Shown one piece after another: positions 1 to 64,000 of a stretch of 64,000 bases of DNA; within the stretch, counting starts at the first letter, position 1, and every line of letters begins with the position of its first letter. The stretch comes from Bifidobacterium psychraerophilum. Lineage in GTDB: Bacteria > Actinomycetota > Actinomycetes > Actinomycetales > Bifidobacteriaceae. The DNA is taken from the NCBI RefSeq assembly GCF_000741705.1, contig NZ_JGZI01000010.1, forward strand, positions 620,001-684,000, read 5' to 3'. Position numbers and translations under genes: made by a program. A model generated the notes under the pieces. It did not search any database, was not told the DNA's origin, and worked only from the letters and a program-made list of their open reading frames with translations.

Positions 1-668
1 CATGCGGCGATGAAGGCGAAGACCGAAGTCGAGATGATGCCGGGTGCAACCAATGGGAAGGTGATCATCCGAAGGATCTGCCATTCACTGGCACCTTCCA
101 CCCTCGCCGATTCGAAGATATCGACCGGAATGGCGAGGAAGAAACCCCTCATATTCCAGATCGAGAAGGGCAGCACCGCTGCGATGTAGGCCAGTATCAG
201 ACCCATGTAACTGTTGAGCAGCCCCAGTTGGTTGAACACGATGAACTGCGGGATCAGAAGCGCCGTACCGGGCAGCATCTGGATCGCCAGAACAGTGACC
301 ATAATCGAACGTCGCCCTTTGAAACGGTACAGGGTGAGCGCCGCGCAGGCCAGGAAGGCCAGCAGTACCGAAAGCACCACGGAGACCGTGGTGGTCAGCA
401 CGGAGTTGAACAGATTGACCAGGAACTGGGTCTGGAATATGGCCGTGCGGAAATTCTGCAACGACCAGTGCGTGGGCAGGAACACCGGATTGACCGTCAT
501 CACCTCGTTGCGGGGCTTGAAGGCGGTTATCACCATCCAATACACCGGGAAGAACCAGATGACGCAGAAGATCGCAGCCGCCGTGTTCGTCCTCAGACGC
601 CCCCAAGGGAAACGTTTTTTCGCCTTCACCGGGATGTCCCGGACAGCATCATTGTCCCTTGCGCTCAT
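1..668 (-). CDS. Carbohydrate ABC transporter permease, MalG type (3' end outside window)
   Basis: Second inner-membrane permease of a sugar ABC importer. From the ATG at 668 the protein begins MSARDNDAV, has a first membrane helix near residues 27-47, then several more, and reaches the EAA cytoplasmic loop (VEGASEWQILRMITFPL) that docks onto the ATPase. The last residues lie beyond base 1, so about 222 codons of an expected 275-300 are visible. The start overlaps the stop of the upstream permease (ATGA), so translation is probably coupled. The ATPase is not in view; such importers often share one MsmK-type ATPase encoded elsewhere (family knowledge). Confidence 0.93.
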   Translation of the reverse strand, partial: MSARDNDAVRDIPVKAKKRFPWGRLRTNTAAAIFCVIWFFPVYWMVITAFKPRNEVMTVNPVFLPTHWSLQNFRTAIFQTQFLVNLFNSVLTTTVSVVLSVLLAFLACAALTLYRFKGRRSIMVTVLAIQMLPGTALLIPQFIVFNQLGLLNSYMGLILAYIAAVLPFSIWNMRGFFLAIPVDIFESARVEGASEWQILRMITFPLVAPGIISTSVFAFIAA

Positions 669-1663
669 AGGTCCTCACCTGACTTCAGTAGATTGCGGAT
701 GTAGACACCGGTAAGCACGAGCAGCATCAGCATGGTGATGACCGCGATGGCCGACCCCTGGCCGATATCGAAACTCACAAAGGCCTTGGTGTAGGTGAAG
801 ACCCCGATGGTCGCGGTCGAACCCGCCGGCCCGCCCTGCGAGACCAGCCAGATCTGGTTGAAGACATTGAAATCCCAGATGACGGAAAGAATCGCGACCA
901 CGAGAAGATTCGGCTTGATCATCGGCACGAGTATCTGCCAGTACAAGCGCCACGAACCCGCCCCGTCGAGTTGGGCCGCCTCCAGGCACGAGTGGTCCAC
1001 CGCTATCGTCGCCGCATACAGGGTGATGGCGATGTATGGCACGGCCTGCCAGACCACGAGCATCCATATGCATATCAAGGCGAGCGCCGTGTTGTTCGAC
1101 CATGCGGTATTGCTCATATCACCGAAGATGCGCAGTCTGGTCAGCATCCAGTTCACCACGCCGTACCCCGGCTGGAACAACCACTTCCACACGATCGATG
1201 AGGCGACGTTCGGCATCGCCCATGCGAAGATCAGCACGAAGGTCACCAGGTAGCGCATCGCGCCGTTCAGCCGTGTCATCATCTGCGAGATGTACATGCC
1301 GATCAGCACGCTGCCGAGCACCAGGGCCGCCGTGAACAGCACGGTGCGCAGTATCGCAAACCAGAACTCGCTGTCGCTCAGGGCGATCACATATTGCCTG
1401 AGCCCGACGATATTGAATTCACCGGTGAACAGGGAACGCTGGTTGAAGTCGGAGAATGACGAGATCAGGAGGAACACGATGGGCACGGCGACCAGTGCGA
1501 TGAGGATCAGTCCGGTCGGACCGAAAAGCATGGCCGCCGTTTTGCCGTCATTGCTCCTCAAACCACGCTGCCTCTTGTTCCGGCGCCTGGGAGCGCCCTG
1601 ATCCCGTGAAGGGTCTTCCCCACTGTGCGGGACAGGACCCACCCCTGTTGTCACGGATGTCAT
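665..1663 (-). CDS. Carbohydrate ABC transporter permease, MalF type
   Basis: First permease of the importer, 332 residues. A basic N-terminus (PRRRNKRQRG) is followed by membrane helices starting at FGPTGLILIALVAVPIVF and by an EAA-type loop near LEAAQLDGAGSWRLYWQI, the ATPase contact. The start was moved from 1798 to the ATG at 1663 because AAAGGAGG lies just upstream at 1668-1675 and the longer reading has no membrane or domain logic. It follows the binding-protein gene after a 134-base gap that holds a stable hairpin. The substrate cannot be read from the sequence; the neighbouring fructokinase and ROK regulator suggest a plant- or fructose-containing oligosaccharide, which is inference. 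Confidence 0.94.
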   Translation of the reverse strand: MTSVTTGVGPVPHSGEDPSRDQGAPRRRNKRQRGLRSNDGKTAAMLFGPTGLILIALVAVPIVFLLISSFSDFNQRSLFTGEFNIVGLRQYVIALSDSEFWFAILRTVLFTAALVLGSVLIGMYISQMMTRLNGAMRYLVTFVLIFAWAMPNVASSIVWKWLFQPGYGVVNWMLTRLRIFGDMSNTAWSNNTALALICIWMLVVWQAVPYIAITLYAATIAVDHSCLEAAQLDGAGSWRLYWQILVPMIKPNLLVVAILSVIWDFNVFNQIWLVSQGGPAGSTATIGVFTYTKAFVSFDIGQGSAIAVITMLMLLVLTGVYIRNLLKSGEDL

Positions 1664-1685
1664 ACATCCTCCTTTCACATCATCT

Positions 1686-1732
1686 GCCCGGGTACCGTTC
1701 ACGAAAGCCGACTCGGTAGACGGCACCCGGGC
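1686..1732 (-). promoter_or_regulatory. Stem-loop between binding-protein and permease genes
   Basis: GCCCGGGTACCGT (1686-1698) pairs with ACGGCACCCGGGC (1720-1732): 13 pairs in the leftward RNA, one of them G-U, with a 21-nt loop. No U-run follows. A second small hairpin (GGGCC AA GGCCC) lies at 1736-1747. Such stems between binding-protein and permease genes commonly protect the upstream mRNA and let the lipoprotein be made in excess; that role is inferred. Confidence 0.6.
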
Positions 1733-1797
1733 ACAGGGCCAAGGCCCGTGCCGCTTACGCCCCATGACCCCTGAGACCGCTATGGCCCTCAGAATCA

Positions 1798-3111
1798 CTA
1801 CTTGGCGAACACCTCGTCCATATGGGCATCGAAGGTCTTCGCCGCCTGCTCCGGCGTGGCCGTGCCGGTTGCGATCGACTGGGTGAAGGAGTTCACCGAT
1901 TTGTCACCCTCGATGGTCGCCCAGTTCGGTGAGCCCGGCGTGGCCTTCGAGTTCTTCGCCGCCTCGAAGAACCCCTTCTGGGCCTCCGGGAAGTCACTCG
2001 ATTTCATTGCCTGGCTCAGACCCTCGACGGTGTTGGGCAGCCAACCGTCATTGCCGAACACCCATTTCTGCTGAATTGCCGAGCTGGATGCGATCTTGAC
2101 CCATTCAAGCGCCAGAGCCGAGTTCTGGCTCTTCGCGGCGATCGTCCAATCCGAGCCGGCCGTCATGGCGGGCTGGTTCTCACCACTCTGGCCCGGCATC
2201 GCGAATGTCGCCAGATCATCCTCGCTCACACTGGAATTGATGGTTTTCACAGCGGAGAGCGCCGCGCTGTTGGCCAGAATCGCGGAAGTCGTACCATCGG
2301 CAAGCATCTGGTTCTGGTCGGGCGAATCGGTATCGAGACTCCGGGAGGCCTTGCTGGAATAGGTGTTCTGGAATGCCTTCCATTCCTCAAGGCCCTTGAT
2401 GCTCTTGGCGCTGGAGGTGGTGCCCGTCCAGGTGCCGTCCTTCTCCTTGGCGACGTCACCACCGGCGTCCCAGACGAACTGCAGCATCGAATACCAGTAT
2501 TGCCCCGGAAGATAGAAGGGTGTGAAGTCCTTGTTCGAGGCGTTCTTCGCCGCCACCTTGTCCAGATCGGCGGTGAATTCCTCCCAGGTCGTCGGCTCGG
2601 TCGTCACGCCCGCATCGGCCCAGATCTTTTTGTTGTAGACCACGGCTCTGGCGGCTCCGAAGGCCGGGACTCCGTACAATTTGCCGCTGACCGTGGCCGG
2701 ATCCTCAAGTCCGCTGAGCCACTGCTTCCCCTCCGAAAGATCCTTCTTATGCGAGGTCAGATCAAGCAGGCCGCCGCTGGAGGCGAATCCCGCCACCTGT
2801 GTGTTGCCGATATCGAGCACGTCGGGAGGCGTCGAAGTGGTGAGCGCGGTGGTGATCTTTGTGGTGATATCGGTCCACTGCTGGGTCTCCACCTTGACCT
2901 TCGCACCGGTCTTCTTGGTGAATGCGGCGTTGATCGCATCCAATGTCTGTGTTGAATAGTCCCCCTGCATGGCCCATATCGTGATGGTCTTGCCCGCGCC
3001 ATCGGTGGAATCCGACGACGACGAGGCGGATGAACCGCCAACGGAGCAGCCGCTTAATGCCAGGGTTGCCGCGGTGAGCGCCGCAACCATCATCGTTTTC
3101 TTATGCCTCAT
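1798..3111 (-). CDS. Sugar ABC transporter substrate-binding lipoprotein
   Basis: Extracellular solute-binding protein of family 1 type, 437 residues. It begins MRHKKTMMVAALTAATLA with lipobox LSGC, so the mature protein is attached to the membrane by Cys. A Ser-rich linker (SSASSSSDSTDG) precedes the binding domain, which has the typical TITIWAMQGDYS start and a PPDVLDIGNT segment. The start was moved from 3372 to the ATG at 3111, because only there does a signal peptide begin; GGGGG lies six bases upstream. It is the first gene of the leftward importer operon and is divergent from the ROK gene. Confidence 0.95.
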   Translation of the reverse strand: MRHKKTMMVAALTAATLALSGCSVGGSSASSSSDSTDGAGKTITIWAMQGDYSTQTLDAINAAFTKKTGAKVKVETQQWTDITTKITTALTTSTPPDVLDIGNTQVAGFASSGGLLDLTSHKKDLSEGKQWLSGLEDPATVSGKLYGVPAFGAARAVVYNKKIWADAGVTTEPTTWEEFTADLDKVAAKNASNKDFTPFYLPGQYWYSMLQFVWDAGGDVAKEKDGTWTGTTSSAKSIKGLEEWKAFQNTYSSKASRSLDTDSPDQNQMLADGTTSAILANSAALSAVKTINSSVSEDDLATFAMPGQSGENQPAMTAGSDWTIAAKSQNSALALEWVKIASSSAIQQKWVFGNDGWLPNTVEGLSQAMKSSDFPEAQKGFFEAAKNSKATPGSPNWATIEGDKSVNSFTQSIATGTATPEQAAKTFDAHMDEVFAK

Positions 3112-3495
3112 CTTGAACCCCCATTGATTTTCCTGACAGCCATATGCGCCCAAGGGCTCCGATCTCTCTGCAGTGGGAACACCGCATCTTTCGATGCCGC
3201 GATTCCCGAAATCGGCGCCGGGCGCATCGCCGTGAAACGGCGTTGACAAGGAAGCAGCCAAACGATCCCCGAGATACGTGTTTAGTTCACTTTCCTTACT
3301 ATTGTTTTTTATACGTGCTTTATGTCCATTCGGTTTCGTCAACAAATCCTGAAGTTCAATTCTTTTCGACACTGTTAACGACCCGCGCAGGCGGCCAGGA
3401 AAGGCAACACGCCGAATAGACTTTTTTGTATTAACGAAGTTAATATATTACTGTTTGTTTCCACAAGGTTCATAATCGACGACGAAGGAGTCATC
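3112..3495. promoter_or_regulatory. Divergent control region between importer and ROK operons, with palindromes
   Basis: This 384-base non-coding, locally AT-rich region separates two divergent operons. It contains TTAACGAAGTTAA (3431-3443, perfect 5-bp arms with a 3-nt centre) overlapping a perfect palindrome TAATATATTA (3441-3450). A -10-like CATAAT at 3471-3476 would serve the ROK gene and leave a short leader with SD AAGGAG at 3485-3490. The palindromes sit where a ROK repressor would block that promoter. Binding is inferred, not shown. Confidence 0.5.
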
Positions 3496-4722
3496 GTGCG
3501 CTCTGGCACATCAGGGATGCCCCGCGGGGGTGACCACCAATCCCTTTCAGAATTGAACCGCTCACGTGTTGTCGAGTATCTCCATCGCAACGGCATCAGC
3601 TCACGCGCCGATATAGCCCATGCGCTGGGACTCACACCACCGGCCATCACCAAAATAACGGCGAAGCTCATAGATCTGGGCATCATCAGCGAAACCGGAA
3701 ACCTCGAAGGACGATTGAACCGAAGGGCTCTGGGCCTTGCCCTCAACCATTCGAAATACCGTGTGATCGGAGTGAAATTCGCCCGCAGCCTGGTCCAGAT
3801 CGGCGTGTTCGACATCAGCGGCCGTCAACTCTCGATCATCGACCTGCCTCCCGTGAAGGATACGAGCATCGCCTCCACCATCGTGGAGATCCGCTCGATC
3901 ATCAGCGATCTGCTGGCGAAGGATCCCGACATCGTCGCGGTCGGAATGTCCGTTCCCGGTCCGTATCTCAGGCATGAGGGACGCATCGCCGTGGTCACGT
4001 CCATGCCTGGCTGGACGGAGGTCTGCTACACGGATGAGTTCCAGCACGCATTCCCGGTGCCGACATTCATCGAGCACGACGCCCGCTCGGGCGCCCTGGC
4101 GGAAAGCCTTTTCGACCCACGCATCTCATCCGGCAACATCGCCTACTATCTGGTGGGAGAAGGCGTCGGCGTCGGCGTGATGGAGCACGAAAGGCTCATC
4201 AACGGGGACCGCGGAGCCGCGACGGAAATCGGACACATCAGCATCGACGTCAACGGCAAAGCCTGCAAATGCGGCAATGTGGGCTGTCTGGAATGCTACT
4301 GCTCCGCCGTCGCCGTGCACGAAAGACTCCTCGAATCCGATATCCTCCCCGACCGGGAAAACATTGCATCCATGACGCATCGAGATGCCTGCAACGCCCT
4401 GTTCAACGCCGCGAAGCTGGGTAATATGCGGGCACAGCAGCTGGTGAAGGAAACCGCCGAATTCGTCGCATACGGATGCGTCAACATCATCAATTGCTAC
4501 AACCCCAAGCAGATCGTCATCGGTGACATCATGTCCCAGGCCGGGCCGGCATTGCTGGACACGATCAAGAAAGTCCTGAAACAGCGTGTTGTTCCCGAAA
4601 TACTGGACGGCACGGAAATCATGCTCTCAACGTTGACGAGCGATCCCACCCTCACCGGTGCAGCCGCCGTCGCGGCAAACCAATTCCTGCGTCATCCCTC
4701 CCGCTTCGCCAGAAGCACTTGA
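3496..4722 (+). CDS. ROK family transcriptional repressor
   Basis: Sugar-responsive regulator of the NagC/XylR type, 408 residues, GTG start with SD AAGGAG five bases upstream. The N-terminus is a winged helix (residues about 15-70: SRADIAHALGLTPPAITKIT). The ROK sugar-kinase-like fold follows with GEGVGVGV, EIGHI and the zinc motif CKCGNVGCLECYC. It heads a rightward operon with a fructokinase and a sugar permease and is divergent from the importer, so it probably controls both in response to a sugar or sugar phosphate. The effector is unknown. Confidence 0.94.
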   Translation: MRSGTSGMPRGGDHQSLSELNRSRVVEYLHRNGISSRADIAHALGLTPPAITKITAKLIDLGIISETGNLEGRLNRRALGLALNHSKYRVIGVKFARSLVQIGVFDISGRQLSIIDLPPVKDTSIASTIVEIRSIISDLLAKDPDIVAVGMSVPGPYLRHEGRIAVVTSMPGWTEVCYTDEFQHAFPVPTFIEHDARSGALAESLFDPRISSGNIAYYLVGEGVGVGVMEHERLINGDRGAATEIGHISIDVNGKACKCGNVGCLECYCSAVAVHERLLESDILPDRENIASMTHRDACNALFNAAKLGNMRAQQLVKETAEFVAYGCVNIINCYNPKQIVIGDIMSQAGPALLDTIKKVLKQRVVPEILDGTEIMLSTLTSDPTLTGAAAVAANQFLRHPSRFARST

Positions 4723-4802
4723 CCACCGCGGGACGACGACGCAAGAAACGACAACACTCATAACCGAAAAATTGAAAGAAGCACCATCAGGAAGGAAATA
4801 CC

Positions 4803-5705
4803 ATGAACCAGCCAATCGTACTCAGCCTCGGAGAGCTGCTTTGGGACATGCTGCCCGGAGGCAAGCGAGCCGGTGGAGCTCCTGCGAACTTCATCTACCA
4901 TGCAATGAAGAATGGATCAGACGGATACTCGATCAGCGCCGTCGGCGAGGATGCCCTGGGCGACGAACTTTCGAATGCCATCACCGATGCCGGCATCAAG
5001 TCGATCCTGCAACGCAACGCCTGGCCGACCAGCACCGTCGAGGTCGCTCTGAAGAACGGCATCCCGGAGTACACCATCGTCCGCAATGTCGCATGGGACC
5101 ACATCGTGCTCACCCGTGAACTCATCGAACTCGTCGGCAAAGCCGACGCGGTCTGCTTCGGCACCCTGGCACTGCGCAGCCCCGAATCACACGACACGAT
5201 CATCGAGCTGCTGAAGCACACCAAGCCCGGCGCAATGAAGTTCTTCGACATCAATCTTCGTGGTGACCACTACTCCAAGGAGCTCATCACCGAGCTGCTC
5301 TGGCAGGCGACCGTACTCAAGCTCAATGACGCCGAGCTGCTACTCTTGCAAGATATGTTCGATATCCGCGGAACCTCCGATGCCGATGCATGCCAGTGGT
5401 TCATCGACCACTTCGACCTCGAGTACACCGTTCTGACCGCGGGAAGCGAATACAGCAGCATCTTCGGCCGTACCGGCGACTCATCCACACTCTCCACACC
5501 ACACGTCAAGGTCGCCGATACCGTCGGCGCCGGTGACTCCTTCTCAGGTACTTTTACCAGCAACATTCTCAAAGGCGTGTCCCTTCACAGCGCTCACCGC
5601 GCGGCCGTCAACACGGCTGCCTACGTGTGCACGCAGAACGGCGCATGGCCCGACTATCCGGAAGCCATTCCGGATTACCTCGCACTGGCGGAAGCCGAAA
5701 ATTAA
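4803..5705 (+). CDS. Fructokinase-like PfkB family sugar kinase
   Basis: Cytoplasmic ATP-dependent sugar kinase, 300 residues, the usual PfkB length. The N-terminal GELLWDMLPGGKRAGGAPAN carries the conserved sugar-binding GG/N motif. The C-terminal signature DTVGAGDSFSGTF holds the anion-hole glycines and the catalytic Asp. AGGAAGG precedes the ATG. Among PfkB kinases the LPGG...GGAPAN pattern is most like bacterial fructokinases, so phosphorylation of fructose to fructose-6-phosphate, an entry point to the bifid shunt, is the likely role. It is transcribed with the ROK gene and the MFS permease. Confidence 0.88.
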   Translation: MNQPIVLSLGELLWDMLPGGKRAGGAPANFIYHAMKNGSDGYSISAVGEDALGDELSNAITDAGIKSILQRNAWPTSTVEVALKNGIPEYTIVRNVAWDHIVLTRELIELVGKADAVCFGTLALRSPESHDTIIELLKHTKPGAMKFFDINLRGDHYSKELITELLWQATVLKLNDAELLLLQDMFDIRGTSDADACQWFIDHFDLEYTVLTAGSEYSSIFGRTGDSSTLSTPHVKVADTVGAGDSFSGTFTSNILKGVSLHSAHRAAVNTAAYVCTQNGAWPDYPEAIPDYLALAEAEN

Positions 5706-5717
5706 GCAGTGAAGTAT

Positions 5718-5751
5718 CGTCAGGCCGCGGATGGGGATCCGTGGCCTGACG
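5718..5751 (+). promoter_or_regulatory. Strong intercistronic hairpin between kinase and permease genes
   Basis: CGTCAGGCC-GCGGAT (5718-5732) pairs with ATCCGT-GGCCTGACG (5737-5751): fifteen pairs with one G-U and a GGGG loop. No U-run follows; the SD of the permease (GAGGGG) starts about three bases after the stem. It may insulate or tune permease translation or protect the upstream mRNA; partial termination is possible. Confidence 0.65.
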
Positions 5752-5766
5752 AAGAGGGGAAAGCAC

Positions 5767-7011
5767 ATGTCAAATGCAAGTTCAGGCCGCACTCGGCCAG
5801 GAATGAATATCCGGGCGCTCGCGCCGGTGATGATTTCATTCTTCATCATGGGATTCGTCGATCTGGTGGGTATCGCGGCGAACTATGTGAAGGACGACTT
5901 CTCACTCACGGATTCTCAGGCCAATCTCTTCACCAGTATGGTGTTCTTCTGGTTCCTCATCTTCTCGGTGCCGACCGGTCTGTTGATGAACCGCATCGGC
6001 AGGCGACGCACCGTGCTCATCAGCATCATCGTCACCTCAGCCGCCCTGATTGTTCCCGTCATCGGATACATGCAGCCGTCGAAGGACGTGCGCTTCATTC
6101 TGATGATCATCTCATTCTGCTTGCTTGGCATCGGCAACACCCTGATGCAGGTGTCCTTGAACCCCCTGCTCAGCAATCTGGTGTCGGATGACAAACTCGC
6201 CAGCACACTGACACTCGGACAGTTCGTCAAGGCGATAGCATCCTTCATCGCCCCGATCCTCGCCGGTTGGATGGCCACGGCATTCGGCATGTGGTGGCTG
6301 CTGTATGTGATCTTCCTCGTCGTCGCAATCGTCGGCTACGCGCTTCTCGCAGCGGACCACATCGAGGAAGCAGCACCCGACAAAGGCAAGACCAGCATCG
6401 CACGTTGCTTCGCCCTGTTGAAGGACCCGGTGGTGCTGCTCTGCTTCCTGGGCATCGTCAGCCACGTCGGCATCGATGTGGGCATCAATACGACAGCCCC
6501 CAAGATTCTGATGGAACAGACCGGCCAGTCACTCTCCACCGCAGGTATCGCGACAAGCGTCTACTTCGTCTTCCGTACGATCGGATGCCTGACAGGCAGC
6601 GTCACCCTGCAGCGTCTGAGCAATAAGACGGCACTGCGCATCTGCGCGGTCATGATGACGCTCTCGGTTGTCTGCTTCACCGTGTTCATCACCGTATCGC
6701 AGTCCCCCGTGTTCCTCTGCTATCTCGGTCTCGCACTGGTCGGTTTCGGCAACTCCAATGTGTTCTCGCTGTTCCTGACCCGCGGCCTGCTCCATATGCC
6801 TTCACGCCAGAACGAGATCTCCGGACTGATGATGATGGGTCTGATCGGCGGGGCCATCTTCCCGCCTCTGATGGGTCTCGCCTCCGATGCCGTCGGCATG
6901 CAGACCGGCGCCATTGCGGTGATGTCGGTTGGCGTGGTCTACGTGCTGGTGATCGCGATCTTCCACGGCCTGATCGTCTCCAAGAACGAGAAGGTGAACC
7001 CGGCCGACTGA
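5767..7011 (+). CDS. MFS transporter, FHS-like sugar permease
   Basis: Twelve-helix major facilitator of 414 residues. It begins MSNASSGRTRPGMNIRALAP, and between helices 2 and 3 has the MFS loop NRIGRRRT. The N-terminal run FFIMGFVDLVGIAANYVKDD resembles fucose/glucose permeases (FHS family). The start at 5767 is preferred to 5731 because GAGGGG precedes it and 5731 lies inside the hairpin. As the last gene of the ROK-kinase operon it probably imports the hexose that the kinase phosphorylates by proton symport. Confidence 0.85.
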   Translation: MSNASSGRTRPGMNIRALAPVMISFFIMGFVDLVGIAANYVKDDFSLTDSQANLFTSMVFFWFLIFSVPTGLLMNRIGRRRTVLISIIVTSAALIVPVIGYMQPSKDVRFILMIISFCLLGIGNTLMQVSLNPLLSNLVSDDKLASTLTLGQFVKAIASFIAPILAGWMATAFGMWWLLYVIFLVVAIVGYALLAADHIEEAAPDKGKTSIARCFALLKDPVVLLCFLGIVSHVGIDVGINTTAPKILMEQTGQSLSTAGIATSVYFVFRTIGCLTGSVTLQRLSNKTALRICAVMMTLSVVCFTVFITVSQSPVFLCYLGLALVGFGNSNVFSLFLTRGLLHMPSRQNEISGLMMMGLIGGAIFPPLMGLASDAVGMQTGAIAVMSVGVVYVLVIAIFHGLIVSKNEKVNPAD

Positions 7012-7036
7012 TCGACCGCGCTCCCGCTGAATCGTT

Positions 7037-7095
7037 GCGGCGGGTGCCCATGATGCGGACCTTCCCCAGGTCCTGTGATCGTGGGCACCCGCCGC
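7037..7095 (+). terminator. Long nested inverted repeat after the sugar operon
   Basis: GCGGCGGGTGCCCA (7037-7050) is perfectly complementary to TGGGCACCCGCCGC (7082-7095). The loop contains a second hairpin, GGACCT...AGGTCC. It is followed by ATTGTATTT, a weak U-rich tail. It probably ends the ROK operon transcript before ssrA. Confidence 0.75.
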
Positions 7096-7286
7096 ATTGT
7101 ATTTGGGGGTCGCGTGCGCATTGGGATTATGTGATTGGCGTCGTATCCTGGCGATGGACGTCGGCACTGCGCATTGGGTAAGCGACGATGCTCGATTGAA
7201 CAAGCGCAATTGAGCAAGCACGTTGGTGCCGTGCGTTTCGTCGGGCCCGGATTCTGGGTTTTCGGAATACTGCGGTGCGGAAACTG

Positions 7287-7356
7287 TTGACGATAGTGCT
7301 ATTGCGGATGTTGTACAATAGGGTGTTCGGTCTTACGGCCGGATGTGTTTGATAAT
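7287..7356 (+). promoter_or_regulatory. Candidate ssrA promoters
   Basis: GATAAT at 7351-7356 is a near-consensus -10 box ten bases before the mature tmRNA 5' end. A second candidate is TACAAT (7314-7319) with TTGACG (7287-7292), although the 21-base spacing is long. tmRNA is normally trimmed at the 5' end by RNase P, so the upstream promoter is also compatible. Confidence 0.4.
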
Positions 7357-7365
7357 TGAATATAT

Positions 7366-7760
7366 GGGGCTGATCGGTTTCGACGGTGATCTGTTCGTCG
7401 CAGAGAAGCGTGCCGAGAACGCGGGGGTCCACTCGTTAATGTCCTCCCGCAAACAACAAGTGCTAAATCTAACCGCACTGAGTTCGCTCTCGCTGCCTGA
7501 GCTTCGCGCCAGGAATAAACAGTGAGCAGTGGCTCCGTTCACTCTCTCTCGTCTTCGGGGAGAAGCTGAACGTCATTTAGAGGACTTGCTTGAATCGCTG
7601 CGTCACAGGGTGATTCAGGGACTTTAACTGTGAATATGCCAGCCAATAGTTGTCTGCGACACCATTGGGGGCAGAACAATAGCCATACGGCCAGCAGACT
7701 ACGCACGTAGAAGACTGGGAGTACGGTCACCGGACCCGGGTTCAATTCCCGGCAGCTCCA
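7366..7760 (+). ncRNA. ssrA: tmRNA (transfer-messenger RNA)
   Basis: The 5' end GGGGCTGATCGGTTTCGAC and the 3' end GGTTCAATTCCCGGCAGCTCCA form the tRNA-like acceptor stem (GGGGCTG with CAGCTCC) and T-arm. The tag reading frame starts at the resume codon GCT (7462-7464), encodes AKSNRTEFALAA and stops at TGA (7498-7500). The CCA end is not encoded; the genome continues CGA after the discriminator A at 7760. It rescues stalled ribosomes with SmpB. Its 3' end is a common integration site for genetic elements, as appears to have happened here. Confidence 0.97.
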
Positions 7761-7770
7761 CGAGTATGGA

Positions 7771-7804
7771 AAAGGTCGCTCCGCTTGGAGTGGCCTTTTT
7801 TGTT
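7771..7804 (+). terminator. Intrinsic terminator of ssrA
   Basis: AAAGGTCGCTCC (7771-7782), loop GCTT, then GGAGTGGCCTTT (7787-7798) and TTTGTT. The stem has 12 pairs with two G-U. A diverged second copy of this terminator together with the ssrA 3' end is found at 14819-14868. Confidence 0.85.
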
Positions 7805-7907
7805 ATATCAGTCTTTAATGCCTCTATTTTCAGGTTTTTCCTATTGATCTGTCTCGGCATGCAGTGACATGCTTTTGCCTGTTATTTCTTGTTTAGCGTG
7901 GTAATTG

Positions 7908-8183
7908 ATGTGGTACAAGCGGGATTCTTCACGGGTGTGTGAGGATATTCTGACTCGGAGATTTGGGACGCTACGACAGAAGAAGAATCGGACGAGCGCA
8001 TGGATAGAGGCCAGCTATCTGACACCCTTCTGGGCATTCGATAAGTGGCCTGGGTTAAAGAAACGCCAATATGCGAACTTCGACATCGATGACGCGGCCG
8101 GCGCACTGGTGTGGCTCAAGGACACCAAACTTCGTATCGACGCCCATTCATGGCAGTCTGAGCGTAAGGTTCTTCGGGAATAG
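7908..8183 (+). pseudogene. Truncated tyrosine-integrase remnant
   Basis: A 91-codon fragment beside the ssrA 3' end. The readable part RRFGTLRQKKNRTSAWIEAS, then YLTPFWAFDKWPGL, a KRQ...NFD stretch, AGALVWLKDTKLRIDAHSW and QSERK follows the pattern of the N-terminal arm-binding region of actinobacterial phage-type integrases (sequence-to-YTP-to-F...WL...W.P). No core-binding or catalytic domain (R..HxxR..Y) follows before the stop at 8183 or in the next frames. Position immediately downstream of an ssrA attachment site fits an integrase. Assignment is by pattern, not alignment. Confidence 0.6.
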
Positions 8184-8248
8184 ACGCGACATACCCCACG
8201 ATCATGCCCTACCGCTCTACTTCATCCGCTGCAACTATTCTCGTGCGA

Positions 8249-8641
8249 TCAGGCCGGTTGCAGCGTCTCTCGACCGATGATCCGTGCATGTACGCGGAAC
8301 GACTCAACCATTTCCCCACGGCCTTGCTGTCGATCTCTTTCTACCAAGGAACGCGGTACCCGCACCTGGATCTTCACCGTCTCTTCCCGCTCCTCGGCGA
8401 CACGGGGCCGGTCCAACAGCACCGACACCACATCATCGGGATCATCGGTGCCGGCGGCCTGCATCAGCAGCGCATCCATCTCGGCCAACACCTACTCGCC
8501 AATGCTCGCCTCCGCCTTCGGCGCATCCCATCTCCGCACCTTGTCATTGTTCCCATACCTTGCTGCTTCACTCGTCCAGGAACCCGACTACTCGGCATTC
8601 ACATGGAACACCATGATCGTGCAGGCCCCAGTCATCTTCAT
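8249..8641 (-). pseudogene. Possible RHH-type small protein with two in-frame amber codons
   Basis: Reading leftward from ATG 8641 (GGGG five bases upstream), one frame runs to the stop at 8249 but is cut by TAG at 8588-8590 and 8492-8494. The pieces read as one protein: VFHVNAE*SGSWTSEAARYG, then DKVRRWDAPKAEASIGE*, then LLMQAAGTDDPDDVVSVLL and ETVKIQVRVPRSL. The last motif resembles the beta strand of ribbon-helix-helix DNA-binding proteins. Both stops follow GAG and could derive from Tyr codons. A restart at GTG 8491 would give an 80-residue protein. Function unknown; antitoxin-like regulator is only a possibility. Confidence 0.4.
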
Positions 8642-8905
8642 CACGACCCCGATTGCTCAGTATCAACAGGTCGGCATCGGCTACACCGGTATTAAAGATA
8701 AGAGACGGGCACACCATGAGAGCGCCGGCACATGAAACGACAACAACTCAGCAATCAGGGCACCAGCCGTGAGGCGATAAAGACAGTGGGCACTTTCTCA
8801 CACGATGAACCATCAGACGTAAACTGAACTTATGAAAACGTTCTTTAAAAACATTATCAAAGAATACTGGAATCATGGAAACTAAAAGATCACCCATTCC
8901 TCCTA

Positions 8906-9787
8906 GTGTGGGGGATCCTGTTTCTCTTCATCGGCTTCGGCCTGACCATAAAAATGAAAAACACCGGTTACGGCAATCTCGCCTTCATAATTATCGGGAG
9001 TCTTCTACTCTATCTAGGAACCACTGACCAACTCATAGAAAGCATAGGGAAAAGCGGTATGTCCTTAGCGCGAGATGTATTGAAAGTATTCAACCTAGAT
9101 ACTCCAAACACCAGACTAAAAGAACTCCTTGCCAAAATTAAAGAAACCAACCCAAAGCTCGGCGAAGGTGTGCAAAATGCGCTTGACGCATATCACGAAA
9201 TGGAAACTGAAGAGACTAAAACAAGCGAGAAAACTCATTCAACTACAGATAATACTGAATCATTCACCAAACTCGACACAGCTAACCCAGACACCAGCAA
9301 CAACACAAGGATTATTGACGAAGATGAAGAAGCATCGATAAAGGCACAATCAACCGTCGGCGAAGCAAAGGAACATATAAGACAACTTTGCAAGCTCAAA
9401 AAAATCCGCTGCTCGTTTCACAGAAACAGTTGCACGCTTACCCTCAAATCAAGCGAAACGAAGAAGGCACTGCTCTCCGCCAGTACCAACTACAATAACG
9501 ATGGCTCATGGAGTAGTTGGAACATCATCAACAGCGCCATTACCGACAGCGACTATTATGACTACTACTTTATGACCATATCCGACAAAAACAACATTAA
9601 CTTATTTGTGCTCACTCAACGACAAATGCGGGAAGTAACACGGCAAAAACAGACAACCAAGCATGGCTTCTATCACTTCTACATCAGCAACGAAGCTGCC
9701 GGCATATGGCATGAAATAAGAAACACCACCATAGACTTCCAGAAGTATTACACGACAAACTTGGACTTTCTACAAAGCAACAAATAA
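8906..9787 (+). CDS. Unknown membrane-anchored protein of the ssrA island
   Basis: No family recognised. From GTG 8906 it has 293 residues: two membrane helices (FLFIGFGLTI and NLAFIIIGSLLLYLG), a short amphipathic segment, a low-complexity Thr/Glu/Ser/Asn linker (about 95-140), then a cytoplasmic C-terminal domain rich in Asn and Tyr (SDYYDYYFMTISDKN). The DNA is strikingly A-rich compared with the flanking core genes, a sign of transfer. The true start may be ATG 8832: its first 13 codons (MKTFFKNIIKEYW) join smoothly to KLKDHPFLLVWG if an 8-base direct duplication at 8868-8883 is ignored. As it stands that duplication shifts the frame. Convergent with the KAP gene. Confidence 0.55.
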   Translation: MWGILFLFIGFGLTIKMKNTGYGNLAFIIIGSLLLYLGTTDQLIESIGKSGMSLARDVLKVFNLDTPNTRLKELLAKIKETNPKLGEGVQNALDAYHEMETEETKTSEKTHSTTDNTESFTKLDTANPDTSNNTRIIDEDEEASIKAQSTVGEAKEHIRQLCKLKKIRCSFHRNSCTLTLKSSETKKALLSASTNYNNDGSWSSWNIINSAITDSDYYDYYFMTISDKNNINLFVLTQRQMREVTRQKQTTKHGFYHFYISNEAAGIWHEIRNTTIDFQKYYTTNLDFLQSNK

Positions 9788-9861
9788 AACGGTCAACTAC
9801 TCAACTATCAGATCAACTATTTCGCATTGATAGATGCACGGGGTTTTACACACGTTTGATC

Positions 9862-9890
9862 ATGAAAAACGGCCCGGATTACCAGGCCGT
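9862..9890 (-). terminator. Intrinsic terminator of the KAP operon
   Basis: On the leftward strand ACGGCC-T-GG, loop TAAT, CC-G-GGCCGT is followed directly by TTTTT (plus-strand 9864-9890). It lies about 55 bases after the KAP stop codon. Confidence 0.7.
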
Positions 9891-9943
9891 GGGATCGTGT
9901 AGTAACCGGACGTTTACCACACAAGAGACTAGCGGGCTGCATT

Positions 9944-11878
9944 TTATTGTTGATTTTTCAACTTTGCAAGCACATGCTTGTCATATGACTGGTCATTATA
10001 GTCAAATAAGAGAGCTGCCCCTCCTTGGAGTCGTTCTGGTTCCCTCGCCGATGGTTCAATATCATATACATTCCAGAATGTGCGGTATTCTGAATTTTTC
10101 AATTTCTCGATTAAGTCAACTTTTGATTTGAACAATGGGTTCTTCGTCGGATTTACGGGCCCGTCCAGCCAGTACCGGTATCCCAGCTGGGCGATCAAAA
10201 CCTCTGCATCATAGTCATGCTGACCAAAGTCATGGTCGTTCTCTATTTCCTTTGCCTTGGCACTAAAATATACGCTGACATTATCCTCATTGATTGCAGG
10301 AATTGCCCTACCGAGAAAATCGCCCGTTGGCATGATTGTGCCGTATAGATTCAGGCATGACCTGTAATAATACATACGCTCGGTAATTCCAATTTCGTCA
10401 GATAAGTTTTCTTGTGCAGCATTGAAAATGCCTTCGAAATTGTCTATGAGCTTCCTGTCGAACTCCTCAGAACTGGTATCCATTGATCGCAGTAGTAGCT
10501 GTTCCACTAGTTTCAAGCGTCTCGTAAAGACGAGTTTCACGAGTCGGTTCGGTGTGTGACGCACCTCTGAATGCATCGTCGTCACGGCCTCATGTTCCAG
10601 TTTCTTCTGGACGTTTCGGTACTCCGTATCCGTCATTTTCTCGATGTAGTCGAGTACCTCTTCGTAATCTGCGAAAGCAGTGGAATCGTTGACAAGAAAG
10701 AGCTTTCTGCTCTCAACCTCGGAATTTATGATCTTATTAAGCTCCACAAGCGAATGGTTGGTGGCAAATTCGTTCACGAAATACATCGACGTGTTTGTGG
10801 AGAAGTCAGGAGGGTTGTTTTGGTTTTTCTGAAGCACACCATCCATATATGCCGCAATCAAAGAGTTCTCTGCGTTGTCGTCTTGTTCATCCTTTTTCTG
10901 TGCGCTGTTACGTTTATCCTTTTCTGGTGGCATCCACCCCGCGGTCAGTTTCTCATATTCTGCGGGATGGAAAAGGTATAGGTATATGATGAACAGTTCC
11001 TGATCAGGTTGAACCCTATTCTTCTTATCCTGGTCTATGAATTCTGACTCAACATAAGACAAGTATTGATTCGCGTCTCGTGCCGTGAGACCGTCCTCAG
11101 CAAAAAGCGTCTCAATTATCGACGGGTTGAAAGGGATATGTAGTCTGGTTTTTATTGTCTCGGAAATTTGCTGACTGACGTTACTGGATTCAAGTTGGAA
11201 GGGAAGAGCGACTTTCTGATCGATGATCTTGCCAAGGTAGTTATCCTTGGTATTCTGCATTTTCCGTAGATCTCCGACAAACACAATTCTGGTGCGTCCA
11301 TGAATCATATTGAAGAACATGTACATTCCCTGCTGTGTCTCAGCGTCAAGGCGATCAAAATCATCAACGACCAGCACCTTATATCTTCTTCTGCAGGTTA
11401 GTACCTTTGCGGAAATCCAAAACAGAAGCCTGTCGATATCCAACCATTTACTCTGCAGAAACCCATAAAGGGTAGTCAGAATGACAGCAAGGAAAGTAAC
11501 CGGCATCACCCAGTCATTTGTATCTCCCCATTGAACTATGCCACGTGATGCCAACGCACCGCTTCCCAACAGCGACAAAAGAAAAAACAGCCAGCCAAGT
11601 ATCGTGAAACCAATAGACGTTTTCGGAACTGTTCGGGAGAAAATCCTTCTCGCTAAGGACGCTTTGTCCTTTGGCCGCCACAATGCCAGTTCGATGAATG
11701 TGAATTCCCGCAGCGCAGCACTATCCTTGACCGCACGCAAATACTCACTTTTCCCGCTCCCCCAACTCCCTTGCAGGAAATATGTCTTCACCTCACTCGA
11801 CCCTATCCGTCCGGCGAATGCCTCGGCCTGCCTCGATACATCGATATGATTAATCCGCAAACCACTCTTTTCAACCAT
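9944..11878 (-). CDS. KAP family membrane-associated P-loop NTPase
   Basis: NTPase of 644 residues. Walker A is GSWGSGKS (about 37-44). Two membrane helices follow (IGFTILGWLFFLLSLLG and WVMPVTFLAVILTTLYGF), then Walker B, VLVVDDFDRLD. Helices inserted between Walker A and B are the hallmark of the KAP family, whose members include the plasmid F PifA exclusion protein. The long charged C-terminal half has no motif I recognise. ATG 11878, with AGGGGG upstream at 11883-11888, is preferred to TTG 11893. It lies 68 bases after a pentapeptide-repeat membrane protein on the same strand, so the two likely form an operon. Phage exclusion is a reasonable hypothesis from family and island context, not shown here. 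Confidence 0.85.
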   Translation of the reverse strand: MVEKSGLRINHIDVSRQAEAFAGRIGSSEVKTYFLQGSWGSGKSEYLRAVKDSAALREFTFIELALWRPKDKASLARRIFSRTVPKTSIGFTILGWLFFLLSLLGSGALASRGIVQWGDTNDWVMPVTFLAVILTTLYGFLQSKWLDIDRLLFWISAKVLTCRRRYKVLVVDDFDRLDAETQQGMYMFFNMIHGRTRIVFVGDLRKMQNTKDNYLGKIIDQKVALPFQLESSNVSQQISETIKTRLHIPFNPSIIETLFAEDGLTARDANQYLSYVESEFIDQDKKNRVQPDQELFIIYLYLFHPAEYEKLTAGWMPPEKDKRNSAQKKDEQDDNAENSLIAAYMDGVLQKNQNNPPDFSTNTSMYFVNEFATNHSLVELNKIINSEVESRKLFLVNDSTAFADYEEVLDYIEKMTDTEYRNVQKKLEHEAVTTMHSEVRHTPNRLVKLVFTRRLKLVEQLLLRSMDTSSEEFDRKLIDNFEGIFNAAQENLSDEIGITERMYYYRSCLNLYGTIMPTGDFLGRAIPAINEDNVSVYFSAKAKEIENDHDFGQHDYDAEVLIAQLGYRYWLDGPVNPTKNPLFKSKVDLIEKLKNSEYRTFWNVYDIEPSAREPERLQGGAALLFDYNDQSYDKHVLAKLKNQQ

Positions 11879-11946
11879 CTTGCCCCCTACCAATCGAACA
11901 TGGATATATCACAGATACAAGGATATGGAATTATCAAAACTGTTCA

Positions 11947-12891
11947 TTATTCCTCTTGCTCTTTATTGATAAATATCATATTGCTGGCATCACAACCCTC
12001 AGGCAAAGTGGTGTACTTGTTATAGCGTGCATCTCTCAAATCCACACTCTGCAAATCCGCACCTCTCAGATCCGACTCACTCAGACCCACACCCTTCAGA
12101 TCCGCAGACATCAGATGCGCTCCCCTCATATCCACACCCGTCAGCTCTACATGTGTCAGATGAGCGCCCTGCAGATGTGCACCGATCAGATCCAGGCTTG
12201 AGATCACTAGCCATTGGGTTTGTTGGACACTGTCGTTATCTTCAGAGTTTAACAGCTGGGTTAACTGTTTGCTCAGCTTCAAAAGACCCTCACCTCTTGC
12301 ATTGCTGTTCAGAAGCAACTTTTCAGTGTCACTGTGCAATAGTTGTTTGTATGCCAGGTCGATGAGTTGCTGAACATGATCTACCCAACGTCTCACAACA
12401 CCATCAACCCCGTTATCAACATCATTCTCAATGCCGGCGTTCTCACCCTCTCGAATCGCGGCGATCGAATCAGCCGTCAGCGTGGTCCACTCACGTATCA
12501 GCCAGATCAACTCATTGAAACCCGCAGCCTGCACCATATGATTATGATCACCCAAATGCTCGATGGCCGCCGCCTGATGACTCATCAACTCGTTACTGCG
12601 GGAGCGCAGATCACGATCACGTTGCACCCTCGCAGCCTGACGCGCCTGACGAGTAGACTGCTCCCGCGCCTCCCACGACTGATCCCTGGAACTGTTCCTG
12701 TTAAGCACGCCAATGAACACCGTTATGAACGCCGGTATACCAATACTCGCTGCCGCAGCAAACCACTTCATACCGGAGAGATATGCAACAACAACGAGCA
12801 CTGCCGCGACAACGCCGGCCACAACCACAGGTATCCACCATCGCCGCCACCAACCATCCTCACCCATCGATTCCGGCGTACCCTTATCCAC
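11947..12891 (-). CDS. Membrane pentapeptide-repeat protein
   Basis: Protein of 314 residues from GTG 12891. Two helices (WWIPVVVAGVVAAVLVVVAY and WFAAAASIGIPAFITVFIG) are followed by an Arg/Gln-rich helix (QARQAARVQRDRDLRSRSNE), a middle domain, and a C-terminal run of A(D/H)LxG pentapeptides (HLQGAHLTHVELTGVDMRGA and following), predicted to form a right-handed quadrilateral helix. It precedes the KAP NTPase gene on the same strand. The strongest SD nearby, GGAGGG at 12907-12912, serves a six-codon frame ATGGCGGATAGTGGATAA that overlaps the GTG start, suggesting coupling or a one-base start-region frameshift. Confidence 0.8.
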   Translation of the reverse strand: MDKGTPESMGEDGWWRRWWIPVVVAGVVAAVLVVVAYLSGMKWFAAAASIGIPAFITVFIGVLNRNSSRDQSWEAREQSTRQARQAARVQRDRDLRSRSNELMSHQAAAIEHLGDHNHMVQAAGFNELIWLIREWTTLTADSIAAIREGENAGIENDVDNGVDGVVRRWVDHVQQLIDLAYKQLLHSDTEKLLLNSNARGEGLLKLSKQLTQLLNSEDNDSVQQTQWLVISSLDLIGAHLQGAHLTHVELTGVDMRGAHLMSADLKGVGLSESDLRGADLQSVDLRDARYNKYTTLPEGCDASNMIFINKEQEE

Positions 12892-13530
12892 TATCCGCCA
12901 TCACAACCCTCCATTTCTTGAAGAACCCGCCTCAACGTAAACAGCCGTTATTATCGACGACCTTCGTCCCACGGCCATCCTACAAGCAGGCGAATCAACG
13001 TCGTTGTTGATTCGTGCGCCAGCGCCGTAAAGCATGATCGAGCTAATCCAACTCGACAGGTCTGGGCGATAGCACAGTACGAGATCCAACGTTCACCTGC
13101 AACCGCTCTGATCTGCCGATTGCTAGATATTGGGTTTCGGTTCTTTAAACGGCAATAACACAGCGAGGCCGCGATTCCTATGTCGCCCCATGATTTTGGT
13201 TGTTTCATGGTGCCCAGTTTTGGCTCTCTAGATCGATGTGAGTCCGTTTTCATGGAACATTGGATGCAAGAATATCCTGTGTATCCATCCGTTGCATGGC
13301 AAGGACGCAGTGAAGAACGGGCAACGACACCGTCCGGTGGAATGACCCCTCGACGCTTCACGATGAAAGGCATCTTGGTCGCCGTCATTCAGATGAACTC
13401 GACTTCGTGTCACCGTGATCAGCAGAATGGTATCGGCCCGCTCGTCATCACCAAATCGCCAGGACACCAAGGGCGATACAGACAATCATCCGCCAGCGAA
13501 TCGCCACTCATTCCTGGGGAAGTTGTCGGG
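12892..13530. other. Non-coding or decayed island DNA, no gene recognised
   Basis: Apart from the GGAGGG/mini-ORF leader of the pentapeptide gene (12884-12912), I find no frame with a recognisable motif on either strand. The short frames here lack plausible ribosome sites. It may be remnant DNA of a lost cargo gene. Confidence 0.5.
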
Positions 13531-14005
13531 CTACTCTTTGGGAGTGGATGCGTATGGCATGGTAATGACGACGATGTCCATGCCGTTGCCGGCCGCGATC
13601 TCGAAGGACTTGCTGACGGCGCTCTGGCCAGACTCAGATGTCGCTACAGGACAGGAGACGGTCAGATGACAGGTTCCGGCCTTCTTGCTCATCCCCGATC
13701 TCGTCACGACCATCGGTAGTGTGATTCATCAGGATATTGCGATACCCGCCCCCTGTATCCGAGACGTCCCACCAATCGACGGTGCACCACCACTGATACC
13801 CCAGACCTCTGCTGTTGAGCACATGCGGCATATGACACTCCTGCCGCGGTGAAGACGCCACGTCTTACGCTACGGAGGAGACGCTATCCGTGCGGTCAAC
13901 GTTGATATGCCATATGAGTAGCGCCCGCGCCACACAGGCCATAACCAACAGTATGGCAAGAGCGATCCCTCGGCCGGCTCTCCATGCTCCCTGACTATGA
14001 ATCAA
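13531..14005 (-). pseudogene. Broken small membrane protein
   Basis: Starting at TTG 14005 (SD AAAGGA about six bases upstream), the leftward frame encodes one membrane helix, GIALAILLVMACVARALLIW, then HINVDRTDSVSSVA and a TAA stop. The same frame continues without homology loss as YQWWCTVDWWDVSDTGGGYR and NHTTDGRDEIGDE. Near 13690 it must change frame to continue as KAGTCHLTVSCPVATSESGQ and SFEIAAGNGMDIVVITMPYA. It therefore carries one nonsense and one frameshift lesion. A helix followed by a Cys/Trp-rich outer domain resembles uncharacterised actinobacterial membrane proteins. It sat directly downstream of the protease remnant. Confidence 0.55.
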
Positions 14006-14020
14006 TTACTGTCCTTTCGA

Positions 14021-14433
14021 CTATTCGAATGAATTCTTTCCCGTGTCGTTAGCAGAATTGATCAGGTTTTTGGTATCGTCATCAAAATACGGCGCCATCA
14101 GGGAGTCCTTCTTGGACCCGTTACCCGATATCGAGATCATACTGTGGACCCAGCCCTTCATACCGGCATCCGGGTCTGTCAGCCAAGGTCCGCCCAACAT
14201 GCCGTCGTGTGCTTTCCATCGCAGTTGGAAGCCTCCACTGTACGGTACAGGAGACCGACCACGAAAGCATTCATCTTCGTTCTGCAGACAAATGGAGTAT
14301 TGCCCGGAGGATCGCTTGCGGCACTCGGATATCCCAGAATGGTCGCATTGAAATCGTATGGCTCGTTGTAACTCATGCCGTTGCCGCCAAACTTGTTGAC
14401 GGGGCGCAGGTGGAACGTCTTTCTCGGATTCGT
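14021..14433 (-). pseudogene. Fragment of a trypsin/V8-like serine protease
   Basis: Leftward frames read VNKFGGNGMSYNEPYDFNAT, ILGYPSAASDPPGN, then after a shift near 14250 YSGGFQLRWKAHDGML and GGPWLTDPDAGMKGWVHSM, ending LINSANDTGKNSFE and TAG. The arrangement GYP...GxxGGPW matches the C-terminal half of secreted S1/V8-type proteases, whose nucleophile lies in GxSGGPW. Here the Ser position is Leu (GMLGGPW). The N-terminal half with signal peptide, His and Asp is missing and replaced by an IS30 remnant. Inactive on three counts. Confidence 0.6.
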
Positions 14434-14565
14434 GTTGCGGCGGATCTCACGACTGATGCTCGAGACGCTGCATGCCAGGCGTTTGGAGATAGCGCGGATA
14501 CCGTGTCCCATATGCAAACAGTCAGCCAGCGCAATACGTTCCGTCTGACTGAAATACCATTGTGA
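14434..14565 (-). mobile_element. IS30-family transposase N-terminal remnant
   Basis: The leftward reading QTERIALADCLHMGHGIRAI then SKRLACSVSSISREIRRNT is the helix-turn-helix of IS30-type transposases (usual pattern: IRAIAxxLGRxxSTISRExxRN). No DDE domain is present. The fragment is joined directly to the serine protease remnant, indicating a deletion. Confidence 0.7.
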
Positions 14566-14818
14566 AATTCAACGTCTGATTCAACAGCTCGACATAATGA
14601 TCGCGTCGCGCCCTATACATCACATGTCTCGATGCATACACCGCTCCTTGATACTCGTAATGCGATATCCACCTCCTTGGAGAACAGGGGTTAGAACAAT
14701 AACCACATCCGTTAGTTGATTCTCTTCATTGGGGTGGTAACCAGTGTAGTAAATAATGCGGCACTAATCATAAGTGCACTGTTCTCATTAGTTTTGAACA
14801 TCCTTATGCTCTCTCCCT

Positions 14819-14868
14819 AGCTCCACAAGTATAGAGAAGATCACTTCGTTTCAAGTGGCCTTCTCTAC
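14819..14868 (+). repeat. Diverged copy of the ssrA 3' end and terminator (island boundary)
   Basis: From AGCTCCAC onward this stretch aligns without gaps to the ssrA 3' end and terminator at 7752-7795, with about 35 of 44 positions identical; nearly all differences are transitions. AGCTCCACAAGTATAGAGAA corresponds to AGCTCCACGAGTATGGAAAA. This direct repeat is what site-specific integration into ssrA leaves at the far end of an element. The island would span about 7761 to 14868. Confidence 0.7.
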
Positions 14869-15337
14869 TGCTTTTCAGCTTCGTTCCCCTGTATCTCCAA
14901 AGTCGATTCACTGGTCCGCATTGGCCCGTGGTGACTTATCCGTGTTTGATATTGCCTAAGTATCACGGCAATCGCTTGAATAACAGTTGGGGCATAACCG
15001 CAAACGAGGAGCATATCCGTCTTGAGGCCTTTCGATATGGAGAAGGCGCAGCAGCAGTATGGAAGGCGACAAGGTAGCTGTCACCATGCCGAGTATCCGT
15101 CGAGTCCGCGGACACCAGGGAAGCAGGCTGATACATCAAGATTGCCGGTGGGCAATCCACCCGTCACCGTACTTTCTTCTTGTCTTTGGCTTTGAACATC
15201 GATGCCTGAATATCGGATAGGTTCCCTGAACACGTTCCCTTCCGCCAGTGCATTGCATTATCTGTCTATAGGCCTGTTCACAAGCTGTCACTATTGCATC
15301 TGACTTATCGGAGTGCGGTTTTCAACGATTCCTGAAC
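14869..15337. other. Intergenic DNA beyond the island boundary, no gene seen
   Basis: No convincing gene, RNA or repeat was found in these 469 bases. The 253 bases before the boundary repeat (14566-14818) are similarly empty, apart from a small inverted repeat GCACT...AGTGC at 14761-14777. Confidence 0.5.
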
Positions 15338-15907
15338 TCAGCCATGCTGCTGCGAATGTCCGGGTACTGTCTCAACCACAGATCGGAAAGCCGCCAACAC
15401 CACAGCTTCGGTGACCTCCTCCGGGGCAAAACAGCGTTGAAGGGTCAACCCCTCTTGCACCGCATCAACTACCCGGGCATTAGCGACGCCAGCCCTTTGT
15501 AATGCACGTTTGGCCCCCTGCATCCAATCGCGCGTCAGGTCGGCATACCGTTTATCGCGGAAAGACAGAACGTAGAGTTCGGCCAATAATATGCGGTCCT
15601 CTCTACGTTCGGCATCCGATTCCCTTGTCACCAGTCGCGAAAGGCTTTCGCTTAGATCAGCGCTCCCATTGTCTGTCACCAAGACCATGCGTGCGAGTGA
15701 ACGCTGAGCATACTGTTGGAATGCTGCGTAGATGAGCTCATCCCGGGAAGAGAAATAGTAGGTCATCGAGCCGAGTGGCACTCCTGATAGCTTTGAAACA
15801 TTGCGGTAGGTCGTTTCGGAAAGACCTTTACTTGCAATCAGGGAAAGGACGGCATCAAGTATCATCGTCAACCGATCCGACGAAGCGAAATCCGTTTTTC
15901 TTTGCAT
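15338..15907 (-). CDS. TetR family repressor
   Basis: Regulator of 189 residues. The N-terminal helix-turn-helix is typical (LIASKGLSETTYRNVSKLSG, then VPLGSMTYYFSSRDELIYAA), followed by an all-helical ligand domain. GGGAGGG stands five to six bases before the ATG. It is divergent from an MFS transporter, with only 84 bases between the starts, a classic arrangement for self-repression and control of an efflux pump. The ligand is unknown. Confidence 0.93.
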   Translation of the reverse strand: MQRKTDFASSDRLTMILDAVLSLIASKGLSETTYRNVSKLSGVPLGSMTYYFSSRDELIYAAFQQYAQRSLARMVLVTDNGSADLSESLSRLVTRESDAERREDRILLAELYVLSFRDKRYADLTRDWMQGAKRALQRAGVANARVVDAVQEGLTLQRCFAPEEVTEAVVLAAFRSVVETVPGHSQQHG

Positions 15908-15950
15908 GAGAGCCCTCCCAGATAACTCAACCCATCGTACCGTCCGTCTA

Positions 15951-15991
15951 CGATGTTATATTCGTACGTACGTATGGTATATTCTACAACT
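15951..15991. promoter_or_regulatory. TetR operator and MFS promoter
   Basis: The perfect palindrome CGTACGTACG (15963-15972) lies in a longer imperfect dyad between the two divergent starts. TATATT at 15978-15983 can act as -10 for the MFS gene. It ends nine bases before the ATG at 15992, so the transcript may be leaderless, and repressor bound at the palindrome would cover the promoter. Confidence 0.5.
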
Positions 15992-17236
15992 ATGAATTCT
16001 CCGATGCATTCGATCCGGCCATTAGATTCCATGCAAAAAGCACGCCTCGCGGTATCGGCTCTGTTCCTGACCAACGGAGCTCTTTTCGCCAGCATGGTGC
16101 CACACTATCCCGAGATAAAGGCCGATCTTGCCCTAGGCAACGGAGTATACGGCCTCGCAGTGGCCGCCTTCCCAGCCGGGGCTTTAGCGTTCGGATCCGC
16201 TGCGGCATTTCTCATACGCCGCTTCGGCTCTGCACGCATTGCAGTCGCGGGAACGGTGACCACCGCTGTTATGGTATTCCTCGTCAGCATCTCGCCGTCA
16301 CTGCCCTCATTTGCGTTGGCTTTGTTTTTCGCCGGATCGTCAGACGTCATCACTGACGTTGCCCAGAATGCTCAGGGTTTACAGGTTCAGCAACGCTACC
16401 ATCGTTCAATTATCAATTCCTTTCATGCGGTATGGTCAGCAGGGGTTGTGATTGGTGGGGTATCAGCATCCATATCGATCGCGCTCCACATCGGCCGCGC
16501 GATGCACCTGGGATTGATATCAGCGCTGCTGATCATCCTTGCACTGGTGGCCAGCCGCTTTTGCATCTTCGACGATCAACCCAGCCGCGATACAAGAAAA
16601 CAATCCAGGCCAGAGTCGATTCGCACCCTGACGTCGATACCATTTCATGTCTATGCGTCTCTCCTGGGAATGGCCTTTATCGGTGTGGTTGCCTGTGCGG
16701 TGGAGGATTCGGGAAGCTCCTGGGCCTCGTTGTACCTATCGACATCATTGAATGCCCCCGCCGCTGTAGCACCCTTGGGATACATCAGCCTTGCAGCCGC
16801 TCAGCTTGTTGGCCGTGCGACAGGAGACAGGATGGTCGATGCATTCGGCATGAGGCAGGTGACACGATTCGGAGGAGCCTTGATCGCTCTCGGTCTCGGT
16901 CTGGCACTGCTGTTCCCCTCTATTCCAGGAACAATAGCGGGATTCGCTGCGGCCGGTTTTGGGGTGTCTACACTCGGCCCCAACTCCATGGCAGCGTGCG
17001 ACAACCTTCCATACCTACGTCAAGGCAGCGGGCTGACAGTCGTCTCATGGATCATGAGAGCAGGATTCCTGCTATTTCCACCCCTGGTCGGATACATCTC
17101 TGATGCCGTCAATCTGCGTACGGGCCTACTCGTGTTCCCGATCTTGGGAGTTCTCGTGGTATTGGCCGCAAACGTCATGCCAGGCACAATCCGCCATGAT
17201 GAAAGCTTCGCCACAAATAGCGACTCATCGCTATAG
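15992..17236 (+). CDS. MFS transporter, probably an efflux permease
   Basis: Membrane protein of 414 residues with twelve predicted helices. The conserved loop after helix 2 is LIRRFGSARIAVAG, and NSFHAVWSAGVVIGG lies at about 130-145. It resembles the YbjJ-like branch of MFS. No SD precedes ATG 15992 or later Met codons; a -10 box nine bases upstream suggests leaderless translation, so 15992 was chosen. The divergent TetR gene suggests induced export of a small compound. Confidence 0.85.
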   Translation: MNSPMHSIRPLDSMQKARLAVSALFLTNGALFASMVPHYPEIKADLALGNGVYGLAVAAFPAGALAFGSAAAFLIRRFGSARIAVAGTVTTAVMVFLVSISPSLPSFALALFFAGSSDVITDVAQNAQGLQVQQRYHRSIINSFHAVWSAGVVIGGVSASISIALHIGRAMHLGLISALLIILALVASRFCIFDDQPSRDTRKQSRPESIRTLTSIPFHVYASLLGMAFIGVVACAVEDSGSSWASLYLSTSLNAPAAVAPLGYISLAAAQLVGRATGDRMVDAFGMRQVTRFGGALIALGLGLALLFPSIPGTIAGFAAAGFGVSTLGPNSMAACDNLPYLRQGSGLTVVSWIMRAGFLLFPPLVGYISDAVNLRTGLLVFPILGVLVVLAANVMPGTIRHDESFATNSDSSL

Positions 17237-17259
17237 CAATTGCCCTTGGCTCATGGGTA

Positions 17260-17727
17260 TCAGTTTGCAATATCCTGTGATTCGCCGTGAGGTTCAGTGC
17301 GGTCCAATATCCTGTTGATGGCCAGCCCGAATAACAGGGTGAGGATTGATGTCAGCACTGCGCATAACAACGCCGCTTCCCAGGCGGTGAAAAGCGATGA
17401 CATCAGTGCAAATAGTACGAGCAGGCTTAAGGCTTCTCCGACGCATTCATGCGGCAGCGGGTGTCTGCCTTTGTCGATCAGCAGTGTCGCCATGCGGTCG
17501 GTGATGTGGGTGCAGAAGAACCACAGCAGAAAAACACCCAAGATGCCCAGCACCGCCCGCCAGCCGTGGACCCAGGAGTTGAGCTCTCCGAAAGGGAGCA
17601 ACCGATATGCCACAACGACTCCGAGGAAAAATGGTAGGGCCATGCCCAAGAGCACGGAAGCCGCGAATCCGAGCAGCTTCATCCAGTCCGAAACACCTGC
17701 GGCATCGGATTGTTGTCTGCCTTCCAT
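17260..17727 (-). CDS. Conserved four-helix membrane protein, unknown function
   Basis: No family recognised. From the second of two tandem ATG codons (17727, with GAGG five bases upstream) it has 155 residues. Four hydrophobic segments are visible: LGFAASVLLGMALPFFLGVV, AVLGILGVFLLWFF, SLLVLFALMSSLFTAW and ALLCAVLTSILTLLFGLAI. The tail is charged (NRILDRTEPHGESQ). It converges on the MFS gene and is divergent from the phosphatidyltransferase gene. Confidence 0.7.
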   Translation of the reverse strand: MEGRQQSDAAGVSDWMKLLGFAASVLLGMALPFFLGVVVAYRLLPFGELNSWVHGWRAVLGILGVFLLWFFCTHITDRMATLLIDKGRHPLPHECVGEALSLLVLFALMSSLFTAWEAALLCAVLTSILTLLFGLAINRILDRTEPHGESQDIAN

Positions 17728-17912
17728 CATCACCTCGCTTTCATCCCGTCCTATCCCAGGAACGTGACAATCCACCATGCAGCGCCCATACCGCCGGCAG
17801 GACTGCGGCTGGCCGTTAGATCGTTGCTGTTAGCGGTTATGCTGAGAAGCAGTGACGACAGGTATATCCGAGCAGTGATGCCGATTGACGAAGACCGGGC
17901 CGGGAGTTGAAG

Positions 17913-18545
17913 ATGCCATCCAAGGACGACGAGCAGGCAGCCATCAGCGGCGGCAGACGACGCCTTGCGATGCTGGTTCCTCATATGCTCACGACCATGC
18001 GGATACTCTGCACCCTGTCCCTCCCCTTTCTGCCTCTCCCCTCGGTTGCCTTCATCATCGTGTACGTCTTGGCCGGGCTGAGCGATGTACTGGATGGGAT
18101 GTTGGCACGCCGCTGGCATGTCGCCTCCTCCTTCGGCGCGAGTTATGACAGCATCGCGGACACCGTATTCACCTTGGTGTGCATCTGGCTGTTCCTCTCG
18201 TACCTGCTTTGGCCTGTATGGTTGATCGCCGCACTCGCCTGCATATGCGTCATCAAGTCGCTCACGGCTATCATCGGATGGCGCAAATACCGGCTGATCC
18301 CCTTCGTGCACAGCACTCTGAACAAAATCACCGGCATACTGGTCTTCTTCACCCCGATGCTGATCATCGCAGCCTCACTGATTGCCGCACCGGAACACAT
18401 CACCAACGGACCCAGGACTCTCATTCTTGTGGGATTATGCCTCTTCGCGGCGGCGGCCGCGGTCGATGAACTCGTCATCACCTTGCTGTCCCCGAGTTTC
18501 GACGCCAACAGACGCTCGTCAGTGCATATTCGCCGAAGCGTATAA
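17913..18545 (+). CDS. CDP-alcohol phosphatidyltransferase family protein
   Basis: Integral membrane enzyme of 210 residues that moves a phosphatidyl or similar group from a CDP-alcohol to an acceptor alcohol. The full family signature DGx2ARx8Gx3Dx3D is present as DGMLARRWHVASSF, then G-ASY-D-SIA-D (residues about 59-82). Six helices fit the family. GGGAG is six bases before ATG 17913. It could be a phosphatidylglycerophosphate or cardiolipin-type synthase; the substrate is not decidable. Confidence 0.85.
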   Translation: MPSKDDEQAAISGGRRRLAMLVPHMLTTMRILCTLSLPFLPLPSVAFIIVYVLAGLSDVLDGMLARRWHVASSFGASYDSIADTVFTLVCIWLFLSYLLWPVWLIAALACICVIKSLTAIIGWRKYRLIPFVHSTLNKITGILVFFTPMLIIAASLIAAPEHITNGPRTLILVGLCLFAAAAAVDELVITLLSPSFDANRRSSVHIRRSV

Positions 18546-18564
18546 TCGCTTCATTATCCGAGTG

Positions 18565-19071
18565 ATGGGGGCGAATGCAACGATGTTCGATATGCTGGTG
18601 AATCTCTATGACGAATCCCTGCTCGATGCGCGCATCCAGGAGAGCATACCCGGCCAGGCCGGATACTCCGTCGTCCGCACACCCGGCATTCTGGCCGATG
18701 AGGTCGCATCATTCACCGAGCAAGAGTTCAGTCCGATGTGGGCCTCCGAAACCCGACGGTCGCTCTACAGCACACCATCGGACAGCTACGCGGTTGTGTA
18801 TGACAACCATATCGTCGGTTTCTGCGCCTTCAACGCCACCGCCAAAGGATTCTTCGGCCCCACGGGCGTACATCACGATCATCGCGGCAAGGGCTTGGGA
18901 CGCATACTGCTCGTCAATGCGCTGCTCTCCCTCAGGCAGGAAGGCTATGCCTATGCGGTCATCGGTGGGGTGAATGAGGCCGCCGGCTTCTATGAACGCA
19001 CGGTTCATGCCACGCGGATCCCTTCATCGGACAAGCACAGCATCTACGCTCATATGGGCATATCCTTCTGA
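18565..19071 (+). CDS. GNAT family N-acetyltransferase
   Basis: About 168 residues. The acetyl-CoA pyrophosphate loop is [15 protein letters not shown], preceded by beta strands [15 protein letters not shown] and followed by [15 protein letters not shown]. The start is uncertain between ATG 18565 and ATG 18583; neither has a good SD. It lies 19 bases after the phosphatidyltransferase and may be co-transcribed. The acceptor substrate is unknown. Confidence 0.85.
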
Positions 19072-19127
19072 GCGATTCTCTGCATCACCTCGGTGGAATG
19101 CCGAATCCGGCCAGGCCTGGGCCCCGA

Positions 19128-19745
19128 TCACAGATGCAGCGTCACCACTCCATGAATCATCAGTTCGACGCCGATGCACAGGATCAGAAAACCTATCACA
19201 CGGATCAAGGCCCCGATACCGGTTGGCCCGAGCTTGTCGACCAGAGGCGTGCCCCACAGCAGCAATGCGGCGATGCAGATTGCGATGACCAGTATTGCCA
19301 CCACCAGGGCCCCATGCGCCACCACGCCCGGATACCTTGCAGCCAGGCCGATGACCTGACCGATCGCCCCAGGCCCGGCTACCAGTGGCAGTGCCATCGG
19401 GGTGAAGGAGATATCGTCTTTCTCCTTGGCGTGCTCATGCTCCTTTTTGGAGAGCGGACTCTTCGGGTTGAGCATACCGAGCCCCGAATGGGCGACGACG
19501 AAGCCACCCGCTATCTGAATAGCAGGCAGACTCAGCCCGAACACCCTGAGAATCAGCGAGCCCAGGATGGCGAATACGGAAAGAATGACGAAGACGTTGA
19601 TCCCGGTGCGGATCGCCTGCCTGCGGATCTCGCTGCGATCATAACCGGCCGTCAACCCGGCATAGGTCGCCAGCGCCCCGACAGGGTTCACAATCGGCAA
19701 CAAGGTCAGCAACGCGGCAGTCAGCACCGTCAAGAACATGGACAT
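19128..19745 (-). CDS. MarC family inner-membrane protein
   Basis: Membrane protein of 205 residues with six helices, beginning [20 protein letters not shown], the [14 protein letters not shown] family motif and a mid-protein [10 protein letters not shown] motif. The longer upstream reading frame is a low-complexity antisense of the dtd insertion and was discarded. MarC proteins are not drug pumps despite the name; their function is not settled. The gene is convergent with the GNAT gene, and its start faces dtd. Confidence 0.88.
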
Positions 19746-19904
19746 GCTTCGATGATAGCGGCTGCCGGCTGCCGCATGAGAATTCCCACATGGGGCTTCT
19801 TCATGATCCTGCCGCACGACCCCGCTGCATACCCACCCCCACTGCATATGACCATACCGAAGGATATTGCAGGCCTTGCCTCCGAAGCGGATACCCTTGA
19901 GCGT

Positions 19905-20501
19905 ATGAGAATCGTGTTGCAGCGTGTCCGCGGGGCACAGCTTTCCGTGGTGGATGACACCGAAACCGACGATGTCACTGCCAATGACGCCAACAACGCC
20001 AATGACCCCAACAATGACACTGGCAACCACAATGCCACTGACACCCACGAGCAAATGAATACCCCGGCATATGACATGTCAGATCCAAGCGGAGACGGGG
20101 ATTCACGGCGGATCGGCACCGGCCTGCTGCTGCTCGTCGGGGTGCAGGATTCGGATGGCGATGCCGAAGTCGAATGGATGGCGCACAAAATCGCCCATAT
20201 GCGCATTTTTGAAGATGCCGCGGGGAAGATGAACCGCTCGGTGCTCGAGGAACACGGATCCGTGCTATCCGTTTCGCAATTCACGCTATACGCCGATACC
20301 AGAAAAGGCAACCGTCCGAGTTTCACCAAAGCCGGGCGCCCGGAGCATGCCGACACCATCTGGAACGCTTTCAATGCCGAGCTGCGCGCATATGGCATTC
20401 CGGTGGCCGAGGGCGTATTCGGGGCTCATATGCTGGTGGGTCTGGAAAATGACGGCCCGGTGACCATCATCCTGGACAGCGATAACAGGCCCACCGGATG
20501 A
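19905..20501 (+). CDS. dtd: D-aminoacyl-tRNA deacylase with an acidic insertion
   Basis: Hydrolyses D-aminoacyl-tRNA in the cytoplasm. Conserved motifs are present: N-terminal [25 protein letters not shown] (catalytic SQFTL and the cross-subunit Gly-Pro region), and [17 protein letters not shown]. The protein has 198 residues rather than the usual 145-150. The excess lies between strands 1 and 2, about residues 18-66, as a hydrophilic run rich in Asp, Asn and Thr ([20 protein letters not shown] and following). Reading frame and codon use continue normally through it. Start at 19905 fits the family N-terminus; the SD is weak. Confidence 0.92.
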
Positions 20502-20545
20502 GATGGAGAGGGCACAGGCAACGTCGTGGCTGAAACGGCCCGACC

Positions 20546-21754
20546 TTATTTGATGATCGGCCTCAGCGGCGCCGAAACGTCCACCTGATGCTTATCGCCT
20601 ATTTTGCTGGCATCATTGATGATTTTGTCCACGACGGCTTTTTTCAGATCCATCTGCGATGAATCGCCCCATACGATCGTGTATTTGCCGCTGCTGATTT
20701 CCGTGGTGATGGAGTCCTGCGTGGAGGCTGAGACCTTCGTGATCTGCTGTCTCATAGATTCGGGCAGCACGGCCAGCACTTTCAGCGCCTGCTGCACCGC
20801 CGCGTCATCCGTTCCCTTGCCAACGCTGGTGACATTGATGACAGGGATTCCATCGACGGAAGCCCCGACGGCATTGAGCACACGTGCCTCCTTGTCGACG
20901 GCCGTCAGCCCGCCCTTGGCATCCTTGAGCACAGCCGCCGGTCGCTGGGCGTTGACGACAATGCTCACGCCTTTGGGGAATTCCTTGTTCACCGTGGCGG
21001 AAGTCACCCCGGGCAGTTCCCCGATCTGTTTCTCCATATCCCCTGTGGAGACGAGGAACAGCGAGGTGCCGAGCTGACGTTTCGCGATGGCCGTGATTTT
21101 GGAGGCCGGCACCCAGTTATTCGTTCCACTCACACGTATCGACGATTCCTGCAACAGGAACACCGGCGAAAAAAGCAGGAACCAGAACAAGGCAAGCAGT
21201 ACGGCCACCGAGAGCACCGCGATCACGGCACGTTTGAACACCACACGCGCATTCGCCTTGCGGCGTTCCTTGAGACGGGCCCCGAAATCAATCACCTTGG
21301 GCCTGGTGAATACGCCCTCCCCCGATACCCCATCGCGGGAGAGACGGGAATCCACATCCTCGTTGCTCCGCATCACCCTGGCATCCACGAAACCGTCCGC
21401 TGACGACCCGCTTTCCGCCTGTACACTCCCGGAGGATGCACCTTCATTCGATGAACCCTCACTCGATACGTCTCGACGCGCTTTTTTCGAGGAGGCCGAA
21501 CGGGCGATGCGTCCGGCTGAAGCACTGGCGGCGGAGCGTTTCTTGCGCCCCTTGCCGTCCTTTTTCCGCTTGCCTGCGGGAGCTTGCGGTCCGTCGGACT
21601 TGCCGACGACGGAGTCCTTGCCCTTGTCCCGGCTCTCCAGACCTTCCGAAACCTCGGAGACTTGGCTGCTTACCGCTCTGCGCCCGATATGGGCGTCATC
21701 CTCCTGAGCCCCTGCATGGGGGTGGTCCGCATTCGAGGCGATACGGCGAGTCAT
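20546..21754 (-). CDS. ftsQ: Cell division protein FtsQ
   Basis: Divisome protein of 402 residues that links FtsB/L and FtsI. It has a very long cytoplasmic N-terminus (about 180 residues) rich in Ser, Lys and Arg, then one helix (AVIAVLSVAVLLALFWFLLF), then the POTRA domain (SSIRVSGTNNWVPASKITAI) and the FtsQ domain (NKEFPKGVSIVVNAQRPAAV). The start overlaps the murC stop as ATGA. Last gene of the leftward dcw cluster; ftsZ does not follow, and dtd converges from the other side. Confidence 0.92.
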   Translation of the reverse strand: MTRRIASNADHPHAGAQEDDAHIGRRAVSSQVSEVSEGLESRDKGKDSVVGKSDGPQAPAGKRKKDGKGRKKRSAASASAGRIARSASSKKARRDVSSEGSSNEGASSGSVQAESGSSADGFVDARVMRSNEDVDSRLSRDGVSGEGVFTRPKVIDFGARLKERRKANARVVFKRAVIAVLSVAVLLALFWFLLFSPVFLLQESSIRVSGTNNWVPASKITAIAKRQLGTSLFLVSTGDMEKQIGELPGVTSATVNKEFPKGVSIVVNAQRPAAVLKDAKGGLTAVDKEARVLNAVGASVDGIPVINVTSVGKGTDDAAVQQALKVLAVLPESMRQQITKVSASTQDSITTEISSGKYTIVWGDSSQMDLKKAVVDKIINDASKIGDKHQVDVSAPLRPIIK

Positions 21755-23388
21755 CGCTGGCTGCCCCGAGCACCGTGGCTCTGCCTATGCGCTTCCAAAG
21801 CGTGCAGGATGACCGGAACCACCTGGGTGACATCGCCCGCACCGACGGTGAACAGCACATCGCCTCTGTGGGCGCGCATCGCGAGCATCGCCCCAGCCTG
21901 GTTCATATCCTCAACCGCCTGTATCCAGCCTTGCTCCGGCTCATGGGGCAATTGCCGCGCCGCCTTGACGATCGTGGAGGCATTGATATCCGGAAAGTCC
22001 TGTTGCCGTTCCCGAGCGGGGAATATCCCGGTGACGATCACATCATCGGCTTTGGCGAGCGCCTGGGCGAAAGCCTCGGTGAAGAAACGGGTTCGTGAGA
22101 AGAGATGTGGTTGGAAGAGCACACGCAGTGTGGATTCGGGATAGCGCCTTCTGGCCGCATCGAGCAGGGCGGCGATCTCCGTCGGATGATGCGAGTAGTC
22201 ATCCACCACGCTCACACCCTCGACCACTCCCCTGAGTTGGAATCTCCTGTCCGCGCCGAGGAAGGATCGTGCCGCTTCGGCGGCCTTCACAGGATTCATG
22301 CCGAGCAGGGTGCATGCGATAATCGCCGCGCTGGCATTGCGGGCATTGTGCAGCCCGGGAATACCCAGGGTCACCGGTATCTCGACGCTCTCGTCGGAGC
22401 CTTGCCCTGTACCGAGCAATGCGGCGGGAAGACGGAGAACGAAATGCTCCTCGCCACTGCTGGCGCTCTCGCTTTCGGACTGGATACGCGCGAAATATGC
22501 GCCATTGAGGTCACCAAGTGATTCACGATCCGAGGTGGAATACGCGACGGCATGCTTCGCCGCCTCAGCATCCATGGCACGAAGCACCGCCAGCGCCCCC
22601 TCATCATCGGCACAGAGCACCACATGATCGGTGGCGTGGTGGGCATGATCCACAAATGCGGCGCGGAAATGCTCGGAATCACCATAGTGGTCGAGATGAT
22701 CCGCCTCGACATTGGTGATGACGGCGATGCTGGGATGGTACTTGCGGAAGCTGCCGTCAGACTCGTCGGCCTCTGCCACCAGCACACGTCCTGTGCCTGC
22801 ATGCCCGCCGTCAAGCGACCCATTCGGCCCTTGTATGGTGCCACCCACCGCATAGCTCGGATCGGCGAGTTCACCTTCGCCCGCATGCGTAAGAATATGG
22901 GCGATCAACGCGCTGGTCGTCGTTTTGCCGTGCGCTCCCGCCACGGTGACGCCGGTGTTTTCCGACAACAGCAGTGCGAGGATATCGCTTCGGTGGACCA
23001 GTCTTTTGCCACCGTCAAGGGCGGCGCGCAGCTCGGGGTTCTCGGCCTTGATGGCGCTGGACCAGACCACCGTATCGGCATGCGCCACATGCTCCGCCTG
23101 CTGCCCGATCTGCACGGGAATCCCCAATGAGGCCAGCCGCTCGGTTTTCGGTCCGGCCAGTGCATCCGAACCATCCACATCAACATGATCCTCGTGCAGC
23201 ATCTCGGCGAGCACACTCATTCCCGCTCCGCCGATGCCGATGAAATGCGTGTGTCCAAGACCCGCGACACCCCCGGAATATCCGGAGAAGGCGTATACCG
23301 TCGGGTCCAGGGTGGCGGAGGTGACCGCTACGGTCCGATCCGTTCCGGCATCAGTATGAGGGACGTGTTTCAACTCGTGTTCCGACAC
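21751..23388 (-). CDS. murC: UDP-N-acetylmuramate--L-alanine ligase
   Basis: Adds L-Ala to UDP-MurNAc. The Rossmann motif HFIGIGGAGMSVLAEML is near the N-terminus. The ATP-binding GAHGKTTTSALIAHIL and the Mur-ligase ANVEADHLDHYG-type segment (TNVEADHLDHYGD) follow, as does the C-terminal VVDDYSHHPTEIAALL. GTG 23388 with AAGGAG nine bases upstream is preferred to TTG 23397. It is 27 bases after murG and overlaps ftsQ. An N-terminal extension of about 40 residues precedes the domain. Confidence 0.95.
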   Translation of the reverse strand: MSEHELKHVPHTDAGTDRTVAVTSATLDPTVYAFSGYSGGVAGLGHTHFIGIGGAGMSVLAEMLHEDHVDVDGSDALAGPKTERLASLGIPVQIGQQAEHVAHADTVVWSSAIKAENPELRAALDGGKRLVHRSDILALLLSENTGVTVAGAHGKTTTSALIAHILTHAGEGELADPSYAVGGTIQGPNGSLDGGHAGTGRVLVAEADESDGSFRKYHPSIAVITNVEADHLDHYGDSEHFRAAFVDHAHHATDHVVLCADDEGALAVLRAMDAEAAKHAVAYSTSDRESLGDLNGAYFARIQSESESASSGEEHFVLRLPAALLGTGQGSDESVEIPVTLGIPGLHNARNASAAIIACTLLGMNPVKAAEAARSFLGADRRFQLRGVVEGVSVVDDYSHHPTEIAALLDAARRRYPESTLRVLFQPHLFSRTRFFTEAFAQALAKADDVIVTGIFPARERQQDFPDINASTIVKAARQLPHEPEQGWIQAVEDMNQAGAMLAMRAHRGDVLFTVGAGDVTQVVPVILHALEAHRQSHGARGSQR

Positions 23389-23415
23389 AGCAGACAACTC
23401 CTTGAGAAAGGGTAT

Positions 23416-24621
23416 TTACTCCATTATCGACGCGCCGCCGGCGAGCGCAAGCACCCGCTTGGCCATAATCTGTGCGGCATCGCGCGTTCCGAACTTCCAC
23501 GCGGCATCGGCCAGCCGTTGCAGACCCTGTTGATCCTCCATCAGGGAGACAACATGTTCGGCGACCCACGAGGATGTGAAATCGGCGTCATCCACCAGCA
23601 GCCCACCACCGGCCTCGACGACCGGCTGGGCGTTGAAGCGCTGCTCCCCGTTGCCGAAGGGCAGTGGCACGTAGATGGCCGGCATTCCCACAGCGGCCAG
23701 TTCAGCCACGGTTCCCGCGCCGGCACGGCAGATGGTCAGATCCGCGCATGCGAAAGCCAGATCCATCCGCTGCAGGTACTCCACCGCGTGGTAATCGCCA
23801 TGCCCCACATGTTCCAGACCCAGGTCATTGAGCACATCCGCACCGGCGCGCTCACTCACGATGCGTTTGACATCCTGGATCTTGCCCTTACCGGTCAGAT
23901 GAATCACCTGGGCCCTGCTCAGCAGCTCGGTGCAGGCCCCTGCAACCGCGGTATTGATGCTCGCCGCACCCAAGGAACCACCCGTGATGAGGATCAGCGG
24001 CCTGGTCGGGTCAACACCCAAGGCGGATGCCGCCTCCACGCGCGCAAGCCTCGGTGTGTCAAGATCCTTGCACAACCTGGCGATCACCGGGCGCAGTGGA
24101 AGTCCCACACGCTCGATGCGTACGCCTTTAGGCGCTTCAAGCCCGGTGTTGTCATAGACCGTTGCGATGTAATCAGCCCATTTGGCGCCGAGTTTGTTCG
24201 CCATGCCGGCTTTGGCGTTCTGCTCATGGATCACGATCGGGATATGCATGCGCTTGGCCGCGCGGTAGACCGGAGCTGAGGCATAGCCCCCGAAACCCAC
24301 CACGACATCCGCGTGGTGACGCGCCAGAATGGCCTTGGCCTTACGGACCTCGGACATCCACTTTCCCGGGAAGGCGAAGGTCGCCGCATTCAGGGAACGG
24401 GGGAAAGGAAGCTTTTCAATCGTTTCCAATCGATATCCGGCCTGTGGAACCAGATCGTGCTCCAATCCGGATTCCGTGCCTACAACGGTGATCGAGGCAT
24501 CAGGACGTTCGGCCCGTATGGCATCCGCCACACTTAGCAAAGGATTGACATGTCCCGCCGTACCCCCACCGGCCAACACGACATGCACCCGCTCTTCTCT
24601 ATTTCCCATACCTCTGAGCAT
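23416..24621 (-). CDS. murG: UDP-GlcNAc--lipid I GlcNAc transferase
   Basis: Membrane-associated GT-B glycosyltransferase (401 residues) that makes lipid II. It shows the G-loop [12 protein letters not shown], the second motif [17 protein letters not shown] with [13 protein letters not shown], and the UDP-GlcNAc site [12 protein letters not shown]. Start ATG 24621 follows AAGGGG; an alternative Met lies four codons later. Spaced 45 bases after ftsW. Confidence 0.95.
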
Positions 24622-24666
24622 ATCCCCTTACACCCGACTAATGGCGACGCAACAAGCCAAAGAAGC

Positions 24667-25962
24667 TCAGGCTTGCGCGACGGCGCCTCTGATTTCGGGA
24701 AGGCTGCGCATCATTCTGGCAGCCACACCAGCCGAAATCAGGCACATGATCAGGGCCGTGCCTCCTGCCGAAACGAAGGGTAAGGGCAATCCCATAACCG
24801 GCAGTATGCCAAGCACGACGCAGATATTGATCAGGGCCTGGCTGACGATCCATGCGGCGATGCCGACCATGACCATACGGGCGTAACCGTCACGTGACAG
24901 CCATGCCACACGCAGGAGGCACCATCCCATGACCACGAATGCCAGTATGACCATGCATGCACCGATGAATCCCAGTTCCTCGCCGATCACGGCGAAGATG
25001 AAATCGTTATGCGCTTCCGGTAGATAATTCCATTTCTCACGGGAGTTGCCCAGTCCGACACCTGTCAACCCGCCCGATGCCATCGCATACAAACCATGGA
25101 TCGACTGGTAGCACACCCCTTGCACGTCGGATGCCGTGCAGGGTTTGTATGCGGCGAGGATACGGCTGATGCGGTTCTGGTTGCCGAGCACGAAGAAGCC
25201 CACGATGCCGACCGCACCGACCACACCGATGGACAGCAGCCAGCGGAGAGGGAAGCCCCCGAGCAGGAAGGCCACCACACCGATCAAGACGATGATCATG
25301 GCCGTTCCCAGATCCTTGCCCGCCATGACCAGCAGGAAGGCCATCGCGAAGCCCGCCGCGGGAACCGCATAGGATTTCAGAGGCCCGGAATCCTTGGCCC
25401 TCTTCTGCGATGATTCCAGCGCCACCGGCAACCACAGACACAGCGCCAGCTTCAGCACCTCCGCGGGTTGGAAACTGATCGAGCCGAAGCCGATCCATCC
25501 CGAGTTGCCGTTCACGCTGATGCCCAGAGGCGTGAAGGTGAGGGCCTGCAGCATGAATCCGAAGGCGAGGAAGGCGAAAGACGCCCGTTTGTAAAGCATC
25601 AGGGGCAGATGCATGGCGATTACCCCCACCACCACGCCAAGCACCCCATACAGGGCTTGGCTGGCGACCTGGGACCATGGTGATTCGCCGTCGGCGACCA
25701 TATCCACCGAGGAGCTCGAAAAGACCATCAGCAGACCGAATACGGTCAGGGCCCCCACCGCGGTGATAAAGCCGTTATAGCACCAGACGGGGTTGAGGAT
25801 GTTCCGCCAACCCGTGTAGTCCTGGTTCGTGGCCGGTGCGGGGCCTGCGTCCGGAACACCTTTGACTCCTCTGGGCTTTCTGACGGTATCGGTGGAAAGC
25901 TTCCGTCGAGATAAACCCGACTGCGTCCGCCGTGGTTTTCCGTCCGACTTACTCCTGACCAT
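24667..25962 (-). CDS. ftsW: SEDS peptidoglycan polymerase FtsW
   Basis: Ten-helix SEDS protein (431 residues), the divisome transglycosylase partner of FtsI. Family signatures: [50 protein letters not shown] and [15 protein letters not shown]. Start ATG 25962 lies inside the murD end (14-base overlap), with AGGCGG six bases upstream; the longer frame to 26031 is antisense-like and was dropped. A basic 60-residue N-terminal extension precedes helix 1. Confidence 0.95.
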
Positions 25963-27511
25963 GAGGATCCGCCTGCCGACGTGCCACCCAGAGCCTTGCC
26001 TGTGCGGCGAACTGCTCTCCCCTGTCCGCATAGGAGACGAATTGATCCATCGACGCGCATGCAGGCGCCATCAGCACCACGCTGCCGGGATGGGCATGCG
26101 TCCCGGCCGCATCAACGGCGCGTTGCATCACGCTCTCCTTGGGTTCAGGGTCGATGATGGAAAGTGGTATGTCAGGAGCTTTGCTCGCGAAGGCGTCAAG
26201 CATCGGGCGCTGGTCGACGCCGATGATCACCGCGGCGGACAGCCTGTCCGCATACGAGGCCAGAAGATCCTCGAAATGCCCGCCTTTGGCCAGACCACCG
26301 GCGATCCAGACGACCGAGTGGGGCGGAAAGCTCGATAACGAGGCACCTGCCGCATGGGCGTTGGTGGCCTTCGAGTCATCGACGAAACGGATGACATTCG
26401 ACGAGTCCGCTTGGGGCCGATCCGTGGATTCACCCCGATGTCCGTTCCCGCCATGTGCAGACCCGGTTTGCTGTGCGATCCCGCGCTGATCGGCATCAAC
26501 CGTCGTATCGTATCTTGCGACGGTCTGGATTCTGTGCCCACCCGGTTTGAAGGCCTTTAAGGCCTCCACCGCACGGTCGGCCGCTATGCCGTGCCCGAGG
26601 ACCAATGCGAGGGCGCATAAAGCGTCAGCCAGCAGATGCGGATACACGGTTCCATCCGGCTCGCACAGATGGGAGAAATCGCTTACGGCCGCCAAGGACC
26701 TCGCCGCGGTGTCATCTCCAGCGGTGTCATCTCCCGTGGCGTCCAACCCGCTGCGGTCAATGATCCAACCGTCCTGCACGCCGATCTCCCCGGCCTGTGG
26801 CGCTCCCAGCGTGAAGCCGACCCGCTTGCAGCCCGGCGCCGGATGTGCGGCCGCCGCCAGTTCACTCACCCTGGAATCGTCCGCGTTGTATACCAAGGCC
26901 CGTTGAACGCCCCTGTACACCTTCGCTTTGTCCGCCGCATAATTGGCGAAACCGCCGTGCCAATCCAAATGATCGTCGGCGAGATTGGTGATGGCGGCGC
27001 ACTCCAGGCTCAGTGACTGCGTGAAATGCAGCTGAAATGAGCTGAGCTCGACGCAGAGCGTCTGGTTCGAGGGATCCACCGCCGCATGCGATACGGCTTT
27101 GCCGATATTGCCCACAGCCGGTGCGGTTTCCCCTGCGCCGGTGAGCATCGCCGAAACCATCTGCGTCGTCGACGTCTTGCCATTGGTTCCGGTGATACCG
27201 ATCCAAGGAGCGGGCTGCTGCGATTGACCGGAGGGGACGCGCAGCATCCAGCCGAGCTCGACCTCGCTGACCACCGGGATACCCAGGCTCTGCGCCTTAA
27301 CGATGAATGGTGTACGTGGGTTGAACACCGGGGAGCTCATCACCAGATCGATGCCCCGGAAATCCACATCCGCGAAGCTGTGGTAATCGGCATCGGATTT
27401 TCCTTCGTCAACGGTCACCACATGCGCCGCACGACCTGCCAGAACCTCGCACGCGCTCCGTCCGGAAACCCCCATACCCGCTACGAGAACCGTTGCTTTG
27501 CTGATATCCAT
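25949..27511 (-). CDS. murD: UDP-MurNAc-L-Ala--D-Glu ligase
   Basis: 520 residues. N-terminal Rossmann [20 protein letters not shown] loop [28 protein letters not shown]-terminal [16 protein letters not shown] and [15 protein letters not shown]. Two extra segments are present compared with usual MurD of about 450 residues: a repeat [10 protein letters not shown] near residue 265, and a Gly/His/Gln/Asp-rich run between [10 protein letters not shown] and [15 protein letters not shown] 27511 (TGAGG seven bases upstream) was chosen over GTG 27514. Confidence 0.95.
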
Positions 27512-27534
27512 CACTATGCCTCAATCCCGCCGAA

Positions 27535-28638
27535 TCATCCGATCAGACCTGAACGTGCGACCCAATCCCCATAGAATATGACCAGACCAACCAGTACCAA
27601 CAGCAGTTCGATCATCCAGAAACGAACGACGACTTTGGATTCATGCCATCCCTTGAGCTCGAAATGATGGTGGATCGGTGCCATTTTGAAAACACGCTTA
27701 TGCGTCATCTTGAAGAATCCGACCTGAATCACGTCGGAGAGTGTTTCGATGACGAACAGACCACCGATGATCACGGCAAGCACTTCGGTGTGGGTGGCGA
27801 TGGACAGCGCGGCGAACAAACCGCCCAAGGACAGCGACCCGGTGTCCCCCATGAAGATGGATGCGGGATTGGTGTTGTACCAGAGGAATCCGAAACAGGC
27901 CACCGCGGCGCAGACCGCGATAATCGACAGATCCAAGGGATCGGACACCGCGTAGGAGTACCCGATGTGATCCCCTCCCTTGATGTGGTAGCTCTCCCAG
28001 AACGCGATCAGCCCGTATCCGACGAATGCGATCATCGAGCTGCCTGCCGCAAGCCCGTCAAGGCCATCCGTCAGGTTCACCGCATTCGACCATGCGGTCA
28101 TCAGCAGATTGACCCACAGGACGAACAGCACCGCCGCCAGCAGGCGTCCGGCGAAATCGAAGGAGAGGAAGGGCTTTTCGATGAAGGCGATGCCTGCCTG
28201 CGCGCTCGGGAATCCCGATTTGGTGGGCACCATCAGCGACAGCAATGCGTAGATCGTGGCCAGTACGAACTGCCCGGCGAATTTGGCCCCGACGGAAAGG
28301 CCGAGGTTCTGTTTTTTGCGCACCTTCGCGAAATCGTCGATGAACCCGAGCAGACCCATCGAAAGCATGGCGAACAGCACCAGCATGGCCGACCATGATG
28401 GTGCGTCACCGCGTGAGCAGTAGCGGTAGATGGCCGAAGAAGCCCAGCCCAGCACGATGGCCAGATTGATGACGACGCCGCCCATAATCGGCGTGCCACG
28501 CTTGACCTGATGGGATTTCGGGCCATCCTGGCGGATGTACTGCCCGTAATTGAGCTTATGGACGAGACGGATGAGCAGAGGCGTACCGACGATGGTGACG
28601 ATGAAGGAGACCACCATTCCTATGATCAGTGAAATCAA
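27535..28638 (-). CDS. mraY: Phospho-MurNAc-pentapeptide transferase
   Basis: Ten-helix enzyme (367 residues) that makes lipid I. It shows the N-terminal GQYIRQDGPKSHQVKRGTP and MGG, the catalytic LLGFIDDFAKVRKKQNLGL, NAVNLTDGLDGLAAG, FMGDTGSLSLGG and the PIHHHFELKGW motif. The start is TTG 28638, overlapping the murF stop as TTGA, with GAGG seven bases upstream. The longer frame to 28698 runs inside murF and was rejected. Confidence 0.95.
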   Translation of the reverse strand: MISLIIGMVVSFIVTIVGTPLLIRLVHKLNYGQYIRQDGPKSHQVKRGTPIMGGVVINLAIVLGWASSAIYRYCSRGDAPSWSAMLVLFAMLSMGLLGFIDDFAKVRKKQNLGLSVGAKFAGQFVLATIYALLSLMVPTKSGFPSAQAGIAFIEKPFLSFDFAGRLLAAVLFVLWVNLLMTAWSNAVNLTDGLDGLAAGSSMIAFVGYGLIAFWESYHIKGGDHIGYSYAVSDPLDLSIIAVCAAVACFGFLWYNTNPASIFMGDTGSLSLGGLFAALSIATHTEVLAVIIGGLFVIETLSDVIQVGFFKMTHKRVFKMAPIHHHFELKGWHESKVVVRFWMIELLLVLVGLVIFYGDWVARSGLIG

Positions 28639-30251
28639 CGCTGGACCTCGCCATTCTGTTCGTCGGCGGTCATACTGTGTGACTCGCGTTTCTCCCATTG
28701 CTCGGCCAAGGCGCTCAAGCCTGAGACATGGGAGCCTTTGAGCAGTACGACCATGTTGCGGTGCTCCTGCCCCAGTGAGCTAATCATGTCATCCGCCTGT
28801 TTCGCGTCCTGAGCCAGCAACACTTTGAAGTCCTGAGTGGATCCGGTGACTCCGCGTCTTGATGCCTCGTCCTTCGCCCCATCGGCCAGAGCCTGGGCGA
28901 GTGGAGCGAGGGCCTCATTGCCTCCGACCGCGACGACGGCATCCAAGGAGAGATCGGCGCACTGCTCGCCTATCTGACGGTGCAAGGCGAGTTCATCAGC
29001 GCCAAGCTCCAACATCGCTCCCAGCACGGCGACGCGGAATGGCTTGTCTTCGCCGGACGAGCCCCATGCGCTCAGACCGCGCAACCCTGCCCGCATCGAG
29101 TCAGGATTCGCATTGAAGGAATCGTCGATCAGTGTGAATGCGATGCCATTGCGCTCCACGGTGGAGACGGCCATGCGATGAGGGCTGATACGACGTTGAT
29201 CGGCAAGCACTGCCGCTATGTCATCGAGCGGGAGACCCAGATGGTGCGCGACGGCAGCAGCGGCCAATGCGTTCATCACATTGTGCTCCCCACTGATACC
29301 CAGGGTGACGGGAACATGCTCCGCTCCGTCACTCATGGTGAAGGAAGGATGGTCCAAACCATCGACACGGATATCCTGGGCGGTCATGTCAAACGCCTGC
29401 CCTTCGTTGAAGACGTCGACTCCTGAGCCGGCCTGTTCACCGAACCAGAGCACCCTGCCCGGTGCGAATCTGCGCATCTGCGCCACACGGGGGTCGTTGG
29501 CGTTGAGCACGGCGACGCCACCGGGGAGCAGGCCCTGCACGATCTCGCTTTTCGCCTTCGCGATATTCTCCACCGATCCGAATTCACCGAGATGCGCCAC
29601 ACCGACCTTGAGCGCGATGGATATATCGGGTGGGGCGATATTCGTCAGGTACGTGATCTCACCGATATGGGATGCACCCATCTCCGCGACCAGGAAGCGG
29701 GTCGATGCGTTGACTTCAAGCGCGGTAAGGGGCAGTCCTATCTCATTGTTGAAGGAACCGACGGGAGCGATGGTGGAACCCAGACGCCTCAACAATGAGG
29801 AGAGCAGGTCCTTGGTCGTGGTCTTCCCGACTGAACCGGTGATCCCGATAATCGTCAACGGCAGGTCCATCTCACGTCGCTTGTCCAGATTATGCCTGGC
29901 CAGCAGACCGAGGGCCCGCACGCTGTTCTCCACAACGATCTGGGCGACGGAGGAGCCCTCGACCACATGCTCGACGATGGCCGCGACCGCACCGCTCGCA
30001 GCGATGCCGGGCACGAAATCGTGTCCGTCTACCCGCTCACCCGCTATGGCGACGAAAACGGAACCTTCCCGGAGCTGACGCGAATCACTCACCACATTCG
30101 TGGCTTCCGCCCGGATATGAGGGGACCCATCCCCGCTGCCCTGTCCCAAATCCGCATGAGGGCCATCGCCGTCGACCAACCTGCCGTGAACCGCTTCGGC
30201 GATCTCCTGCAAGGTCATTGGCACCATGCCGACATTCTCGTCCTGATTCAT
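28635..30251 (-). CDS. murF: UDP-MurNAc-tripeptide--D-Ala-D-Ala ligase
   Basis: Cytoplasmic Mur ligase of 538 residues. It has the N-terminal MurE/MurF-type domain (SDSRQLREGSVFVAIAGERV DGH split by its normal motif), the ATP loop GITGSVGKTTTKDLL, FLVAEMGASHIGEI, and the C-terminal DDSFNANPDSMRAGL. ATG 30251 with AAGG eight bases upstream is used rather than GTG 30260. It follows the degenerate MurE-like gene by ten bases, which suggests tight co-expression. Confidence 0.95.
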   Translation of the reverse strand: MNQDENVGMVPMTLQEIAEAVHGRLVDGDGPHADLGQGSGDGSPHIRAEATNVVSDSRQLREGSVFVAIAGERVDGHDFVPGIAASGAVAAIVEHVVEGSSVAQIVVENSVRALGLLARHNLDKRREMDLPLTIIGITGSVGKTTTKDLLSSLLRRLGSTIAPVGSFNNEIGLPLTALEVNASTRFLVAEMGASHIGEITYLTNIAPPDISIALKVGVAHLGEFGSVENIAKAKSEIVQGLLPGGVAVLNANDPRVAQMRRFAPGRVLWFGEQAGSGVDVFNEGQAFDMTAQDIRVDGLDHPSFTMSDGAEHVPVTLGISGEHNVMNALAAAAVAHHLGLPLDDIAAVLADQRRISPHRMAVSTVERNGIAFTLIDDSFNANPDSMRAGLRGLSAWGSSGEDKPFRVAVLGAMLELGADELALHRQIGEQCADLSLDAVVAVGGNEALAPLAQALADGAKDEASRRGVTGSTQDFKVLLAQDAKQADDMISSLGQEHRNMVVLLKGSHVSGLSALAEQWEKRESHSMTADEQNGEVQR

Positions 30252-30261
30252 CGAATGCACC

Positions 30262-31149
30262 TTAAGACAACTCCCTTGAAACGCGCAGTGCGCTTCGTAT
30301 ATTGTTCTTCTTCACTCCAGCAGCCATCACCATGGCAATACTCAACGACAACCTTCTCGTCGAATCCTCATCCTGGAAGACATTCGATTGCACCGCAAGG
30401 GCGTCGGAATCCTCACTCCTGGCCGCCACGTGGGTGCGATCCCCCCTGGAGAAACCGAAAACGCGCGAGGCCCTGTCGGCCATGATCGCCAGATCGTCGC
30501 GTCCCGGCCGCTGCTGCTGCGCGAAACTCAGCACATCGACCTCTACGGCGTGCAGCGCATCCTCTTTCAGGGTCCCGTCATCGGCACATATGGCAACCGC
30601 GGTCGCACCATCCTCGACGCATACCGACAGCAGACGCTGGATGTCAATCGCGCTGAGAGGGTAGGAGACATCAAGTTGACGATCCAGGGAATAGGATCCC
30701 TTCGCACTGATCACGCCAACCGGATTGCCGAGGACGTGGAGGAATTCGGACAGCACCTTGACCGAAGCGGAGGAATCCTCACCACTGACCACGAACAACG
30801 CAAGCGATTGCGATGGCTTCCCCGCTATGTCCGCCGCAAGCTCACCTATCTGCCTGGCATCCAGATCACCGAAGAGGACGGGTATGTCCGAAGACTCAAG
30901 CGGCCCCCTGAGCGCAGTCGGCGCCAGCACCGCATATGCACCCCGCCGTTCGGCCTGGGAAAGCATATGCTCGTCGAGCTCCTGACCGAAGGGCAGCAGC
31001 AGTGAGCCCGGCCGGACGGAATCAAGATCATCCGCGATGGAGGTTATGGTGACCGGTTCGGAGAAACGAGGTGAAACCACAAGACCGTAATGGGTGCACA
31101 AATACCCCAGGGTCATGCGTTGCGCGATCGATTCGCCCAATGCGCTCAT
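30262..31149 (-). CDS. Degenerate MurE-like protein in the murE slot, predicted inactive
   Basis: 295 residues where murE is expected between ftsI and murF. The fold can be followed along MurE: ITSIADDLDSVRPGSLLLPF matches the N-terminal TGxxxDSRxVxPGxLFxA; AERRGAYAVLAP matches AxxxGAxAVL; then LGNPVGVISAKGSYSLDRQL, SAIDIQRLLSVCVEDGATAV match the strand-helix order around GTNGYRIG and the DLQRLL helix. Yet the ATP loop GTNGKTT is GEDSSAS (about 125-131), and EVSSHAL is lost (ICADDGTL). The C-terminal ligase domain is missing except a short tail. ATG 31149 with GAGGCGGGG upstream was chosen. The frame is intact and coupled to its neighbours, so a non-catalytic role is likely. A working murE must lie elsewhere. 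Confidence 0.75.
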   Translation of the reverse strand: MSALGESIAQRMTLGYLCTHYGLVVSPRFSEPVTITSIADDLDSVRPGSLLLPFGQELDEHMLSQAERRGAYAVLAPTALRGPLESSDIPVLFGDLDARQIGELAADIAGKPSQSLALFVVSGEDSSASVKVLSEFLHVLGNPVGVISAKGSYSLDRQLDVSYPLSAIDIQRLLSVCVEDGATAVAICADDGTLKEDALHAVEVDVLSFAQQQRPGRDDLAIMADRASRVFGFSRGDRTHVAARSEDSDALAVQSNVFQDEDSTRRLSLSIAMVMAAGVKKNNIRSALRVSRELS

Positions 31150-31225
31150 CGTCCCCGCCTCTCTTCCTTGTTCCGACATCCGCGTGTCTGTCTGTTCCCA
31201 GTGCGGCGACTCAGATTCACCAACA

Positions 31226-33022
31226 TCACCAATCTACCGGGATAGCATCCTTACGTGGTGTGGAAGTGGGAACCTCGTATTTCTGCATAAGGAATTCACC
31301 AATATTCGCGAAGACAGGACCAGCGGTCAGACCGCCGTATGTGCCTTGCGGATCCTTCATGACCACGGTCACCACGAACTGCGGATTGTCGGCGGGCAGT
31401 ACGCCAACCCAGTCCGCAACGATGGAGGTCAGTCCGCCGTTGGATCCGGCCACTTCGGCGGTTCCCGTCTTCGCGGCCACCCTGTATCCGTCGACGGCCG
31501 CAACGCTTTTGTAGTTCTCAGCCACCGACTCCATGGCATTGAGCACCTCGGAGGACACGGTCGAGCTGACGACCTGCGTCGATGACGTCTTGGGCTTGGT
31601 CACCGTGCCATCAGCCGAGGTCACCGAGTCGATGATGGACTGCTGCTGTTTGACGCCCTTGTTGGCGATCGTGGCCACGGCGTTCGTGATCTGCAGGGCG
31701 TTGGTGGCATATCCCTGACCGAAGAGCACGGTGTTCCTGGTGCGTCGATCCCAGTTCTCGGATGAGCTGAGCAGGCCTTGCGACTCCCCGGACAGGCCCA
31801 TGCCGGAAGGCTGCCCGATTCCGAACTTCGTCAGGTACTCATAGCGCTGTGCCGTGGTGTACTGGTCGCCCGCCATCACCATGCCGACATTCGAGGAATT
31901 CTGCAGTATGCCTGCGAGCGTCCACTGTTTGGTTCCGTGGGACTCCGAGTCGTGGTACTGCTGTCCGTCCACATCGATGCTGTACGGGACGCTGAATTCA
32001 TCGGTGATCTTATGCGTCCCCTCCTGGAGCATTCCCGCCAGGGAGATGATCTTGCCGACGGATCCCGGCTCGAATGTCTCGGTTACGGCAAGCGAGGGGT
32101 TCATCTTCGCCTCCGCGCTGCCCGCCTCCACCTGGTCGGTTCCGGCCAATGCCAGTATCTTCGCATCGGAGACGCGTTGGACCACGGCAATCGCCCATTT
32201 CGCCTTGTATTTCTCCTGGCCTTCCTTCAAGGCCTTTTCGACGTACCACTGCACATCGCGATCCGTTGAGAGTTTCACGGTGGCGCCGTTCACCGCCGCT
32301 TTGGACTCGGTTTCGGTGCCGGGGATCTGCTGCCCGTTGGCTCCCTGCTGGTATATCTGATACCCGTCCGTCCCGGTCAGCGATGCGTTCTCCATCTTCT
32401 CGATGCCGGAGACACCGTTGTCATCGGTGTCGACGCCACCGAGCAGCGAACCCATCAGCGTGCCGTTCGGGTAGGTCCGTTCGCTGCTGAGCTCCGCGCT
32501 GATGATGCCACTGAGGTTCAGGGCATCGATGCTGCGTTTGACCGAAGGAACCACGTTCTTCTTGATCACCACGTATTGGTTGGTACCGGTGAGCAGTGCG
32601 CCGAGCTGCAGGGCATCCATGCCCAGAACCGGTGCCAGCAGACGCGCGACGGCGGCGGGCCCGGTGACGCCCACCGGTTTGCCGTCGATGCTGTGGCAGT
32701 TGCTCGCCGTCTTCTTGGTGCAGGTGGTTGGCTTGAAGGTCGCGGCGAATTTCGGATTGCCGATGATCGTATAGCGCTCCACGCTTTGGGCCAGCACGAT
32801 GCCGTTCGTATCCGTAATCGTTCCACGCTCCGCCTGCAGCACCTGTTTGGTCGTTCTGCTTGCGGTGGCGGCCTCGGCAGTCGTCTTACCGTCGAGAAGC
32901 TGGATATATGCCAGTTTCACCATCGCGGAGGAGGCGATGAAGGCGAGTATGAAGGCGATGACGATCACACGCTTGCCGAATGCGGAGCAATGCTTCCAGA
33001 AGGAGATACCCGATCGAATCAT
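31226..33022 (-). CDS. ftsI: Class B penicillin-binding protein FtsI (PBP3)
   Basis: Septal transpeptidase of 598 residues. One N-terminal helix (VIVIAFILAFIASSAMVKL), a pedestal domain with RGTITDTNGIVLA, then the transpeptidase domain with S321VGK, S376SN and K518TG. A Cys pair (CTKKTASNC, about 101-109) is present in the pedestal and could form a disulfide outside the cell. The start overlaps the ftsL-like stop (ATGA), with AAGGGG five bases upstream. Confidence 0.95.
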   Translation of the reverse strand: MIRSGISFWKHCSAFGKRVIVIAFILAFIASSAMVKLAYIQLLDGKTTAEAATASRTTKQVLQAERGTITDTNGIVLAQSVERYTIIGNPKFAATFKPTTCTKKTASNCHSIDGKPVGVTGPAAVARLLAPVLGMDALQLGALLTGTNQYVVIKKNVVPSVKRSIDALNLSGIISAELSSERTYPNGTLMGSLLGGVDTDDNGVSGIEKMENASLTGTDGYQIYQQGANGQQIPGTETESKAAVNGATVKLSTDRDVQWYVEKALKEGQEKYKAKWAIAVVQRVSDAKILALAGTDQVEAGSAEAKMNPSLAVTETFEPGSVGKIISLAGMLQEGTHKITDEFSVPYSIDVDGQQYHDSESHGTKQWTLAGILQNSSNVGMVMAGDQYTTAQRYEYLTKFGIGQPSGMGLSGESQGLLSSSENWDRRTRNTVLFGQGYATNALQITNAVATIANKGVKQQQSIIDSVTSADGTVTKPKTSSTQVVSSTVSSEVLNAMESVAENYKSVAAVDGYRVAAKTGTAEVAGSNGGLTSIVADWVGVLPADNPQFVVTVVMKDPQGTYGGLTAGPVFANIGEFLMQKYEVPTSTPRKDAIPVDW

Positions 33023-33480
33023 TGCTGCCCCTTGCTGTCACCGCTGGCCTTGTAGCCTTGCAGATCAATGCTTATCGAACCTTTTTGCGCGACCATGCCC
33101 ATCTTTTCGGCTTTCTCCGGCAGGGAGGCCTGAAGCTGATCCAAGGTGCTCTGATCGTCCTGGATGTCCTGATTGAGTCGGCTGATGGACTGCTGCGTTT
33201 TGGTGGCCTCGAAGGAGTTCTCGATCATCTGTGTTCTCAGCATCAGTGAGGCTACGAGGCTCGCGCCGAGTATGCACATGGCGACGACGATATGGAACAG
33301 CGGCGCCCTGCGCGTGCGGGTCCATACCAGCAGGCGGCGCGCACCGTCGATCATCACCTCGCGTCCGCTGGACTTTCCTGAGACGACATGCAGCTCGGGT
33401 CGTGTGGAAGCGGGTTGCGCTTTCGGGCGACGTTTGTCTGGTGCCGCGCCTGAGCGTACTGAACGTTGTGCTGCCGGCAT
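33019..33480 (-). CDS. ftsL: FtsL-like divisome protein
   Basis: Small bitopic protein (153 residues): basic cytoplasmic N-terminus, one helix (LFHIVVAMCILGASLVASLM), then a coiled coil (ATKTQQSISRLNQDIQDDQS and TLDQLQASLPEKAEKMGM). Location between rsmH and ftsI is the ftsL position; sequence conservation is low in this family, so the name rests on topology and synteny. AAAGGA lies five bases before ATG 33480, two bases after the rsmH stop. Confidence 0.85.
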   Translation of the reverse strand: MPAAQRSVRSGAAPDKRRPKAQPASTRPELHVVSGKSSGREVMIDGARRLLVWTRTRRAPLFHIVVAMCILGASLVASLMLRTQMIENSFEATKTQQSISRLNQDIQDDQSTLDQLQASLPEKAEKMGMVAQKGSISIDLQGYKASGDSKGQQ

Positions 33481-33482
33481 GA

Positions 33483-34553
33483 CTATCCTTTCCTTCCGAA
33501 GCCGTGATGTGAACGCTGATGTTGGTCGTGGGCCTTTCCGGCCCTGCTGTCGAGGCTCTGGGCGCTCTCCTCGAAGATCCTGATCCACTGATCGGGCAGG
33601 TCCCTGGTCAGTTCGACCGCCCTGAGTCTGACCGAAGCCGAGCGGGGATTGCCGGCTATTTCCGATTCGTCCGCTTTGATGGCGCCTCTGGTCAGATCGG
33701 AGAACACCGGCTTGGCGTCCTCGGGTATCACCGGCAGGCCGGGAGGCACGTCGGCATTCAGACCTTTGACCATGAAGCGTTTGACTGTTCTGTCTTCCAG
33801 GGAGTGATAGGACTCCACCACAAGACGGCCGCCCACACCGAGATGCTCGGCGATCTGCGGCAGGGTCCGGGCGAGCTTGGAGAGTTCTCCGTTGACTTCG
33901 ATGCGCAAGGCCTGGAATACGCGTTTCGCGGGATTCCCTGCGGGCCTGTGGGCTTTCGGCACCACCCGGTCGACCAGTTCGTTGAGCTGGCGTGAGCTGG
34001 TTATCGGCGTTTCCTCACGCTGATGCACGATGGCATTGGCGATCAGCCGACTGAAGCGCTCCTCCCCGTACTCCCTGAAGATGAAGGTGAGTTCCCGGGC
34101 ATCGTATTCGCTCAGGATCTTCGCCGCCGTCAGCTCCTGCGACACGTCCATACGCATATCCAGAGGGGCGTTCTGGGCATAGGAGAAGCCACGTTCCACC
34201 TCATCGATCTGCAGGCTTGACAGTCCGAGATCCATGAACACTGCCTGGACCTTGTCCACCTGCTGATCCTCAAGTACGGATGCGAAGTCATCGAAAGCCG
34301 CATGGACGGGCGTGAAACGTTGCGCCAGTCCCGCCTCCGCAATACGTGTGGTGGCGAGCGCAAGGGCTTCGGCGTCACGGTCTATGCCGATGAGCCGTGC
34401 GTGCGGTGAGGCTTTGAGGAATGCGATCGCGTGTCCTGCAAGGCCGAGCGTGCAATCCACGACAATCGAGTTCTCGTGTTCGAGTGCTGGCGATACGAGC
34501 GCAACGCAGGATTCGAGAAGAACCGGCTGGTGTATGGCAGTCAAATCGCTCAT
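33483..34553 (-). CDS. rsmH: 16S rRNA m4C1402 methyltransferase RsmH (MraW)
   Basis: 356 residues. The N-terminus HQPVLLESCVALVSP, the SAM motif VVDCTLGLAGHAIAFL, and MDLGLSSLQIDEVERGFSYA identify RsmH, as do GERFSR-type EERFSRLIANAIV and FQALRIEVNGEL and the ESYHSLEDRTVKRFM block. It methylates C1402 in the ribosomal P site. Its ATG overlaps the mraZ stop (TGATG read as ATG/TGA). Confidence 0.96.
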   Translation of the reverse strand: MSDLTAIHQPVLLESCVALVSPALEHENSIVVDCTLGLAGHAIAFLKASPHARLIGIDRDAEALALATTRIAEAGLAQRFTPVHAAFDDFASVLEDQQVDKVQAVFMDLGLSSLQIDEVERGFSYAQNAPLDMRMDVSQELTAAKILSEYDARELTFIFREYGEERFSRLIANAIVHQREETPITSSRQLNELVDRVVPKAHRPAGNPAKRVFQALRIEVNGELSKLARTLPQIAEHLGVGGRLVVESYHSLEDRTVKRFMVKGLNADVPPGLPVIPEDAKPVFSDLTRGAIKADESEIAGNPRSASVRLRAVELTRDLPDQWIRIFEESAQSLDSRAGKAHDQHQRSHHGFGRKG

Positions 34554-35062
34554 CAGAACTCCACCTCCGGCAACACGTCATCAGCGATATCGGAGTATCC
34601 CTGTTCCTTGCTCTCCAAATAGGACTCCCAGGCTTTGGTATCCCAGATCTCCGCCCTGGTTCCGACGCCGATCACGACGACGTCATCACTGAGGTGGGCA
34701 TAATCGCGCAGCATCTGCGGCAGCAGCACGCGTCCCTGCTTATCGGGTTTCTGCTCAACCGCTCCCGAGAGGAACACACGCAGATACTCCCTGGCGGCTT
34801 TGTTGCCCATCGAGGTGCGTTGGATCTGGACGGCGACACGGCGGAACTCGCTTTGTGGCAGGAGATAGACGCAACGCTCCTGGCCGCGTGCCATCACCAG
34901 GCCCTGACCCAGCTGACCACGCAATTTGGCCGGCAATGCGAGTCGTCCTTTGTCATCGACCTTGGGGGTGTAAGTGCCGAGCAGCAGTGGCGGCAGGCCC
35001 ATATCGTCCGCTTCATTCGCCGCTTGCGGGAGGGATTGCTCTGCTTGATCGGCATTCAGCAT
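34553..35062 (-). CDS. mraZ: MraZ transcriptional regulator
   Basis: DNA-binding repressor of the dcw operon, 169 residues with two AbrB-like SpoVT halves: GTYTPKVDDKGRLALPAKLR and EQKPDKQGRVLLPQMLR, each with the DxKGR core. About 28 residues precede the canonical start. The longer frame to 35179 was rejected because GGGGGTGGG lies just before ATG 35062. It is the first gene of the cluster and sits below its own operator. Confidence 0.94.
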   Translation of the reverse strand: MLNADQAEQSLPQAANEADDMGLPPLLLGTYTPKVDDKGRLALPAKLRGQLGQGLVMARGQERCVYLLPQSEFRRVAVQIQRTSMGNKAAREYLRVFLSGAVEQKPDKQGRVLLPQMLRDYAHLSDDVVVIGVGTRAEIWDTKAWESYLESKEQGYSDIADDVLPEVEF

Positions 35063-35111
35063 GTTCCCACCCCCTTTACCGACGCGCTGCCGGCACGTCC
35101 AAGCCATCGAC

Positions 35112-35151
35112 TGTTTCCCCACTTTACCCCATAGTTCCCCATTCTTCCCCA
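35112..35151 (-). promoter_or_regulatory. MraZ operator: four direct repeats with 10-bp period
   Basis: On the leftward strand: TGGGGAAGAA, TGGGGAACTA, TGGGGTAAAG, TGGGGAAACA, head to tail from 35151 to 35112. MraZ is known to bind TGGGN repeats separated by five bases, which gives exactly this period. The array lies 50 bases upstream of the mraZ start. Confidence 0.85.
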
Positions 35152-35305
35152 CAAACATGGATAGTTCACGGTGATTCACCTCACGCTCTCCACTTCCTTC
35201 GAAAATCCGGCAGGTCGATGGCAGCTCGCGCGATGGGCGAAAGTCCCTCTGTCGTAGAGGCTCAGAGGTATATTGGAGTGCTCAGTTTGAAGACCTAGGA
35301 AACGG

Positions 35306-37600
35306 ATGTGCATGTCGAGCTACTCTTCACAACTCCAAGAAGAACAACGGGCAACAGACCATGCTTATCAGCGTCTGGATTCGTTGCGATCCCAGACTCG
35401 TTCGCGCCTTGACGCGGTCCGGGCCGCCGGTTCTCACGGTTCGCCCACACAGCGCACGGAACGCGATTCCTTCGCCACCATGTATGAGGACAGGCTGACG
35501 CAACTGCGCGCGGTGGAGGACCGGCTTGTGTTCGGCAGAATCGACAGCACCGCGGGCGAACGCCGGTACATCGGCCGCATCGGTCTCTCCAGCGAGGACC
35601 ACGAGCCGATCCTGACCGATTGGCGGGCCGATGCGGCTCGTCCCTTCTACGAGGCGACGCCATCGAATCACGGCGATATCGTCATGCGCAGGCACATCAC
35701 CCTCAGCTTCCGATCGGTGATAGGGCTTGAGGACGAGGTGCTCGATCTCCAATCCCCCCAGATCGGACAGGCATCGAACTCCGGCACACTCACCGGAGAG
35801 GGCGCTTTGCTGGCATCGCTGAGTTCGAAACGCACAGGGAAGATGACCGATATCGTGGCCACCATCCAGGCCGAACAGGATCGCATCATCCGCTCCCTCA
35901 TGTCCAGGGCGATTGTGGTTCAGGGCGGGCCCGGCACAGGGAAAACCGCCGTCGCGCTCCACAGGGCCGCTTACCTGCTTTACACGCATCGCAGCACGCT
36001 CGAACGTTCGGGCGTCCTCGTCGTGGGTCCCAGTCCGGCATTCCTGCATTACATCGACCAGGTCCTCCCCTCATTGGGGGAAACCGGCGTGGTCAGCCGG
36101 ACGATAGCCGACCTGATTCCAGGGGTCAGCGCCACGCATCTCGACAGTCCCAAAGCCGCCCAGCTCAAAGGCGACCGCAGAATGGCGAGGGCGATAGCCA
36201 ACGCCATCGCCGCACGCGTCCGCATTCCCGAAAAGCTGCCCACCGTGAACATCAACGGCATCTCCGTCAGCGTGCTCGCCGCGGATATCCGGCAGGCGCA
36301 GGAGGCTGCGCGCCACAGCCGACAGACGCACAATCAGGCACGGAACACCTTCGTGCGCACGATGATCCATCTGCTCACGGCCAGGTATGGCGAGCAGCTC
36401 GATTACACGCCCGAGCAATCGGAACTGTCCCAGGCGACATCCATGCTGCGCATGAATGATGAGATCCGCAAGACGCTCAACCTCGCATGGCTGCCGATGA
36501 ATGCCGCATGGCTGATCGACAGCCTGTGGGCGGATACGAAGCGACTGTCCAGATACGCCCCGTGGCTGAGCGGCGACGATCTGCAAACCCTGCACAGGCC
36601 CGCGCATTCACCGATCACCACATCGGACATCCCCCTGCTCGACGAGGCGATGGATCTGCTCGGCCCGGATCCCAAAGCCGCATCACGATCCGCGATGCAG
36701 CGTGAGCAGGAACGCAACGACGAACAGTTCGCAAAGGATACGCTTGCGCAGAACGGCATCGGCACCGGACTGGTGACGTCCCGCATGCTCCTCGACCAGA
36801 TGCAGAGCGACGACTCCGAGATGATGTCCCAACGCGCGGCCTCGGACAGGCAATGGGCGTATGGGCATATCGTCGTCGATGAGGCCCAGGAGCTCACGCC
36901 GATGGAGTGGCGGATGCTGATGCGCAGATGCCCTTCACGTTCATTCACCATCGTCGGGGACGTCGCACAGACATCCTCGCTCGCGGGATCCAGATCCTGG
37001 GAACGCTCGATGAACCGCCTCTTCGGCGAGGACGGCTGGGATCTCAATGAGTTGACCATCAACTACCGCAATCCACGTGAGGTGAGCAATCTCGCGTCCA
37101 CCTTCGCGCAATCCGAGGGCCTGTACATCTCGACGGTGAACGCCGTGCGTGATGTGCCGGGATCGCTCCAGACCATTCACGTGGAGCATGATGAGGATCT
37201 CATCGACGCGGTATGCACCAGCGCGACGGAACTCACACGCAGATTCATCGGCCAGGACGGTTCGGGCAGAATCGCGATCATCACGGATGACACGCTGATC
37301 GGGTCCGTCAGGGACTCCCTCCACGATCACCTCAGGCGGGAGCTGGGAGAGCACGAATTCACCAGACTGGCCTCGCAGAACCAGTGGAACCGCCAGATCA
37401 ACGTGTGCAACGCCCAGGAGGTGAAGGGGATGGAATACGATGCGGTCGTGCTCGTCGAACCGGGCATCATCGAGGAGAACGCCGCCTCACGTCTGGTCGC
37501 CGCATCGGATCTGTACGTGGCGATGACCCGTCCCACACAGCAACTGGTCATTATTCGCACACGGCGTGACGCTGACGACCTCCCGCTATACAGTGAGTAG
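35306..37600 (+). CDS. HelD/HelR-like UvrD-family ATPase
   Basis: Superfamily 1 ATPase of 764 residues. An N-terminal helical arm (QLQEEQRATDHAYQRLDSLR) is followed by the HelD-type block YIGRIGLSSEDHEPILTDWR and ARPFYEATPS, motif I (GGPGTGKTAVALHRA), a long insert, motif II (HIVVDEAQELTPMEWRML), motif III/IV (GDVAQTSS, NYRNP) and C-terminal VKGMEYDAVVLVEPG and LYVAMTRPTQQL. These features match HelD/HelR, which release stalled or drug-bound RNA polymerase. No rifamycin-associated element was seen upstream. AGGA is five bases before ATG 35306. Divergent from mraZ. Confidence 0.85.
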   Translation: MCMSSYSSQLQEEQRATDHAYQRLDSLRSQTRSRLDAVRAAGSHGSPTQRTERDSFATMYEDRLTQLRAVEDRLVFGRIDSTAGERRYIGRIGLSSEDHEPILTDWRADAARPFYEATPSNHGDIVMRRHITLSFRSVIGLEDEVLDLQSPQIGQASNSGTLTGEGALLASLSSKRTGKMTDIVATIQAEQDRIIRSLMSRAIVVQGGPGTGKTAVALHRAAYLLYTHRSTLERSGVLVVGPSPAFLHYIDQVLPSLGETGVVSRTIADLIPGVSATHLDSPKAAQLKGDRRMARAIANAIAARVRIPEKLPTVNINGISVSVLAADIRQAQEAARHSRQTHNQARNTFVRTMIHLLTARYGEQLDYTPEQSELSQATSMLRMNDEIRKTLNLAWLPMNAAWLIDSLWADTKRLSRYAPWLSGDDLQTLHRPAHSPITTSDIPLLDEAMDLLGPDPKAASRSAMQREQERNDEQFAKDTLAQNGIGTGLVTSRMLLDQMQSDDSEMMSQRAASDRQWAYGHIVVDEAQELTPMEWRMLMRRCPSRSFTIVGDVAQTSSLAGSRSWERSMNRLFGEDGWDLNELTINYRNPREVSNLASTFAQSEGLYISTVNAVRDVPGSLQTIHVEHDEDLIDAVCTSATELTRRFIGQDGSGRIAIITDDTLIGSVRDSLHDHLRRELGEHEFTRLASQNQWNRQINVCNAQEVKGMEYDAVVLVEPGIIEENAASRLVAASDLYVAMTRPTQQLVIIRTRRDADDLPLYSE

Positions 37601-37601
37601 C

Positions 37602-38798
37602 ATGCCTAAAGCACTGTTACTGGAGAATATTCATCCCTTTGCCGCCGAATCACTTCGTAAGCATGGTTTCGAAGTCATCACCATGAAAGGCGCCCTCCCC
37701 CAGGACGAGCTCATTGCATCCCTTGAGGGCGTGGATCTCCTAGGCATTCGATCTAAGACGAATGTGACCCACACCGTGCTGAACGCATGTCCGCAACTCT
37801 CCGCCGTGGGATGCTTCTGCATCGGCACGAACCAGGTGGATCTGGCCGCGGCCGCCGAACAGGGCGTGGCCGTGTTCAACGCCCCGTACTCGAACACCCG
37901 CTCGGTGGTGGAGCTTGTGGTGTGCGACATCATTTGTCTGATGCGTCGCATTCCCGCCCACACCCATCACCTGCGCCATGGACTGTGGGACAAGTCGGCC
38001 AGCGGTTCGCACGAAGTCAGGGGCAAGACCCTGGGCATCGTGGGATACGGCAACATCGGCTCACAACTTTCGGTTCTGGCCGAAGCGCTCGGCATGCGCG
38101 TCATCTTCTACGATCTTGAAGAGAAGCTCGCCCTGGGCAACGCCCATCGCGCTTCCAGCCTGGAAGAGCTGCTGCTGCAGTCGGATGCCGTCACCATTCA
38201 TGTCGATGGCAGGAAATCCAACACCGGCTTCTTCGGCGAGGATCAGTTCGCCCACATGAAGGAGGGCGCGATTTTCATCAACCTCTCCCGTGGTTTCGTA
38301 GCGGATCTCGACGCCCTGAAACGTCATCTCGATTCCGGTCACCTCTCAGGGGCGGCAGTGGACGTCTTCCCTGTCGAACCGCGCAAAAGCGGGGATGCCT
38401 TCGAGTCCGATCTCGCCGATGAGGACAACATCATCCTGACACCTCATATCGGTGGCTCGACCCTCGAAGCACAGGAGTCCATAGGGCATTTCGTGGCCCA
38501 GAGACTGCAGGACTACTGGGAGAAAGGGTCCACCACACTGTCCGTGAACATGCCCCAGCTGACGCTAGGCCCGAACACTGGTGCGGTGCGCATAGCCCAT
38601 CTGCACCAGAACTTCCCCGGCGTGCTCGCCCGTTTGAATCAGGTGCTCGGCGAGGAGAACATCAACGTCACGGCGCAGTCGCTGGCCACCGAAGGCGAAC
38701 TGGGCTATGTGGTGACCGATCTTTCGAACGCGCCAAGCCGTGAGACGCTCAAGGCGCTTCACGACGTCAACGGGACCGTGGAGGTCCGGGTCATCTGA
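37602..38798 (+). CDS. serA: D-3-phosphoglycerate dehydrogenase
   Basis: First step of serine synthesis. 398 residues: N-terminal substrate domain, NAD motif LGIVGYGNIGSQLSVLAEAL, catalytic Arg (NLSRGFVADLDAL), Glu (AVDVFPVEP) and His (LTPHIGGSTLEAQE), then a C-terminal ACT domain (HLHQNFPGVLARLNQVLGEE), the usual serine-feedback site. It is the short E. coli-like form. Start ATG 37602 directly follows the helicase stop; the extra 12 codons to 37566 lie within the helicase end. Confidence 0.94.
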   Translation: MPKALLLENIHPFAAESLRKHGFEVITMKGALPQDELIASLEGVDLLGIRSKTNVTHTVLNACPQLSAVGCFCIGTNQVDLAAAAEQGVAVFNAPYSNTRSVVELVVCDIICLMRRIPAHTHHLRHGLWDKSASGSHEVRGKTLGIVGYGNIGSQLSVLAEALGMRVIFYDLEEKLALGNAHRASSLEELLLQSDAVTIHVDGRKSNTGFFGEDQFAHMKEGAIFINLSRGFVADLDALKRHLDSGHLSGAAVDVFPVEPRKSGDAFESDLADEDNIILTPHIGGSTLEAQESIGHFVAQRLQDYWEKGSTTLSVNMPQLTLGPNTGAVRIAHLHQNFPGVLARLNQVLGEENINVTAQSLATEGELGYVVTDLSNAPSRETLKALHDVNGTVEVRVI

Positions 38799-38819
38799 GA
38801 CCAACAGTCGACCGTACGA

Positions 38820-38886
38820 AAGCAGGCTGTGCGATCGGACATGGAATCCTTAAGGGGATGGCCATGTCGGATCGCACAGCCTGCTT
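38820..38886. terminator. Bidirectional terminator between serA and nrdR
   Basis: Bases 38820-38844 pair with 38862-38886 in a 25-position stem with a single G-G mismatch; the outer arm is AAGCAGGCTGTGCGATC. The loop is 17 bases. It lies between convergent serA and nrdR. Confidence 0.85.
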
Positions 38887-38905
38887 GTGTTATCGCCCGG
38901 GAAGA

Positions 38906-39367
38906 TCAGAGATCGAAATGCATTTCGCCGTTCCTGAGCTCGGATATGGCATGCTCGAAGTCATCCAGTCCATTGAAATTCTGATAGACGCTGGCGAATC
39001 GCAGATAGGCCACTTCATCAAGGTCGCGTAGGGGCCCCAGGATGGCCCGGCCGACCTCATCGGATTTGATTTCCGCCATGCCACGTGATCTGAGGTCCTC
39101 CTCGACCTGTTGACCCAAAGACTTCAGATCGTCCTCCTTGATCGGACGACCTTGGCACGCCTTACGCACCCCTGAAATCACCTTGTCGCGGTTGAACGGT
39201 TCGGCGCTGCCCGAACGCTTCTTCACCAGAAGCATCGTGGTCTCGACGGTGGTGAATCGCTTCGAGCACACCGGGCATTCCCTGCGTCGTCGTATTGAGT
39301 ATCCGTCGTCACTGATGCGCGTATCGATGACTTTGGTATCGGAGTTCTGGCAGAAAGGACAATGCAT
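38906..39367 (-). CDS. nrdR: Ribonucleotide reductase repressor NrdR
   Basis: 153 residues. Zinc ribbon [17 protein letters not shown] with [10 protein letters not shown], then the ATP-cone domain ([20 protein letters not shown], then [19 protein letters not shown]). It represses nrd genes when dATP is high. No SD is evident before ATG 39367; TATAGT ends seven bases upstream, so the mRNA may be leaderless. Confidence 0.96.
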
Positions 39368-39370
39368 AGC

Positions 39371-39386
39371 TCAGACTATAGTCTGA
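39371..39386. promoter_or_regulatory. Perfect 16-bp palindrome at the nrdR promoter
   Basis: TCAGACTATAGTCTGA is fully self-complementary and encloses the -10-like TATAGT, three bases before the nrdR start. It could be an operator for NrdR itself or another regulator. Confidence 0.5.
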
Positions 39387-39526
39387 CCACCAGAAGCAGT
39401 GTCTTGCGCTCATCGGCGAGCGAAGCCTGCGTGCATCATCAGCGAAGGTGGCTGCGCATATGCGGTCCGTAGATCACGGGCAGAGGAAGCAGCCTGTCAA
39501 GATCGGATTCCGCTTCACCACAGGAT

Positions 39527-39883
39527 TCAGGAGGCCTCGACGGGCACCACAAGACGCTGACCGGCGGTGAGCGCCGCTGAATCCAGATTGTTCAGATCCA
39601 TCAGCTCGTTGACGGTTTCGGAAACGTCGTGACCCGCAGGTGTGATGCTTGAGGCATATGCCCACAGGGTATCGCCCGGACGGACGGTATATGAGGTCAC
39701 CGAAACGGCTCCGGTCGCCGAATCGGCGTTCTCCGGCGTCACCATCGCGAAGACACCGAAGGCGATCCCCACGGCCAGCAGGGTCGCCGTCACCTTGCCC
39801 CGTAGCGTCAACCTCATATGTTGCGATGTCCTCGCAGGATGCGATTGACTGCGTACCGCGGCACCACTGATTGCAACACTCAT
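39527..39883 (-). CDS. LysM protein, probable SOS-induced division inhibitor (YneA/DivS-like position)
   Basis: Small protein with one helix (GKVTATLLAVGIAFGVFAMV) and a C-terminal LysM domain (SYTVRPGDTLWAYASSI ... LNNLDSAALTAGQRLVVP). It is divergent from lexA and shares its LexA boxes, the same arrangement as YneA in Firmicutes and the SOS division suppressors of actinobacteria; function is inferred from this. The start is uncertain: ATG 39883, 39925 or 39961 are all in frame and none has an ideal SD. Confidence 0.75.
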   Translation of the reverse strand: MSVAISGAAVRSQSHPARTSQHMRLTLRGKVTATLLAVGIAFGVFAMVTPENADSATGAVSVTSYTVRPGDTLWAYASSITPAGHDVSETVNELMDLNNLDSAALTAGQRLVVPVEAS

Positions 39884-39986
39884 TTCCAACACCGCCTTCT
39901 TGACTTCGCGTTCTCTGTCCCGCATGCCGCCATTCGATCCGATATCCGAAGGGCTCGGCATGAAGCAACTGTTCAAACAAGCCTTT

Positions 39987-40069
39987 CGAACATCTGTTCT
40001 ATCGAACAACTGTTCTGATTGTGGCACATCTGTTCGAAAGTTGCAAGTGCTTTTTCGAACAGATGTTTG
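39987..40069. promoter_or_regulatory. Cluster of LexA (SOS) boxes
   Basis: Matches to CGAAC-N4-GTTCG: CGAACATCTGTTCT (39987-40000), CGAACAACTGTTCT (40003-40016), a half-degenerate site ending ATCTGTTCG (40023-40036), and CGAACAGATGTTTG (40056-40069). The first pair face the LysM gene; the last overlaps the lexA -35 box. Confidence 0.85.
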
Positions 40070-40095
40070 ATTTCACAGTGTGGACACGGTAGACT
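40067..40095 (+). promoter_or_regulatory. lexA promoter
   Basis: TTGATT (40067-40072), 17-base spacer, TAGACT (40090-40095). The -35 box overlaps the last LexA box, consistent with autorepression. SD AAAGGA precedes the GTG start at 40122. Confidence 0.65.
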
Positions 40096-40121
40096 GTTGA
40101 AAACGACCGAAAGGAACCGCT

Positions 40122-40889
40122 GTGAGCACCATCCCTTTTCCCCCGCAAGGTGAAACAGAAGCTTCGCGGCAGGACGCGCTGACCCCGCGTCAAAGCAAAG
40201 TGCTCAATGCCATTCGCACACATATATCGGCGCGTGGATTCGCACCGTCATTTCGAGAGATCGGCGACGTCGCCGGTCTGAAAAGCCCTTCCTCGGTCAA
40301 ACACCAACTTGAGGTGCTTGAGGAAAAAGGCTATATCCGCATGAGCGCGAACAAAGGCCGGGCGATAGAACTCATCGAGGACGGCCAATCCGCGACGGAT
40401 AGGGATGAATTCGGAACTTCACCGACCCGAGGCCACTCCGGTGCCGGCGATGACGGGATCTCCACAATCGTTCCCTTCCCCGACATTCAGGAGACGGCAA
40501 GCGCATCCCTTCTCGAATCGCATGATGTGCCGCTGGTGGGAAGGATCGCCGCGGGCGAGCCCATCACGGCGGAGCAGCATGTTGAAGACGTGATGAGACT
40601 GCCCGAACGCCTTACCGGATCCGGCCAGCTCTTCATGCTCGAGGTCCACGGGGATTCAATGGTCGATGCCGCCATATGCGACGGGGACTTCGTCGTGGTC
40701 AGGGAACAGCAGAGCGCACAGAACGGCGATATCGTCGCCGCGCTACTCGACGATGAGGCGACGGTCAAGACCTTCCGTCAGGAGCATGGCCATACCTGGC
40801 TGATTCCCCACAATCCCGCATACTCCCCCATCGACGGCACTCATGCCTCGATCATGGGCAAAGTGGTGACCGTCCTCAGGAAGATCTGA
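40122..40889 (+). CDS. lexA: SOS repressor LexA
   Basis: 255 residues, GTG start with AAAGGA seven bases upstream. Winged helix at residues 20-75 (FAPSFREIGDVAGLKSPSSV). The self-cleavage bond is Ala144-Gly145 (RIAAGEP), with catalytic Ser179 (GDSM) and Lys216 (ATVKTF). A linker of about 45 residues between domains is longer than in E. coli. Its stop overlaps the end of the convergent CDF gene by 14 bases. Confidence 0.96.
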   Translation: MSTIPFPPQGETEASRQDALTPRQSKVLNAIRTHISARGFAPSFREIGDVAGLKSPSSVKHQLEVLEEKGYIRMSANKGRAIELIEDGQSATDRDEFGTSPTRGHSGAGDDGISTIVPFPDIQETASASLLESHDVPLVGRIAAGEPITAEQHVEDVMRLPERLTGSGQLFMLEVHGDSMVDAAICDGDFVVVREQQSAQNGDIVAALLDDEATVKTFRQEHGHTWLIPHNPAYSPIDGTHASIMGKVVTVLRKI

Positions 40890-41895
40890 GAGCGACACTT
40901 CCGGCTTTGGCACGGGCATCGGAAGGGATGTCGGAGGACTGCTGGGCCTCATCATGCAAACCGGACTCATGGTGTTGCATATAGCCCTCGGGTTCCAACT
41001 GGAAGGTCGTGTGCTCGATGCTGACCGGGAAATGCTCCCGCAGACACTCCTGCATGGAGGCCAGAACGCGGCTGGCATCCTTCATGCTCAGTCCGGAATC
41101 GACAACCACATGTGCCGTCAGACGTGGCAGACCCGAGGCGACGGTGCCCGCATGCAGGTCGTGGACCAGCACCACGTGATCCACATGCTCCAGATGCTCC
41201 TTGACGGCCTCCAGATCAAGCCCTTTCGGTGTTTCCTCAAGCAGGACACGCAGGCTGTCGATCAGCAGCTTGATGGATCGGGGAACGATCAGGAGGGCTA
41301 TGGCCGCACCGGCGACAGCATCGAATCCGGACCAACCCGTCGTCAGCATCACCACAGCGGATATCACGACCGCGACCGAACCCAGCGCATCGTTCATGAC
41401 CTCAAGGAAGGCCGCCCGCATATTCATATTGTCGTTGTGCTGCGCCGCAAGCACCACGATCGACGCGATATTCGAAAGCAGACCCAGAATACCGAAGAAG
41501 AGCAGCAGCCCGAGATCCTGCACACCATCCGCTGCCGGATTGCTCAGACGCAAAACCGCCTCGACCAGGGCGTAGCAACCCACCGCGAGCAATACCGCGG
41601 CACCCGCCGCAGCGGTGATCACTTCCAGACGTGCCCAGCCCCAGGTCTTCTCGTTGGTGGGGCGCCTGCGCATCAGCGTGGCCGTCACCAGTGAGGCCGT
41701 AAGCACCGCCACATCGGTGAGCATATGCCCGGCGTCGACCAGCAAGGCCAGGCTGCCGGTGATGTAGGCACCAACCACCTCGGCCACCAGGACCAGCGAG
41801 GTGAAGGAAAGCGTGAAGGCCAGCCTGCGTTGATGACTACGGGCCGAAGATTGCCGACCGGATGTCTGCTCGGCCCAGGTTTCAGTGTCGTTCAT
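40876..41895 (-). CDS. Cation diffusion facilitator (CDF) metal exporter
   Basis: 339 residues with six helices: SFTSLVLVAEVVGAYITGSL, then LLVDAGHMLTDVAVL containing HxxxD in helix 2. Helix 5 reads AAFLEVMNDALGSVAVVISA, where the usual HxxxD is ExxxD. A C-terminal cytoplasmic ferredoxin-like domain follows (LVHDLHAGTVASG, LTAHVVVD). It exports Zn2+ or a similar divalent ion by proton antiport. ATG 41895 was chosen over 41934, which lies in a repeated ATGC run. Confidence 0.9.
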   Translation of the reverse strand: MNDTETWAEQTSGRQSSARSHQRRLAFTLSFTSLVLVAEVVGAYITGSLALLVDAGHMLTDVAVLTASLVTATLMRRRPTNEKTWGWARLEVITAAAGAAVLLAVGCYALVEAVLRLSNPAADGVQDLGLLLFFGILGLLSNIASIVVLAAQHNDNMNMRAAFLEVMNDALGSVAVVISAVVMLTTGWSGFDAVAGAAIALLIVPRSIKLLIDSLRVLLEETPKGLDLEAVKEHLEHVDHVVLVHDLHAGTVASGLPRLTAHVVVDSGLSMKDASRVLASMQECLREHFPVSIEHTTFQLEPEGYMQHHESGLHDEAQQSSDIPSDARAKAGSVALRSS

Positions 41896-42091
41896 ATCCC
41901 GCATGCGGCCGACTATACCCCGGATCGCATGCATGCAACACAGTTCAGCGGAATTTCATGCAAGGGCGGCACACCCTGGAATCCCCATCATGGTCAGCAA
42001 CCGGAGGCATACCTGCGATCCGACGACACTCCGGCCGCCTCCGTAGATTCGTGCCATGCGGATGCCGTTAACGGTCACCGCAGATACAACA

Positions 42092-42126
42092 AGGCGGGCC
42101 CTCGACCTGAATCGAGTGGCCCGCCT
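42092..42126 (-). terminator. Terminator of ldh
   Basis: AGGCGGGCC (42092-42100) with GGCCCGCCT (42118-42126), plus inner CTCGA/TCGAG with one bulged base; on the leftward strand it is followed by TTGTTGT. It lies about 20 bases after the ldh stop. Confidence 0.75.
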
Positions 42127-42144
42127 GTTCCGAGAACGAAGCTA

Positions 42145-43122
<978 letters not shown>

Positions 43123-43236
43123 TTAGCAATGACCTAGGGATTGATGAGATCACAATCCACAATACTTATTCACTCTATCTTCACTAGATGACGTTTGCGA
43201 ATCGATGCACGGTGTCAGCGTCGCCCAAGTCGGCGC

Positions 43237-44817
43237 TTAGTCCGCCGCCTGGTCGACGATCAGGGCAGCGGTCCTGCTATCGACGTCCGCATCCACGAGA
43301 ATCCCGTCATTCGTGTATTCCACCGAAGACACCTTGCCATACTCCCTGATCTGGGACACCAGCGATCCGCTGGTGTACGGCAGCAAGGCGTGAACGTGCA
43401 CGTCGGGCACCGGAAGCTTCGACTCCACCGCCTCCCTCAATGCGGCAAGTCCATAGCCCGACTGCGCGGAGACCACGAATGACCCTGCGTCCAGTTGCTT
43501 GAGGCGTTCACGCTGAACCTCGCTGATGCGATCAGCCTTGTTGAAGACGATGATGCGCGGTATCGACTCCGCCCCCGGGATGTCGGTGAGCACCGTATTC
43601 ACCGCATCGATCTGGGAGAAGGGATCAGGATGCGAACCATCCACGACGTGAATGATCAGGTCGGCCGCGGCCACCTCCTCCAATGTGGATTTGAATGCCT
43701 CGACCAACTGTGTCGGCAATCGCCGTACGAAACCGACGGTGTCCACATAGGCGTAATAGCGCCCATCGGGGGTCTGCGCCCTGCGTACCGCCGTATCCAG
43801 GGTCGCGAACAAGGCGTTCTCGACCAACTCCCCCGAGCCGGTCAACCTGTTCGTCAGCGATGACTTGCCCGCGTTCGTGTACCCGACCACCGCGATCGTC
43901 GGCATGCCGAAACGCCTTCTCGAGCCACGTTTCACATCACGCGCCGGTGCCATCTGCCTGATCTGCCTGCGCAGTTTCGCAATGCGGGTGCGAATCACGC
44001 GCCGGTCCATTTCGATTTTGGTCTCACCGGGACCTCGCGAACCGATACCGCCCGCCTGGCCTGCGGCCTGACCTCCAGCCTGCCGTGAAAGCGAGGCGCC
44101 CCAGCCTCGCAGCCTCGGGAGCATGTATTCGAGCTGCGCGAGCTCCACTTGGGCCTTGCCCTCGCGGCTGGTGGCGTGCTGGGCGAAGATGTCGAGGATG
44201 ACGGCGGTGCGGTCCACGACCTTCACCTTCGTCGCATCCTCCAAAGCCCTACGTTGGGACGGCGGCAGATCGTCATCGACGATGATCGTATCGGCCTCGA
44301 GCTTGGCGACGATACCCGCAAGCTCATAGGCCTTGCCCGAACCCACATATGTCGCGCGGTCGGGCACGTTGCGGTGCTGCAGCAGCCCATCGAGCACCTC
44401 GGCGCCCGCCGTCTGCGCCAGGGCCGAAAGCTCCCTGAGGGATTCCTCGGCCTGCGCCAGACTCGATGTGGCACTGGACCAGACGCCGACGAGCACCACG
44501 CGCTCCAGACGGAGTTTGCGATATTCGACTTCGGTGACATCCTGGAGTTCGCCAAGACCCGCGACGTGTTTGAGCTCATTACGCTGCTGCCGCTCGACCC
44601 ACTCCTGCCGGGAGCGTTCATCCTGATCGTCGCGGCGCCCATCGAGCAGCACCTCGGATTGTTCCTGCAGGGGCTCGGATTGAGGTCGTCTCTCCACATC
44701 ATGCCCGGCCCGAAGAACACCTGCGGTCACGGCATGATCCGCCGCTCCGCCGTCTTCTGTATTATGGTCATGGTTCTGCGCGAACGAATCGGCTGGCAAA
44801 CGTTGAGTCAAAGGCAC
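43237..44817 (-). CDS. hflX: Ribosome-associated GTPase HflX
   Basis: 526 residues if the GTG at 44817 is used. N-terminal HflX domain (LERVVLVGVWSS, TYVGSGKAYELA, DDDLPPSQRRALED), the Gly-rich linker GGIGSRGPGETKIEMDRR, then the G domain: G1 GYTNAGKSS, G3 DTVGF, G4 NKAD. HflX splits stalled or hibernating ribosomes. The first 100 residues are hydrophilic and variable and the SD is poor, so the real start may be further in. Confidence 0.93.
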   Translation of the reverse strand: MPLTQRLPADSFAQNHDHNTEDGGAADHAVTAGVLRAGHDVERRPQSEPLQEQSEVLLDGRRDDQDERSRQEWVERQQRNELKHVAGLGELQDVTEVEYRKLRLERVVLVGVWSSATSSLAQAEESLRELSALAQTAGAEVLDGLLQHRNVPDRATYVGSGKAYELAGIVAKLEADTIIVDDDLPPSQRRALEDATKVKVVDRTAVILDIFAQHATSREGKAQVELAQLEYMLPRLRGWGASLSRQAGGQAAGQAGGIGSRGPGETKIEMDRRVIRTRIAKLRRQIRQMAPARDVKRGSRRRFGMPTIAVVGYTNAGKSSLTNRLTGSGELVENALFATLDTAVRRAQTPDGRYYAYVDTVGFVRRLPTQLVEAFKSTLEEVAAADLIIHVVDGSHPDPFSQIDAVNTVLTDIPGAESIPRIIVFNKADRISEVQRERLKQLDAGSFVVSAQSGYGLAALREAVESKLPVPDVHVHALLPYTSGSLVSQIREYGKVSSVEYTNDGILVDADVDSRTAALIVDQAAD

Positions 44818-45002
44818 CTCTGCATACGAAAATCTCGATTTGATTGTGACCCTTTATTATCATCGAGTGAGTAGACATTGTGCCGTCGGGATTGTGCGCA
44901 TGGCATATGACGGATGACGCCACAGATACGACATGGCTGGATGCAGCAGGCGGCGACGGGGAAGCACAGAGCGGATGGCAAACACAGGCAGGGTGAGGAA
45001 GC

Positions 45003-45800
45003 ATGGACGGGCAGAAGGATGATGCCGGAGTGAAGCATCAGGATCAGTATTTTTCGGCGCAACCCCAGTCGGCGGATCTGCGCAGATCCTTGCACGTGAC
45101 CCTTCGCTCACATGAGCTGGACGTGATCGTCTCCAACGGCGTATTCTCCTCCGGCAGACTGGACCTCGGCACATCGGTGCTGCTGCGTCACGCTCCGACA
45201 CCTCCGGAACACGGCAGGTTCCTCGATCTGGGCTGCGGCTGGGGACCAATCGCGCTCACCCTGGCCTTGGAATCGCCCGAGGCGGAGGTCCATGCGGTCG
45301 ACATCAATGAACGCGCTTTGGAACTGACCACCGAGAACGCCCGAATCAACGCTTGCACGAATATCCAAAGCCATCGCCCGGATGATCTGCCATCCGACAT
45401 GCGTTTTGACCTTATCTGGTCGAATCCCCCGATCCGAGTGGGCAAGGAGGCATTGCACTCTCTGCTGACCGATTACCTCAACAGGCTCAACCCGGGAGGC
45501 CGGGCCTATCTGGTCGTGCAGAAGAATCTTGGCGCCGATTCGCTGATCACCTGGCTTTCGCGCACCCTGAACGAAGGGCAGGCGATTGATGCGTCGGCAC
45601 CGGCCGGGTCGGCAACGCCATCGACGGAGTGGAGCATCGGGAAGATCGCATCATCCAAGGGATTCAGAGTCATCGAGGTCATCCGCCCCGAGGACCTCTC
45701 TTCGGCACACGGGCGCGCGGACCATGCCGCGAATCCCGACACCACGCCTGATGCACCCCTGCACACCACTTCGAACAACTCCGCGAATCCTTCCCTATGA
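45003..45800 (+). CDS. Class I SAM methyltransferase, RsmC/RlmG-like
   Basis: 265 residues. SAM motif I FLDLGCGWGPIALTLALE, motif II VHAVDINERAL, and the N6/N2-purine-type catalytic motif SNPPIRVGKEALH. An N-terminal YFSAQPQS...FSSGRLDLGT matches the C-terminal domain of RsmC/RlmG rRNA guanine-N2 methyltransferases. The C-terminal 40 residues are Ala/Asn/Thr-rich and variable. GAGGAAGC precedes ATG 45003. Its stop overlaps the hrpA start (ATGA), linking it with an RNA helicase. Confidence 0.87.
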   Translation: MDGQKDDAGVKHQDQYFSAQPQSADLRRSLHVTLRSHELDVIVSNGVFSSGRLDLGTSVLLRHAPTPPEHGRFLDLGCGWGPIALTLALESPEAEVHAVDINERALELTTENARINACTNIQSHRPDDLPSDMRFDLIWSNPPIRVGKEALHSLLTDYLNRLNPGGRAYLVVQKNLGADSLITWLSRTLNEGQAIDASAPAGSATPSTEWSIGKIASSKGFRVIEVIRPEDLSSAHGRADHAANPDTTPDAPLHTTSNNSANPSL

Positions 45801-48800
45801 TCTTCGATTATCCAAACGAGCTGCCCGTCAGCGCAGCGAAAGACGACATCCGTGCGGCGATCCAAGAATCCCAGGTGGTGATCGTATCCGGTCAAACAGG
45901 ATCGGGTAAAACCACCCAGATCCCGAAAATACTTCTGGAGATGGGCCGTGGCACGCATGGCAAACAGGTGGTGCACACCCAGCCCAGACGCATCGCGGCG
46001 AGGAGTGTGGCCGAGCGCATCGCGGCCGAGACACAGACCAGACTCGGGAACGAAATCGGCTTCCAGGTCCGCTTCACCGATGAGAGTTCACCCTCGACAC
46101 GGCTACGCGTGGTCACGGACGGCATTCTTCTGGCCCAGATTCAACGCGACCCGCAGCTGAAGGCATACGATACGATCATCATCGACGAGGCCCATGAGCG
46201 CAGTCTGAACATCGACTTTCTGCTCGGCTACCTCACCACGCTGCTGCCGAAGAGGCGTGATCTCAAGCTCATCATCACTTCGGCGACCATCGATTCACTG
46301 AAGTTCCAGGAGCATTTCGCCGAGGCTCTGCATACCAAGGTTCCGGTGATCGAGGTTTCCGGAAGGACGTATCCGGTTCAGATCGTCTACGAACCCACCG
46401 ATGGTCTCCCGGCATTGATGCAGCACGTTCCCGGCTTCTCGTCTTCAAGCAACCCCGATCGTGAGGATTCGCTCGATCTGCCCGAGGCCGTGGCCCGCGC
46501 CTGCACCGAATTGATCGTCCATTCCACGCATGAGCGCGGAGCCAGGGATGTTCTGGTCTTCGCCGCGGGCGAGCGGGACATCCACGATTACGAACACGCC
46601 CTGCGCCGTCACTTCGGCGAACGCACCAACGATATGCGCCGCTCCGATGCCATCGAGATCATGCCGCTGTTCGCCCGCCTCTCCGCCAAGGAACAGCACC
46701 GCGTCTTCGAGGACCACAGCCATCAACGCATCGTCATAGCGACCAATGTGGCCGAGACCTCGCTGACCGTGCCGGGCATACGCTATGTGGTCGATCCCGG
46801 TACGGCACGAATCAGCCGCTACTCCAAATCGGCGAAAGTGCAACGACTGCCGATCGAGGACATCTCCCAGGCGAGCGCCGACCAACGCGCGGGTCGATGC
46901 GGACGTCTGGCTGATGGCATCGCCATACGACTCTATGGAAAGGACGATTTCGATCAGCGCGAGCGCTTCACCGAACCGGAGATCCTGCGCACCTCGCTCG
47001 GAGCGGTCGTCCTGCACATGCTCTCGGTCGGCGTGGCCCATACCGCACACGATGTCGCCGATTTCGGATTCATCGACCAGCCCGATATGCGCGCCGTCTC
47101 GGACGGCTTCAATGAGCTGACCGAATTGGGCGCGATCTCCCGGAAGCACGGCGAGGTCAGACTGACGACGACCGGCAGGCAGCTGGCCCGGATCCCCATC
47201 GATGTGCGTCTGGGAAGAATGGTCATCGAAGCCTCGCACAGCACCCCGAATGTGCTGGCATCGGTTCTGGTCATCGTCGCATTCCTCAGCCTTCAGGATC
47301 CGCGCGAGCGCCCCCAGGAGCAGCGGGAGGAAGCCGATCGCTGCCATAACCGCTATGCCGATGAACAGAGTGATTTCATCACGGCCCTGAACATATGGGA
47401 CCGTTTCTTCCAGGCAGACGGTGAAACCAGCAATTCCTCCCTGCGCAAGCTGTGCAAGGCCGAATACATGGGTTATCTGCGCATGCGCCAGTGGAGGGAT
47501 CTGGTCCGCCAGCTGCGTGAGATGTGCCGCGAATTCAAATTCCGCGTCGGCGAGGCCATCCCCTCGTCTCGGCCAGATCTTGAGATCCGCCAACTGCCTC
47601 AGAAGCAACAGGCCGCCCATAGTCTGAATTGCTCGTGGGACGATCAGAGCATCCACCGGGCGATGATGGCGGGTCTGCTGTCGAATATCGGCATGCAGAT
47701 CGTGCATGAGACGAAGGCCTCGGACTTCACCGGATTGAAGGGGGCCGCGCGGGCCAGAGCCATGAAACGTGCCGCCAAACTCGCACGCAACGACTACCAG
47801 GGGGCACGCGGGACCCGTTTCGCGCTTTTCCCCGCCTCGGGCGTCGCCAAAACCACACCCGCCTGGGTGATGGTCACCGGGCTGGTCGAGACCTCGCGTC
47901 TCTGGGCACGCTACGCCGCGGCCATTGACCCCGCATGGGCGGAATCACTGGCCGGATCCCTCACGCGCACCACCTACGCGGAGCCGCATTGGTCGGCATC
48001 CCAAGGTGCGGCCGTCGCCAAGGCCAAGGTGCTGCTGTACGGGCTGCCGATCGTCGAAGACCGCCATGTGCAGTGGGGATCGATCAACCCCGTAGAGGCA
48101 CGCGACATGCTCATTCGTCAGGGGCTCGTCGAGGGGGACATCCAGCAGCGCTTCTCCTATGACGACTTCGTCAGAGGCAATCTGAATGTCCTTGAGCAGG
48201 CGGGTGACGACACCAGACGTACCCGTCGCATCATCGACGCCGTCAGCGACGAGGACCTTGTCGATTTCTACGATGCCGTGATACCGGATGACATCACCTC
48301 CTTGGCGGCCCTGGCCCACTGGTGGAAGACCGAACACCAACAGCACCCGCATCTGCTTGATTTCGACCCCGATGAGGTCGAACGCCTGCGAGAAAGCGAG
48401 GAGATAAGCCTCGATGATTATCCCGACCAGTGGCATACGGTCGGCAGTGACGCCTCCCCCATCGATCTGAAACTCAGCTACATCTATGACCCGCATGCTG
48501 ACAATGACGGCGTCACCGTTCATATCCCGCTGAAATACCTGTCACGGCTCTCCGTGGAGGAGTTCACATGGAATGTGCCTGGAATGCTCGATGAGCTGAT
48601 CGTGTCAACGATCAAATCGTTGCCGAAGACCTTGCGCGTCCAATTCGTTCCAGCACCTGACACGGCCAAAGCCATACGTCTGTGGATCGATGAGCATTAC
48701 CCCGCCCTGCCGGGCAGCGCGAAGACCGTGGACCATGCCTCCTCACCCCGGACCTGGCCTGATTTCGCCCATGTCTTCACCACTGCGGCCATAGCCGTGG

Positions 48801-49831
48801 TGGGGGCGCAGCTGCACCCCGAAGTGTTCAATGACGATCAGCTGGCTAAGCTGCCGCCGTACACACGCATGACCTTCAGCGTCGAGGGCGCCCGGCCGGA
48901 CAAGGGCCGTAGGCATGCCTCCCACGGTCACGGCCGTGGCCACACGCAGGTACTCGGCACATCCAAGTCGCTGCACGAACTCCAGATGCTCTTCGCCGCA
49001 CAGGCCGAGGCCTCGGCACGCAAACTGGTCAGCTCGAAGGCACAGAAGGCCGCAGAGGCGGGAAAACTCGTGGAGCAGACCAATCTCTTGCATCGGGCGG
49101 GCGCGACCACACAGACACGGTCCTCGATGCTCTGGAAGGGTGCTCTGGATGCTTTGCGCCTGCCGACGGAGAGAATCACCTCGCGCTGGCTGGGCACCGA
49201 GGCTCTGATGATGGCTTCAGCACCGTATTCGAGCACCAAGGCGCTTGTCGAGGATCTGCAGTTCGCCGCCGTCAAGCGTCTGCTGCCGAATGTGAGGGAA
49301 CTGCCTGATGATGCCGCACTCGATCAAGCGGTGAATGATGTGAGTGAGATATACGAAGACACCGTCTATGCCGTCACGAAGGATGTGGTGCAGGCCCTCA
49401 AGGAGTTTGCACAGGTGGATTCAGCCGTTTCCGGTCCCGCCGACCTCCCCCTGCTGTCGGTGCTGCAATGGCTTCGCGAACACATCGCCACACTGGTCCG
49501 CCCCGGCTTCATAGCGGACGCCCCCAGCGACGCCCTGATTTCGATCGAGCGTTATCTGCGGGCGGATATGGTACGGCTGCAAAAGGCCAAAGCCGACAAA
49601 ACCCGGGATGTACGTTGGGCATGGCAGGCCGACGAGGCCCGTCAACTGGTCACGGCCGCACAGGAACAGGCGAAGAAGGAACCCGCCGGGGCACGGCGTG
49701 AGGAGCTGATGGAACGCTCCACACGGGCCCGGTGGATGCTGGAGGAATTCTATGTCTCACTATGGGCCCAGGAATTGGGCACTTCGGGGCCGGTCAGCCT
49801 GCAGCGCATCCGCAAGGCGATCGCCGCATAG
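45797..49831 (+). CDS. hrpA: DEAH-box ATP-dependent RNA helicase HrpA
   Basis: 1344 residues, the usual HrpA size. Motif I GQTGSGKTTQIPKIL, motif Ia TQPRRIAARSVAER, motif II IIIDEAHERSLNIDF, motif III SATID, motifs V-VI TNVAETSLTVPGIRYV and QRAGRCGR. HA2 and OB domains and the long HrpA-specific C-terminal half follow. It probably acts on rRNA or stalled translation complexes, which fits its overlap with the methyltransferase. Confidence 0.96.
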   Translation: MIFDYPNELPVSAAKDDIRAAIQESQVVIVSGQTGSGKTTQIPKILLEMGRGTHGKQVVHTQPRRIAARSVAERIAAETQTRLGNEIGFQVRFTDESSPSTRLRVVTDGILLAQIQRDPQLKAYDTIIIDEAHERSLNIDFLLGYLTTLLPKRRDLKLIITSATIDSLKFQEHFAEALHTKVPVIEVSGRTYPVQIVYEPTDGLPALMQHVPGFSSSSNPDREDSLDLPEAVARACTELIVHSTHERGARDVLVFAAGERDIHDYEHALRRHFGERTNDMRRSDAIEIMPLFARLSAKEQHRVFEDHSHQRIVIATNVAETSLTVPGIRYVVDPGTARISRYSKSAKVQRLPIEDISQASADQRAGRCGRLADGIAIRLYGKDDFDQRERFTEPEILRTSLGAVVLHMLSVGVAHTAHDVADFGFIDQPDMRAVSDGFNELTELGAISRKHGEVRLTTTGRQLARIPIDVRLGRMVIEASHSTPNVLASVLVIVAFLSLQDPRERPQEQREEADRCHNRYADEQSDFITALNIWDRFFQADGETSNSSLRKLCKAEYMGYLRMRQWRDLVRQLREMCREFKFRVGEAIPSSRPDLEIRQLPQKQQAAHSLNCSWDDQSIHRAMMAGLLSNIGMQIVHETKASDFTGLKGAARARAMKRAAKLARNDYQGARGTRFALFPASGVAKTTPAWVMVTGLVETSRLWARYAAAIDPAWAESLAGSLTRTTYAEPHWSASQGAAVAKAKVLLYGLPIVEDRHVQWGSINPVEARDMLIRQGLVEGDIQQRFSYDDFVRGNLNVLEQAGDDTRRTRRIIDAVSDEDLVDFYDAVIPDDITSLAALAHWWKTEHQQHPHLLDFDPDEVERLRESEEISLDDYPDQWHTVGSDASPIDLKLSYIYDPHADNDGVTVHIPLKYLSRLSVEEFTWNVPGMLDELIVSTIKSLPKTLRVQFVPAPDTAKAIRLWIDEHYPALPGSAKTVDHASSPRTWPDFAHVFTTAAIAVVGAQLHPEVFNDDQLAKLPPYTRMTFSVEGARPDKGRRHASHGHGRGHTQVLGTSKSLHELQMLFAAQAEASARKLVSSKAQKAAEAGKLVEQTNLLHRAGATTQTRSSMLWKGALDALRLPTERITSRWLGTEALMMASAPYSSTKALVEDLQFAAVKRLLPNVRELPDDAALDQAVNDVSEIYEDTVYAVTKDVVQALKEFAQVDSAVSGPADLPLLSVLQWLREHIATLVRPGFIADAPSDALISIERYLRADMVRLQKAKADKTRDVRWAWQADEARQLVTAAQEQAKKEPAGARREELMERSTRARWMLEEFYVSLWAQELGTSGPVSLQRIRKAIAA

Positions 49832-49981
49832 CTCCATCCTCGGCGAACACACACCCCGACGTTCTATCATGATGACGATGAAGGCGTTTGGAATTGGAAT
49901 GTGCACACTCCGGGAGACGGATATCCCGACGATGCGCCCCGAACGGGCAGATGCCACGACGGCAGAAGAGGTTACACACCT

Positions 49982-50917
49982 ATGACCGGAAAACATACCG
50001 GCAAACGCAGCACGAGCGGAAGAGGCACAGGCCGAAGGAAGGGCACATCGGGCATCCGGGGCATTGCCCTGGTCTGGAAGAGGATGTCGCCGCTTCACCG
50101 GGTGCTCTCATCCGTGGCGGCCACCCTGGTCGTACTGCTGGTCATGACGCTGACGATGGGCGCGATCCGATACGCCCAGTATCTGACCGAGGTCCATAAT
50201 GCGCAGGAGCGCCAACAGCAATTCGCCAGGGAATACTCCTTCAACCCCGGCAGTATCATCTCCGATACACGCTTCTTCGATTCCAAGACCATGAACGCCA
50301 AGGAGATCCAGTCCTTCCTCGATGAGAAAGGCACGGCCTGCACCGGCAAGAGCTGTCTGAAGAACTACACGGTCGACACCCAGGACAAGGCCGCCGATGC
50401 CTTGTGCAAGGCGTATAAGGGCGCTTCCAAGCAGAGTGCGGCCACGATCATCGATGAGGTGTCGAAAGCCTGCGGAATCAGCCAGAAGGTCCTGCTGACC
50501 CTGCTGCAGAAGGAACAGCATCTGGTGACGGCGACCGCCCCCACAGCCTGGCAGTACAAGGCGGCAATGGGCCTCTCCTGCCCGGATGATGCGGATTGCG
50601 ATCCGAACTACGCGGGATTCTTCAAACAGGTCTACGGCTCAGCCAGCAGGTTCAAGTATTACCAGGCCCATCAAAGCGAGTACTCATACGCCGCGCAGAA
50701 GCTCAACTACATCCAGTACAGTCCCACGAAGTCCTGCGGCGGCGCGAATGTCTACATCGACAACGAGGCCACGGCCTTGCTGTACATCTACACGCCGTAC
50801 CAGCCCAATGCTGCGGCCCTCAACGCTGGATTCGGCGAGGGGAACAGCTGCTCAAGCTACGGCAACCGTAATTTCTCGCTGATCTATGCCAACTGGTTCG
50901 GCAATCCGCGCGCATGA
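49982..50917 (+). CDS. Secreted hemagglutinin-like protein, possible lysozyme-like fold
   Basis: 311 residues: basic cytoplasmic start (HTGKRSTSGRGTGRRKG), one signal-anchor helix (VLSSVAATLVVLLVMTLTMG), then an extracellular domain with six or more Cys. ISQKVLLTLLQKEQHLVT resembles the helix carrying the catalytic Glu in transglycosylase-like enzymes; the C-terminus has YIYTPYQPNAAALNAG and the NFSLIYANWFG motif of proteins often labelled hemagglutinin. Activity is unproven. AGAGG is ten bases before ATG 49982. Confidence 0.75.
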   Translation: MTGKHTGKRSTSGRGTGRRKGTSGIRGIALVWKRMSPLHRVLSSVAATLVVLLVMTLTMGAIRYAQYLTEVHNAQERQQQFAREYSFNPGSIISDTRFFDSKTMNAKEIQSFLDEKGTACTGKSCLKNYTVDTQDKAADALCKAYKGASKQSAATIIDEVSKACGISQKVLLTLLQKEQHLVTATAPTAWQYKAAMGLSCPDDADCDPNYAGFFKQVYGSASRFKYYQAHQSEYSYAAQKLNYIQYSPTKSCGGANVYIDNEATALLYIYTPYQPNAAALNAGFGEGNSCSSYGNRNFSLIYANWFGNPRA

Positions 50918-50954
50918 AGGCGCCGATCGCCGTGTAGGCGGTCTTCGACCTGCC

Positions 50955-51005
50955 ACGCAGCAGGATATGAAACGCCGTGTCTCACGGTGATATCCCGTCC
51001 TGCGT
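50955..51005. terminator. Bidirectional terminator hairpin
   Basis: ACGCAG...CAGGATAT (50955-50968) pairs with ATATCC...CCTGCGT (50990-51005), around an inner CCGTG/CACGG stem. It lies between convergent genes. Confidence 0.6.
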
Positions 51006-51010
51006 CGCAT

Positions 51011-51706
51011 TCAACCCGATATCACACCGAATCTCGCGGCATAGCTTCCGAGGAACGAGTCCTTCATCGTCTCAGGGCTGCGATGGGATTTACCGTATTG
51101 GTCGATGAGGCCGTGGAATTCCTGCAGTTCGACCACCGTGAACGCATATGAACGCACCTCGGGCAGCATGCGATTCCTGAAGGCCTCATAGCCCTTGGGT
51201 ACATCCTGACCCAGAAATCCGAACAAGCGGCGGGCATAGGTATCGGCGATGAAGGCTTCACGGTCGAATACGTAGAGCAGCAGATCATCCGCCGTCTCTC
51301 CCCCGACCCCGAACACCGACAGCAGTTCGGAACGCAGCTCCTCATCCTCGATGCCCTCGGCGCCCTCCGGCCTGAATCCGCAGCGATCGCCATACCATGC
51401 GCACAGATCGTGCAGGGCCCTTGACTTGTTCTTCTGGAAACCGGATGGACGGATCAGTTCCTGCAAGTCACCGGGATCGAGGGAGAGCATGGTATCTGGT
51501 TCGAGAACACGGGCCTGCTTCAGGGCATCAAGGGAACGGGCCACATTGCCCCAGGCCGTGTTCTGCGTAAGCACGGCCCCGACCATGATCTCGAATCGGC
51601 TCTCCGCAGGCCACCAATGGCTCGGCCCCATGGCCTCCAGCATGATGGAAAACACGTCCCGGATGGAGATCTCTTCACCCGGGACGTGTTTCGCAATCAC
51701 TGACAT
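51011..51706 (-). CDS. Endonuclease III-like DNA glycosylase, MagIII-like
   Basis: 231 residues, HhH-GPD superfamily. EIMVGAVLTQNTAWGNVARS and the helix-hairpin-helix VFGVGGETADDLLLYVF are followed by the catalytic Asp in AFIADTYARR. The Lys of true endonuclease III (GxGRKTA) is replaced by Glu (GGETA), as in the 3-methyladenine glycosylase MagIII group (pattern GIGPETADxxLLYxF), so base removal without lyase activity is expected. No 4-Cys iron-sulphur loop is visible. ATG 51706 with GGGGAAGAGG upstream was chosen over the longer frame. Confidence 0.82.
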   Translation of the reverse strand: MSVIAKHVPGEEISIRDVFSIMLEAMGPSHWWPAESRFEIMVGAVLTQNTAWGNVARSLDALKQARVLEPDTMLSLDPGDLQELIRPSGFQKNKSRALHDLCAWYGDRCGFRPEGAEGIEDEELRSELLSVFGVGGETADDLLLYVFDREAFIADTYARRLFGFLGQDVPKGYEAFRNRMLPEVRSYAFTVVELQEFHGLIDQYGKSHRSPETMKDSFLGSYAARFGVISG

Positions 51707-51768
51707 CCTCTTCCCCGCTGTATGCAGCACCCTACACGCCACTTGGACGCACGGCTTCTCCCGCCGGA

Positions 51769-53115
51769 CTAGAGCCGGGGCAGGTATTTCTGCAGCTCGT
51801 ACGGCGTGACCTGCATGCGGTAGTCTTCCCATTCCTGACGCTTGTTCCGCAGGAAATACTCAAAGGCATGCTCACCGAGCACATCGGCCACGAAGTCGGA
51901 CTTCTCCATGATCTTCAATGCCGAGTCCAGGGAGTCGGGAAGCGGTTCTATCCCCATGGCCTGGCGTTCGGCGTCAGTCAGCTCCCAGACGTCATCACTC
52001 GTCGGATCGGCAAGCGTCATCTGCTTCTCGACGCCGTCAAGCCCCGCCGCCAGCAGAACCGAATACGACAGATAGGGATTCGTCACCGGATCCAAAGCGC
52101 GGAACTCCATGCGAGCGGAGTTGCCCTTGCCCGGTTTGTACTGTGGGATACGCAGCAGCGCGGAACGGTTGTTGTGTCCCCAGCAGATATAGCTAGGAGC
52201 TTCGTTGCCGCCCCACAACCGTTTGTAAGAGTTGACATACTGATCGGTGACCGCGGTGATCTCCGCGGCATGGTAGAGAATGCCCGCGGCGAACTGGCGC
52301 GCCGTCAGGGACATGTTGAATTCCTGACCCGCCTCGTAGAAGGCGTTGGCGTCGCCCTCGAAGAGACTGAGATGGGTGTGCATGCCTGAGCCTGGCTGAT
52401 TGGTCAGCGGCTTGGGCATGAAGCTCGCGTGAATGCCCCGTTCAAGGGAGACCTCCTTCACCACCGTGCGGAAGGTCATGATGTTATCCGCTGTGGTCAA
52501 GGCATCGGCGTAGCGCAGGTCGATCTCATTCTGCCCGGGGCCGGCCTCGTGATGCGAGTATTCGACGGAGATGCCCATCTGCTCGAGCATGTTCACGGTC
52601 GCGCGACGGAAGTCCATCCCTGGGCTGCGGGGCACATGATCGAAGTATCCGCCCTCGTCGATGGGCGTCGGAACCTGGGACCAGTCGTTCTGGCTTTCGA
52701 AGAGATAGAACTCGATTTCGGGGTGGACGTAGAAGGTGAAGCCCTTGTCTTTGGCCTTCGAAAGCGCCCGCTTCAGCACATGGCGCGGATCGCCGAGGCT
52801 TGCGTCACCCTCCGGAGTCAGGATGTCGCAGAACATGCGTGCTGTCCCCTGCGGTCCACCACGCCACGGGAGGATCTGGAAGGTGGAGGGATCCGGTTTG
52901 ACGATCATATCGTCCTCGGAGACCCTGGTCATGCCTTCGATCGCCGAACCGTCGAAGCCCAATCCCTCTTCGAAGGCCGCTTCGAGCTCGGCTGGCGCGA
53001 TGGCAACGGATTTCAAAGTCCCCAACACATCGGTGAACCATAGGCGAATAAAACGTACATCGCGTTCCTCTACTGTGCGAAGCGCGAACTCCTGCTGCTT
53101 ATCCATGCTAGCCAT
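51769..53115 (-). CDS. glnA: Type I glutamine synthetase (alpha subgroup)
   Basis: 448 residues. N-terminal LWFTDVLGTLKSVAIAP, active-site EIEFYLFE, EAGPGQNEIDL, NQPGSGMHTHLSLFE, NRSALLRIP and EFRALDP. The adenylylation-site Tyr motif (NLYDLP) and the 25-residue insertion of the beta subgroup are absent, so regulation is probably by feedback or repressor rather than adenylylation. It follows priA by 78 bases containing a small hairpin; it may have its own promoter. Confidence 0.95.
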   Translation of the reverse strand: MASMDKQQEFALRTVEERDVRFIRLWFTDVLGTLKSVAIAPAELEAAFEEGLGFDGSAIEGMTRVSEDDMIVKPDPSTFQILPWRGGPQGTARMFCDILTPEGDASLGDPRHVLKRALSKAKDKGFTFYVHPEIEFYLFESQNDWSQVPTPIDEGGYFDHVPRSPGMDFRRATVNMLEQMGISVEYSHHEAGPGQNEIDLRYADALTTADNIMTFRTVVKEVSLERGIHASFMPKPLTNQPGSGMHTHLSLFEGDANAFYEAGQEFNMSLTARQFAAGILYHAAEITAVTDQYVNSYKRLWGGNEAPSYICWGHNNRSALLRIPQYKPGKGNSARMEFRALDPVTNPYLSYSVLLAAGLDGVEKQMTLADPTSDDVWELTDAERQAMGIEPLPDSLDSALKIMEKSDFVADVLGEHAFEYFLRNKRQEWEDYRMQVTPYELQKYLPRL

Positions 53116-53193
53116 GCTTTCATGAGTTTATTTCGTATGCAATACCATCGCCCGGTGTGTTGCCAAAACACCGCCGTTCAAACGTCTGATTCG

Positions 53194-53919
53194 TCACTTT
53201 CCGACGAGCGCCAGGGCTTCCTCCAAGGTGAAGGCCTTGGCGTACAGGGATTTGCCCAGAATCGCGGAATCGACGCCCAATGGGCTCAACTCCTCGATCG
53301 CACGTAGATCGTCGAGTTTGGAGATGCCGCCCGATGCGGTGATCTTCGCATCGCTGCGTTCCGCGACCTGCCTGAGCAGTTCGATGTTCGGCCCCTGCAT
53401 CATGCCGTCGCGCGCCACGTCGGTGACCACATACCGTGAGCAGCCCACCTCGTCCAGGGCCTTCATGGTCTCGAAGAGGTCACCACCCTCCCGCGTCCAC
53501 CCTCGGGCCGCAAGCGTATGCCCTCTGACGTCGAGTCCGATGGCGACCCTGTCCCCGTACCTCCTGATCACCGAAGCGGTCCACTCAGGGTTCTCCAGCG
53601 CGGCCGTCCCGATGTTCACCCGTGCCGCACCGGCGTCAAGCGCCGCCGCCAGGCTGTCGTCATCGCGGACTCCGCCGCTCATCTCGATATTGACCTGATC
53701 GCCGAGTTCAGCGACGATCTCGCGTAGCTGGTCGCGGTTGTTCCCCGTACCGAAGGCGGCATCGAGATCGACCAGATGGATCCACTCGGCCCCGCTACCC
53801 AACCATGTACGCGCCGCTTCCAACGGACTGCCGTAGTCGGTTTCCGAGCCGGATTCGCCTTGACGAAGGCGGACGGCCTTGCCGTCTCGAACATCCACAG
53901 CGGGAAGAAGCGTCAACAT
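53194..53919 (-). CDS. priA: Phosphoribosyl isomerase (HisA / PriA type)
   Basis: TIM-barrel isomerase of 241 residues for histidine synthesis. It begins [20 protein letters not shown] with catalytic Asp9, [24 protein letters not shown], and the second catalytic Asp in [16 protein letters not shown]. These are typical of actinobacterial PriA, which also does the TrpF reaction in organisms lacking trpF; bifunctionality is inferred. AAAGGA is six bases before ATG 53919. Confidence 0.92.
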
Positions 53920-54035
53920 AGGTGTTCCTTTCATATTCTGTGTTCACAGTAGTCGGTGTCCAGACAGGGCCGGCATGCATGCCGCCGCAGGCCTCGCGCC
54001 TGGTCGGAGGATGTGCCTCGCCGCGCTCGCCGGTA

Positions 54036-54689
54036 TCAGCCCTGTTGCGGGAATGTCCCCATCCAGTTTCGCAGCAGCCGCGCGCCGGCCTGCGCCGATT
54101 TCTCAGGATGGAACTGGGTCGCGCTCAACGCCCCCCGCTCATAGGCCGCCACGAAATGACTGCGCCCGTAATCGCACCAGGTGATCTTTCCCTGTTCTCC
54201 GGCGAAATCGATATCCGATTGCTCCGCGTCCTCGGCACCCATCGCCGCAAAGGAATGCACGAAATAGAAGCGTTCGTCTTCGATGCCTTCCAGCAGCCTG
54301 CTGCCGGGTGCCGCGCTGACGGTGTTCCAGCCCATATGCGGCACGACATCCGCGTCCAATGCGGTGACCTGGCCATTGATCAAGCCCAGCCCCTCGGCGT
54401 CGTCCCCATGCTCGGTGCCCATCTGGAACATGATCTGCTCACCGACGCACACCCCAAGCACCGGGCGGCCGGCACGCAGCCGATCGGTGATCACCCGATC
54501 GCCATTCACCGACTTCAGACCCTCCATGCATGCGGCGAAGGCGCCCACACCCGGCACGACGAGACCATCGGCCTGGAGTGAGGCACGGTAGTCGGATGTC
54601 AGGGTCACATCAGCACCCAGATTGTCGACAGCCCTGAGCATCGAACGGACATTGCCGAAACCATAGTCAAACACCACAATTGAAGTCAT
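54036..54689 (-). CDS. hisH: Imidazole glycerol phosphate synthase glutaminase subunit
   Basis: 217 residues, class I glutamine amidotransferase. Catalytic Cys in GVCVGEQIMF, oxyanion VPGVGAF, and His/Glu in TQFHPEKS. Supplies ammonia to HisF, which is not in this window. Unusual is GVCVGEQ where most have GICLGMQ. It lies 14 bases after the unknown gene of the operon. Confidence 0.95.
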   Translation of the reverse strand: MTSIVVFDYGFGNVRSMLRAVDNLGADVTLTSDYRASLQADGLVVPGVGAFAACMEGLKSVNGDRVITDRLRAGRPVLGVCVGEQIMFQMGTEHGDDAEGLGLINGQVTALDADVVPHMGWNTVSAAPGSRLLEGIEDERFYFVHSFAAMGAEDAEQSDIDFAGEQGKITWCDYGRSHFVAAYERGALSATQFHPEKSAQAGARLLRNWMGTFPQQG

Positions 54690-54703
54690 TACGATCCCTC
54701 ATC

Positions 54704-55435
54704 TCACTCGTTGGCGGTGCCTGCCGCATGCCCGCCCGAACCGGAACGCGTATGGCGGGCGATGATGGCCATTGCCGATTCGTCGCTCAGCTCGTCGGTA
54801 TCGCTCACACTGTAGCCGTCAACCTGCACCATGCTCAGATTCGATGCGCCGATCAGCAGATCCTCGACGCAGGATGACGTGGAGGCGAACAGAACCGGCG
54901 GGGAGAAGGACTCCCCCGCGTGTCCGTTCAGCCATAACGTCGCTTCAAGTTTGTCGGCACGATTCACGGCGAGCACCGCAGAGAGACCCGAAACCACTGA
55001 GGTCAGATCCCTGGCGCATGTCTCCGGTTCATCACCGTCAAGGGCACGCAGCACGGCGAAGGCGCCTTCCGGTGTGTCGATGCAATCCGCATCGATGCCC
55101 GCGAGCCTGCAGAAGGCGGCGAGCAGCTCACCCGAGGACAATCTGGTGATCAGGGTCGCGATTTTGGCCTTGTTGCCGATCAGGCCTTCCAGCTCATCAT
55201 CGAAGTCGATGCCTTCACCGGAGGCATCCCCGGAAGTCTGGGGATCGGATGCCTGATGATCCTGCTCCGTCGTATTCGCCGATGCACCGTCATCCGGTCG
55301 GGACGCGCCGTCATCATCTGCGTTGAGCTCCTCTTCGAAGCCTGCGAGCGCCGCCTCTATCTCCTCATCGGTCAGATGACGCTCTCCTTCGGGATCCTGC
55401 GACGATCCCCGTCGTCCGTCATCCTTCTCGCTCAC
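54704..55435 (-). CDS. Unknown protein embedded in the his operon
   Basis: No family recognised. 243 residues: acidic disordered N-terminus ([20 protein letters not shown] then Ser/Asp/Gln-rich to about 80), then a compact folded part with [40 protein letters not shown] and [20 protein letters not shown]. The GTG start overlaps the hisB stop (GTGA), and hisH follows 14 bases later, so it is translated with His enzymes. Confidence 0.75.
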
Positions 55436-56031
55436 AATGCACCCTTGGTGCTGGGAATGCCCGTTACCCTGGGGTCCATTTCGACGGCTCCGCGCAGGGC
55501 ACGTGCCAGGGCCTTGAATTCCGCCTCGGCAATATGATGGGGATCCCGCCCTGCCAGCAGCGTCAGATGCAGGCAGATACCCGCGTGGAAGGCTATCGAT
55601 TCCATGACGTGACGTACCAATGAGCCGGTGAAGTGCCCGCCGATCATCGCATATTCGAAGCCTTCGGGTTCACCTGTGCAGACCGCGTAGGGACGGCCGG
55701 AGATATCGACCACGGCTGTGGCCAAAGCCTCGTCAAGAGGCACCGTCGCATCGGCGAAACGGCGGATGCCGCGCTTGTCTCCGAGCGCCTGTTTCAAAGC
55801 CTCGCCGAAGACGATGGCGATGTCCTCCACCGTGTGATGCGCATCGATGTCGGTATCCCCACTTGCCTTGATCGACAGATCTATCAGGGAGTGCTTGCCC
55901 AGTGCAGTCATCATATGGTTGTAGAACGGTACGCTGGTCTGAATGTCCGTAGCGCCCGTGCCATCCAGGTTCAGGCTCAGCTCGACCTGTGATTCGCTGG
56001 TGATGCGCGTTATCGAGGCTGTTCTGTCCAT
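55432..56031 (-). CDS. hisB: Imidazoleglycerol-phosphate dehydratase
   Basis: Monofunctional dehydratase of 199 residues. Metal-binding repeats [19 protein letters not shown] and [19 protein letters not shown], with substrate-contact [26 protein letters not shown] stands before ATG 56031; the longer frame to 56070 has no support. It follows hisC after 114 bases. Confidence 0.96.
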
Positions 56032-56145
56032 GGTCTCTCCTTTGTAACGATACCCACTGGTACCCAGCATAACGAGCCGATACTACAGTCGGTCGCCGTT
56101 GTCCGGTCCTCCCGGGTGCCGCGACGCCATAGGTCGGCGGGTACG

Positions 56146-57303
56146 CTACGCCTGGTCGTGCAGAGCAAGGACCTCGGTGAAGGCCTGTCGGAAGCGGGCC
56201 ATCTCCTCATCCGTGCCCATGCATACGCGCAGCCAGCCTTCCGGCCCGACCACGCGGATGAGGACCCCACGGTCCAGCAGATCCTGGAATATCGTCTCCC
56301 GCCGCTCGAAGGTGCCGAAGAGCACGAAGTTCGAACCCGAGGGTGCGACTCGGATATTCTCGCCATGATAGTGCTGCTGGGCGAGCCACGAGGCCGTCTG
56401 TTCCCTGGTCTGCCTGAGATGCGCGACGGTGCTCAGCTGCTCATCGGTGTGTTCGAAGGCGGCGAGCGCCGCGGCCTGGGTGACCGCGCTGAGGTGGTAC
56501 GGCATGCGCACGATGCGCACCGCATCTATGATGCCCTCGTCGGCGGCAAGGTAGCCGACACGTGCACCTGCGAAGGCGAAGGCTTTCGACATGGTCCGGC
56601 TCACGGCCAGATTGTGGTGTTTGGGGACCAGGCTCACCGCGGATGGTGTTCCCGGATCACGGAATTCCACATAGGCCTCATCGACGATGAGGATCGGGTG
56701 CGCACCTTCCGGGGCCCCGGTGACCGGAGCCTGTTCGCAGGCGGCGAGCAGGGCCTCGATCTCGTCGTGTGGCAGCACCGTTCCGGTCGGATTGTTCGGA
56801 CTGGTCACCAGAACCATCGAGGGGCCGTACTCGTTGATGGCATCGATCGTACGATCCACGTCAAGGGTGAAATCCTCATGGCGATGCGCGAGTTTCCATG
56901 TGGTGAAGGTGTCGCGGGCGTATTCCGGGTACATCGAGTATGTCGGGTCGCATCCCAGCGCCGTGCGTCCGGGGCCGCCGAAGGCCTGGAAGAGCTGCAG
57001 CATGATCTCGTTGGAGCCGTTGGCACCCCAGAGCTGCTCGACGCGCAGGCGCGTGCCGGATTCCTTGGCGAGGTAGTCGCTGAAGGCCTGACGCAACTCG
57101 ATATGCTCCCTATCGGGGTATCGGTTCAGCTCGGCCGCGATGGAAGCGACCCGCTGTGCGATGCTGCTGACCACGTCAGGCTCAAGCGGATAGGGGTTCT
57201 CGTTGACATTCAGGCATACCGGTACGTCCAGTTGAGGCGCCCCATAGGGCTCCTCACCCAGCAGATCGTTGCGCAGCGGGATGCTGGAGGGGATGGCGCT
57301 CAT
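56146..57303 (-). CDS. hisC: Histidinol-phosphate aminotransferase
   Basis: PLP enzyme, fold type I, 385 residues. N-terminal LNVNENPYPLEPDVV, LWGANGSNEIMLQLFQAFG, TSPNNPTGTVLP, and the PLP Lys in SRTMSKAFAFAGARVGYLAA. The start overlaps the hisD stop (ATGA). Confidence 0.95.
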   Translation of the reverse strand: MSAIPSSIPLRNDLLGEEPYGAPQLDVPVCLNVNENPYPLEPDVVSSIAQRVASIAAELNRYPDREHIELRQAFSDYLAKESGTRLRVEQLWGANGSNEIMLQLFQAFGGPGRTALGCDPTYSMYPEYARDTFTTWKLAHRHEDFTLDVDRTIDAINEYGPSMVLVTSPNNPTGTVLPHDEIEALLAACEQAPVTGAPEGAHPILIVDEAYVEFRDPGTPSAVSLVPKHHNLAVSRTMSKAFAFAGARVGYLAADEGIIDAVRIVRMPYHLSAVTQAAALAAFEHTDEQLSTVAHLRQTREQTASWLAQQHYHGENIRVAPSGSNFVLFGTFERRETIFQDLLDRGVLIRVVGPEGWLRVCMGTDEEMARFRQAFTEVLALHDQA

Positions 57304-58682
57304 AGCAGGCCCGCCTCCTGTTCCTGCTGGCGAAGCGTGGCTTTGTCATAGGGATCGTCGATGAAACGGCTCAGCACGCATTCACCGTGTCCCGGCAGAT
57401 CCTCGCTCACCGCGAAGGCGTTGATCCGGGAAGCCAGGACCTTCAGCCCCTCTTCGTCATATTCGATCACTTCGACCGGCTTCATGAAGGTGTGCACGCC
57501 GAGGCCGCTCGCGAAGCGTGCGGTCCCACCTGTCGGCAGCACGTGGTTCGAACCGGACATGTAATCACCAAGCGGGACCGGGGAATACGGCCCGCGGAAG
57601 ATGGCTCCGGCATTCGTGATCCTCGCGATCACGGCGTCCGCATCCTTCGTCTGAATCTCAAGATGTTCGGCGGCATAGGCATTCGCCACCTCAATGGACT
57701 GGTCGATGCCGTCGGTCAGGATGATGCCCGACTGGCTTCCCGCCAGTGATGTCGTCACACGCTCGGCATGCTCCGTGCGCGGAACCCGGTGCAGCAGACT
57801 CTCCTGCACGCGCTGGGCCAGTGCCTCGTCATCGACGATGAGCACGGAACCCGCAAGCTCGTCATGTTCGGCCTGGCCGATGAGATCGGCAGCGAGCCAT
57901 TCGGGATTGGCGCCCGAATCCGCGACTATGGCGATTTCCGTCGGCCCGGCGACGGCATCGATGCCGACGAAGCCGGATACCAGACGCTTTGCCGTCGCGA
58001 CGAAGATGTTGCCTGGGCCGGTGATCTTGTCCACCGGGTCGCAGAGCACGTCGCCATCCTGTGGCAGCGAGCCCTTCGCACCGTATGCGAACATCGCGAT
58101 GGCCTGCGCCCCGCCCACCGCATAGACCTCATCGACACCGAGTATGGCGCATGTCGCCAGGATGGTCCCGTTCGGCAGCCCCTCCTCCGAGGTTTTGGAC
58201 GGTGGCGTCGCGATCGCCAGGGATTGGACGCCCGCGGCCTGTGCCGGCACCACGTTCATGATCACCGAGCTCGGGTATACGGCCTTGCCTCCAGGAACAT
58301 AGAGTCCGACGCGCTGCACCGGAATCCAACGCTCGGAGACCCTGGCCCCCGGGGCCAGATCCGTGTGGAAAGCTTCAGGAACCTGGGACGCGCTGACGGC
58401 CCGGGAACGCCTGACCGACTCCTCGATGGCGAGCTTGACCTCGGGATCGAGCTCCTCCAACGCCTGTTGGAGTTTCTCCTGAGGAACGCGGAGATTCGTG
58501 GGCCGCACGCCGTCGAAGCGTTCGCCGAAATCCCTGAGCGCCGCCGCGCCGCGTTGATGGACCTCATCAAGAATCGGTTGCACCAGTTCCGCGGCCTCAT
58601 GCGTGCCCATCTGGGCCCTTGGCATCGCCTGCAGCAGTTCGGAGCGCGTGAGCCTCTGCCCGCGCAAATCAATGGTTCTCAT
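57300..58682 (-). CDS. hisD: Histidinol dehydrogenase
   Basis: NAD- and zinc-dependent last step of histidine synthesis, about 460 residues. AVYPSSVIMNVVPAQAAGV, GGAQAIAMFAYG, GPGNIFVATAKRLV, the signature GPTEIAIVADSGANPEWLAA and DLIGQAEHDE, and C-terminal LGVHTFMKPVEVIEYD. The family begins MRTIDLRG, so ATG 58682 is used; ATG 58697 and TTG 58721 are possible earlier starts. It is 73 bases after dnaE with no terminator in between. Confidence 0.94.
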   Translation of the reverse strand: MRTIDLRGQRLTRSELLQAMPRAQMGTHEAAELVQPILDEVHQRGAAALRDFGERFDGVRPTNLRVPQEKLQQALEELDPEVKLAIEESVRRSRAVSASQVPEAFHTDLAPGARVSERWIPVQRVGLYVPGGKAVYPSSVIMNVVPAQAAGVQSLAIATPPSKTSEEGLPNGTILATCAILGVDEVYAVGGAQAIAMFAYGAKGSLPQDGDVLCDPVDKITGPGNIFVATAKRLVSGFVGIDAVAGPTEIAIVADSGANPEWLAADLIGQAEHDELAGSVLIVDDEALAQRVQESLLHRVPRTEHAERVTTSLAGSQSGIILTDGIDQSIEVANAYAAEHLEIQTKDADAVIARITNAGAIFRGPYSPVPLGDYMSGSNHVLPTGGTARFASGLGVHTFMKPVEVIEYDEEGLKVLASRINAFAVSEDLPGHGECVLSRFIDDPYDKATLRQQEQEAGLL

Positions 58683-58755
58683 GAGATTGTCCGTCATAAT
58701 ACTGATGTTAGATTCCACCAATGACGAAGCGGCACGACCATGTTGGCGCAGGCGC

Positions 58756-61700
58756 TCAGGCTGCGGTCAGACAGGAGGGTCCGAAAATCGTTTTGATCTC
58801 GGCGAAGAGGCTGGTGTCACGTTTGATCCGGTATCCATCACCGAATGTCATCACCGTGGCATCGCCTTTGGCGTTCACCACCAGCAGCTTGACCTCGCAG
58901 TAGCCCGGGTGCGAACGCAGTATATCGCTGAGCTGCTTCATCCTCATGCCGTCCAAGGCGACGGGTGGCAGTGCGATCATCAGAGGACGTTCATCGACGG
59001 AATCCAGGGTGGGTTTCTCCATCTCCGTCGCCCGCATCGAGACCGTTTCCTCGCGCAGCTCGATCTGCCCTCTGACGCATACGACGGTATCCACGGCCAA
59101 CTCCGCGGCATTGGCCTCATACACCTTGCCGAAGAACATGCATTGGATGGAGCTTTCCAGATCCTCCACCGTGACGATGGCCCAGGCGTTGCCTTTCTTC
59201 GACACACGGCGGTCCACGCCGGTTATCAGACCGGCGATGGTTATCATCTGGCCTTCGCCCATCGTCTTGGCCTTATCGATGAGCTGGGCGATGGACATAT
59301 CGCGCAGACCGGCAAGCACCGAGGTCATGCCACTCAAAGGGTGGTCGGAGACATACAGACCCAGCATCTCCCGCTCGAAATTCAGCTTCGTCGGCTTGTC
59401 CCATTCCTCGATGTCCGGGACGGTGACAGCGGCATCCCCCATCGCATCATCCGATTCGTCGGCCCCGGCATCCGCGAAGAGATCGAACTGTCCCTCGGCC
59501 TGCTTGCGTTTCAACGGAACCAGGGAGTCTATGGCGACCTCATGGATCTGGTACAGGGCGCGCCTGTTGGGGTCAATGGCGTCGAATGCCCCCGCTTTGA
59601 TCAGGGATTCCAAGGATCGGCGATTCAGGACGTTCAATGAGACCCTTCGCACGAAATCAACGAAATTCACATAATGCCCGTGCGGACCTTCACGTTCGGA
59701 GACGATATCCGCAACCACCTTGTCACCGACATTGCGGATGGCCCCCAGCCCGAAGCGCACCACGTCGCCGACTGCCGAATACTCGGAGACCGACTCGTTC
59801 ACATCGGGAGGGAGCACCTGGATGCCCATGCGCCTGGCCTCGCCGAGGTACAGGGCCGTCTTGTCCTTGTTGGTGCGTTCGTTCTGCAGCAGGGCCGCCA
59901 TGAATTCAACGGGATAATGGGTTTTCAGATAGGCGGTCCAGTAGGAGATCATGCCGTAGGCCGCGGAATGCGCCTTGTTGAAGGCATATCCGGAGAAAGG
60001 CACCAGAATATCCCAGACGGCCTGTGCGGCCTGCTCCGAATACCCGTGCTCCTTCATACCGGCGAAGAAGGGCACCCGCTCCTTGGCCAGCACTTCGGGC
60101 TTCTTCTTACCCATCGCTCGACGCAGCACATCAGCCTTGCCCAATGAGTAACCAGCCAAGATCCTCGCGGCGGACTGCACCTGCTCCTGGTAGACGATCA
60201 GGCCGTAGGTCTCGTCGAGCACGTCCTTCAACGGTTCCTCGACCTCGGGATGGATCGGGACGATGTTCTGCAAACCGTTCTTGCGCTTGGCGTAGTTGGT
60301 GTGCGAGTTCATATCCATAGGACCGGGGCGGTACAGTGCGATCAATGCCGAGATGTCGTTGAAGTTATCCGGTCGCAGGGTCTTGAGCAGGGATCGCATG
60401 CCGTCGCCATCGAGCTGGAACACACCCAGCGTATCGCCACGGGACAGGAGCTGGTAGGTTTCCTTGTCATCCAACGGGATCTGCTGGATCGTGATCTCTT
60501 CCTTGCCGTTGCGCACGATGTTCTTCAGCGTGTCACGGATGACCGTGAGATTGGAAAGCCCGAGGAAATCCATCTTGACCAAGCCCAGGGTTTCACAGGT
60601 GTGGTATTCGAAGGTGGTCGTCACGGTGCCGTCGTTGCGTTCCATCAGCGGCGAGGTATCGGTGATCGGGTTGGATGCCATAATCGTCGCGCAGGCGTGC
60701 ACACCGGTCTGGCGGATCATGCCCTCGATGCCCTTCGCCTCTTCGGTGATGCGTTTGACATCGGGATCGGAATCGTACAGATCACGGAACTCACGGGCCT
60801 CCGGGTAACGTTTCGACTTCTCGTTGAAGATGTCCTTGAGGCTCATGTCCTTGCCGTTCACGGAGGGCGGCAGCGCCTTGGTGACACGGTCTCCCATCGC
60901 GAATTCGTAGTCCATGATGCGTGCCGAATCCTTCAGGGCCTGCTTGGTCTTGATCGTGCCGTAGGTCACGCATTGGGCGACCTTGTCGCTGCCGTATTTG
61001 CGCCCGACGTAAGCGAGCACGCGCATACGGCCTTCCGGATCGAAATCCACATCGATATCAGGCAGCGAGACGCGCTCCGGGTTCAGGAAGCGTTCGAAGA
61101 TCAGACCGTGCTCGATGGGGTCAAGCTCGGTGATGCCCATCGCGTAGGCCACCATCGAACCTGCCGCCGAGCCACGACCGGGGCCCACCATGATGCCGTT
61201 CTCCTTGGCCCAGTTGATGTAGTCGGCGACCACGAGGAAGTAGCCCGCGAACTGCATCTGGCAGATGACACCGCATTCGTAGTCGGCCTGTTGCACGACG
61301 CTCTGCGGCACACCATCGGGATAGCGCTTGGTGAGCCCCTCCTCCACCTGGTGCAGGAAGAGCGAGGTCTCGTCCCATCCTTCCGGGCACTCGAAACGCG
61401 GCATGAAGGCGCCGTCCTCATGGTCGTCGAACATCACATTGCAGCGTTCGGCTATATCGAGCGTATGGTCGCAGGCTTCAGGAAACTCCTTGAACAGTTC
61501 GCGCATCTCCTGGGCGGTTTTGATGTAGTAGCCGCTGCCATCGAATTTGAATCTGCCGGGTTCATCGAGGCGCGAGCCTGAATTGATGCAGAGCAGTGCG
61601 TCCTGTGCCGAGGCATCATGCTCATGCACATAGTGCGAATCATTGGTCGCCAGCAGAGGAGCATTGAGCTGCTTCGCGATGCGCAGCAGATCCTTGGTCA

Positions 61701-62316
61701 CCCTGCTTTCGATTTCGAGACCATGATCCATCAACTCGACGTAGTAGTTCTCCCTGCCGAAAATATCCTGGAACTCCGAGGCCGCCCTCAACGCCTCGTC
61801 ATACTGACCCAGGCGCAGGCGCGTCTGCACGATTCCCGATGGGCATCCTGTGGTGGCTATCACGCCTTTGGAATGGCGGGAAAGCACCTCTTTGTCCATA
61901 CGCGGCCATTTGCCGACCAGACCCTCAAGATTGGCGATCGAGGAGGCCTTCATCAGATTCACCAGGCCCTCATCGTTGCTGGCAAGCAGGGTCATATGGG
62001 TGATGAAACCGCCACCCGATACATCGTCGGAGCGCTGCGCCTCGGTGCCCCACCGTACGCGGGTCTTGTCCTGACGGGAGGTTTCGGGCGTCACATAGGC
62101 TTCGATGCCGATGATGGGTTTCACACCCGCCTGCACCGCCGTGCTCCACATCTCATAGGCACCGTGCATATTGCCGTGATCGGTTATGGCGATGGCGGGC
62201 TGGCCGAGTTCCTTGACCTGTTCGACCAGATCTGGGATGCGTGATGCACCGTCGAGCATCGAGTAATGGGTGTGTGTATGCAGATGAACGAAGCTGGAAT
62301 CGACGGAGGAAGTCAT
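58756..62316 (-). CDS. dnaE: DNA polymerase III alpha subunit
   Basis: Replicative polymerase of 1186 residues. N-terminal PHP domain (VHLHTHTHYSMLDGASR), polymerase core with GPGRGSAAGSMVAYAMG and the catalytic aspartates in LPDIDVDFDPEGR, helix-hairpin-helix and C-terminal OB fold (ITIAGLITGVDRRVSKKG). ATG 62316 has GAGGG close upstream; TTG 62343 is an alternative. It lies 120 bases after the pseudouridine synthase gene. Confidence 0.96.
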   Translation of the reverse strand: MTSSVDSSFVHLHTHTHYSMLDGASRIPDLVEQVKELGQPAIAITDHGNMHGAYEMWSTAVQAGVKPIIGIEAYVTPETSRQDKTRVRWGTEAQRSDDVSGGGFITHMTLLASNDEGLVNLMKASSIANLEGLVGKWPRMDKEVLSRHSKGVIATTGCPSGIVQTRLRLGQYDEALRAASEFQDIFGRENYYVELMDHGLEIESRVTKDLLRIAKQLNAPLLATNDSHYVHEHDASAQDALLCINSGSRLDEPGRFKFDGSGYYIKTAQEMRELFKEFPEACDHTLDIAERCNVMFDDHEDGAFMPRFECPEGWDETSLFLHQVEEGLTKRYPDGVPQSVVQQADYECGVICQMQFAGYFLVVADYINWAKENGIMVGPGRGSAAGSMVAYAMGITELDPIEHGLIFERFLNPERVSLPDIDVDFDPEGRMRVLAYVGRKYGSDKVAQCVTYGTIKTKQALKDSARIMDYEFAMGDRVTKALPPSVNGKDMSLKDIFNEKSKRYPEAREFRDLYDSDPDVKRITEEAKGIEGMIRQTGVHACATIMASNPITDTSPLMERNDGTVTTTFEYHTCETLGLVKMDFLGLSNLTVIRDTLKNIVRNGKEEITIQQIPLDDKETYQLLSRGDTLGVFQLDGDGMRSLLKTLRPDNFNDISALIALYRPGPMDMNSHTNYAKRKNGLQNIVPIHPEVEEPLKDVLDETYGLIVYQEQVQSAARILAGYSLGKADVLRRAMGKKKPEVLAKERVPFFAGMKEHGYSEQAAQAVWDILVPFSGYAFNKAHSAAYGMISYWTAYLKTHYPVEFMAALLQNERTNKDKTALYLGEARRMGIQVLPPDVNESVSEYSAVGDVVRFGLGAIRNVGDKVVADIVSEREGPHGHYVNFVDFVRRVSLNVLNRRSLESLIKAGAFDAIDPNRRALYQIHEVAIDSLVPLKRKQAEGQFDLFADAGADESDDAMGDAAVTVPDIEEWDKPTKLNFEREMLGLYVSDHPLSGMTSVLAGLRDMSIAQLIDKAKTMGEGQMITIAGLITGVDRRVSKKGNAWAIVTVEDLESSIQCMFFGKVYEANAAELAVDTVVCVRGQIELREETVSMRATEMEKPTLDSVDERPLMIALPPVALDGMRMKQLSDILRSHPGYCEVKLLVVNAKGDATVMTFGDGYRIKRDTSLFAEIKTIFGPSCLTAA

Positions 62317-62436
62317 GCCCTCTAATCTAACAGCCCCACCCAATCATCCTGTGGTGAACGCTCCGGACAGCCGGTGCAATCTCGGGATGCACGGGCAGAC
62401 TGCGACCGTGCCCGAACGGTCTCTCCTGCGTGCCGT

Positions 62437-63360
62437 TCAGCGGCTATCCGGGCGCATGCGCACCATATCGAGCGCGTGCTGCAGATCCCTCGGATAGGTG
62501 GAGTCGACACGCGTCCACAGATGTGTTCGTGGATGGCGAAATTCCAGTCTCATCGCATGGAGCCACTGCCTGTCCAGTTCCAGCTCCTCCGCAAGGCGGG
62601 GATTCGCACCATACATGTGGTCGCCCACGAGCGGATGCCCGATGGATGAGAAATGGACGCGAATCTGATGCGTTCGTCCTGTTTCGAGATTGATGCTGGC
62701 CAGGGTCGCCACACCGAAACGTTCCAGCACATCCCAATGGGTGATGGCGGCTTTGCCGGATGGGGTGACCGTGAAGCGGAAATCCGATACCTTCGCCCTG
62801 CCTATCGGGGCCTCTATCGTGGCCTTGTCCTCATTGAGGTTCCCCTGGACCAGGGCATGGTAGGTCTTGACCACCTCATGCTCCGAGAACTGCCGGCGCA
62901 TCTCCTTGTATGCCAGTTCAGACTTGCACACCAGCATCAGGCCGCTCGTGCCCACATCAAGACGGCTGACGATGCCTTGCCGTCCTGCGGCGCCGTAACT
63001 GGTGATGTGCACTCCCCTGTTGAGCAGGCTACCGAGGACGGTCGGCCCGGTCCAACCCACCGAGGCATGGGCTGCCACGCCCACCGGCTTGTCGACCACC
63101 ACGATATCCTCGTCTTCGTAGACCACAGCCATGTCATCGGCTATCGGTTCCGGGGGCTGGCTGGGGTGTTCGAGATCGAGCTCGATCAGATCCCCGGTAT
63201 GCAGGCTTTTGGACTTCACCATCGGACGGTCCAACAGTCTGACCTGTTGCGAGTCGATGAGCTCCCCCGCCTTTGCCCGCGATATCCCAAGCATCTTCGC
63301 GAGGGCCACATCCATGCGTTTCCCGATCAGTGCGTCCGGGGCAGGAATGATCTTGCTCAT
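62437..63360 (-). CDS. RluA/RluD family pseudouridine synthase
   Basis: 307 residues. N-terminal S4 RNA-binding domain (KRMDVALAKMLGISRAKAGE), then the catalytic core with DIVVVDKPVGVAAHASV, the catalytic Asp in GIVSRLDVGTSGLMLV, KTYHALVQG and LETGRTHQIRVHFSSIGHPL. Domain order and position after lspA match RluD, which modifies 23S rRNA helix 69, but the target is not proven. Start overlaps the lspA stop (ATGA). Confidence 0.93.
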   Translation of the reverse strand: MSKIIPAPDALIGKRMDVALAKMLGISRAKAGELIDSQQVRLLDRPMVKSKSLHTGDLIELDLEHPSQPPEPIADDMAVVYEDEDIVVVDKPVGVAAHASVGWTGPTVLGSLLNRGVHITSYGAAGRQGIVSRLDVGTSGLMLVCKSELAYKEMRRQFSEHEVVKTYHALVQGNLNEDKATIEAPIGRAKVSDFRFTVTPSGKAAITHWDVLERFGVATLASINLETGRTHQIRVHFSSIGHPLVGDHMYGANPRLAEELELDRQWLHAMRLEFRHPRTHLWTRVDSTYPRDLQHALDMVRMRPDSR

Positions 63361-63926
63361 GAATCGCTTGGCCCGACGGCTTGCTCAGCCACGGCCGCTT
63401 CCTGACCGTCTTCGTGAGGCGCTGCCGCCTCGTCCCCGAAGGGAATGCCCTTGAACAGGGCCAGCACTATGCCCACGCCCGCAACCATCAGGATGATGTC
63501 GGCCACATTGCCCACCGACCAGCCATAATCGAGGAAGTCGACGACCTTGCCGTCGAGGAAACCCTGTGCATAGACGATGCGGTCGATGAGGTTGCCCATC
63601 GCACCGGAGAAGGCGAGAGCCAACAGCAGCGTCCACACCATCGAGCTCGTCCGGATCACCATGACGATCATGGCCAGGCAGGCCACGATGGCCACCAGCG
63701 AGATCACCCAGGTGTATCCCGATGCCAATCCCAGTGAAGCGCCGGGATTGCGCAGCAGGCGCAGGGAGAGGATGCCCGGGATGACGGGCACCGAATCGAG
63801 TGTTGAGAGTTTGGCAAGCGCCAATGCCTTGGTGACCTGGTCTATGCCAAGCGCGACGACGGTGACGCAAGCAAAGACGGCCACGCGCATGCGCAGCCGC
63901 CTAGCTGAATTTCCCTGAAGGGACAT
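63357..63926 (-). CDS. lspA: Lipoprotein signal peptidase
   Basis: Aspartyl membrane protease (189 residues) that cleaves prolipoproteins, such as the binding protein at 1798-3111. Four helices; motifs RNPGASLGLASG, GNLIDRIV with the first catalytic Asp, and NVADIILMVAG with the second. A 25-residue acidic C-terminal tail is extra. GAGG is nine bases before ATG 63926. Confidence 0.95.
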   Translation of the reverse strand: MSLQGNSARRLRMRVAVFACVTVVALGIDQVTKALALAKLSTLDSVPVIPGILSLRLLRNPGASLGLASGYTWVISLVAIVACLAMIVMVIRTSSMVWTLLLALAFSGAMGNLIDRIVYAQGFLDGKVVDFLDYGWSVGNVADIILMVAGVGIVLALFKGIPFGDEAAAPHEDGQEAAVAEQAVGPSDS

Positions 63927-63951
63927 AAATCATGACCTCACTGGTCTGCAA

Positions 63952-64000
63952 TCAGTGCTGGGAATCCTTGGATCCCTCGGATGGCTGATAGGAGTTGGTC
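63952..64000 (-). CDS. C-terminal tail of the gene upstream of lspA (partial)
   Basis: The leftward frame reads TNSYQPSEGSKDSQH then TGA at 63952-63954, 25 bases before lspA. Only 15 residues are visible. A hydrophilic tail in this position would suit a DivIVA/Wag31-like protein, a frequent lspA neighbour, but this is a guess; another frame stops at 63938. Confidence 0.4.
   Translation of the reverse strand, partial: TNSYQPSEGSKDSQH

Follow-up and report, generated by a model that had tools for sequence, protein, structure and literature searches.

The frame between ftsI and murF

Between ftsI (31226..33022, minus strand) and murF (28635..30251, minus strand) of the window, the 64,000-nucleotide stretch of Bifidobacterium psychraerophilum DNA analysed here (C10:620001-684000), an open frame on the minus strand runs from 31149 down to 30262, including its stop codon at 30262-30264. 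The 295-residue product, which we call pseudo-MurE, is a putative MurE-derived pseudoenzyme made up of domains 1 and 2 only. Its upstream neighbour is ftsI; downstream, murF is followed by mraY (27535..28698, minus strand). A second in-frame ATG lies at 31179. Relatives align from 31149, and the Shine-Dalgarno-like sequence AAGGAAGAGAGG (31158..31169, minus strand) stands 8 nt ahead of the ATG at 31149, not before the one at 31179. All 80 named relatives likewise have a Shine-Dalgarno-like word ahead of the start codon, as scored with a permissive pattern and no chance control. Ten bases separate the pseudo-MurE stop codon from the murF ATG at 30251 (an in-frame GTG lies at 30260), and the Shine-Dalgarno-like AAGGTG ahead of that ATG overlaps the pseudo-MurE stop codon. 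The intact frame, the ribosome site and the ten-base gap given in the preliminary description were all confirmed.

That description had traced the gene along MurE by the motifs VRPGSL, GNPVGVI, AIDIQRLL and GAT, and all four are present in the translation. So are the two substitutions it had pointed out, GEDSSAS for GTNGKTT and ICADDGTL for EVSSHAL; by translation and alignment, the former marks a degenerate Walker A region at residues 122-129 (30763..30786, minus strand). The similarity of pseudo-MurE to MurE is far above chance. The protein matched the NCBIfam MurE/MurF model with E 6.2e-12, far under the curated cut-off, and TIGR01085 (murE) with E 6.1e-9, at 35.3 bits against a cut-off of 257.3; its score against the NCBIfam MurE equivalogs, 44.2 bits, likewise stayed below the cut-off of 1023. 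A profile built from 50 relatives picked Mycobacterium tuberculosis MurE among the PDB sequences (E 3.7e-15). In Pfam, pseudo-MurE itself gave no match, and none of the 50 relatives matched a Mur ligase model, including that of the middle domain (PF08245), at E <= 0.01.

The preliminary description had named a lack of structural similarity to MurE domains 1-2 as a refutation; the predicted model instead has the fold of these domains. The AlphaFold model scored pLDDT 93.4 and pTM 0.89, and its best Foldseek match was M. tuberculosis MurE (E 5.0e-15). With VIA-align, the model aligned to residues 29-373 of M. tuberculosis MurE (2xja; Z 22.2, 275 residues, rmsd 4.2) and to residues 2-335 of E. 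coli MurE (Z 21.2, 265 residues). Pseudo-MurE thus retains domains 1 and 2 but has lost the C-terminal ligase domain, a loss that the preliminary description had pointed out; in the predicted model pseudo-MurE ends at the border of domains 2 and 3, where the C-terminal ligase domain should start. A relative from genus g12, only 30% identical, gave a model (pLDDT 84.9) that aligned to M. tuberculosis MurE with Z 23.9 over 284 residues. Other structure matches were mostly members of the Mur ligase superfamily, namely MurF, cyanophycin synthetase and folylpolyglutamate synthase, and N-terminal fragments of LpxD matched the pseudo-MurE models with Z about 11 over domain 1 alone. The structure matches revealed no second fold at the edge of pseudo-MurE opposite the old active site, which does not show that there is none.

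Distribution, gene slot and selection

Scanning genome contigs with the single sequence returned no relative; an alignment-based scan found them. We found pseudo-MurE in 177 of 189 Bifidobacteriaceae genomes, with E 1.1e-20 for the poorest of the 177 best matches, and in all 161 good genomes (completeness of 90% or more, contamination of 5% or less). Each of the 12 genomes lacking it is less than 90% complete. Named relatives carrying the gene belong to Bifidobacterium and Bombiscardovia, plus a single Bifidobacteriaceae MAG; of 134 loci found, 80 were kept. No internal stop was found among the pseudo-MurE rows listed from the family scan and the reduced genomes; the longer order-wide profile overruns the C-terminus of many rows and so counts the terminal stop as one stop. 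In a sample of the order (347 genomes, 317 of them outside the family, with at most six candidates per genome scored), no match listed from outside the family, of which 20 were checked, scored above 96.6 bits, and the open frames of these matches were at least 431 amino acids long, as complete MurE would be.

The gene keeps a constant place. In 36 of 43 pseudo-MurE loci (L042-L070 and L072-L085, from 40 genomes, three of them counted twice) the order was ftsI-X-murF, X being pseudo-MurE; in the other seven, all from g12, it was mraW-X-murF. All of ftsI, pseudo-MurE and murF were found, irrespective of their order, in each of the 80 named loci. Outside the family, we collected 49 loci, 20 from the order, picked across families, and 29 that were the best matches of the class. 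Here, ftsI, a long murE frame and murF stood side by side in 44, while the remainder showed ftsI-murE-mraY (three loci), ftsI-murE (one) or murE alone (one). The shared position thus indicates that pseudo-MurE occupies the canonical murE slot of the dcw cluster.

Some members of the family have nothing in this slot. In five loci from five genomes of g4, g10 and g16 (L253-L256 and L261), murF directly follows ftsI and leaves no room for a gene. In a quick tree of FtsI plus MurF with SH-aLRT support, the 27 rows with pseudo-MurE came together in a single clade (98); its sister (95), within a family clade supported at 100, comprised the 10 rows lacking pseudo-MurE, from nine genomes. The group without pseudo-MurE consists of incomplete MAGs. 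The existence of this sister lineage means that not every family member needs pseudo-MurE. Read most simply, one lineage deleted the dcw murE, and the other retained it in a dead state.

Genus g12, with genomes of 0.6-0.9 Mb, keeps pseudo-MurE beside murF, together with a complete MurE and MurF; its loci are L061-L063 and L065-L068. The FtsI of the window matched none of five g12 genomes at E <= 1e-5, and all five keep pseudo-MurE. Two transpeptidase proteins were found in each of six g12 genomes, versus four in the B. psychraerophilum genome and in G118. Because pseudo-MurE persists in g12 in the absence of a recognisable FtsI, its function does not hinge solely on FtsI.

Selection on the gene was compared with that on its neighbours in 28 independent species pairs, chosen by ftsI and kept after pairs with dS below 0.03 or above 1.6 in any gene had been dropped. 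Median dN/dS was 0.128 for pseudo-MurE, 0.148 for murF and 0.102 for ftsI; the value for pseudo-MurE was thus lower than that of murF (Wilcoxon p 0.0024) and higher than that of ftsI (p 0.022). We used pairs chosen by ftsI because an earlier set of 22 pairs (0.119, 0.141 and 0.099, respectively) had been selected by pseudo-MurE identity, which introduces a bias. Near-universal presence and a dN/dS of 0.128 therefore mean that the gene is no pseudogene. Indeed, the preliminary description had judged it to be kept rather than decaying, and both the family comparison and dN/dS bear this out; frameshifts of the kind that would mark decay did not appear among the rows listed.

Residues lost and kept, and the two sheet edges

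We compared 50 rows of the pseudo-MurE family with 49 canonical MurE in one alignment; percentages are weighted, and residues are given by their canonical letters with window residue numbers. Of the 38 columns at least 95% conserved in the canonical proteins, seven still have the residue in 80% or more of the family, and the other 31 have lost it. The losses include G54, H58, G59, most Walker positions, T162, T163, E188, S190, S191, R198, F209, N211, H216 and R293, while G123 of the Walker loop (82%) and P164 of TTP (94%) are among the columns kept. The GxxxHG loop, TTP, EVSSH and Arg are the UDP-MurNAc and peptide contacts of MurE. Columns 54, 58-60, 162-163, 188-191 and 198 of these contacts are lost, P164 being retained. 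At the Walker lysine, all 49 canonical rows have K, versus one of the 50 family rows, with a gap in 31; GK[TS] occurred somewhere in three of the 50 and GxxxxGK[ST] in none of 69 extracted rows. Judged by these residues, pseudo-MurE is seemingly dead as a catalyst.

The family has also gained residues of its own. In 18 columns, conservation reaches 90% or more in the family but not in canonical MurE, among them T34, Y72, F119, H138, L140, N142, P143, R157 and D180. Several of these fall in the family motif LHxLGNP (residues 137-143; 30721..30741, minus strand), whose columns are invariant in the 50-row alignment and which is present in 68 of the 69 extracted rows, the sole exception having Gln in place of His (H138). 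Within the motif, L137 and G141 are old, being found in canonical MurE, and the remaining letters are new. Long, low-complexity and probably disordered insertions after about residue 216, on the side of the old active site, were observed in the pseudo-MurE of L043, L045, L048, L050 and L059.

From strand order in the predicted model and the parallel topology of the Mur central domain, we defined the active-site edge and the opposite edge of the central sheet. Over the first four strands, mean Jensen-Shannon conservation at the active-site edge was 0.33 in the family versus 0.68 in canonical MurE, and at the opposite edge 0.59 versus 0.48; wider residue sets gave 0.33 versus 0.66 and 0.55 versus 0.47, respectively. 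The difference between the edges was reached by none of 20,000 permutations, a figure to be read knowing that adjacent columns are non-independent and that the edges were named after the alignment had been seen. On the predicted model, the active-site edge has lost conservation and the opposite edge, the site of LHxLGNP, has gained it. The opposite edge carries this motif and D180, which are new, as well as E179, G181 and D205, already frequent in MurE (E179 79% and D205 74% in the canonical proteins).

Complete MurE, origin and possible role of pseudo-MurE

The search for a full murE elsewhere in the genome, proposed in the preliminary description, found one. A 536-residue frame at C10:601909-603501, on the contig of the window and about 47 kb from pseudo-MurE, encodes a complete MurE with the motifs GTKGKTT, TTPES and MEVSS. 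It passes NF001129 (MurE equivalog; 805.1 versus 762 bits) and falls slightly short of the TIGR01085 cut-off (245.8 versus 257.3 bits). When the same genome was searched with the pseudo-MurE profile at E 1e-6, with six of 12 first-look candidates scored, the complete MurE was not reported. A match to the complete MurE at E <= 1e-10 was obtained in 185 of 189 family genomes and in all 161 good ones. In the tree, the working MurE makes up a clade separate from that of the 49 canonical actinomycete MurE, and it is at most 33-34% identical to any of the MurE of the class that were listed. Its separate clade and low identity therefore make it possible that it was acquired by transfer from elsewhere.

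At least 15 Bifidobacteriaceae genomes (G019, G030, G041, G043, G059, G065, G070, G072, G073, G078, G082, G085, G086, G094 and G111) have two adjacent complete non-dcw MurE copies, the second being 51-55% identical to the query. The complete MurE of g4, g10, g16 and G171 (L086-L093, L101 and L103) stands apart in the tree from the main Bifidobacteriaceae type, and no adjoining ftsI or murF was found at these divergent loci. Within the family, then, this enzyme may have been exchanged on more than one occasion.

From the position of the gene, we infer that pseudo-MurE is the former murE of the dcw cluster, as it stood in an ancestor of most Bifidobacteriaceae. Catalysis would have passed to another MurE, whose gene lies outside the cluster, and the dcw copy would have shed the ATP site, the contacts with UDP-MurNAc and peptide, and all of the C-terminal domain while keeping the fold of domains 1 and 2. 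We argue this origin from gene position because AU tests reject none of the alternatives. In the free quick tree, pseudo-MurE joined four canonical MurE, all from a single family of the order (96); grouping pseudo-MurE with the working Bifidobacteriaceae MurE was not rejected (p 0.33), and a tree uniting all Bifidobacteriaceae MurE-like rows had a log-likelihood 8.0 higher (p 0.69). The trees are compatible with descent from the dcw MurE but are not decisive.

A shortened, seemingly dead MurE that is kept under selection probably has a new, non-enzymatic job in cell-wall building. The lost ligand contacts, the kept fold, the strong selection, the conserved opposite edge and the fixed place before murF favour a binding protein over an enzyme or a sensor. 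We are therefore inclined, with slightly better than even confidence, to regard pseudo-MurE as a MurE-derived pseudoenzyme that serves as a scaffold of the cytoplasmic precursor enzymes or as the link between them and the divisome. Encoded alongside MurF and MraY, this Mur-fold protein would be non-catalytic and would most likely work as a scaffold or adaptor, and the edge opposite the old active site (LHxLGNP, D180, E179, G181 and D205) would hold a partner. Candidate partners of the precursor machinery are MurF, the relocated MurE or a divisome protein. Rate covariation singled out no partner, the partial value being 0.44 for pseudo-MurE with murF versus 0.43 for mraY with another neighbour (39 pairs). 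The scaffold or regulator role suggested in the preliminary description is plausible. Points against the scaffold are the sister lineage of incomplete MAGs that lacks pseudo-MurE, the unremarkable rate covariation with murF and the persistence of G123 and P164.

Other explanations have to be weighed against this one. Pseudo-MurE might be a ligand sensor: on binding UDP-MurNAc-dipeptide or a different precursor, it would control MurF or the real MurE. Domain 1 of MurE binds the UDP-sugar; in pseudo-MurE this domain is kept as a fold, and P164 is kept in 94% of the family. However, the family has not kept loop 54-60 (G, H, G, A), T162/T163, E188/S190/S191, R198, F209, N211 and H216, and the long low-complexity insertions of several relatives, past about residue 216, fall on the side of the old active site, so that a sensor seems unlikely. 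In particular, binding of UDP-MurNAc-dipeptide, put forward as an example in the preliminary description, is disfavoured because positions that hardly vary among the 49 canonical MurE, in the sugar-nucleotide loop, at the threonines of TTP, at the Arg and in EVSS, are not kept in the family. The opposite edge could instead have become a new catalytic or ligand site, formed by Y72, H138, N142, R157, E179, D180 and D205, which are 91-98% conserved in the family; E179 and D205 are also common in canonical MurE, and H138 is Gln in one of 69 rows. Nothing points to a reaction, however, and we give little credence to such a site.

The place of pseudo-MurE directly downstream of ftsI in most loci examined would suit a septal-synthesis adaptor working mainly with FtsI. 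Its retention in g12, where the window FtsI matched none of five genomes and all six genomes have two transpeptidase proteins, speaks against this reading, which we hold to be quite improbable. A decaying pseudogene, or a spacer that maintains translational coupling to murF, could draw on the overlap of AAGGTG with the pseudo-MurE stop codon. For these, dN/dS near 1, frameshifts and patchiness would be expected; we found instead a dN/dS of 0.128, open frames with no internal stop among the rows listed, family-wide presence, residues invariant over 50 diverse rows, and retention of the gene in genomes of 0.6-0.9 Mb. Both were rejected and are hardly credible. Returning to the scaffold, a more specific form of it is possible, although we hold it at less than even confidence: in most of the family, the dead MurE may be a fixed structural subunit of the precursor machinery, catalysis having been handed to the MurE of another locus and the dcw copy having retained, and specialised in, a protein-binding role that Mur ligases of the dcw cluster may play alongside catalysis. 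If true, evolution would have split two roles of MurE.

Comparison with known proteins places pseudo-MurE near several of them. It shares with MurE (TIGR01085; M. tuberculosis MurE, 2xja) the fold of domains 1 and 2 and the slot between ftsI and murF but lacks the Walker Lys, the UDP loop, the TTP threonines, EVSS, the Arg and the C-terminal domain, and scores far below the MurE cut-offs. The complete non-dcw MurE of its own genome is a co-resident member of the same Mur ligase family; unlike pseudo-MurE, it has the catalytic motifs GTKGKTT, TTPES and MEVSS, and it lies about 47 kb away. PAP11 of the plastid-encoded RNA polymerase (8r6s) tied for the best structural match (Z 22.2, 266 residues) and represents a MurE fold recruited into a protein complex, albeit in plants rather than bacteria and with the C-terminal domain kept. 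According to the accessible part of one report, PAP11 is a MurE homologue that forms part of the plastid RNA polymerase in plants, and many of its catalytic residues are retained in most streptophytes (PMC12681378). The Bordetella MurE-MurF fusion (8f5d) resembles this locus in placing a MurE-like protein and MurF side by side; whereas the fusion is bifunctional, pseudo-MurE has no catalytic motifs and is encoded by a separate gene. The available portion of PMC6420597 describes the fusion as bifunctional and as binding MurG oligomers. Mur synthetases of M. tuberculosis gave protein-fragment-complementation signals with FtsZ, FtsW, FtsQ, Wag31 and SepF; together with PAP11 and the Bordetella fusion, they set a precedent for non-catalytic roles of this kind. 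No Mur-Mur interaction was seen in the part of that M. tuberculosis study open to view (PMC3605390), which counts against the scaffold reading.

A literature search, for which subscription papers were mostly out of reach, found no description of the pseudo-MurE gene, and the accessible sections of PMC4255298, PMC6327494 and PMC12795277 contain none. The last of these reports, in the same sections, a MurE of B. adolescentis whose gene identity is not stated there. In B. breve UCC2003, TraDIS yielded 53 essential hypothetical genes, as given in the accessible text of PMC5514069.

The pseudo-MurE family is missed by every Mur ligase Pfam model, as judged from the 50 members tested, and its members could easily be mistaken for MurE. 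Genetic tools exist for bifidobacteria. Whether Mur ligases play a non-catalytic part in a precursor complex or at the divisome is difficult to examine, since their chemistry requires the active enzymes. A conserved and seemingly dead MurE beside a working one would make such a structural role testable on its own, in bifidobacteria.
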